Below are positions 1 to 42,855 of a stretch of DNA of 42,855 nt, one piece after another. A program made the position numbers and the translations under genes. The stretch comes from an uncultured Spartobacteria bacterium (GTDB taxonomy: Bacteria > Verrucomicrobiota > Verrucomicrobiia > Chthoniobacterales > Terrimicrobiaceae), in assembly GCA_937890535.1 (NCBI GenBank), contig CALBXK010000294.1:1-42855 (forward strand), in the 5' to 3' direction. Position 1 is the stretch's first letter; the number at the start of each line of letters is the position of its first letter. Under the pieces are notes generated by a model, which was given only the letters and a program-made list of their open reading frames with translations, had not been told where the DNA came from and did not search any database.

Positions 1-287
1 CAGCAATATTCCGGAGAATGAAGGCAACATTGGGCCGATAATTGGGCATGGAAGAGAATGATGAGCCGACCGTAGGGAGACAAAACCCTACGCGGAAGCG
101 TAATCTGAAAGAGGGCTGCAAAATGTTTGGTCTGGGAAGACAAACGAAAGGCAGGCTTTAGCCTGATAGCCCGAGGGGGAGCCGAAGGCGAATCAATTAT
201 GAAGGGGAAAAAATTTGCCTTTGAGTGGACTTCCCGTTTGCCTGCCGGGGAAAAAGCTGGGACGGTGGGTCTCGAAACTCTGGAATC

Positions 288-842
288 ATGTTTGCAAGCC
301 AAGCCAAGAAAATCTTTTCCGTCCGATCGACAGCGGCCTTCCTGATGACTCTCTCGGTGCTGGCGGGGATGCCGGCAGCGAGCCTTGCCCAGACGGCCAG
401 TCCGACCCCGGACGATACTGCGGCGAAACGGGGGACGTGGACGGCGGAGCTTCCGGGCGGCAAGTACATCGTGATGCTTTCGGCGATCACCTCGATCAGT
501 CAACATGAATACGTCGTTGACGGTGCCGCGCGCGTCACGGAAGTGAACATCAATACCTTCGGCACGATGAAGGCCCGATTCTATTTTATTGGCCCCAACA
601 CCCCTCAAGCCCCCGGGGGCATCGGACAAAGCGCAATCGATCTCCTGGAGGAAAAAACCACCGAGGCGATGGGTCGCGTCGCGGGCGATGACGTGTGGGA
701 GAAAGTTATGAAAAGCTATCCGGTGACGACCCATGCCGGCACCATCGAATACCGGATCGGCAGCCTGGAGACGCTGGAAAAACTCTTTAAGAGCGTGGAG
801 AGGTCATGGCTTGGCCGGAAGGCGGGAAAATTCAAGCCTTGA
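288..842 (+). CDS. hypothetical secreted protein
   Basis: In-frame ATG at 288; hydrophobic signal-like N-terminus FLMTLSVLAGMPAASLAQ; stop just before purF. Confidence 0.6.
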   Translation: MFASQAKKIFSVRSTAAFLMTLSVLAGMPAASLAQTASPTPDDTAAKRGTWTAELPGGKYIVMLSAITSISQHEYVVDGAARVTEVNINTFGTMKARFYFIGPNTPQAPGGIGQSAIDLLEEKTTEAMGRVAGDDVWEKVMKSYPVTTHAGTIEYRIGSLETLEKLFKSVERSWLGRKAGKFKP

Positions 843-885
843 ATCATCTGATCGCAGTCTCCATTTTGCCGCCTCCTTCGATCCC

Positions 886-2328
886 GTGCCTCTGAAAACA
901 ATACCCACCCACGAATGCGGAGTCTTTGCGGTTCACGGTCATCCCGATGCCGCGATGTTGACCTACTATGGCCTTTTTGCGCTCCAGCATCGGGGACAGG
1001 AGAGCGCCGGCATTGTCACAGCCAAGGACGTGGAGGGCGTCTTCACGACCCACAAGGACATGGGCTTGGTTTCGCAGGTCTTCAAGCCCGCGGATCTGGA
1101 ACGCCTCACCGGCAACCGCTCCGTCGGGCATGTACGCTATTCGACCACCGGATCGAGCAATTTGAAAAATGCCCAACCGCTGGTGGTCAATACCTCCCGC
1201 GGCCAGCTCGCGATCGCGCACAACGGGAATTTGGTCAATGCCGCCCTGCTCCGTGAGGAACTGGAGGCAAAGGGCTCCATTTTTCAAACCACGGCGGACA
1301 GCGAGATCATTCTTCATCTTTTGGCCCAGCCGCGAGGCAATGGGGGTGGGCTTTCGGCTCTGCGACGCATCGAGGGGGCGTTCACTATTGTATTGATGGG
1401 AGAGCGCGAGATTATCGGGTTTCGTGACCCCCACGGTTTCCGTCCACTGTGTTTGGGAAAGAAGGAAGGGGCCTATATTTTGTCTTCGGAGAGCTGTGCC
1501 TTTGATCTGATTCAGGCTGAGTTTGTGCGGGATATCGAGCCAGGCGAAGTCGTCATCATCGATGCCGATGGCGTCCGGTCCGAGTTTCCCTTTCGCGCCT
1601 CCCGGAGTGCGTTTTGCATTTTTGAATATGTCTATTTTGCCCGTCCGGACAGCAATATCGGCGGGATCAATGTGAGCAAAGTGCGGGTGGAGATGGGGCG
1701 CGAATTGGCCCGTCAGCATCCCGTCGAGGCGGACCTGGTGGTGCCCGTGCCAGACTCCGGCATCTATGCGGCGCTGGGAGTGTCCGAAGAGTTGGGAGTT
1801 CCGTATTATCCCGCCTTCGTGCGCAATCACTACATTGGCCGCACCTTTCTTCAACCCAGTCAGCAGATCCGAGATTTTCATGTGCGGGTGAAGTTGAATC
1901 TGGTGGGCGAGGCGGTGAAGGGCAAAAGGGTGGTGGTGGTGGACGATTCGATTGTGCGGGGAACGACCGCCCGCTCCCGGGTCGTCAACCTCCGCGAAGC
2001 CGGAGCCAGCGAGGTGCACATGCGGATCAGTTGCCCGCCGCACAAGCATGCCTGCCACTACGGCATTGATTTTCCCGACCCCTCGAAATTGCTCGCCAAT
2101 CAATGCGACGAGGAAGCGATCCGAAAATATCTCGGGGCGGATTCCATCGGATATCTCGATGTGGCGGGAATGATCCGCGCTACGAAGCACCCCGCAGAAA
2201 GTTTCTGCACGGCGTGTTTCACGGGGGATTATCCCGTGCCCTACGACGAGCGATTTGACAAATATGTGATGGAACAACGGGCCCACCGGGCCGGACTGCT
2301 GGAGAAAGAGGAGCCCCGTTTGTTGTGA
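886..2328 (+). CDS. purF: amidophosphoribosyltransferase
   Basis: N-terminus ECGVFAVHGHPDAAMLTYYGLFALQHRGQESAGI; PRPP motif VVVVDDSIVRGTT; likely GTG start at 886. Confidence 0.95.
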   Translation: MPLKTIPTHECGVFAVHGHPDAAMLTYYGLFALQHRGQESAGIVTAKDVEGVFTTHKDMGLVSQVFKPADLERLTGNRSVGHVRYSTTGSSNLKNAQPLVVNTSRGQLAIAHNGNLVNAALLREELEAKGSIFQTTADSEIILHLLAQPRGNGGGLSALRRIEGAFTIVLMGEREIIGFRDPHGFRPLCLGKKEGAYILSSESCAFDLIQAEFVRDIEPGEVVIIDADGVRSEFPFRASRSAFCIFEYVYFARPDSNIGGINVSKVRVEMGRELARQHPVEADLVVPVPDSGIYAALGVSEELGVPYYPAFVRNHYIGRTFLQPSQQIRDFHVRVKLNLVGEAVKGKRVVVVDDSIVRGTTARSRVVNLREAGASEVHMRISCPPHKHACHYGIDFPDPSKLLANQCDEEAIRKYLGADSIGYLDVAGMIRATKHPAESFCTACFTGDYPVPYDERFDKYVMEQRAHRAGLLEKEEPRLL

Positions 2329-3347
2329 AAAAAAAGAAAGTAAAAGCCTACGCGCAGGCCGGGGTCGATGTCGATTTGGGGAACGTGGTCAAACGGGGCA
2401 TTCAAGCTCTGGTGCGATCCACCCATGGGCCGGAGGTGTTGGGCCGTATCGGCGGATTTGGGGGATTGTTTCGGGCCGATTTCAAGGCCATGAAGGATCC
2501 CGTGTTGGTTTCCAGCGTGGATGGAGTGGGTACCAAATTGAAGGTGGCCTTCGCGACAAACCGGCACGACACCGTCGGTCAGGATTTGGTCAACCATTGC
2601 ATCGACGACATTGCGGTGCTCGGAGCGCGCCCGCTGTTTTTTCTTGATTACATCGCCTCCGGGGAGCTGAAGCCGAAGGTTTTCACACAATTGCTGCGGG
2701 GATTTTCCAAGGCGTGCAAGGCCGGAAGTTGCGCCTTGGTCGGCGGGGAGACGGCGCAGATGCCGGGAATGTATCAGAAAGGGGAATACGATCTTGCCGG
2801 CACCATCGTCGGAGTGGTGGACCGGCCTCTGATGCTGGACGGATCGAAGGTCCGGGCCGGCGATGTTCTCATCGGACTGCCGGCGAATGGTCTCCATACC
2901 AATGGATATTCCCTGGCGCGAAAAGTCCTCTTTGAGACCATGGGCCTGAAGACCTCCTCGCGCCTTCCGGGGCTGCGTTTGAACCTCGGTGCGGAATTGC
3001 TCCGGGTGCATAAAAATTATCAACCGCTCATGGCCTCATTGCCGAAGGGTCTTCTCCATGCGGCGGCCCACATCACCGGCGGGGGATTAATCGACAACCT
3101 GCCGCGGGTCTTGCCCCCGGGGTGTCAGGCGAACATCCGTTGTGCCTCCTGGACCGTGCCCCCCCTCTACCGGGCCATCGAAAAGGGCGGGCGCATTGAT
3201 GGGGAGGAAATGTATCAAGTCTTCAATATGGGCATCGGGATGGTTCTGATTGTGAAAAAGGCACGAGCCGCAGAAGCGCAAAAATTGACGCGCGGGAAGA
3301 TCATCGGCGAGATCGCCAAAGGCTCCCGGGGCGTGGTGCTCGGGTGA
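2325..3347 (+). CDS. purM: phosphoribosylformylglycinamidine cyclo-ligase
   Basis: YAQAGVDVDLGN, SSVDGVGTKLKVA, ALVGGETAQMPGMY motifs; GTG start overlaps the purF stop. Confidence 0.95.
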   Translation: MKKKKVKAYAQAGVDVDLGNVVKRGIQALVRSTHGPEVLGRIGGFGGLFRADFKAMKDPVLVSSVDGVGTKLKVAFATNRHDTVGQDLVNHCIDDIAVLGARPLFFLDYIASGELKPKVFTQLLRGFSKACKAGSCALVGGETAQMPGMYQKGEYDLAGTIVGVVDRPLMLDGSKVRAGDVLIGLPANGLHTNGYSLARKVLFETMGLKTSSRLPGLRLNLGAELLRVHKNYQPLMASLPKGLLHAAAHITGGGLIDNLPRVLPPGCQANIRCASWTVPPLYRAIEKGGRIDGEEMYQVFNMGIGMVLIVKKARAAEAQKLTRGKIIGEIAKGSRGVVLG

Positions 3348-3365
3348 CGGGAAAGGCGTGGTTCT

Positions 3366-3500
3366 GGCAACCTGATTCGAGCGTTGGTGGAACTCATCAA
3401 GGACCACGGCGGGAATGTCGTCACCAGCCAGACCGTGGAACAAATCCTTATCGAGGGCGGCGGGGCGGCGGGGCCTCACCGGGCTCGGGGACACTGTTAG
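3366..3500 (+). pseudogene. fragment of FAD-dependent phytoene desaturase-like oxidoreductase
   Basis: Reading frame GNLIRALVELIKDHGGNVVTSQTVEQILIEGGGAAG resembles the internal segment of CrtI-like amine oxidases; no start and no FAD domain. Confidence 0.5.
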
Positions 3501-3767
3501 CCCAGAAACTCTTGGCCGAAAACACGAAGTAGAAAAAGGGCACAGTCCGGTCAGGATCTCAGCTTGCCTCGGGGTTCTTTACTGCTCTTCTTCGAGGACC
3601 ATCGAATCGCGGATGATGCCCAGACGGGGATTACTAAGGACGTCCGGCAACTCCTCTACGCGATCCAAAATTCCCGCGCGAAGGGCGCGAATGGTTTCCC
3701 TCGACACCCTCTATCGACAGAGCGTTTCAGCAATCACTCGGTGCATCTTGACAATGGCATGATCTAG

Positions 3768-4399
<632 letters not shown>

Positions 4400-4544
4400 T
4401 GGCCTTCGCATGATTGCGATCGTCGGAACGATGAACAATAAACAATAACTTCTCACAAAAAAAGGACTTCATTTTTTGGATAATTGTGCTTTCCTCAACG
4501 ATTGTCCTGACCGTTTTTGACTAATTCGCGGATAAAAATAATTC

Positions 4545-5189
4545 ATGCTACCTGATTCCTTAGATTGTCCGGCCACGGTGCCGCCGTCCTTGTTGACGCG
4601 CCGTGGTGCGGTCCGCCTCCTGGCGCTTTCCAGCGCCAGTCTTTTGGCTGGCACCCAATCCTCGGACGCTTTTTGGGATTTCTTCGCCAGTTTGGGCGGC
4701 ACTCCCTCGGGCACGTTGGAACGCCTCCACATTCCCCTGGAGTGGAAGGGAATTCTTGGATCTCGTCTGCCCGCCTACGCCGACTATCTCCAAAAGGCCC
4801 GGTTGAAACACTTTACGGTGCGGCAAGTGATCGAACCCCACATTCACAAACGGGGCCGGGTACAAAACACCCTCCCTCCCCGCGCCATGTGGGCCAACCT
4901 CCGATCCACTCTCAAGGTCATCGATGCCCTCGCCGACCGGCTGGATGTGGATGTGGATCGCTGCGTGTCCGCCTATCGGTCGCCCGCCTACAATGCGAGG
5001 TGCCGCGGAGCCAAGCGGAATTCCTACCACACCCGCAACAACGCCATCGACATCGTCTTTCCCTGCTCCCCCGGCAAGGTGGCGGCCATGGCCCGTGCCA
5101 TGCGCGCATCCGGTCTCTACAAAGGCGGCGTGGGACGCTATTCTGGATTCACCCACGTCGACACCCGGGGCAAGAACGTCGACTGGTAG
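4545..5189 (+). CDS. DUF882 / peptidase M15A-like protein with Tat-like signal
   Basis: LLTRRGAVRLLALSSASLLAG leader; SAYRSPAYNARCRGAKRNSYHTRNNAIDI and HVDTRG zinc-site motifs. Confidence 0.8.
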   Translation: MLPDSLDCPATVPPSLLTRRGAVRLLALSSASLLAGTQSSDAFWDFFASLGGTPSGTLERLHIPLEWKGILGSRLPAYADYLQKARLKHFTVRQVIEPHIHKRGRVQNTLPPRAMWANLRSTLKVIDALADRLDVDVDRCVSAYRSPAYNARCRGAKRNSYHTRNNAIDIVFPCSPGKVAAMARAMRASGLYKGGVGRYSGFTHVDTRGKNVDW

Positions 5190-5381
5190 GGAAAAAACTG
5201 GCCGATCCAAGCCGGGTAAAGAATCATCTCTGGGGAACTGGGGATTTGCGGGTAAATCCAAGGTCCAAGAGGGGAGCGGTCACCCCCGGCGCCGACCAGG
5301 GCGATGCCAGCATCCTCAAGATCGGGCTGACGCGAACGGCGGAGGGGGAATAAAAAATGGCCTCTGGGGCTCCCAAATTAT

Positions 5382-6098
5382 ATGAAGTTCGGTGTTCTGC
5401 TGCTGACGTGCCTCATGGCTGGACCTCCTCTTTGGTCGGAAATCAGATTCGAGAGCGCCGAATCACAAACCAACCTGCTGGAACTTTTCACTTCTGAGGG
5501 ATGCAGTAGTTGCCCGCCGGCGGAAACCTGGTTCGGATCGCTGCAAAACGAAGCCGGGCTGTGGAAATCTTTCGTTCCCGTCGCTTTTCATGTGGACTAT
5601 TGGAACTCTCTCGGCTGGCACGATCGCTATTCGTCGCCCGTATTCACCCGCCGGCAACGTGTTTACGGTGCATTGTGGAACGCCGGGTCGATCTATACTC
5701 CGGAGTTCGTCCTCAATGGCCAAGAATGGAGTCGCACGGGCGGAACCCCTCCTGTGCCTTCTGGAAAACGCCCGGGCCGACTCCGGGTTACGGTCGGGGG
5801 AGATTCGACAGTCACTGTTCGCTTTCAACCTTTGACCGGATCCCGATTCGTGGCCCACATCGCGCCCCTCACAGGCGGCGTCACCGAGGTTCGCGCCGGA
5901 GAAAATGCCGGTCGAAAATTGAGACATGAATTCGTCGCCCTGGCCCTTCTTTCCGCGCCACTCGAATCGGCTGGAGGCGGCACCTTCGAGGCGCATTTGA
6001 CACTTCCCGAAAAACTCTCCGCCAACGCTCTCGCCGCCTGGGTGTCCTCCCCGGATGATCCCGTGCCTCTTCAGGCGACGGGCGGAATTCTCAAATAG
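5382..6098 (+). CDS. DUF1223 family thioredoxin-like exported protein
   Basis: LLELFTSEGCSSCPPAETWF and VAFHVDYWNSLGWHDRYSSPVFTRRQRVYG. Confidence 0.85.
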   Translation: MKFGVLLLTCLMAGPPLWSEIRFESAESQTNLLELFTSEGCSSCPPAETWFGSLQNEAGLWKSFVPVAFHVDYWNSLGWHDRYSSPVFTRRQRVYGALWNAGSIYTPEFVLNGQEWSRTGGTPPVPSGKRPGRLRVTVGGDSTVTVRFQPLTGSRFVAHIAPLTGGVTEVRAGENAGRKLRHEFVALALLSAPLESAGGGTFEAHLTLPEKLSANALAAWVSSPDDPVPLQATGGILK

Positions 6099-6217
6099 CG
6101 GGGCAGTTTGCTGAACGACTGGTCTCTGGCTAGCCCAAAAAAGGAAAATAGGTTGCGAAAGGAGAGGGATGCACCCATTTGGTGAGCGGTTGTTCCTGTC
6201 CAAGTTGCCTCCTATCC

Positions 6218-6244
6218 ATCCTGTAAATCTTGTTAATCCTGTCA
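6218..6244. repeat. 9-bp tandem: atcctgtaa / atcttgtta / atcctgtca
   Basis: Three consecutive degenerate 9-mers read directly, followed by ctccccgtttttagggt. Confidence 0.8.
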
Positions 6245-6260
6245 CTCCCCGTTTTTAGGG

Positions 6261-7514
6261 TCAGCGGCCGATTTTGATCACGGAGACGTCGTCATCAAAT
6301 TCGTCACCCACCTGGATGGAACGTACCGCGGCAATAACGTCCTTGGCGGAGGGGGAGGTTCGTAAGGTTTCTACGAATTGATCGTAGGTGCCCATGGTGT
6401 TGTCGGGCAGGCGGACTTCGTAAATTCCGTCGCTGAAGACGTAGAGCTGCGAGCCGGCGGGAAAAATTGTTTCATCGGTTTCATAGGTCGGCTCTTCGAA
6501 ACACCCGGTCGGGAGTCCGGGAGATCCGAGGGTCTCGGTTTCCCCATTGGGTTTGACGATCACGGCCGGAGGGTGACCCGCAGCGCAAAAGCGCAACTTA
6601 CCCGTCGAGATCTCCAACACGCCATACCAAGTGGTGAAATACAACCCGCCATTTTTCTCCATGGGAAACATGCTATTGAGAGATTGGAGGACCTGATCCG
6701 GTTGCAGGAAATCGGTGTTAGGCATGGCCCCGGTGCGCATCACATTCATGGCGGATACGGAGAGGAGGGCCGATCCCACGCCATGCCCGCAGACATCAAG
6801 GAGGTAGATCGCGAAATGATCGCTGTCCACCCAGTGATAACCAAAGCTGTCGCCTCCGAGGGTGGAGGAAGGAAGAAATTCCCAGCTTGTGGTCACCGGG
6901 GTCTCCATATCGACGGGGAGGAGGGAGGTGACGTAGGCGAGGGCTTCGTCGAGTTGTTGATTCACCTGCTTCTGACTATTGAGGAGGGCATCCTTGGTTT
7001 GGAGGAGATCTTCCTGCATTCGGATGACATCGCCCAGATGGAGTTCGCGTTCCGCAATGGTACCGAGTTGCTTGAGGATTTGGATCTCTTCCGCGCTGAG
7101 TTCCCGCGGTTTGGCGTCCATTAGGCAGAGGGTGCCAATATTGTGTCCGCCCGGTCCGCGCAGGGGCAGCCCGGCATAGAAGCGGGTGAAGGGCTCTCCG
7201 ACGACCTGGGGATTATCAACAAATCGTTCGTCCTTGAGCGTATCGGAAATGATAAGAGGCTCATTTTCCAGAATGGCATGGCCACAAAACGAGGTCTCCC
7301 GGCTGCTTTCGCAAAAATCCAATCCCACCCGGGATTTTAGATATTGTTTCGTTTCATCCACCAGGGAAATATAGGAAATCGGGAGATGAAAAATCGTCGT
7401 CGCTAGGCGGGTGACGGAATCGAAGCGTTCCTCCGGCGGCGTGTCCACCAAGCCTAGCGAGCGCAGGCTCGCCAAGCGTTCCGTTTCATTTTCGGGTATC
7501 GCCGGGGCAATCAT
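6261..7514 (-). CDS. GAF domain plus PP2C/SpoIIE-type serine phosphatase (RsbU-like)
   Basis: GAF region SYISLVDETKQYLKSRVGLDFCESSRETSFCGHAI; phosphatase region LGGDSFGYHWVDSDHFAIYLLDVCGHGVGSALLS and FSDGIYE. Confidence 0.9.
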   Translation of the reverse strand: MIAPAIPENETERLASLRSLGLVDTPPEERFDSVTRLATTIFHLPISYISLVDETKQYLKSRVGLDFCESSRETSFCGHAILENEPLIISDTLKDERFVDNPQVVGEPFTRFYAGLPLRGPGGHNIGTLCLMDAKPRELSAEEIQILKQLGTIAERELHLGDVIRMQEDLLQTKDALLNSQKQVNQQLDEALAYVTSLLPVDMETPVTTSWEFLPSSTLGGDSFGYHWVDSDHFAIYLLDVCGHGVGSALLSVSAMNVMRTGAMPNTDFLQPDQVLQSLNSMFPMEKNGGLYFTTWYGVLEISTGKLRFCAAGHPPAVIVKPNGETETLGSPGLPTGCFEEPTYETDETIFPAGSQLYVFSDGIYEVRLPDNTMGTYDQFVETLRTSPSAKDVIAAVRSIQVGDEFDDDVSVIKIGR

Positions 7515-7596
7515 GGTGTGAGCAGACTAGGTCGAAAGTTTGGTAAAGCAATCCCTCCTCTCTTGGTGGCAGGCTATTGGGCGGGAACGGGGATGT

Positions 7597-7860
7597 CTAA
7601 CCGATGAGCCACCAGAGAAAAGCGGCGAACAAGACCAGCGCAGTTACGACCCAAATCGGATGCACTCGAGGCTGGGTTTCGCCAGAGCCGAATTCCTGTT
7701 CCACAAAGTCGTCGTAGTCGAAGTCCTCCTCGGAGCCGTCCTCCCGCCAGCCAGAGTTATGGTCCGCACCGCACTCCGGACAGGCAAGGGCGCGGGGAGG
7801 AACGTCCTCGCCGCAGACGGGACAAATATCTGGCGGTGGTGGTCGGTGACCAAGGCTCAT
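7597..7860 (-). CDS. small double zinc-ribbon membrane protein
   Basis: CPVCGED..CPECGADHNSGWREDG, acidic linker, C-terminal hydrophobic helix VVTALVLFAAFLWWLIG. Confidence 0.65.
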   Translation of the reverse strand: MSLGHRPPPPDICPVCGEDVPPRALACPECGADHNSGWREDGSEEDFDYDDFVEQEFGSGETQPRVHPIWVVTALVLFAAFLWWLIG

Positions 7861-8046
7861 CTCAAATCTGGAAGAAGAACCAGAGACAGAGGCCACCCGG
7901 CCCGCCAAGGAATTTTTTCATAGAAACACCGTTCTCCTGAACCCTGAAGAGTTCGCACCAGCCATCGGGCATTATTATTTTTTCGATTTCGCGTTGACAT
8001 GGAGCCTGCTGAACGTAAGGTCTCCCTCCCCCACACCAAGGATTTT

Positions 8047-8562
8047 ATGGCTCAATCAGAAGTTATTCTTACGGAAAACATCCCCAACCTCGGCGCGGAA
8101 GCTGACATCGTCAAAATCCGCCGCGGTTACGCACGCAATTTTCTTATCCCGCAGGGCAAGGCACTCGAAGTGACCAAGAGTTCCCTGCGCAAAATCAATC
8201 ACCTCAAGGCAAAACGCGCCGAGCGCGAAGCCCTGGAAGTGACAGCGGCGGAGGAGTTGGCCACCCGCATCAACCGATTCAATCTGAAGTTCGTCCTTGA
8301 AACTGGCGAAACCGGGAAGGCTTTTGGCTCGATTACCGCCAAGGACATTCATGACCGGCTGGTCGCGGAGTTGAAGTCTGTCGAGTTGCCCAAGCATGCC
8401 GTGGTCCTCGACCGCGCCATCAAGGAGAGCGGAGAACACACCGTCCCCGTCAAACTTCATCCCGACGTGACCGCCAAGCTGCGGGTTCTGATTTCTTCGC
8501 CAAAAGTAGTCGCCGAGCCAGCCAGCGAAAGCCAGGGTCGCTCCGACTCGACTCGGGAATAA
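8047..8562 (+). CDS. rplI: 50S ribosomal protein L9
   Basis: MAQSEVILTENIPNLGAEADIVKIRRGYARNFLIPQGKAL. Confidence 0.95.
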   Translation: MAQSEVILTENIPNLGAEADIVKIRRGYARNFLIPQGKALEVTKSSLRKINHLKAKRAEREALEVTAAEELATRINRFNLKFVLETGETGKAFGSITAKDIHDRLVAELKSVELPKHAVVLDRAIKESGEHTVPVKLHPDVTAKLRVLISSPKVVAEPASESQGRSDSTRE

Positions 8563-8571
8563 GGCCCCAAT

Positions 8572-10056
8572 ATGGCCACCGATTCTCCGGCTTCGCCCGA
8601 CGGGAATCCGAAAAATTCCGAAGGGACCGACAAAAAGCCCTTCAAGGGAAAATCGCCTCGTGCCCAGCGCGATGCCTACCTGCCGGATTCCCACCGTGCG
8701 GTGCCGAAAAGCGTGGATGCGGAAAAAGGCCTCCTCGGTTCGGTCCTCCTCTCGCCTGACACCGTGCTGGATGAATGCATCCAGCAACAGGTGGGCGATA
8801 AATATTTTCACCATCCGGCCCACGCCCAGATCTATTCGCTCCTGGTCGAGATGCGGGAGACGAACCGCCCGATCGACCTCATTACCCTGACCCAGTTTCT
8901 GGAGGACAGAAAACTCCTTGCGGGGGTGGGTGGTGCCGGCGCCGTGACGGAACTCTTCACCTTCGTCCCGACGGCCACCAACTCGACCTACTACCTCGAG
9001 CTCCTCCGGGAAAAATTTCTTCTCCGCGAGATCATCGCCACTTGCACCGAATATGGGGCCCGCGCCTATGACGAACAGGGCGACGTGACCCAGCTACTCG
9101 ATGAGGTGGAGGGGAAAATTCTCGCCATTGGTGACGACCGATTCCGGGCCAAACTTCCTGAAATGAAGGAACTGGCCATGCAAGCCCTCGACAGCATCGA
9201 AAAGCTCTTTCAGTCCCGCGGCATGCTCACCGGTCTGCCGACCGGCTTCAAGGGCATCGACCAAATGACCAACGGCATGCACGAGGGCGAAATGATCGTC
9301 ATCGCCGCCCGGCCCTCAATGGGAAAAACCGCCCTGGCCATGAATATTGCCGAACACGTCGCCCTCGAAGCGGGCAAGGCCGTGGCGGTTTACAGCCTGG
9401 AAATGAGCACCCAGCAACTCATGCAGCGATTGCTGTGCTCGATCGCAAGAGTGAATCTGAAAAAAGTTCGTGACGGCTTTGTCGGGAAGCACGACATGGC
9501 GAACCTCGTCAAAGCCACCACCCGTCTCTCCGAGACGAAGATGTTCATCGACGACACCCCCGGCCTGAGCATTCTCGAACTCCGGGCCCGGGCCCGCCGG
9601 ATGAAGGACCGCCACGACATCCAGTTAATCGTCATCGATTACCTCCAGTTGCTCAAATCTCCCAGCCGACGCGGTCAGGAAAATCGTCAGGTCGAGGTGG
9701 CCGAAATTTCCGCCGGGATCAAGGCCCTGGCCAAGGAACTCAAACTCCCCATCGTCGTGCTGGCTCAATTGAACCGAAATCCCGAGGCCCGCACCGGTGG
9801 CGGCAAGGGTCGACCTCAGTTGAGCGATTTGCGCGAGTCAGGCTCCATCGAACAGGACGCCGATCTGGTAGGTCTGCTCTGGCGTGAAAAGTACTACGCC
9901 CAGGATGACGACGATAAAAAGGAAGCCGAGGGCGTGGCCGAGCTTATTATTGCCAAGCAGCGAAATGGTCCGGTCGGCAATGTCCCCCTCACCTTCCTGG
10001 AAACGCTTACTCGTTTCGAAGATCGCGCCGTGAGCCACGGCGAAGCGGGCGAGTAG
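8572..10056 (+). CDS. dnaB: replicative DNA helicase
   Basis: PxSxDAEKGLLGSVLL, IAARPSMGKTALAMNIAEHVA, VIDYLQLLK, LAQLNRNPEAR, DLRESGSIEQDADLV. Confidence 0.97.
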   Translation: MATDSPASPDGNPKNSEGTDKKPFKGKSPRAQRDAYLPDSHRAVPKSVDAEKGLLGSVLLSPDTVLDECIQQQVGDKYFHHPAHAQIYSLLVEMRETNRPIDLITLTQFLEDRKLLAGVGGAGAVTELFTFVPTATNSTYYLELLREKFLLREIIATCTEYGARAYDEQGDVTQLLDEVEGKILAIGDDRFRAKLPEMKELAMQALDSIEKLFQSRGMLTGLPTGFKGIDQMTNGMHEGEMIVIAARPSMGKTALAMNIAEHVALEAGKAVAVYSLEMSTQQLMQRLLCSIARVNLKKVRDGFVGKHDMANLVKATTRLSETKMFIDDTPGLSILELRARARRMKDRHDIQLIVIDYLQLLKSPSRRGQENRQVEVAEISAGIKALAKELKLPIVVLAQLNRNPEARTGGGKGRPQLSDLRESGSIEQDADLVGLLWREKYYAQDDDDKKEAEGVAELIIAKQRNGPVGNVPLTFLETLTRFEDRAVSHGEAGE

Positions 10057-10072
10057 GCGAGTAGGCGAGTAG
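10049..10072. repeat. 3 x 8-bp tandem repeat GCGAGTAG spanning the dnaB stop
   Basis: gcgagtag gcgagtag gcgagtag read directly. Confidence 0.9.
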
Positions 10073-10100
10073 AGACCTGAGTTGAAGGCCCAATTTTAGG

Positions 10101-10210
10101 GTTTCGTCTTATGTCAGTCACTCTCCATTTGAAAGCCTGGCCGTTGCTTCGCATCCGTTGCAGGTGTCTATTAGTGTAAATCAGTGGTTCCATTCCCGTT
10201 TTTAGGGTTA
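10101..10210 (-). repeat. dispersed ~110-bp repeat, copy A (inverted relative to copy at 35375)
   Basis: Reverse complement aligns end to end with 35375-35484; both encode NRHLQR(L/M)(Q/R)SNGQAFKW. Confidence 0.85.
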
Positions 10211-10714
10211 TCGACCGGCGTTCAGATCCAGGCGCATAAATCGGGCCCCTGCCCCATAGGAATCCGACGGATTGACCCTGGGATCTTCAGAGAATCCAAA
10301 TTTTTTCCAGAATCCCGCAGAATTCTGAACGGACACGAGTGTGACGCTCTGAAAATTCCTCTCCACGGCCACGGCCAACAGTCCCTGACAGAGGAACCCG
10401 GCGACACCACGTCCTCTTGAGTTCGATGAGACCGCGAGGTCATGCAGATAGAGATTTGTCGTGACGGGCAAAGCCTCCAGTTTCGCATGCAGGGCGGGCG
10501 CTCCATCCGGCCCCCAGGGATGGGCCAGACAACACCCCAAAACGGAACCATTGTGCCCAACGGCCACAAAGCATGTCTCGGGGGAGAGGAGGACCCTTCT
10601 TCTGAGGGTGTCCTGCGACTCCGGCGCAATTTCCGTGTAGGCTTCATTTTGAATCGCGTTGATCACGCTCCAATCATCGTCCGCAATACGGCGTGTCATC
10701 ATATTCAAATCCAT
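10208..10714 (-). CDS. GNAT family acetyltransferase
   Basis: CFVAVGHNGSVLGCCLAHPWG...YLHDLAVSSNSRGRGVAGFLCQGLL acetyl-CoA binding signature. Confidence 0.8.
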   Translation of the reverse strand: MDLNMMTRRIADDDWSVINAIQNEAYTEIAPESQDTLRRRVLLSPETCFVAVGHNGSVLGCCLAHPWGPDGAPALHAKLEALPVTTNLYLHDLAVSSNSRGRGVAGFLCQGLLAVAVERNFQSVTLVSVQNSAGFWKKFGFSEDPRVNPSDSYGAGARFMRLDLNAGR

Positions 10715-10832
10715 CGTAACCCGAAAAAGAAAATTGAGCCAAGGATGGGGAACAGATCCCGCCATCAGTTTTCGCGGAAAGCACCCTAACTTCTTCATTC
10801 ATTATTCCAAATTCTTCATCTAGTCTCCTCCC

Positions 10833-11405
10833 ATGCGTCTCGTCCTAGCTGCCACCGGAGCCAGTGGAGCGATCTATTTGCAGCGTCTCCTCCATTACCT
10901 TGATGGTCCTGAACATGAATTGCATCTCGTCTTCAGCTCCTACGCCAAGCAGGTCATCCAGGAAGAAATTGGAGAGCTGAATATTCCGGCCGGCGCGGTC
11001 GAGCATTCCAACAAGAGTATGAACGCCCCCTTCGCCAGCGGCAGCGCCCGCTTCGACGCCATGGTGGTGGTGCCTTGTTCGATGGGCACTCTGGCCCGCA
11101 TCGCCCATGGCACGAGCGAAAGCCTCATCCTCCGGGCCGCCGATGTCTTTCTCAAGGAACGCCGCCCCCTCATCCTCGTACCCCGGGAAACGCCCTGGAA
11201 CCTCATCCACCTTCGCAATGCCACCACAGCGATCGAGGCCGGCGCACACCTCCTGCCCGCCTCCCCCTCATTTTATAGTCGCCCGCAAACCTTCGATGAA
11301 CTGGCAGACACCGTCGTCTGGCGCATCCTCGATCAACTTGGTATCGAAGCCCCCAACGCCTGCCGCTGGCGGGAGAATTCGCCGCAACCCACCCCTTCGG
11401 ATTAG
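10833..11405 (+). CDS. ubiX: flavin prenyltransferase
   Basis: MRLVLAATGASGAIYLQRLL; VVVPCSMGTLARIAHGTSESLILRAADVFLKERRPLILVPRETP. Confidence 0.93.
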   Translation: MRLVLAATGASGAIYLQRLLHYLDGPEHELHLVFSSYAKQVIQEEIGELNIPAGAVEHSNKSMNAPFASGSARFDAMVVVPCSMGTLARIAHGTSESLILRAADVFLKERRPLILVPRETPWNLIHLRNATTAIEAGAHLLPASPSFYSRPQTFDELADTVVWRILDQLGIEAPNACRWRENSPQPTPSD

Positions 11406-11658
11406 CCAAGCCTTCCTGCCAGGCTCGCCGCCCTCACAAAAGGCAGTAAGAAATGCCTCACGCAACACCAGCGCGATAGCGCAACCTGGGAAGGCAACCG
11501 AAGCGCCAGCGAAGCAAGGATGGGAAGGATGCAAAGGAAAGAGATGGGCGGCGTTTCTGAAGAAATTTCGCCTGGGGCCTGCCTTGATGGCACCCAACGG
11601 AACAATTTTCCTTCGGAACCTCTGGATTATTTCCAAGCGTCCGTTCATCATCCCGCCA

Positions 11659-12363
11659 ATGTTGGAAGTGATCGAAAAACTCCTGGCCCTGCAAGACCGG
11701 GATCAACGCCGCCATACCTTCGAAACGGAGCTAGCTCATTTGCCCATCGAACGGACGTCGCGGGAGAAGCAAATCGCCAATTCGGCTGCCCGCCTGGAGT
11801 CCGCCAAGACCCGGGTCAAGGAAATCGAGGTCGAAAAAAAATCCCTTGAGGTCGATGCCGCGACGAAACGCGAGGCCATTCTCCGCTACCGCAACCAACA
11901 ACTTCTGACCCGGAAAAACGAGGAATTCACCGCTCTCAACCACGAGATTGAGGCCGCCGAAAAGGTCATCATCACCATTGAGGACAAGGAACTCGAGTTG
12001 ATGGAAGAACTCGAGACCCTCAAGCCGGAGGTCGCGGCCGCTGAGAAGCTCCACGCCGAGGAAAAATCAAAAATTGAGAAAATCCTTGAGGGCCTCGACG
12101 CCAAGAAAGTGAATCTTGATTCCCGGCTTGCCGAACTCCAAAACGATCGCGCCACCTTCACCGCCGGAATCGATGAAGATGTCCTTGAGCGTTTTGAGCG
12201 CCTCTTCAAAACCAAGGGCGGCGTGTCTGTCGCGCCCCTGGAGCACGATGTTTGCATGGGTTGCCACATGAAGGTCACCACCCAAACGGTCGTGCAGGTC
12301 AAAGCCGCAAAAGAGATTGTGTATTGTCCGCAATGTGGGCGGTCGCTCTACCTCGCCATCTGA
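11659..12363 (+). CDS. C4-type zinc ribbon coiled-coil protein (DUF164/CT398-like)
   Basis: Coiled coil followed by CMGCHMKVTTQTVVQV..IVYCPQCGRSLYL; in-frame ATG at 11659. Confidence 0.88.
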   Translation: MLEVIEKLLALQDRDQRRHTFETELAHLPIERTSREKQIANSAARLESAKTRVKEIEVEKKSLEVDAATKREAILRYRNQQLLTRKNEEFTALNHEIEAAEKVIITIEDKELELMEELETLKPEVAAAEKLHAEEKSKIEKILEGLDAKKVNLDSRLAELQNDRATFTAGIDEDVLERFERLFKTKGGVSVAPLEHDVCMGCHMKVTTQTVVQVKAAKEIVYCPQCGRSLYLAI

Positions 12364-12482
12364 CGCGAAATTCGGGCGCGCAGATCGCCGCTTGACGCCG
12401 GAACCAAATGATCTCCCTCCCTTCCCGGTGACTCGATTTTCACTTTCCACCCATCGCCCATCGCTTCCCCTTTGATCTTACC

Positions 12483-13331
12483 ATGCCTCTGGGATTCTTA
12501 AAAAACCTCGTCTCCAAATTCAGCACCACTCCGGTGGACTGGGAGGAATTGGAGGAAACCCTCATACGTGCTGATCTCGGCGTGCCGATGACGATGCACA
12601 TCATGGAACTGCTGCAGGAACGCGGTCCGAACGTTCATTCCGGAACGGTGGCGCAAGTCTGTCGGGAGGAAATTCTCAAAGTTCTACCGGTTTCCGATCC
12701 CCCCATCCGCCCCCTGCCATCCAAACCCAAGGCCCTTCTGATGGTGGGTGTGAATGGCACGGGAAAAACCACCTCGTCCGCCAAGATGGCCCATTGGTTC
12801 AAGAGCCAGCGCCATTCCTGCCTCCTGGTCGCAGCCGATACCTTTCGCGCTGCGGCCATCGAACAACTCGAGGCCTGGAGCGAACGCATCGGAGTGGACG
12901 TGGTGAAAGGCCAGTACGGCGGCGACTCCGCCGCCCTCTGTTACGACGCCTGGGCGAGCGCCCATCGCCGCAATATCGAATTCCTTCTCTGCGACACCGC
13001 CGGACGCCTTCACACCAAGGACAACCTCATGCAGGAACTTTCCAAGGTGAAGCGTACCCTAGCCAAACATGATCCCGACGCCCCCCACGAATGTCTCCTC
13101 GTCGTCGATGCCACCACCGGATCCAATGCGCTTGTGCAGGCGCGGGAGTTCCACCAGGCGGTAGGCCTCACCGGAATCGTGCTCACCAAACTCGACGGCA
13201 GTGGCAAGGGCGGCGTGGCGGTCGCGATCCAGAAAGAACTTGGGATTCCCACCCGCTTCATCGGCAGCGGCGAAGGCGTGGAAGACTTCGCCCGCTTTGA
13301 CCGCGAGGTCTTTGTCAACCGAATGCTCTGA
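12483..13331 (+). CDS. ftsY: signal recognition particle receptor FtsY
   Basis: [60 protein letters not shown]. Confidence 0.95.
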
Positions 13332-15430
13332 TCAATTGCGGAGCGCGGAATGCGGAGTGCGGATTGATCGCATGCGCGAGTCTGCGCCGTCATTCGTCGT
13401 TCGCGCACGACCGGCCGCTGGCAGGTGAAATTCTCACAAAGGTAAAGGGCCGCCCGTCCGTCCACCGGCTGCATCTGCGCCACGCTCGGGTTTCGCATCG
13501 CAGGCAGCCCGGCCCCGTCCGCTGACATCAGGACCCGCCGGGGATGAAAATCCGAATGCAATTCGGCAATCCATTCCCGCACTTCCGGGGAATCTGGCCT
13601 GCCGGCGACCACCGCTTGAGCGGGTGGGGACAGGGCGAGGTCCAGAGCAACCAACATCTGCGGAACTGCGGTGGGGATTCGGGTCATTTGATCCTGATGG
13701 GAGGCGAGAATTTCCCGCGCCCGGATCTCGTGTTCCCCGGCATCGAGCATTCGCGCCAGGCGCAGCAGGTTTCCGGCGCTGACGGAGTTGGCCGAGGGCT
13801 CGGCCCCATCATAGTCCTCCTTCATCCGCACCGGCACCAAGGGATCCCCGCCCGCGCTGCTGAAGTAGCCGCCCCCAGCTTCCACATCCCAGAATAATTC
13901 GTCCTGGATCGCTTGCAGATCCACCGCCCATCGCAACCAATGGTCGTCGAATGTCGCCTCATAGAGATCCAACAACCCTTGAATGAGAAAAGCATAATCC
14001 TCCGCAAACCCGCCAATCGTTCCAGCTTCCCCCCGCCAGGTCCGCAATAACCGCCCGTCCTTGGTCAGATGAGTTTGCAAAAACTGAGCCGCCTTCGCCG
14101 CAGCTTCCAGAAAGCAGGGTTCGGAGAAGGCCGCCCCGGCCCGGGCCAGAGCCGAGATCATGAGTCCGTTCCAGGCCGTCAGGACCTTATCGTCGAGGTG
14201 GGGCCGGGGTCGCGTCGCCCGCCGGGCCAAAAGCTTCTTTCGGCTTGCCACCAAGGCCGGGGCGGACTCCGGCGTTCCCCGTTCGATCAGAATGTTCAGA
14301 CCGGTGAACTCCCCGTGCGGATCGCTTCCCTCCGGGGCATTGCCATTGGCTTCCACTCCATAGTGACGGCAAAATTTCTCCGCCGCTTCCCCGCCCAAGA
14401 CCTCATCGATCTCCGCCCGGCTCCAAACATAAAATGCACCCTCAGCGTGATCTTCGCTGCCGTGACGCAGGAGACTGTCCGCGTCCTCCGCGGAATAAAA
14501 GCCTCCCTCCGGATGAGTCATATCCCGCAGCACATACTCCAGAGTCTCCCGGGCGACCTCCGCAAAAAACTCCTCATGCCCGCGCTGCCAAGCCTCGACA
14601 TAGGACACCACCAATTGAGCCTGATCGTAGAGCATCTTTTCAAAATGCGGCACATGCCAGGCCCCATCCACCGCGTAGCGATGAAAGCCACCGCCCAAAT
14701 GATCACGCACCCCGCCGGCCGCCATCTTTCGGAGTGTAAAATCCGCCATCTCCGCCGCATGGAGGTCCCGATCCTTGGAGCGCCCGAGAAAATTCAAGGT
14801 GGAGGGCCGGGGAAATTTCGGGGCCGAGCCGAAGCCGCCTTCGATCGGGTCAAAACTTCGGGAAAACTCCTCAACCGCCTGTTGCAGCGACGACTCACTG
14901 GAAGAAAACGTCTCTCCCGATCCCGCCTTGCTCTGCCCCAGAGTCTCCATCACCCGGGCGCCTTCCTTCTCAACTCGTGGCTGATCCCGGTCCCATAGAT
15001 CTGCGATCTGCCGCAGCACCTGGGGAAACCCTGCCCGACCATAGCGATCTTCCGGCGGAAAATAGGTGCCTCCAAAAAATGGCTTCCCCTCCGGGGTCAA
15101 CCAGACGCTCATCGGCCAGCCGCCACTGCCCGTCGTGGCCTGGACAAAGGCCATGTAGAGACGATCCACATCCGGACGTTCCTCTCGGTCCACCTTGATG
15201 TTGACGAAATCCGAATTCATCTGCCCGGCAATGGCGGCATCCTCAAACGACTCATGGGCCATGACATGGCACCAATGGCAGGTCGAGTATCCGATGGAGA
15301 GAAAGACCGGGACCTTTCGACGGCGTGCCTCCGCGAAGGCCTCCTCCCCCCAAGGCCGCCAATCCACCGGATTCGTCTTGTGCTGCAAAAGGTAGGGAGA
15401 CTTCTCCCCGGCGAGCGCATTCTCATTCAT
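13010..15430 (-). CDS. thioredoxin-domain DUF255 protein (YyaL-like)
   Basis: [57 protein letters not shown] near the expected C-terminus; frame continues antisense to ftsY down to 13010. Confidence 0.88.
13334..13368. repeat. heptad repeat AATTGCG-GAGCGCG-GAATGCG-GAGTGCG-GATTGAT
   Basis: 7-bp periodic repeat read directly; same family as 17920-17954. Confidence 0.85.
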
Positions 15431-15604
15431 ATCCGGCACCCTACCTCGAATTTGGGGTTCCCCCGAAGAAATTCCCACCGGCGCCCTCCCAATTTTGGAT
15501 TCTCTGCCCGTTTTGCGATTTTCGAGATGCACCACTGTTCCACAATCTGCAAAGGCAGGAATTGATTTTTGGGAAAATGCGGCGAGACTGTCTGCCTGTT
15601 CGCC

Positions 15605-17047
15605 ATGGTTTTCGATATTCTCAAATTTTTATTCATCTGTCTCGAGGTCGTCCTCCTCTTCAATCTGCTCATCATTGTGCATGAGTTGGGGCATTTTCTA
15701 GCCGCCCGCTGGAGGGGGCTCGTTGTGGAAAAATTCGCCATTTGGTTCGGCAAACCGATTTGGAGTAAAAAGATCGGCGGGGTCGAATATCGTCTCGGCA
15801 GCATCCCGGCGGGCGGCTATGTGGCCATCCCGCAGTTGGCACCGATGGAGGTGCTCGAAGGACCGGTGGCAAGCGATCGCTCCCAGCTTCCTCCCATCAA
15901 ACCGATCGACAAAATTATTGTAGCAGCGGCGGGCCCGGTCTTCAGCCTCGGGCTGGCAGTCGCCTTTTCCCTTGTCGTCTGGGTGGTGGGTAAGCCAGCC
16001 AGTCAGGCCGACGCCTCAACGGAGGTTGGCTTTGTCGTGCCGGACGGTCCGGCGGCCAAGGCCGGGATCGAAGCCGGCGACCGGATTCTCAGCGTGGATG
16101 GTCACAAGGTCACCCGCTTTTCGCCCATGGGGAAGGCCCGGGAGAGCATCATCTGGAATATTGCCCGCAGTGAAACGCCAGTGATTCCCATCACCGTCGA
16201 CCGAGACGGAAAGACCTTGAGTTTTGAGGTGGAACCAGTCGCTCCTGAGCGCGAAGGACTGGGACGCCGCAACCTCAAGCAAATCCTCATTGCCCCGGCC
16301 CATAGCTCGCGGATCGCCATTGTGATCAAGGACAGTCCCGCCGCCGAGGCCGGACTCAAGTCCCAGGACCTGATTCTCGAAGCCGAAGGGAAGAAGCTTT
16401 TGAGCACCGCGGATCTCGCAATGATTCTGAAAGAAAAGGGCTTGGAGCCGGTGGAACTGACCGTGCAACGAGGCGACAAGACCTTTAATGTAACCCTCAC
16501 TCCCCGACTCCCTGAAAATGGTGAGCAGGTGCCGCGCCTCGGCATCCAATGGGATTTTCAAGGAACAACCCTCGCCTATCCCACGCCTTGGGAACAGGTC
16601 TCCGGTAGTGTGGACACGATTTTTGAGACAATTGCTGCCGTCACCTCTCCGAATTCCGGGATCTCGCTTCAGCATTTGAGTGGTCCCGTGGGGATCATGA
16701 ATCTCTACTACCGCCTCTTTGAGAGCCCGAACGGCTGGCGGCTGGCCCTCTGGTTCAGCGTGGTGCTGAATGTGAACCTCGCCCTGCTAAATCTGCTCCC
16801 CATTCCAGTCCTCGATGGTGGCCATATCACCCTGGCAATTATCGAGGGCATCCGGCGCCGTCCCGTCAATATCCGGCTATTGGAGTTTGTTCAGTCGGCC
16901 TGCGCCATCCTCATTATTGGGTTCATGTTGTACGTCACTTTTTACGACGTGTTGGACCTGCCGTGGAAACGAGCCGCCGTTGAGGACGCCAAGGCGGCCG
17001 AAGTGATGAAATTCTCGCCGACCCCGGCCTCCGACCAGCAGCCGTGA
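15605..17047 (+). CDS. rseP: site-2 intramembrane metalloprotease with two PDZ domains
   Basis: [16 protein letters not shown] (HExxH), PDZ-like segments, [15 protein letters not shown]. Confidence 0.93.
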
Positions 17048-18843
17048 AGACCCTGAAGTTCTGTCCCGACTGGCGTGTTTACAGCCGCCGCCCCACCCGG
17101 GAGGTTCGAGTCGGTGCAGTGGGAGTCGGCGGCACCCAGCCGATTCGGGTGCAGTCCATGATCACCTGCGATACGATGGACACCGCCCAGTCGATCCAGC
17201 AAACCCGGGACCTCGTGGCCGTGGGATGCGAGATTGTCCGCATCACAGCTCCAACCGTGAAGGACGCCGCCAACTTGGAATTTATCGTGCGGGGGCTGCG
17301 TGAGGGAGGATGTGAGGTTCCGATTGTTGCGGACATCCACTTCAAACCCGATGCGGCCATGGAGGCGGCAAAGTGGGTGGAAAAAGTGCGGGTGAACCCC
17401 GGCAATTATGCGGACTCCAAAAAATTCAAAGTCATGGAATATACGGACGCCGAGTACGCGGCCGAATTGGAGCGGATTCGCGAGCGCTTTACACCGTTGG
17501 TAAGAATTTGTCGGGAACGCGGGCGTTCAATTCGGATCGGCACAAACCATGGCAGCCTCAGCGACCGGATCATGAACCGTTACGGGGACACCCCTTTGGG
17601 TATGGTCGAGAGTGCGTTGGAATTTGCCCGCATCGCCCGGACGGAAGATTTCCATGATTTCATGTTCTCCATGAAAGCGAGCAACCCCAAGGTCATGATC
17701 GCCGCCTATCGGCTGTTGGTGGCCCGATTGGACGCGGAAGGTGCGGACTGGAATTATCCCGTGCATCTGGGAGTCACCGAGGCCGGGGATGGTGAGGACG
17801 GTCGTATCAAGAGCGCCATCGGCATTGGGAGTCTTCTGGCCGACGGCATCGGCGATACCATTCGCGTCTCACTCACCGAGGACAGTATCCATGAGATTCC
17901 CGTGGCCCAGGCACTTGTCGATTGCGGATTGCGGAGCGCGGAGCGCGGAACGTGTCAGGCCGCCGCCTCGGAGCCAGATTCCGCAATTCCCTTCGATCCA
18001 TTTTCCTATCAACGACGGGCGTCGCGAATCCTATCCTACGGAGACACGCGGCTGGGCGGGGCGGAATTGGTCCGGGTGGTCGTTCGACAGGCCACTTGGG
18101 ATCAGGTGGCCCACAAGCTCGACCGCATGGGCGACTATCAACCGGAAATTGTTTACGAAAACTCCGGTGTTTGGGAGCTGGATCCCCGGGACGAGGCCGC
18201 CATTGAGGCCCTCAACGCCGCTCCGCAGGATCATCTGGTCACCTTGCCAGACGGGTTGGATCTGCCCCTCATCGCCGCCTTTCGGCTCTTGGCCCTACGG
18301 GTGGATGCCCGCCACCCGATCCTTCTCAAGGATACCCTGCATCCCCCGGCTTCCGACGACCGGGATTTTCTCCCCATCTTATTGGAGGCTTCAACGAATA
18401 TCGGTTCCTTGCTTTGCGACGGGATCGGCGACGCAATCATAGTGCAGGGTGAACCTGCGCCCGGGCAATCCCTGCGTCTGGCCTACAACATCCTCCAGGC
18501 GGCCGGTACGCGCATTTTCAAAACCGACTATGTCGCTTGCCCGAGCTGCGGACGCACCCTCTTCAATCTCCAAAGCACCACAGCCCGGATCAAAGCCGCC
18601 ACCGTCCATCTCAAGGGGGTCAAAATTGCCATCATGGGATGCATCGTCAATGGTCCTGGAGAAATGGCCGACGCTGATTTTGGCTATGTCGGCGGGGCAC
18701 CGGGAAAAATCAATCTCTATGTCGGCAAGACCCCGGTGAAGTTCAACATCCCGGAGGCCGAGGCCGTCGAACGCCTCCAGGACCTCATCCGCGAACATGG
18801 CAAATGGGTCGATGCCCCCCTGGCCGTGTCGGAGCATTATTAG
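17044..18843 (+). CDS. ispG: 4-hydroxy-3-methylbut-2-enyl diphosphate synthase, long form
   Basis: GGTQPIRVQSM, VADIHFKPDAAMEAA, RIGTNHGSLSDRI, CPSCGRTLFNLQ..MGCIVNGPGEMADADFGYVG. Confidence 0.95.
   Translation: MKTLKFCPDWRVYSRRPTREVRVGAVGVGGTQPIRVQSMITCDTMDTAQSIQQTRDLVAVGCEIVRITAPTVKDAANLEFIVRGLREGGCEVPIVADIHFKPDAAMEAAKWVEKVRVNPGNYADSKKFKVMEYTDAEYAAELERIRERFTPLVRICRERGRSIRIGTNHGSLSDRIMNRYGDTPLGMVESALEFARIARTEDFHDFMFSMKASNPKVMIAAYRLLVARLDAEGADWNYPVHLGVTEAGDGEDGRIKSAIGIGSLLADGIGDTIRVSLTEDSIHEIPVAQALVDCGLRSAERGTCQAAASEPDSAIPFDPFSYQRRASRILSYGDTRLGGAELVRVVVRQATWDQVAHKLDRMGDYQPEIVYENSGVWELDPRDEAAIEALNAAPQDHLVTLPDGLDLPLIAAFRLLALRVDARHPILLKDTLHPPASDDRDFLPILLEASTNIGSLLCDGIGDAIIVQGEPAPGQSLRLAYNILQAAGTRIFKTDYVACPSCGRTLFNLQSTTARIKAATVHLKGVKIAIMGCIVNGPGEMADADFGYVGGAPGKINLYVGKTPVKFNIPEAEAVERLQDLIREHGKWVDAPLAVSEHY
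17920..17954. repeat. heptad repeat inside ispG: GATTGCG GATTGCG GAGCGCG GAGCGCG GAACGTG
   Basis: Five 7-bp units read directly; translated as DCGLRSAERG. Confidence 0.9.
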
Positions 18844-18923
18844 AGGCTCGACAATGAACGGCTCAAAAGTCCTCGGCAGGCCCGCCCTGACTGTGGTAGC
18901 TTTTGCCGTTCTACCGTCACAAA

Positions 18924-20063
18924 ATGAGCCGTGCTAACATCAAATCTGATCTGATTGATTGGGCGTGTAACCGTTCCTGCGCGAAATTGGATGTCCTGGA
19001 GAAGCGGTTTCCGAAGCTGCCACAGTGGCTTTCTGGAGATTTGCAGCCGACGATGAACCAGCTAGAGAGTTTTTCAAAAGCAACGCTGACTCCCCTTGGA
19101 TATTTTTTCTTGTCGACCCCGCCTGTTGAGTCTCTTCCGGTCCCGGATTTTCGAACGGTAAAGGGCCGGGCTGTTGCTCGTCCGAGCGCTGCACTGTTAG
19201 AGACGATCTACAGCATGCAACGGAGACAAGACTGGCTCCGAGAATATCTTGAAGAAGAGGGCGAAGACTCTCTGACTATCGTTGGTTCCGTCACCTTGGA
19301 GACTCTGCCAACAGTCGCGGCACGGGCCATCAGAGAAGCCCTTGGAGTCTTGGATGGGTGGGCTGATGAGCACGTCACTTGGGAAAGTGCGCTTATCGGG
19401 CTGCGCAGGGCTGCTGAGGCGTCGGGAATCGTCGTGGTTATCAACGGAGTAGTTGGCAACAACACACATGCGCCTCTCAACGTTCAAGAGTTTCGTGGTT
19501 TCGTGTTAAGTGACAAATTGGCTCCGCTGATTTTCATCAATGGCGCCGACGCCAAGTCGGCCCAGATGTTTACTCTGGCGCACGAAATCGCCCATGTCTG
19601 GCTCGGAAGAGATGGAGTTTTCGATCTGCCGGATTTGGAAGCCTCCGGCGACAAGGTAGAGATGTTTTGCAATCAAGTTGCTGCGGAGGTACTTATTCCT
19701 TCCGTCGAGCTACAGCAGAAGTGGGCATTGGTCTCATCGAGACATCAACCCTTCCAAGCGCTGGCCCGCATGTTCAAAGTCAGTCCCATCGTTGCTGCGC
19801 GACGCGCCTTCGATCTCCAACTGGTAACTCGGGAGGTGTTCTTTGAGTTCATTAAAGGGTATCGGGCCTACGAACTCAGCCGCCCAAAATCTTCTGGAGG
19901 AGATTTCTACCGAACCCAAGAAACACGGATCGGTAGGAGATTCGGGCTCGCAGTCACCAGAGCTGCAAAAGCTGGCCGCCTGCTCTATAGGGATGCATAT
20001 CAACTGACCGGCCTCGCCGGGAAGACGTTCGATCTATACGCCGAAGGCCTCAGAATGACATGA
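18924..20063 (+). CDS. ImmA/IrrE metallo-endopeptidase domain protein with N-terminal HTH-like region
   Basis: MFTLAHEIAHVWLG (HExxH); N-terminal LPQWLSGDLQPTMNQLESFSKATLTPLGYFFL. Confidence 0.88.
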   Translation: MSRANIKSDLIDWACNRSCAKLDVLEKRFPKLPQWLSGDLQPTMNQLESFSKATLTPLGYFFLSTPPVESLPVPDFRTVKGRAVARPSAALLETIYSMQRRQDWLREYLEEEGEDSLTIVGSVTLETLPTVAARAIREALGVLDGWADEHVTWESALIGLRRAAEASGIVVVINGVVGNNTHAPLNVQEFRGFVLSDKLAPLIFINGADAKSAQMFTLAHEIAHVWLGRDGVFDLPDLEASGDKVEMFCNQVAAEVLIPSVELQQKWALVSSRHQPFQALARMFKVSPIVAARRAFDLQLVTREVFFEFIKGYRAYELSRPKSSGGDFYRTQETRIGRRFGLAVTRAAKAGRLLYRDAYQLTGLAGKTFDLYAEGLRMT

Positions 20064-20569
20064 GCGCTCCCGAGAAATATGTCCTAGATGCCAATGTCTT
20101 CATACAGGCGCATCAAAGATTTTACTCTTTCGATATTTGTCCTGGCTATTGGAATGCGCTGCTACACCATCATAGTGAAAATCGTATCTGTAGTGTCGAC
20201 AAGGTACGCGACGAACTGGCTGCCGGGGGAGACATTTTGTGGGATTGGGCAAGGGAGACCTTCGGCACAGATGCTTTCCACGACTCTGCGGTTGCCGCTC
20301 AGGAGTTTGGAGGTATGGCTTCGTGGGTCATGGCTCATCCGCATTATCGTCCTGCCGCCCAATCGAAATTCATGTCCACGGCCGATGGCTGGCTGGCTGC
20401 CTTTGCCAAAGTTCAAGGGCAAATTCTAGTGACCTTAGAAGAATCGGCTGCCGCAGATACCAAGAAACGGGTCCCGCTGGTGAACCTCTGCGAAGCCTTC
20501 GGCGTCCAGACGATCACTCCCTACGAGATGCTGAGGCGTTTGGGCGTCAGGATGACCTGGGCACCGTAA
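20060..20569 (+). CDS. DUF4411-type PIN-like protein
   Basis: KYVLDANVFIQAHQRFYSFDICPGYWNALL; start overlaps the ImmA/IrrE gene stop. Confidence 0.82.
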   Translation: MSAPEKYVLDANVFIQAHQRFYSFDICPGYWNALLHHHSENRICSVDKVRDELAAGGDILWDWARETFGTDAFHDSAVAAQEFGGMASWVMAHPHYRPAAQSKFMSTADGWLAAFAKVQGQILVTLEESAAADTKKRVPLVNLCEAFGVQTITPYEMLRRLGVRMTWAP

Positions 20570-20640
20570 GTCGCTATCCGGTCTTTATTATCCGCACTTC
20601 CGAACCTATCCCTTCGAAATAGAGGTCAGAGCGGGGAATC

Positions 20641-20675
20641 GGGGTCAATCATGAATGACGGTAAGATAAGGGCGG
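20641..20675. repeat. putative mobile-element relic, copy 1
   Basis: ggggtcaatcatgaatgacggtaagataagggcgg; shares ggggtca...gcggtaagataagg-type core with 23922-23954. Confidence 0.45.
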
Positions 20676-20750
20676 TTCTCGATGTTGATTTACTCGCAAA
20701 ACATCGTCAAAACGGCATGAATCACGACACGAACAGAATCGCATCGCCGT

Positions 20751-21221
20751 TTATCCATGTTCGTTAAAATACAAATCAATAAATATAACTGTCTGACCCT
20801 CAGCAGCGGTTTGGATACCGGTACTACCGTCTTGTTTTAATGAAAACTCTATATGGTCTTTAGTGACTGTCATGCCAGCCAATTGTACCGTTTGAGTTTC
20901 ACCACTTATCACTACTGCAGCATTTGGCGGGTCGTTTTTAAAGCTGTTGTTTCCAAGCTTCCAGGTTTTATCTAATTCTTCTGCCGTGATATGTTTTGTT
21001 AATCTCGCTGGGCGATCAGAGAACATCAGCAGATTGCTAAAATCTTTACGATTCACGACCAGTATATAACCACTATCATTCTTGGTGATTTTTCCTTTAT
21101 CACTCACCAGTACATACATCCATGCCGTCTCGTCCAAGTTACCCATGGGTTTATCGGCAAGTGCAATAGAAGAAGTAAAAGCAAATGCTGCGACAAAAAT
21201 TGCGGTGATAAGTATTTTCAT
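20751..21221 (-). CDS. hypothetical exported protein, locally AT-rich
   Basis: MKILITAIFVAAFAFTSSIALA signal peptide; complete frame to a stop. Confidence 0.7.
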   Translation of the reverse strand: MKILITAIFVAAFAFTSSIALADKPMGNLDETAWMYVLVSDKGKITKNDSGYILVVNRKDFSNLLMFSDRPARLTKHITAEELDKTWKLGNNSFKNDPPNAAVVISGETQTVQLAGMTVTKDHIEFSLKQDGSTGIQTAAEGQTVIFIDLYFNEHG

Positions 21222-21438
21222 GACCTGGCTCCCCTGAATTTTTCTTGGTCTGATAGGAAATTGCTTTCGGCCCTCTGAGGCGTTGGACCGGAGCTGGAAG
21301 CGGGTGTTTCCATGGACGGAGGTTGGCAAATCCGGGATTTTGAGTCAAGCACTCGCCTTGGGGCCGCCCTAAAAATGCGGACACGGAAAATCCAACCTGA
21401 GAAGATCAAGCATCATTAAAACACATTCGTTCAAAACT

Positions 21439-21660
21439 TTGGACCTCGACGCACCCTCCTCTCGGTATCACATCCTTCCGGTGAACCTCGCCATCGTCGA
21501 ACAGGCCGCCGAATTCCGAGCAAACCACCACACCTCAGTCGGCGAGTCCCTCATCGCCGCCACGGCCCACGTCCACAAACTCACCCTTGCCACCCGCCGC
21601 ACCGCCGACTTCGCGGCCACCGGGATCCGGCTCGTCAATCCCTGGGAACGCCCGGCCTGA
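21439..21660 (+). pseudogene. C-terminal fragment of a PIN/VapC toxin
   Basis: LPVNLAIVEQAAEFRA..VGESLIAATAHVHKLTLATRRTADFAATGIRLVNPW; N-terminal catalytic half absent. Confidence 0.7.
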
Positions 21661-21803
21661 ACCTGCCCAAGCGGCACCGCCCACCAGGCTCAGCAACGGG
21701 AATGTCGAAAAAGGGGACGACAAGTCGGAAATTCTCCGTATCCTCCTAGACGACTTCAATTTTTGACCCCTTCGCCCGTTGGGTTCCAATTATTGCTTTT
21801 TTG

Positions 21804-22832
21804 ATGAAAGCCCGACACGAACTACTCCTTGCCACCCGCGACTATGCTTCCGACTCGTCGGGGGCGAGTTGGTGGTATGTGCTCTCGACGCTCTTTCTTT
21901 TTGCTGTCACGATTGCGGGGACTTTCCTGCGAGAGGTGCCGTTTGTTCCGGTGATTTCGAGTATTTTCGGCGGGCTTCTTTTGCTTCGCCTGTTCGTGAT
22001 TTATCACGACCAGCAACACCATGCGATTCTGGCGCGCTCGCGGGTGGCCGAGGTATTGATGCGCGCCGTGGGGATTCTGGCCCTCAGCGCCAGCAGCGTA
22101 TGGCGCAGCTCGCACAACCATCATCACAATCACAACTCGAAACTCCGAGGATCCCAGATCGGCGCTTTTCCGGTGATGACGCGCGCCCAATTCACGCAAG
22201 CCTCGCGAGGGGATCGCTGGCGTTACCTCGCCATGCGGCATCCGATCACGATTCTCTTCGGGTATTTGCCCATATTTCTGATGGGGATGTGCATCAACCC
22301 GTTCTTCAACAATCCCAAAAAACACGCCGACTGCCTGGCCTCTCTCCTGGTGCACATCGGCATCGGGATCGGGCTCTATCTGTGGGGCGGCTGGCAGCAA
22401 GTCATCCTCACTCAAACGTTGCCGCACTTCATCGCTTGCGCAATCGGGAGTTACCTTTTCTACGCCCAACACAATTTTCCCGGCGTCACGCTCAACGAAA
22501 AGGATGGCTGGACCTACGAAAAAGCATCTCTCGAATCCTCCAGTTTTTTGGAGACCGGCCCGATCATGGGTTGGTTTACGGCGAACATCGGCTACCACCA
22601 CATCCACCACCTCAACGCGAAAATTCCCTTCTACCGTCTCCCGGAAATCATGCGTGCCATGCCGGAACTCCAACACCCCCGAGCCACCTCGCTCCATCCG
22701 CGCGACATCGCGCACTGCCTTCGATTGAAGGTCTGGGACGTCGACTTGCAACGATTAATCGGCTTTCGAGAAATGGCGCTCCCGCCTAAAGCCACGACAC
22801 CTGCCCCCGCCTTCCAGAGTGAAATTCGATGA
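21804..22832 (+). CDS. membrane fatty acid desaturase
   Basis: Histidine boxes HDQQHH, HNHHHNHN, HHIHHLN and hydrophobic segments. Confidence 0.85.
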   Translation: MKARHELLLATRDYASDSSGASWWYVLSTLFLFAVTIAGTFLREVPFVPVISSIFGGLLLLRLFVIYHDQQHHAILARSRVAEVLMRAVGILALSASSVWRSSHNHHHNHNSKLRGSQIGAFPVMTRAQFTQASRGDRWRYLAMRHPITILFGYLPIFLMGMCINPFFNNPKKHADCLASLLVHIGIGIGLYLWGGWQQVILTQTLPHFIACAIGSYLFYAQHNFPGVTLNEKDGWTYEKASLESSSFLETGPIMGWFTANIGYHHIHHLNAKIPFYRLPEIMRAMPELQHPRATSLHPRDIAHCLRLKVWDVDLQRLIGFREMALPPKATTPAPAFQSEIR

Positions 22833-23884
22833 CGTCATTCACGGTTTCTGAAATTGCCGCTCGGGTCGCCGGGGAAGTGACGGGAGATGGCGCGATGCCG
22901 CTGCTCGGGTTCGCTCCGGCAGCGACCGCGCGATCCGGCGATCTCACTTTTGCGGACACCGAAGATTTTTTCCTGGTGGCGGAGAAAACGGACGCAACGG
23001 CAATTTTGGTCTCGGGCGACTTTCATTCCTCGACGAAAACTCTGATCCGCGTGCCGGAGGCCCGAATCGCCGTCGCGCGGCTGCTTCCCCTCTTCTTCCC
23101 ACCGGAAGTGTCGATTCCCGGCATCGATCCCTCGGCTCGCGTGGCCCCGTCGGCGCAGGTCGATGCCACTGCACACATCGGACCGGGATGTGTAATTGGC
23201 GAAGACGTGCGGATCGGCGCGCGCTCGACACTGGCTGGAGGCAACCACCTCGGAAAGGGTTCGCAACTCGGCAACGACGTCTCCCTTTTTCCCAATGTCG
23301 TGCTCTACGCCCGCACCATCGTCGGCCATCGGGTCACCATCCACTCCGGCACCACGATTGGCTCGGACGGCTACGGCTATGCGTTCGACGAGGGCCGTCA
23401 CCGCAAGGTTCTCCAAGTCGGCAATGTCGTGATCCACGACGATGTCGAAATCGGCGCCAACGCCGCGATCGATCGCGGAGCCCTCGGATCCACGGTTATT
23501 GGAGCCGGAACCAAGATCGATAACCTCGTCCACGTCGCCCACAACGTCGTCATGGGCATGCATTGCCTCATCATGGGGCAAGTCGGTTTCGCCGGCAGCA
23601 CCCACCTCGGCGACTACACGATCATCGCTTCCCAGTCTGGGATCGCCGGGCACCTCAAGCTCGGACGCCAATCCAAGGTCGGCGCCAAATCCGGAGTCAT
23701 GCGCGACATTCCCGACGGAGGCACCGTGCTCGGCATTCCCGCTTTGCCCGACAAACAGACCAAACGCCAATTGATCGCGCTCCAGAAACTTCCCGAAATC
23801 CTCCGCAAGATGCGAGCGATGGAAAAACAAATCACCGCACTCCAGGACGCCCATTCCCTGGCAGTGCCCGCGGACGACATTTGA
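22829..23884 (+). CDS. lpxD: UDP-3-O-acylglucosamine N-acyltransferase
   Basis: Left-handed beta-helix hexapeptides; TTIGSDGYGYAFDEGRHRKVLQVGNVVIHDDVEIGANAAIDRGALGSTVIGAGTKIDNLVHVAHNV. Confidence 0.95.
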   Translation: MTSFTVSEIAARVAGEVTGDGAMPLLGFAPAATARSGDLTFADTEDFFLVAEKTDATAILVSGDFHSSTKTLIRVPEARIAVARLLPLFFPPEVSIPGIDPSARVAPSAQVDATAHIGPGCVIGEDVRIGARSTLAGGNHLGKGSQLGNDVSLFPNVVLYARTIVGHRVTIHSGTTIGSDGYGYAFDEGRHRKVLQVGNVVIHDDVEIGANAAIDRGALGSTVIGAGTKIDNLVHVAHNVVMGMHCLIMGQVGFAGSTHLGDYTIIASQSGIAGHLKLGRQSKVGAKSGVMRDIPDGGTVLGIPALPDKQTKRQLIALQKLPEILRKMRAMEKQITALQDAHSLAVPADDI

Positions 23885-23921
23885 CCACGCGCTGCCGGCT
23901 GGCAGCACCCCCAGTGGAAAT

Positions 23922-23954
23922 GGGGTCAGTAGTGATGGCGGTAAGATAAGGCGG
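23922..23954. repeat. putative mobile-element relic, copy 2
   Basis: ggggtcagtagtgatggcggtaagataaggcgg; similar to 20641-20675. Confidence 0.45.
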
Positions 23955-24262
23955 ATTTGTGGCGATGAATTCCTGGTCAAGAACATTGGATCCGACGGGA
24001 GGCATCCGGCTAAAGCCGTTCAAGGCGGAGACCCCGTGGAGCAGGACCGAGTGCGAAGGGTCGCCGGCAAGGCCAAGACGGGGAGCACAAACAGCACCCC
24101 GAGAAACCGGATCAAGGACGCTGCGTCACCTGCGAAGCGAATAGAGATCGATGCCGCCGTCATTTCGTGACGGATGATACGCTCAGATGCCGCAGCCGCA
24201 ATGCCGGGGAGACAGGCCAAGGACAACTCGACATCCGGAGCATCTTGCTGCGCGAATACAAC

Positions 24263-24649
24263 ATGCAAGGGGCTCGGCCATTTTTTCATCGGTTAGAGTC
24301 GCTGCGCGGCATCGGCGCCGTCATTATCGCCGGATGGCATTTTCCCGGATGGGCCGTGCATGGAATCCAGTGGCCTCCTCACGTTCCGTGGCCAACCGCT
24401 GGCTGGGTCCAGAATGCCATTGGTGGCTTTGAGCTTGCCCTGTTGCCCGCCCATGCGGCCCTGATGGTATTTTTCGTCATCAGTGGCTTCGTGCTTCGCG
24501 TGTCCCTGCAATACGGACCGCAGGACCTCACCCTCGCGGCGGTCCGGTTTCACGTCGCCCGCATTTTCCGGATCTATCCCATTGTCGTGTTCGGAATGCT
24601 GTTGGCGGCACGGGAAAAGTTGCCCGACCGCGCCACGGCTACCATGTAG
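24263..24649 (+). pseudogene. truncated acyltransferase-3 family protein
   Basis: RLESLRGIGAVIIAGWHF...ALMVFFVISGFVLRVSL...VARIFRIYPIVVFGMLL then early stop; most of the family length is missing. Confidence 0.75.
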
Positions 24650-24727
24650 CGGAGTTGGTGAACTTCCCTAGAATTTTCCTATGTTAGTTACCGGAAACAA
24701 GTATTTCGACAATGCTGTGAAAATTGA

Positions 24728-27019
<2,292 letters not shown>

Positions 27020-27112
27020 GCCACGATCGGCGACTCCCGCACCACATGCCTGCGACACTTCAGGCATTTCTGCTGCGGAGCAGCCTCGGATGCCAGCAAG
27101 CGGGACAGGTGA

Positions 27113-27208
27113 CTGGGGCCGTTCGTCCAAGATAAGGAGAAGATTTTCCTGAAGACAGCCTTCCCCTCAAGAAAAATGACCAAACTATACAGAGAGGAAC
27201 AAAAATGA
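27113..27208 (+). pseudogene. C-terminal remnant of a toxin upstream of its antitoxin
   Basis: Frame LGPFVQDKEKIFLKTAFPSRKMTKLYREEQK* whose TGA overlaps the antitoxin ATG at 27205. Confidence 0.5.
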
Positions 27209-27480
27209 AGCCAACCACCGAAGCAGAAGAGAAAGAAATTATGGAGGCACTCGAAAGCGGAGCCATCCAGATTGAGAAGCCGTCCCACAAACTGCTATCC
27301 AACTTGAAACGGGCCTCTGAGAATACCTTCAAGAAGGATCGTCGTATCAATGTGCGCCTGAGCAGGCATGATTTGCTTGGAATACAGAGGAAGGCGCTCC
27401 AGAAAGGGCTCCCGTATCAAGCGCTCATTTCAGGCTTGATCCACCAGTATGTTGAAGGAGATCTCCTGGAAAAAAGATAA
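27205..27480 (+). CDS. CopG/BrnA-like antitoxin
   Basis: RINVRLSRHDLLGIQRKALQKGLPYQALISGLIHQYVEGDL ribbon-helix-helix-like pattern. Confidence 0.75.
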   Translation: MKPTTEAEEKEIMEALESGAIQIEKPSHKLLSNLKRASENTFKKDRRINVRLSRHDLLGIQRKALQKGLPYQALISGLIHQYVEGDLLEKR

Positions 27481-27528
27481 TGCGAACAGTCTGCTAAACT
27501 ACCATGCCTGCGGCACTTTTGGATCGCG

Positions 27529-27810
27529 ATGACTGAATATATCATGATCAACCACGGAGTGGGTTCTCCCGAGAAGTGGGATATCTATTTCAAGATGCTT
27601 TCCGAGAATAACCACATGATTGGTGGCTCCGCCTTGGAGTGCGGGATCTCCCTGAAAGAGTCCGCCTTCAGCGAAGCAATTTCCACGACGATTACAGGAT
27701 ATATTGTCATCCAGGCGGAATCCCTCGAGAAAGCGAAAGAAGTGATGGAGAAGAGCCCGATTCATGCTGCCGGCGGGACCGTCGAACTTTTTACACTCGT
27801 CAAATCATAA
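27529..27810 (+). CDS. YCII-related small protein
   Basis: 93-aa frame; GYIVIQAESLEKAKEVMEKSPIHAAGGTVELFTLV. Confidence 0.65.
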   Translation: MTEYIMINHGVGSPEKWDIYFKMLSENNHMIGGSALECGISLKESAFSEAISTTITGYIVIQAESLEKAKEVMEKSPIHAAGGTVELFTLVKS

Positions 27811-28045
27811 ATACCGAATCGGCTCCCCCACCCCCTACTGACGGCCCCTCCTCGCTCCACTCGCGCTTCGAGCGGCCTACCGTCTAGCCATCTCCCTTCG
27901 GTCGGTTGTACCGGGCGGTTCCGGGCAGGGTTGAAGGTTTCTCCTTCCCGGAGGTGCTGACTTCGGCTTGCAGCAGGCTCTGTCCGCAGTTCCCACTGCT
28001 CCCATTCCGTTGTGGCATCGGGTGACTCTGCTCTTCCTACCCATC

Positions 28046-28079
28046 TTCTCTGCGCCTCCGCGGCTCCGCGTGAATCAAT
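28046..28079. repeat. short GC-rich degenerate repeat tctctgcgcctccgcggctccgcgtgaatcaatt
   Basis: Repeating ctctgcgc/ctccgcgg/ctccgcg pattern in the hpnH upstream region. Confidence 0.5.
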
Positions 28080-28190
28080 TTTCTGTCAATAAAGGGAAAA
28101 CCCGATGCACATGCTCAATCTTCGAAATCGCCGATGGTTCCGCAGGGTCATTGACAGGGAGAACGGTGTCGCTTCTAATGTTCGCCACTT

Positions 28191-29537
28191 ATGAGATTTC
28201 CACTACCTCTGACGGCGAAAATCGCTAAATACATCGTTGGCAAGAAGTTGCAGCGCGTGGATAAATTTGCAACGGTTCTTCAATTGGAGCCCTTGCACAC
28301 CTGCAACCTGACTTGTACCGGCTGTGGTCGGATTCGTGAGTACTCCACCTCACTGAAGGATGTCATGAGTTTGGAGGACTGCCTCGGCGCGGCCACGGAA
28401 TGCAATGCGCCCATGATTTCGATCTGTGGCGGTGAACCGCTCATCTACCCGGACATCGAACCTCTGGTGGAAGGCCTGCTTGAACAGGGACGCATCGTCT
28501 ATATTTGTACGAACGCTCTTTTCATGCGCAAAAAAATGCGTGGATATCTGACGTCCGAATGGAATCGGCTCCGGACGGCCGGGCAGAGCACGGTGGCCAT
28601 GGATGAGATGCTGGAGGTGTTGCGCTCCGAGAAATTGATTACGGCTGCCGAAATTGAGAAAATTCGCGTTCCGGCCTCTGGAACGAAACCCGAAGCGGTG
28701 ATCGCCCCCAATGCGTACCTCTATTGGAATGTCCACCTCGATGGACTCGAGCGCACCCACGACCTCATCGTCGAACGCGAGGGAGTTTTTAAGGAATGCA
28801 TCCTGGCCATGCGCATGGCCAAGATCCTCGGCTACCAGGTCGCCACCAACACCACGATCTACAAGGAAACCGACATGGCCGAGATCGAGCAGATGTATGA
28901 ATACCTCTCCTGGCTCGGCGTGGATGGACACACCATTTCTCCCGGCTATGACTATGACTCCGCCAAGGAGGACATGCGAAAACGCCTCAACCTCGAGCCA
29001 GAAAACTTTTTCCTCACCCGGGCGGCGACGAAGGAAAAATTCAAGGACATCACGGCTTGGAGCGAGCGGTATTCATTTTTTGGCACCCCGATCTATTTTG
29101 AATTTCTGGCGGGCGAGCGGGACCTGACCTGTTCGGCCTGGGCGATTCCCACTCGTAATATCATGGGATGGAAAGCCCCATGTTACCTCATGACCGATGG
29201 GCATTACCCGAGCTATCGGGATCTATTGGAAAAGACCACCTGGGAAGATTATGGCGTGGTGGATGGGGTGGCTCGCGACACGCGCTGCGAGAATTGCATG
29301 GTCCATTGCGGCTATGAACCGACCGCCGCCCTTGGGCGTTGCGCCAAGCCTGGCGACACCTGGAAAAATATCGCATTTAATTTTGGACCCAAGCCGAAGG
29401 TGCGAGAGGCCGGGGCCCAGGTGGCCGCCTTCAATGGAGTGACAGCCGGAAACGGACACAAGACCGGCAAGCCAAAATCCGCGGAACCGGCCGCGAATGT
29501 GGTTAGCGCTGAGAGCGAATTGCAGAGTGCAAAATGA
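28191..29537 (+). CDS. hpnH: adenosyl-hopene transferase (radical SAM)
   Basis: CNLTCTGCG (CxxxCxxC), SICGGEPLIYPDIEPL, WAIPTRNIMGWKAPCYLMTDGH, CENCMVHCGYE. Confidence 0.93.
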   Translation: MRFPLPLTAKIAKYIVGKKLQRVDKFATVLQLEPLHTCNLTCTGCGRIREYSTSLKDVMSLEDCLGAATECNAPMISICGGEPLIYPDIEPLVEGLLEQGRIVYICTNALFMRKKMRGYLTSEWNRLRTAGQSTVAMDEMLEVLRSEKLITAAEIEKIRVPASGTKPEAVIAPNAYLYWNVHLDGLERTHDLIVEREGVFKECILAMRMAKILGYQVATNTTIYKETDMAEIEQMYEYLSWLGVDGHTISPGYDYDSAKEDMRKRLNLEPENFFLTRAATKEKFKDITAWSERYSFFGTPIYFEFLAGERDLTCSAWAIPTRNIMGWKAPCYLMTDGHYPSYRDLLEKTTWEDYGVVDGVARDTRCENCMVHCGYEPTAALGRCAKPGDTWKNIAFNFGPKPKVREAGAQVAAFNGVTAGNGHKTGKPKSAEPAANVVSAESELQSAK

Positions 29538-31465
29538 ATCCGGCTTCCGCCAGAGTCCTGCCTTTCGAAGCTCCGAAAGCGTCCCTGGAGGAAGCGATTG
29601 CTCAGGCGCAGGAAAACCTTCTTCACCTCCAGAAGCCTGACGGACATTGGGAGGGCGAACTTCTGGTCGATGCCACTCTTTGCGCCGACTATGTCCTCTA
29701 CATGCATTGGTGCGGGAAGGTGGATTCCGAGCTGGAGGCGAAATGCGTGGCCCACATCCGCCGCCGTCAACTGGCTGATGGAGGGTGGAATATTTTCATT
29801 GGGGGGCCGAGTGAGATCAACGCTTCGGTGAAGGCCTATTTCGCGATGAAGCTGGCTGGCGACTCCCCGAGCGCGCCCTGGATGAGCGAGGCCCGGGCCA
29901 ATATCCTGCGACTCGGCGGCATCCCCCAACTCAACACCTTTGCCAAACTCTACCTCGCCCTTTTGGGCCAGTTTCCCTGGAAGGATCTTCCCACCATCCC
30001 ACCAGAAATTTTCCTCTTTCCCAAATGGTTCGTTTTCAATCTCTACGAAATGTCGTCGTGGAGCCGCACCATCATCGCGCCCCTTGCGATTCTTAACCAT
30101 TTCAAGCCGGTCCGGAACCTGCCCGCTGACAAACACCTGCACGAACTCTATCCGGCGGGTTTGGAGAATACGGACCTGTCGCTCAAGAAAGACCCTCGAT
30201 TTTGGGCCTGGAAGAATTTCTTTTTGCGCTGCGATCGGTATCTAAAAATCTACGACCGGCTGCCGGTGCATCCGCTACGGCACCGGGCTCTCAAAGCGGT
30301 GGAACGATGGATGATCCGCCGCATGGGTGAGGGCAGTGAGGGTCTCAGCGCGATCTTTCCCGCCATGCTCAATGCCATGATGGCCCTGCGGGTTCTCGGT
30401 TATCGCGACGACCACCCGCTGGTTATGAAGGCCGACCGCGATTTTTCAGGATTGTTCGTAGAGGATCCCGAGGATTTTCGTATCCAGCCCTGCCTTTCCC
30501 CGGTCTGGGACACCGCCATCACGACCATTGCCCTCGCGGAATCTGGCTTGCAGGAACATCCCGCCCTGGATCGGGCCGCGACCTGGCTGGAAAAAAAGGA
30601 AATCCGATTTGAGGCCGACTGGGCCGTCCACGTGCCAGGTGTCGAAGCGAGCGGTTGGGCCTTTGAACACGAGAACAAATTTTATCCGGACACGGACGAT
30701 ACCATGATGGTCCTGATGGCGCTGCGGCATGTCAAAGCCCGGGACACCTATACCCGCTCGGTCCAGTTCGATCGGGCCCTCAAATGGTTGTTGGCCTTTC
30801 AGGACCGCGACGGCGGTTGGGCGGCCTTTGATAAGGGGGTCACCGCCTCATGGCTGGAACACGTGCCCTTTGCGGACCACAACGCCATCATTGATCCCAC
30901 CTGCTCGGATTTGACCGGTCGGGTCTTGGAATTGTTGGGCCTGGTCGGCACCGACCGTGAGAGCCTGATCGTGCGGCGGGCCGTCGCCATGATTCGTCGC
31001 ACCCAGGAGGCGGATGGTTCGTGGTATGGACGCTGGGGCGTCAACTACATTTACGGCACCTGGCAGGTCCTGCGCGGCCTGGCGGCGATTGGCGAAAACA
31101 TGGATCAGGAATGGATTCGCCGGGGCCGGGACTGGCTGGAGAGTTGCCAGAACGAGGACGGCGGCTGGGGCGAAACCTGTGAGTCTTATAACTTTCCCGC
31201 CCTTAAGGGCCGCGGTCCCAGCACCGCCAGCCAGACAGCCTGGGCCTTGATGGGGCTCTGCGCGTGCGGCAGTCCGAATCGCGAGTCCATCACTGATGGC
31301 ATCGATTACCTTGTTCGCACTCAGGAAGCGGACGGATCATGGACCGAAGAGCACACCACCGGCACCGGATTCCCCTGCGTCTTCTATCTCAAATACGACA
31401 TGTATCGTCTCCACTTTCCCCTCCTGGCCCTCGCGACCTTTCGGCGACTGGCTGCGCCCGAGTGA
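29534..31465 (+). CDS. shc: squalene-hopene cyclase
   Basis: DTDDTMM catalytic motif; multiple QW repeats such as QEADGSWYGRWGVNYIYGTWQ and QNEDGGWGE; ATGA overlap with hpnH. Confidence 0.96.
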   Translation: MNPASARVLPFEAPKASLEEAIAQAQENLLHLQKPDGHWEGELLVDATLCADYVLYMHWCGKVDSELEAKCVAHIRRRQLADGGWNIFIGGPSEINASVKAYFAMKLAGDSPSAPWMSEARANILRLGGIPQLNTFAKLYLALLGQFPWKDLPTIPPEIFLFPKWFVFNLYEMSSWSRTIIAPLAILNHFKPVRNLPADKHLHELYPAGLENTDLSLKKDPRFWAWKNFFLRCDRYLKIYDRLPVHPLRHRALKAVERWMIRRMGEGSEGLSAIFPAMLNAMMALRVLGYRDDHPLVMKADRDFSGLFVEDPEDFRIQPCLSPVWDTAITTIALAESGLQEHPALDRAATWLEKKEIRFEADWAVHVPGVEASGWAFEHENKFYPDTDDTMMVLMALRHVKARDTYTRSVQFDRALKWLLAFQDRDGGWAAFDKGVTASWLEHVPFADHNAIIDPTCSDLTGRVLELLGLVGTDRESLIVRRAVAMIRRTQEADGSWYGRWGVNYIYGTWQVLRGLAAIGENMDQEWIRRGRDWLESCQNEDGGWGETCESYNFPALKGRGPSTASQTAWALMGLCACGSPNRESITDGIDYLVRTQEADGSWTEEHTTGTGFPCVFYLKYDMYRLHFPLLALATFRRLAAPE

Positions 31466-31487
31466 TTGGCTCCCGTTCTCTGCCGGT

Positions 31488-31519
31488 GCAGTGAAACGGG
31501 GTTCGCTCCCGCGGGGCCG
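31488..31519. repeat. 32-bp direct repeat, copy 1
   Basis: gcagtgaaacggggttcgctcccgcggggccg; 31/32 identical to 33262-33293. Confidence 0.9.
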
Positions 31520-31546
31520 GAATAAAACTGGCAGAGCCAAAGGGGC

Positions 31547-31576
31547 GGTCCGTGCATATATGCATTTGCACGGACC
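31547..31576 (+). terminator. perfect 10-bp stem hairpin, possible terminator
   Basis: ggtccgtgca-tatatgcatt-tgcacggacc; no clear U-tract so mechanism is uncertain. Confidence 0.4.
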
Positions 31577-31668
31577 CCGATTCCCAATTCCAATCAAAAG
31601 CCTACGAAAGCACAAAAAAGGCTCTGCCGGAGCACCGCGCCTTTCAGTGTTAAAAATTTAACCTGTAG

Positions 31669-31839
31669 TCAGGCAGCCCAAGAAAGATCACGCGCAACCT
31701 GACAGGATGTGCGAATGCGCTCCTTGCGCTCCGCTTCAACAGTGCGCAGAAAATTCTCTTTCTGTTTAATGAATGCAGCAAAGCTCCCTGTTGGGCGATT
31801 GCAGTATTCGTCGATCGTTTTCATTTTCTTGGGTTTCAT
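31669..31839 (-). CDS. 56-aa small protein of unknown function, overlapping the zeta-toxin gene end
   Basis: MKPKKMKTIDEYCNRPTGSFAAFIKQKENFLRTVEAERKERIRTSCQVARDLSWAA*; ATGA overlap with the upstream frame; below the ORF track length cut-off. Confidence 0.55.
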   Translation of the reverse strand: MKPKKMKTIDEYCNRPTGSFAAFIKQKENFLRTVEAERKERIRTSCQVARDLSWAA

Positions 31840-32813
31840 TGGAGATTTGTAGAGGCCGATAGCGCCGCATTGAAGTGCTCGTCGTCATGGATAGCAAGCT
31901 CTTTCGATCCGAGTAGTTTTTCAGCGACCACGTAGCAACCATCGCTCGTTTCGACCTGACTTGCAAACACTGTTACCTCGTCGAAGTAAGGAACATACCT
32001 GCGAAACGCCTCCCGGAATCCCCGATGTGAAGCAGGAAGAAAGGCGGGGTTTGGGAACCGCCGCGACAAAGATGCCCGGTGCATTGCCTGGCAAATCGCA
32101 ATTTCCATGGGAGTTAGAACGGCAATCATTCGCAGACTGTATCCGGCTCTCTTGGCAACATTGATTCTTTCCATGGTTTCGCCCTCGTTCGACATCGACG
32201 AATCCCAAATGAAGGAATGCTGATCTGCAACTAGATCCTCGTAAAGCGCGGAAGCCATCACCCGGCACTCGTCTTGAACTACCGCGCTGGCCCTGCCATC
32301 TCCGACACCTTTGATGAGATTATATTAGGGGATAAAATGCTTGAAATTATCTACTCCCACGAGATGCCGCATTTCCACCTGTAGCATGCCGGAGTCCGCC
32401 AACATCTGAAGTTTTACCGTTTTGCCGCTTCCGTAACCCCCACCAGTGAAAATTAAATGTGGCTGTCCGGTAAGTTTGACCGAACAACCCCGCATGACTT
32501 GGTGAACCTGCTCGCGAAAGGCTGTTCTTGTGCAGGAGCTGGAGGGCAGATATCCGGTCTGAATCAGTCGAATGATGAATCGATCATAAAACTGTGTGTA
32601 GTTGCGAAAATCGGCCGTTGGATTGTCGATAGATTTGATAAGAATTGGATCATCGTCAGAAATCACTTCAGGACGTCTCATTTCGGTCCCGCCTCCAGAT
32701 TTTTCAGTCCACCACCAATTCCAATATTCCTCCGTCTGATTGACGTTATCAGCAAGGGTTTCGAAATCGAATTTCTCTCCACCCTTGAGCTTTTCTAGTA
32801 TGGGAAGCTGCAT
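31836..32813 (-). pseudogene. zeta-toxin family protein interrupted by one in-frame TAA
   Basis: 32813-32325 encodes LIFTGGGYGSGKTVKLQ..GVDNFKHFIP*; the same frame continues YNLIKGVGDGRASAVVQDECRVMASALYEDL..FIWDSSMS to 31836. Confidence 0.8.
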
Positions 32814-32854
32814 GGCAGATAGCCAAATGGCAGGAAATCAAGCTCGCGTCCAAC

Positions 32855-33148
32855 CTATTGCACGAAGGAGCTGAACCAACAACTAACGGTTTTCAGGGAA
32901 GATTTGGACTTTACAGCAATCGCCGCATCCACGGCGGAGGAGGGAGAATCCACCGGCGGAATCTCAACCACAGCAGTAGAACGGAACTCGTCGCCGTCCT
33001 CATTGCCCCAAGCGTGGCAGCGTCTGGCCTTGGGGTGTCCCACAAGGTCGAATATCTCCACCTCCCCCTCCCATGTTGTCCGAATCTGGTTCACTTCAAA
33101 AGTGCGCCCCAAGAAATACGGGGTAAGGCCAGAAGAGCCTTTATTCAT
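32855..33148 (-). CDS. 98-aa or shorter protein of unknown function upstream of the zeta gene
   Basis: MNKGSSGLTPYFLGRTFEVNQIRTTWEGEVEIFDLVGHPKARRCHAWGNEDGDEFRSTAVVEIPPVDSPSSAVDAAIAVKSKS. Confidence 0.6.
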   Translation of the reverse strand: MNKGSSGLTPYFLGRTFEVNQIRTTWEGEVEIFDLVGHPKARRCHAWGNEDGDEFRSTAVVEIPPVDSPSSAVDAAIAVKSKSSLKTVSCWFSSFVQ

Positions 33149-33261
33149 GCGGATCCACTCATGATTTGGAGCAAGCCGACACCCGGGATTATCCCTCCGC
33201 TCCGCTTCGGGCTCTGCTTTTTGGCTTCGCCTTTCGGTTCCGGCTCGCTTCGCTCGCCTAG

Positions 33262-33293
33262 GCAGTGAACCGGGGTTCGCTCCCGCGGGGCCG
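33262..33293. repeat. 32-bp direct repeat, copy 2, just past the tRNA-Thr 3' end
   Basis: gcagtgaaccggggttcgctcccgcggggccg. Confidence 0.9.
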
Positions 33294-33297
33294 CAAA

Positions 33298-33369
33298 AGC
33301 CGGCACCCGGGATCGAACCGGGGACCGACGGTTTACAAAACCGTTGCTCTACCGCTGAGCTATACCGGC
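33298..33369 (-). tRNA. tRNA-Thr (anticodon UGU)
   Basis: Reverse complement folds as GCCGGTA/TGCCGGC acceptor, GCTC-AGCGGTA-GAGC D-arm, ACGGT-TTTGTAA-ACCGT anticodon arm, CCCGG-TTCGATC-CCGGG T-arm; 72 nt. Confidence 0.96.
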
Positions 33370-33385
33370 ATTCACTGAGTAAAAA

Positions 33386-33598
33386 TGGCTGAAACTTGCT
33401 CGCCATAAGAGCGGCAGATACTACGCGCGCCTTTACCTGAATGGCAAAGAAATTTGGAAAAGTCTCAAAATCTCTCATTTCTCTGTGGCCGAAGCCCGGC
33501 TGGCGGAAAAGCTCAAAGAACACAGGGAGCGCAAGGGCAAGGAGATTGATTCATCCAATGCCAAGATGACTTTCGGAGATGCCGGCACCCTCAATTGA
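33386..33598 (+). pseudogene. N-terminal fragment of a tyrosine recombinase/phage integrase
   Basis: Frame WLKLARHKSGRYYARLYLNGKEIWKSLKISHFSVAEARLAEKLKEHRERKGKEIDSSNAKMTFGDAGTLN*; no start codon. Confidence 0.7.
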
Positions 33599-33757
33599 AG
33601 AATTCGTGATGAAGATTCGGACAGCGGGAAGCTGTCAGTCCAAGGTCTGCTGCGATCTCGTCGAAGGACTGGCGCTCTGGCCAGGCGCAGAAGGTTTCCT
33701 CCACGCCAGCAGTACAAGTTGTGAACCGGTAATCTGCGGAGAGCAATAAAAGCTGGC

Positions 33758-33794
33758 TTTATACCTCAGAATACGTCAACATGTGAGGTATAAA
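33758..33794. promoter_or_regulatory. 11-bp perfect inverted repeat TTTATACCTCA-N15-TGAGGTATAAA upstream of fic
   Basis: Both arms read directly; ends 17 bp before the Fic ATG. Confidence 0.75.
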
Positions 33795-33811
33795 TAAGGA
33801 TTTTATAGCTC

Positions 33812-34942
33812 ATGCTCTTTGATTCCAAATGGAACTGGCAATTAGACGACTGGCCGCGATTCCGATATGACGGGGCAAAATTGGCGCAATTGGAAGCTGA
33901 TTTTCTGCGTCAGTCGGGCGTATTTATCGGCGCTGTTCGGCATGTCGCCGAAGGAGAAAAAGAGCAGATCACCGTTGACCTCATCAGTGACGAGGCGCTC
34001 TACACTTCCGAGATCGAAGGCGAGATTCTAAACCGGGACAGCCTTCAGTCTTCCATCCGCCGCAATCTGGGTCTGACAACCGACAACCGACGGATTCCGC
34101 CTGCCGAGCAGGGAATCTCGGACATGATGATCGATCTTTACCGCAATTTCAGTACGCCGCTGTCGGATGGTCTGTTGTTCCGCTGGCATGAAATGCTGAT
34201 GAGCGGCAGGCGCGATCTGAAAAATATCGGCAACTACCGGAACGGCGAAGAGCCGATGCAGATAGTCTCAGGCCCGATTCATGAGCCAAAAGTGCATTTT
34301 GAAGCGCCGCCATCTCCGTCCATGCCATCCGAAATGGCACGGTTCATCGAGTGGTTTAACGAAACTTCCCCGTCTGGGAAAAAACCGCTTCCCACGCTTG
34401 CACGGGCGAGTCTTGCCCATTGGCATTTCGTAAGTATTCACCCGTTTGAAGATGGCAACGGACGCATCGCCCGTGCCCTGGCCGAAAAATCGCTTTCACA
34501 AAATTTAGGCCATCCTACCCTGATCGCGCTTTCCAAAACCATTAATAGCAAGCGCAAAACCTACTATGATGTCCTGGAACACGGGAACCGGAACAACGAA
34601 ATATCTGCTTGGTTGCTTTACTTTGCGCAGGCCATTTTGGATGCGCAAAACCTCGCGCAACGCGCAGTTGATTTTCTCATCGAAAAAACCAAGTTTTTCG
34701 ACCGGCTGCGCAGTCAACTCAATCCCCGCCAGGAAAAAGTCCTCTTGCGGATGTTCCGCGAAGGCCCTGACGGATTCAAGGGTGGCTTGAGCGCGGAAAA
34801 CTATATCAGACTTACTGGCACATCCCGCGCCACAGCCACGCGTGACCTGCAAGATTTGGTAACAAAAAATGCCATGAGCAAAACCGGCGCACGAAAAAGC
34901 ACCCGCTATTATTTGCAACTTTCGGGTATGCGCCCTTTGTAA
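33812..34942 (+). CDS. Fic family protein with DUF4172-like N-terminus and C-terminal winged-helix region
   Basis: HPFEDGNGRIAR Fic motif; TSEIEGE inhibitory-helix motif; C-terminal YIRLTGTSRATATRDLQDLV. Confidence 0.93.
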   Translation: MLFDSKWNWQLDDWPRFRYDGAKLAQLEADFLRQSGVFIGAVRHVAEGEKEQITVDLISDEALYTSEIEGEILNRDSLQSSIRRNLGLTTDNRRIPPAEQGISDMMIDLYRNFSTPLSDGLLFRWHEMLMSGRRDLKNIGNYRNGEEPMQIVSGPIHEPKVHFEAPPSPSMPSEMARFIEWFNETSPSGKKPLPTLARASLAHWHFVSIHPFEDGNGRIARALAEKSLSQNLGHPTLIALSKTINSKRKTYYDVLEHGNRNNEISAWLLYFAQAILDAQNLAQRAVDFLIEKTKFFDRLRSQLNPRQEKVLLRMFREGPDGFKGGLSAENYIRLTGTSRATATRDLQDLVTKNAMSKTGARKSTRYYLQLSGMRPL

Positions 34943-34949
34943 CTGTCCC

Positions 34950-35120
34950 CTATCGAGCGCAGGAAATACGGATCATGTGACAGTTCCAACACTTCAGTTT
35001 CACGTTTTTCGCCATGTCACAAATGGGAGTTTTCAGAGCCCGCCATTGCCCCTTGAGCTCATCAATTTCTCCGATGAGCTTCAGGATTTCTTGCGTGATT
35101 ATTGGGACAATCGGTTCCAT
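34950..35120 (-). pseudogene. N-terminal fragment of a second Fic-like protein
   Basis: MEPIVPIITQEILKLIGEIDELKGQWRALKTPICDMAKNVKLKCWNCHMIRISCAR*; start resembles Fic N-termini of the type ITPEILxLIxEIDExKGxWxAL. Confidence 0.55.
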
Positions 35121-35130
35121 TTTTTCCTAC

Positions 35131-35164
35131 AAATATCCGCTTTTATATCCATTTATATCCATTT
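35131..35164 (-). repeat. three direct GGATAT-type repeats upstream of the Fic-like fragment
   Basis: Reverse strand GGATATAAAT GGATATAAAA GCGGATATTT. Confidence 0.6.
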
Positions 35165-35374
35165 CTGACCGCGCAGATTTCCCATGCTCTACGTACAATT
35201 GACCCACTCCATCGCTCTCACTGGCGAGCGTGATGCTTTGCGCCTTTCTATCGGTCCGCTCTCGACGTTTCGAGGGGCAAATCCTCTAAGCCGCGACGGG
35301 CTTTCCCACGCAGGCCCTACCTCCAAATATCCGTGAGGCTGTTCCCTTTGACCTAGAAACAGGGACAGACAGGA

Positions 35375-35484
35375 TTACCCTAAAAACGGGAATAAAACCA
35401 CTAATGGACACTAATAGACACCTGCAACGGCTGCAAAGCAACGGCCAGGCTTTCAAATGGAAAGCGACTTACAAAAGCAGAAAC
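35375..35484 (+). repeat. dispersed ~110-bp repeat, copy B
   Basis: Inverted copy of 10101-10210. Confidence 0.85.
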
Positions 35485-35540
35485 ATTCACCCTACGGAGG
35501 ATGGATCCTCTTCAGGTATCTTCTTTAAAATCCGTGTTTT

Positions 35541-35562
35541 ATTTGAAAGCCTGGCCGTTGCT
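35541..35562 (-). repeat. 22-bp inverted copy of 35437-35458
   Basis: atttgaaagcctggccgttgct is the exact reverse complement of agcaacggccaggctttcaaat. Confidence 0.9.
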
Positions 35563-35768
35563 GCGGGCTGCAAGCCGAAGGCTCCAGGCTTTCAAAATTT
35601 CCCAATGGAAATAGCGAGGAGTGTGTCCACGCTGTCGCTTTCCGCTTGCCCGGAATATGAGACGTACGAGCCCGCCCAGCGAACTTCCCGTCCCTCCTCT
35701 CTCCAAAATCGACGCCTTGGGGTCGAAAAGAGATTTTCGCGGTCGGAAAAAACCGCCAGTCTCAGCCC

Positions 35769-36206
35769 ATGACAGCGCCGAAGAAGACTCTCAAATCCAA
35801 ACTCCGCCTCCTCGGGCGTTCGGAAACCACCACTCCCAGCAAACCGTTGGCAGCGACTTTGGAAACCTTTCCGAATCGATTCCGGAAACGTCGCTATTGG
35901 ATCAGTTTCGACTGCCCGGAATTCACCTCGATGTGTCCGGTGACCGGCCAGCCGGATTTCGCAGCCATCCAGATCCGTTACGTACCAGACGCTCTCTGCA
36001 TCGAAACCAAGTCCCTCAAATTTTACCTGGCCTCGTATCGCAACACCCGGAGTTTCAATGAGGAAATTGTGAACCGGATTCTGGAGGATCTGGTAACGGC
36101 CTGCGCCCCCCGGCACCTTGAGGTGCATGGTGAATTTTCTGCCCGGGGCGGGATCAGCGTGACGGTCGATGCCTCCCATCCGGAGGACGCGGAATTTCTT
36201 TCATGA
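35769..36206 (+). CDS. queF: NADPH-dependent 7-cyano-7-deazaguanine reductase
   Basis: DCPEFTSMCPVTGQPDFA, ESKS-like ETKSLKFYLASYRN. Confidence 0.94.
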   Translation: MTAPKKTLKSKLRLLGRSETTTPSKPLAATLETFPNRFRKRRYWISFDCPEFTSMCPVTGQPDFAAIQIRYVPDALCIETKSLKFYLASYRNTRSFNEEIVNRILEDLVTACAPRHLEVHGEFSARGGISVTVDASHPEDAEFLS

Positions 36207-36913
36207 AAAAGACGGTCGTGCTGCTCAGTGGAGGCATGGATTCAGTGACCGCCCTGTATCTCTCAGCTTCCGAGACCCAGGTCGTCGCTGGCTTGAGCTT
36301 CCATTATGGATCGAAGCACAATGACCGGGAAATTTCTTTCGCGCGCTGGCATGCAGACAAGCTGGGCATCCCTCAGGTCACGATCCCGCTCGCCTTCGTC
36401 GGAGAATATTTCGCGTCCGATCTTCTCCAGTCCGGGGGTGAAATTCCCAAGGGACACTACGAGGAAGAAAGCATGAAAAAGACGGTGGTTCCGTTCCGCA
36501 ATGGGATCATGCTGTCGATTGCGGGAGGATTTGCGGAGAGCAAGGGAGCTGACGCTCTGGTGATCGCCGCCCATGCCGGGGATCATGCCATTTATCCGGA
36601 TTGCCGCGAGGGCTTCATGAAGGCGATGGGCGAGGCCCTTCAGTTGGGAACCTATGCCGGGATCGAGTTGTTGCGGCCGTTGATCTCCCTGACCAAGGCG
36701 GAAATCGCCATGAAAGGTTCAGAGCTTGGGGTGGATTTTTCGAAAACCTGGTCGTGCTATGTCGGAGGCGAGGTCCAATGCGGAGAATGCGGCACCTGCG
36801 TGGAACGGCGAGAGGCGTTTTTCCGGGCCGGGCTCGCCGATCCCACGGAGTATCTCCGCACCCCTCCCCTGCCCCAGGAACCCGGCCCAAGCGTCCCGAG
36901 TGCCCCATGTTGA
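36203..36913 (+). CDS. queC: 7-cyano-7-deazaguanine synthase
   Basis: VVLLSGGMDSVTALY; C-terminal CYVGGEVQCGECGTCVERREAF; ATGA overlap with queF. Confidence 0.95.
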   Translation: MKKTVVLLSGGMDSVTALYLSASETQVVAGLSFHYGSKHNDREISFARWHADKLGIPQVTIPLAFVGEYFASDLLQSGGEIPKGHYEEESMKKTVVPFRNGIMLSIAGGFAESKGADALVIAAHAGDHAIYPDCREGFMKAMGEALQLGTYAGIELLRPLISLTKAEIAMKGSELGVDFSKTWSCYVGGEVQCGECGTCVERREAFFRAGLADPTEYLRTPPLPQEPGPSVPSAPC

Positions 36914-37602
36914 TTTCAGAAATTTTCCACTCCGTCCAAGGCGAGGGGGAGTTGACGGGCGTGCCGTCGGTCTTCGTTCGCACCTCCGGATGCAATCTCC
37001 GCTGCGTTTGGTGTGACACGCCTTACGCGTCCTGGAACCCCGAAGGCGAAGAGAAAAGTATCGCTCAAATCATGGAGAAGGTCAGAAAATATTCGGCCCG
37101 GCACTGTGTTTTGACCGGGGGCGAGCCAATGATTGCCCGAGGCATCTCCGAGCTTGCCGGGACGCTGCGAGCAGAGGGCTACCACATCACGATCGAGACG
37201 GCGGGAACCGTGCCTCCTCAAGGCATCGCCTGCGACTTGGCCTCGATCAGTCCCAAGCTTGGAAATTCCACCCCGTCGGAGGGCCTCATCGATCCCGCCT
37301 GGATCAAGCGGCACGAAAAAACCCGCCATCAACCCGAAGTCCTCGCCCAATGGCTGGCCGATTATTCTTATCAACTCAAATTTGTCGTCGCCACCGAACC
37401 CGATGCCGATGAAGCGCTCGCGTCCCTCGGGTCGAATTTTCCTGATATCCCCCACTGGAAGATTCTTTTGATGCCAGAGGGAATCGACGCCGCGACCCTC
37501 TCCTCCCGCCAGGCGTGGTTGGTCGGCTACTGCAAGGACAAGGGCTACCGCTATTGCGACCGCCTCCACGTCCGGCTTTTTGGCAACACCCGGGGAACCT
37601 GA
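36907..37602 (+). CDS. queE: 7-carboxy-7-deazaguanine synthase (radical SAM)
   Basis: SEIFHSVQGEGELTGVPSVFVRTSGCNLRCVWCDTPYASW; overlaps queC. Confidence 0.95.
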   Translation: MLISEIFHSVQGEGELTGVPSVFVRTSGCNLRCVWCDTPYASWNPEGEEKSIAQIMEKVRKYSARHCVLTGGEPMIARGISELAGTLRAEGYHITIETAGTVPPQGIACDLASISPKLGNSTPSEGLIDPAWIKRHEKTRHQPEVLAQWLADYSYQLKFVVATEPDADEALASLGSNFPDIPHWKILLMPEGIDAATLSSRQAWLVGYCKDKGYRYCDRLHVRLFGNTRGT

Positions 37603-37605
37603 GCT

Positions 37606-39855
37606 TTGACGACCTCCCCTCCGTTGCCTCACTCTCGATACGCCCGAGTGATTCCGGATCGCACCGGGGACAAGGCGTTGGACTACCTCATTCCCCAGGC
37701 CATGGAGGATCGCCTGGCCCCCGGGGCCCGGGTGAGGATTTTTGTGCGCTCCCGACTCGTGTTGGGCACGGTCGTTGAGGTGGTGGACACCTCGGAGGTC
37801 AAGAATCCCAAGGAAATCCACGAAGTCATTGGCGGGGCTCCTCTCATCCGGCCTCAGTTGCTGGAAATCGCTCGCTGGATTGCCGAGTATTATTGTTGTT
37901 CCCTGGAGGCGGCGATGGCGTGCGTCGTGCCCCAGGCGGTCCGCAAAGCGGAGGTGACGGCCCTGCGGCGAAATCATGTCCGTGTCGTACACACGCCAGA
38001 CAATGAAGAACTCGAAGCCCTGGCTCGACGGGCTCCCCGGCAGGCGGACGCGATGCGGGCCGCCCTCGCTCACCCCGATCCGCGGCCGGTTTCCGAATTG
38101 GCGACCACCGCCGGGGTGGCCGATGCGGTCTTTCGCGCCTTGGAGCGGAAGGGATGGGTAAAGGTCGAATCGATTGAGGTGCCAAGGGATCCTCATGGCG
38201 GGGAGTCGTTCCTTCCCTCCCATGATCTCGAACTCAATGCCGAGCAAGTCCCGGCTCTGGAAGCGGTGAAGGAAGCGGTGGAAAATCCGTCCGAGGCCCA
38301 ACCGATTCTCCTCCATGGAGTGACCGGAAGCGGGAAGACGGAGATTTACCTTCAGGGGATCCGCCATGCCCTGGCCCGGGGTCGGACCGCATTGGTCCTC
38401 GTTCCCGAGATTTCCCTGACCCCTCAAACCGTGGAGCGGTTCAAATCCCGATTCGCGGAGATTCAAGGTCAGGTCGCGGTCCTCCACAGCCACCTCTCGT
38501 CCGGAGAACGCCATGATGAATGGTACAAAGTTCATGCCGGCGGGGCCCGCATTGTTATTGGAGCACGCAGCGCCGTCTTCGCTCCCCTGGATGACCTGGG
38601 CATCATCATTGTGGATGAGGAACACGAAAGCTCCTACAAACAGGAAGATGCACCCCGCTATCACGCCCGGGATGTGGCCGTCCTGCGGGCCCGCCGGGAA
38701 AATTGTGCGGTGGTTCTGGGAAGCGCGACCCCTTCCATTGAAAGCTGGCACAACGCGGTGAAGGGAAAATACCGCCTGCTTAACCTACGCCTCCGGGTGG
38801 ATGACCGCCGCATGCCGGTGATCAGAGTTTTGGACCTCCGGCGGGCGCAGCGCGGGGGCGGCGGCGACGCGGTGTTGACCCCGCAGCTTTTGCAGGCCAT
38901 GGAAAAACGTCTGGAGACCGGAGCCCAGACGATCCTCTTTCTCAATCGACGGGGGTTCTCCACCTCAATGCTCTGTCAGGTCTGTGGCCATGTTTGCAAA
39001 TGTCCGAATTGCAGCGTCTCCCTGACCTTTCACCGGGATGTCGCCCAATTATCCTGCCATATCTGCGGACATAACCAACGCGCGCCCCGAAATTGTCCGG
39101 AATGTCGCGACCCCGGGATTCGCCATTCCGGAGTGGGAACCCAAAAAGTTGAGGACACCGTGCGGCGGGTTTTCCCCAAGGCCCGGGTGGCCCGCATGGA
39201 TGCCGATGCCATGACGCGCAAAGACTCCTACCGTCAGACTCTGGGCGCATTCAAGGCCGGCACCATCGACATCCTGGTCGGGACCCAGATGATCGCCAAG
39301 GGGCTGCATTTTCCCAACGTCACTCTTGTCGGCATCATCAATGCTGACCTGGGATTGCATGTCGCGGATTTCCGCGCCTCCGAACGGACCTTTCAGCTTC
39401 TCACCCAGGTGGCCGGGCGGGCGGGCCGTGGCGAGATGGAGGGCGAAGTGGTGGTGCAGACGTTCACTCCGTCCCATCCCGCGATTCAGTTTGCCCGCCA
39501 CCATGACTTTGAGGGATTCGTCGAACAGGAGTTGGAGCTCCGCCAGCAATTCGGTTTCCCACCCTACGCGAGAATGGTCCTCGTGACCGTCCGCTCGCAG
39601 ATCCTGGAGCGGGCGGAATTTACCACCCAGACCCTGGTTCGCCGCCTCCGGGAGAGCGTTCCGGCCGGTGTGGTGGTCGGCGAAGCGGCGCCCGCTCCGC
39701 TGGAAAAAGCGCGAGGCTATTATCGCTTTCAAACCGGCCTGAGGGGACCGGCCATCCGCCCATTGGCTCGGGCCATCCAGTCCACGATGAAAGGACTCTC
39801 ATTGCCCGAGGATGTTTTTGTGGCAGTTGATGTGGATCCGGTCCAGTTGCTTTAG
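37606..39855 (+). CDS. priA: primosomal protein N' (replication restart helicase)
   Basis: LLHGVTGSGKTEIYL, VDEEHESSYKQ, Cys-rich zinc motifs CQVCGHVCKCPNC, VAGRAGRGE. Confidence 0.96.
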   Translation: MTTSPPLPHSRYARVIPDRTGDKALDYLIPQAMEDRLAPGARVRIFVRSRLVLGTVVEVVDTSEVKNPKEIHEVIGGAPLIRPQLLEIARWIAEYYCCSLEAAMACVVPQAVRKAEVTALRRNHVRVVHTPDNEELEALARRAPRQADAMRAALAHPDPRPVSELATTAGVADAVFRALERKGWVKVESIEVPRDPHGGESFLPSHDLELNAEQVPALEAVKEAVENPSEAQPILLHGVTGSGKTEIYLQGIRHALARGRTALVLVPEISLTPQTVERFKSRFAEIQGQVAVLHSHLSSGERHDEWYKVHAGGARIVIGARSAVFAPLDDLGIIIVDEEHESSYKQEDAPRYHARDVAVLRARRENCAVVLGSATPSIESWHNAVKGKYRLLNLRLRVDDRRMPVIRVLDLRRAQRGGGGDAVLTPQLLQAMEKRLETGAQTILFLNRRGFSTSMLCQVCGHVCKCPNCSVSLTFHRDVAQLSCHICGHNQRAPRNCPECRDPGIRHSGVGTQKVEDTVRRVFPKARVARMDADAMTRKDSYRQTLGAFKAGTIDILVGTQMIAKGLHFPNVTLVGIINADLGLHVADFRASERTFQLLTQVAGRAGRGEMEGEVVVQTFTPSHPAIQFARHHDFEGFVEQELELRQQFGFPPYARMVLVTVRSQILERAEFTTQTLVRRLRESVPAGVVVGEAAPAPLEKARGYYRFQTGLRGPAIRPLARAIQSTMKGLSLPEDVFVAVDVDPVQLL

Positions 39856-39919
39856 TCGCTGTAAATAATTGAGCCAATGACGATGGACTAATGCCCAATG
39901 ACTGCCTTTATTCTCTTTC

Positions 39920-42301
39920 ATGCACCTTCCACCCGTTCCCAGATTCCTTGTCCGGGCACTGCTGCGAACTTTTGTGGTGTTACTTTTTGTTGGAGTACCT
40001 GCTGCGGTCTATTATTTGCAGGAATATGGTGTTGGCTTTGGACTTCGCGATCAGGTGGCCAAGGCACTGAGCGGAGAAACCTTTCAGACCTCGATCGGGA
40101 AGTTGTCCCTGAATCCGTTCCAGGGTCTCGTGGCCCAACAGATCAGAGTCACCGAAACCCAGGGGGATAAAAAGAACCTGGCCTATATCGAGCGACTGGT
40201 CGTTTCGATTAGCTTTCGCGATCTGTTGCGCCGGAAGATCTCAATTGATCAAATTTCCCTGGATGATTCCGAAGTGTCAATTCCCCTGGCGGAGGGGACC
40301 AAAGCTCCACGATTGAACCTGGGGCGTGTGACCGGGCAGTGCATGTTCCTGCCGGGCCAGGTGCGAATCAATCACTTTGAGGCCAATCTCGAAGGCATTC
40401 GCGTAGTCGTGACCGGCATTCTTCGCAATCCGGAACGTTTTCGTGCCGACTCCCCCGCGGCGCCCAGAGCTCAACCGGAACTCCCTTCTGAGCGATCTGA
40501 AGTGCTATTAAACATCCTCAACAAGGTGGCGGAATGTCGTTTCCCGGGAATGGCACCTGAAGTGCGTCTCGAAATCGATGGGGACCTTGCGGACCTTTCC
40601 ACCTTGACGCTGCAGCCCATCATTGTTCGCAGCGGACCCATCGTGGCCCCGACCTGGGAGGTGAATGGGCTTGAGGCCAAGGCCAGCTACGAGGGCGGAT
40701 CGGTCACCCTGACTCAGTTCCTCGTCCAGGGGCGCGACGGCGGAACCTTGAACGCCTCCGCCCGCTGGATGAGCGAGGACAAGAGCCTGAAATTTGAGGT
40801 GTCCAGCACCCTCATGCTGGAACCCTTTCAAGACCTCTTCGCGAAACAGTCCCCGCTGCAGAAGCTCAAATTCCATGAGCCGCCGCAGCTCGAGATCTTC
40901 GGTCGGGCAGATTTCTCCGCACCCACGATGCGGTATCAAGCCACAGGATCGCTCCGGTTGGGAAAATCCTCCTGGGAGAAAGTGACGTTTGATTCCCTGG
41001 CGGCAGATTTTGTAGGCCGCGACGGAACATTTTTTGTGCGGGACCTCCGGGCGGTCGCGAATGAGGGCGCTCTAAAGGCGGATGTTTATTTCGCCCCCGA
41101 CGATTTTCGACTCCGTCTGACAAGCTCCATCCCGCCGACGGATTTCCTTTCGGTCGTCGGCCCCAACGAAAGAATCGTTCTCAAAGAAATGGAGTTTAAA
41201 GACCTTCCCCATGTGGAGCTGGAATTATGGGGTCCCCGTCCGGACCTTGCCGTCCTCACGGGCACGGGCACCCTCCGCCTCGGGCGGACAGCCATGCGAG
41301 GGTCGTGGCTCGACTGGGCAAAATCTGATCTGATCATTGGTGACCGGGCCGTGACCTATTCAAATTTTTCGCTGGGTTTAGGTGAACTCAAGGGCTCTGG
41401 AAGCTTTGTTTACGATTTTGGCCGGCAGGAGGTCGTCCTCCGCGATATTTTTTCGACCATGCCACCAGGGGCCGTGATGATGTGGATTGATCCGAATATT
41501 TCCGAAATCATCAAGTCCTATCGATTTCGTCAGCCCCCCACCGTCCGCGGCGCCGGAGTGGTCCACATGAAGGATCCCAAAAAAAATGATCTCTCCCTCA
41601 AGATCGATGCCGCCAAGGGATTGGACTACGATCTCCTCAAGCGTACGCTGGAATTTGGAAGCACCCAGGCCGATCTCCACATCAAAGGCACCCAGTTGCT
41701 TGTCACCGTCAAGAATGCGGAGCTTATGGGCGGCGACGTCGCTCTCAAGGCGACGGTGTCCATCGATCCGAAGGATCCCACGTTTGGCGCGGATATTGAC
41801 ATCCAACGAGTGAATTTTGCCAAGTTGACCAAGCTGTACTTCGATTATGATGACTCCAAGGGCATCGGCAGCGGCAACTTTCAGTTCAAGGCTAGATTCG
41901 GGGAGGAGGAGAAAATGCGGGGCAGTGGGAGCCTTCGGGTCGAGGATGGACGGGTCTTTGCCATCCCGATTCTCGGGCCGCTCTCCACGATCATTAACAA
42001 AATCATCCCGGGCACGGGATTGCACACCGCGAAGCTGGCCACCGCGGATTTTCAGGTTGAAAATGAAAAAATCATCACCAAAAATCTGGCAATTCAAGGC
42101 GCGGGATTCAACATGCTCGGATATGGAGACATTTTCTTCACCGAAGATCGCATGGACATGTCGGTGCGGATCAATGCCCGGGGGCTGACGGGCGTCGTCC
42201 TCTTTCCGGTCAGCAAGCTCTTTGAGTACGAGTCCACCGGTTCGTTATCGGAACCGGAATGGCGCCCCAAGCTTGTTCCCCGTTTTGGCAACGGGGAATG
42301 A
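39920..42301 (+). CDS. AsmA/TamB-like large envelope protein
   Basis: N-terminal membrane anchor, SISFRDLLRRKISIDQISLDDSEVSIPL repeats, C-terminal GSGSLRVEDGRVFAIPILGPLS. Confidence 0.75.
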   Translation: MHLPPVPRFLVRALLRTFVVLLFVGVPAAVYYLQEYGVGFGLRDQVAKALSGETFQTSIGKLSLNPFQGLVAQQIRVTETQGDKKNLAYIERLVVSISFRDLLRRKISIDQISLDDSEVSIPLAEGTKAPRLNLGRVTGQCMFLPGQVRINHFEANLEGIRVVVTGILRNPERFRADSPAAPRAQPELPSERSEVLLNILNKVAECRFPGMAPEVRLEIDGDLADLSTLTLQPIIVRSGPIVAPTWEVNGLEAKASYEGGSVTLTQFLVQGRDGGTLNASARWMSEDKSLKFEVSSTLMLEPFQDLFAKQSPLQKLKFHEPPQLEIFGRADFSAPTMRYQATGSLRLGKSSWEKVTFDSLAADFVGRDGTFFVRDLRAVANEGALKADVYFAPDDFRLRLTSSIPPTDFLSVVGPNERIVLKEMEFKDLPHVELELWGPRPDLAVLTGTGTLRLGRTAMRGSWLDWAKSDLIIGDRAVTYSNFSLGLGELKGSGSFVYDFGRQEVVLRDIFSTMPPGAVMMWIDPNISEIIKSYRFRQPPTVRGAGVVHMKDPKKNDLSLKIDAAKGLDYDLLKRTLEFGSTQADLHIKGTQLLVTVKNAELMGGDVALKATVSIDPKDPTFGADIDIQRVNFAKLTKLYFDYDDSKGIGSGNFQFKARFGEEEKMRGSGSLRVEDGRVFAIPILGPLSTIINKIIPGTGLHTAKLATADFQVENEKIITKNLAIQGAGFNMLGYGDIFFTEDRMDMSVRINARGLTGVVLFPVSKLFEYESTGSLSEPEWRPKLVPRFGNGE

Positions 42302-42458
42302 ATCCGGCCTTCCTCACCCGTCGTGAGAAGGCAGGTAGGGGGTCAATCAGGGATCCAGGAGCCCCGGGAAAGAATTGATCAGAAAAAACTCGTTCTCAAC
42401 GGAGTTCGCCATCTCACCCCGCGAAAGCCGGGTGAGATCCGCAGATTCACTGCGGGCA

Positions 42459-42698
42459 CTACTTCATCAAGAGAACCGCCCGGGAGCGCTTGATCTCGCT
42501 CGTGATCTTACGATGCATGCGGGCGGACATGCCGGTCACCCGGCGGGGAAGGATTTTCCCACTTTCGGTGACGAAGCGCTTGAGAAGCTCGGGGTTTTTG
42601 TAATCCACTGCCTCAAGGGAGAGGTCGGTGCGGCGCTTGGGCATCGTGCGGTTGGCACGGCGAAAGTTGGAACTGCGTTGGGGTGTTTTTGGCTGCAT
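42459..42698 (-). CDS. rpsR: 30S ribosomal protein S18
   Basis: [47 protein letters not shown]. Confidence 0.96.
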
Positions 42699-42704
42699 GG
42701 CGTG

Positions 42705-42855
42705 TTATTTGATCTCCCGGTGCAACGTGTGTCGGCGCAGGTTCGGGTTATATTTCTTCTTTTCGAGTCGGTTTGGGGTCTGAGGACTCTTTTTGTTGCG
42801 AGTGGTGACGTACCGCGACGGGGGTTTGCCCTCGGCCCGGGCCTCGGTGCATTCA
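42705..42855 (-). CDS. rpmG: 50S ribosomal protein L33, partial at window edge
   Basis: Reverse-strand frame [49 protein letters not shown]. Confidence 0.93.

What the first reader, a model, noticed from the sequence alone, without database searches (positions are those of the whole stretch)
31488..33369. Candidate uncharacterised zeta-toxin cassette beside tRNA-Thr
Seen: minus-strand order tRNA-Thr, 98-aa unknown ORF, 41-bp gap, zeta-toxin gene, ATGA-overlapping 56-aa ORF, all between two 32-bp direct repeats. Known: classical zeta toxins pair with an upstream epsilon antitoxin. Inference: neither small ORF looks like epsilon to me, so one of them may be a non-canonical antitoxin or accessory protein.
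Basis: partly seen in the sequence, partly recalled or inferred. Interest (0 to 1): 0.72.

Follow-up and report, generated by a model that had tools for sequence, protein, structure and literature searches.

The report
Zeta toxin with downstream mini-partner
Next to a tRNA gene in a verrucomicrobial genome sits a broken toxin gene followed by a tiny, still intact gene, and the same two genes occur intact side by side in two distantly related bacteria, which makes the tiny gene a good candidate for a new kind of antidote to this toxin family.

Summary
In detail: on the minus strand tRNA-Thr, a 97-residue ORF, a zeta-toxin frame (Pfam Zeta_toxin 3.8e-22 when read through) with one in-frame TAA, and an ATGA-overlapping 56-residue ORF, between two near-identical repeats. 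The interpretation splits. The upstream 97-residue ORF is not a zeta partner: it belongs to a small-protein family dispersed through the order, in 19 of 40 loci directly behind an IS1-like transposase, and was not found beside the two true relatives of this zeta. The downstream 56-residue ORF is real: the only two full-length zeta relatives found (an Akkermansiaceae MAG and genome G634, both intact, 35-39% identical) carry homologous 58-61-residue ORFs immediately downstream, in G634 again with an ATGA overlap. So this is a rare, probably mobile two-gene cassette, zeta plus mini-partner, in Verrucomicrobiota; the window copy is decaying at a tRNA-Thr integration site. The best reading is a toxin-antitoxin pair with toxin first and a one-long-helix antitoxin second, organised like AvrRxo1:Arc1 but unlike Arc1 in size and motif. 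Neutralisation is untested; a zeta held by its own N-terminal region, with an accessory mini-protein, is the main rival.

The parts
31836..32813 (-). zeta-toxin gene, broken by one in-frame TAA (32325-32327); about 110-residue N-terminal region, then P-loop GGGYGSGKT and zeta core
   Evidence: Pfam PF06414 3.8e-22 read through; full-length intact relatives L155 and L178; fold of L155 closest to 1gvn zeta, PezT, AvrRxo1
32325..32327 (-). in-frame TAA stop (codon 163) that splits the zeta frame
   Evidence: both relatives are uninterrupted
31669..31839 (-). 56-aa downstream mini-partner, candidate antitoxin, start overlaps zeta stop (ATGA); short helix 9-13 and one long helix 20-55 predicted
   Evidence: homologues directly downstream of zeta in L155 and L178, alignment scores 55-89 against shuffle means of about 20-23; profile hits only these places among 22,710 ORFs; fold
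32855..33148 (-). 97-residue ORF, member of a dispersed small-protein family found behind IS1-like transposases; judged not part of the zeta cassette
33298..33369 (-). tRNA-Thr (TGT), probable integration site
   Evidence: ARAGORN
33262..33296 (.). direct repeat, copy adjoining tRNA-Thr 3' end (older copy: a similar sequence also lies behind tRNA-Thr in sister genome G079)
31488..31522 (.). direct repeat, distal copy; outer edge of the inserted segment next to squalene-hopene cyclase
33173..33189 (.). 17-nt copy (16/17) of the tRNA-Thr 3' end, a second attachment-site-like scar
33398..33595 (+). decayed integrase fragment on the 5' side of the tRNA
   Evidence: PHROG integrase family phrog_1, E=7e-4

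Best explanation
The locus is the decaying copy of a rare, probably horizontally moving two-gene toxin-antitoxin cassette: a zeta-family kinase gene followed, through an ATGA overlap, by a gene for a helical protein of 56-61 residues. Inferred mechanism: the kinase phosphorylates a nucleotide-linked metabolite (UDP-sugar or NAD type) and stops growth; the small protein, co-translated behind it, binds the kinase through one long helix and blocks it. The cassette was inserted beside tRNA-Thr. In this genome the toxin has since gained a stop codon while the small gene stayed intact. Shown here: zeta identity, conserved pairing and order in three genomes, intact relatives, tRNA-linked repeats. Inferred: toxicity, substrate, binding and neutralisation.
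For: Full-length zeta relatives sharing the unusual N-terminal region: L155, Akkermansiaceae MAG JANXMQ010000254.1, 35% identity, E=5e-47, and L178, genome G634 of another family, E=3.8e-87. Both are intact. Each is followed by a homologue of the 56-aa ORF: G634 with the same ATGA overlap, L155 136 nt behind. Pairwise scores 55, 89 and 70 against the best of 2000 shuffles of 44, 41 and 51. A profile of the three finds no other significant hit among 22,710 ORFs. P-loop, the zeta Asp and two Arg are invariant across distant zetas, and the fold search ranks 1gvn zeta, PezT and AvrRxo1 first. The G+C of the pair (49.4%) is well below the window (57.0%), as also in G634 (48.6 vs 53.0). Direct repeats unique to this place and to tRNA-Thr of the sister genome. 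No other candidate partner is shared by the three loci.
Against: Only three loci are known, and only two of them show the overlap. No toxicity or neutralisation data. The mini-protein has no match to any known antitoxin. A single predicted helix is a common default for charged sequences, and its alignment had two rows. The long N-terminal region of the zeta could itself be the inhibitor, as in EzeT (PMC4803016).
Confidence: 0.55

Rival explanations
1. The zeta is a one-chain system of the EzeT type: its about 110-residue N-terminal region holds the kinase in check, and the downstream mini-protein is an accessory factor (chaperone, regulator or second inhibitor).
For: The P-loop starts near residue 124 rather than near 30-46 as in plasmid zetas, and the N-terminal region is conserved in all three members. 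EzeT shows that such a region can act as a cis-antitoxin (PMC4803016).
Against: The mini-ORF is also conserved and, in two of three loci, overlaps the zeta stop, which a self-contained protein would not need. The N-terminal region is predicted with low confidence, so no antitoxin fold could be recognised.
Confidence: 0.25
2. It is a diverged AvrRxo1:Arc1 module, a zeta-fold kinase with a downstream three- to four-helix antitoxin.
For: Same gene order (kinase first, short ORF second; PMC4938570); AvrRxo1-ORF1 structures are among the best fold matches, over 256-293 columns. Loss of the toxin with the downstream partner intact is also reported there.
Against: The mini-protein is 56-61 residues, most Arc1-like proteins 81-98, and it lacks the conserved Arc1 motif KExFD(x25-27)(Y/L)ExxYY. 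The family model for this effector group gives only E=0.21, and zeta 1gvn and PezT have better E-values by fold.
Confidence: 0.1
3. The upstream 97-residue ORF is the antitoxin, in the classical position.
For: It lies 41 bp upstream, where epsilon lies. In G193 a 62% identical family member also sits upstream of a zeta-like gene.
Against: That G193 gene matches only positions 95-177 of the zeta profile, and there an IS1-like transposase lies directly upstream. No convincing zeta gene lies near the other 39 family loci; 19 of 40 lie 63-158 nt behind an IS1-like transposase. Neither full-length zeta relative has a homologue nearby, although only 197 bp upstream could be seen in L155.
Confidence: 0.04
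4. The pair is a non-toxic enzyme and its small binding partner (for example a metabolite or nucleic-acid end kinase used in defence), now a pseudogene in this genome.
For: The window copy is broken; polynucleotide kinases also match the fold more weakly.
Against: The zeta profile and zeta/PezT structures match best.
Confidence: 0.06

Closest known systems
epsilon-zeta of pSM19035 and PezAT
   Same: zeta kinase core, P-loop, same fold (1gvn, 2p5t best matches)
   Different: their antitoxin is upstream, larger and contains a three-helix bundle; here the partner is downstream, 56-61 residues, one long helix predicted, no sequence match to any known antitoxin family
Plasmid zeta toxins with an upstream 83-89 aa ORF (Alicycliphilus, Denitratisoma, Rhizobium, pRA2)
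   Same: zeta core with about 20% identity
   Different: upstream small ORF, short N-terminus before the P-loop
AvrRxo1:Arc1
   Same: toxin gene first, short helical protein second; similar fold; toxin lost while the partner stays intact in some strains (PMC4938570)
   Different: most Arc1-like proteins are 81-98 residues with a double-tyrosine motif that is absent here
EzeT of E. coli
   Same: long region before the zeta core
   Different: EzeT is solitary; here a downstream gene is conserved. Direct sequence comparison was not made

Membership tests
Zeta_toxin (PF06414) | profile match above the curated cut-off | tested here: met
   79.1 bits against a cut-off of 22.3 (read through); all three members match
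Zeta_toxin (PF06414) | Walker A lysine and catalytic acidic and arginine residues | tested here: met
   G124, G125, G128, G130, K131, D155, R246, R252 invariant across distant zetas
Zeta_toxin (PF06414) | intact open reading frame in the window | tested here: not met
   in-frame TAA at 32325-32327; intact in L155 and L178
Zeta_toxin (PF06414) | growth arrest by phosphorylating UDP-N-acetylglucosamine | not testable with these tools
   needs expression and assay
epsilon-zeta / PezAT type II system | epsilon- or PezA-like antitoxin directly upstream | tested here: not met
   no Pfam, NCBIfam, PADLOC or PHROG match for the upstream ORF; its family is transposase-linked
AvrRxo1:Arc1 | short ORF directly downstream of the kinase | tested here: met
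   three loci
AvrRxo1:Arc1 | Arc1 motif KExFD(x25-27)(Y/L)ExxYY, mostly 81-98 residues | tested here: not met
   motif absent in all three; 56-61 residues
EzeT-type one-chain system | N-terminal antitoxin domain before the zeta core | tested here: inconclusive
   about 110-residue conserved N-terminal region, modelled with low confidence
Two-gene zeta plus mini-partner cassette (proposed here) | homologous mini-ORF downstream of every full-length relative | tested here: met
   3 of 3 loci

The most novel reading that the evidence does not exclude
Zeta toxins have a second, separately evolved kind of antitoxin: very short single-helix proteins encoded behind the toxin. The verrucomicrobial family is one example; unrelated 44-63 aa ORFs right behind other zeta genes (Rossellomorea, Mannheimia and Rodentibacter, viral contigs, G698) may be further ones that annotation has overlooked.
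Probability: 0.3. Interest if true: 0.72.

Novelty: new variant of a known kind. Interest (0 to 1): 0.52.

Why it matters
Many zeta genes are called solitary because no epsilon or PezA lies upstream. A conserved 56-61 aa partner downstream, short enough to be missed in annotation, would explain some of them, would be among the smallest type II antitoxins, and gives two intact, testable pairs. It would also link the toxin-first order of AvrRxo1:Arc1 to ordinary chromosomal zeta systems.

Tried and rejected
Upstream ORF as antitoxin: rejected. Close relatives of the zeta by single-sequence search of genome and viral contigs, phages and plasmids: none or distant only; the first full-length relative came only with an alignment of distant zetas. 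The mini-ORF in plasmids, viral contigs and the order: none. Arc1 motif in any ORF fetched: none. Terminal inverted repeats around the IS1-like transposase plus small-protein pair: none convincing, so I do not call the small protein part of an insertion sequence. The flanking repeats as a genome-wide repeat: rejected, only two copies. Direct synteny with sister genomes: squalene-hopene cyclase and tRNA-Thr are not neighbours in relatives, so no empty site could be read.

Full report
Setting. The window is one whole contig (C294) of a 3.7-Mb, 410-contig genome. The nearest full-length zeta relative is in an Akkermansiaceae MAG, and I take the genome to be verrucomicrobial (inference from gene content and relatives). 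The finding lies between squalene-hopene cyclase (29534-31465) and a Fic-family gene (33812-34942).

Observation. The zeta frame carries a single in-frame TAA. Read through, it matches Pfam Zeta_toxin at E=3.8e-22, and each half matches alone. The 56-aa ORF starts inside the zeta stop (ATGA).

The repeats. The two 35-bp copies (94% identical) share a core found nowhere else in the genome; the sister genome G079 has it once, directly behind its tRNA-Thr. The tRNA-side copy is therefore probably the older one and the distal copy at 31488 a duplicate, as left by site-specific integration. A 17-nt copy of the tRNA 3' end at 33173-33189 and a decayed integrase fragment on the other side of the tRNA suggest that this tRNA has been an insertion site more than once. 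The zeta and mini genes have 49.4% G+C against 57.0% for the window. That the segment moved by itself is inference; it holds no integrase.

The upstream ORF. Its family has members in 31 of 210 genomes of the order, up to ten in one genome. In 19 of 40 loci examined it lies 63-158 nt behind an IS1-like transposase on the same strand. A zeta-like gene lies near one of the 40, G193, where only part of the zeta profile matches. Neither full-length relative of the window zeta has a homologue nearby, with the limit that only 197 bp upstream are held for L155. I judge this ORF a bystander.

The downstream ORF. No library knows it, and it has no relative elsewhere in the order. But once full-length relatives of the zeta were found (L155, L178 of G634; 35 and 39% identity, including the N-terminal region), each had a short ORF right behind it, of 61 and 58 residues, clearly homologous to the 56-aa ORF. 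Pairwise scores of 55-89 stand against shuffle means of 20-23 and maxima of 41-51. A profile of the three finds nothing else significant among 22,710 ORFs from all loci. G634 shows the same ATGA overlap. The order zeta then mini-gene is thus conserved in three genomes while the other neighbours differ. Profile searches of the class, of the order of G634 and of the phylum found no further full-length member, so the cassette is rare and scattered, as mobile genes often are.

Mechanism. The model of the L155 zeta is mostly confident over the core and poor over the N-terminal 100 residues. The best solved matches are zeta of pSM19035, PezT and AvrRxo1. Catalytic landmarks are kept. The mini-protein is modelled as one long helix. 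In epsilon-zeta, the N-terminal part of epsilon blocks the ATP site (PMC4803016); a lone helix doing the same is the simplest reading. It is not shown. The alternative is an EzeT-like protein restrained by its own N-terminal region, with the mini-protein as helper.

Fate in this genome. The zeta is interrupted but the mini-gene is intact. The same pattern, toxin lost and downstream antitoxin kept, is described for avrRxo1:arc1 (PMC4938570). The TAA could also be an assembly error; no reads were available.

Novelty. The zeta is an ordinary member of a known superfamily. The partner is a small-protein family that no library searched here knows, and the toxin-first order with a 56-61 aa partner is not the epsilon-zeta, PezAT or Arc1 arrangement. 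No paper found in the held library describes it, which is not proof of absence. I file it as a new variant of a known kind. Other zeta genes with short ORFs behind them are a lead only; these ORFs are not similar to the one here.

Noticed in passing
L068-L107 (40 loci in the order): Small-protein family of about 80-100 residues (core WEGxVEVFDLxGHPKAKRxYAWxY...AVLEIPPVDSPxxAVKVAIAAK) dispersed in 31 of 210 genomes; 19 of 40 copies lie 63-158 nt behind an IS1-like transposase, without recognisable terminal inverted repeats.
   Followed up: partly
L156, L157, L158, L166, L173, L179: Several other zeta genes, in other phyla and viral contigs too, have a 44-63 aa ORF directly behind or overlapping the zeta stop; not similar to the mini-partner described here.
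   Followed up: partly
window 18903-20569: ATGA-coupled pair of a Peptidase_M78 (IrrE-like) protein and a DUF4411 protein, a toxin-antitoxin-like arrangement.
   Followed up: partly
window 35379-35566: Dispersed DNA repeat with many copies, some nearly identical, in other contigs of the same genome.
   Followed up: no
window 33398-33595: Decayed integrase fragment just 5' of tRNA-Thr.
   Followed up: partly
G685:C19:34845-35408: Zeta-like domain inside a 4600-residue open frame.
   Followed up: no
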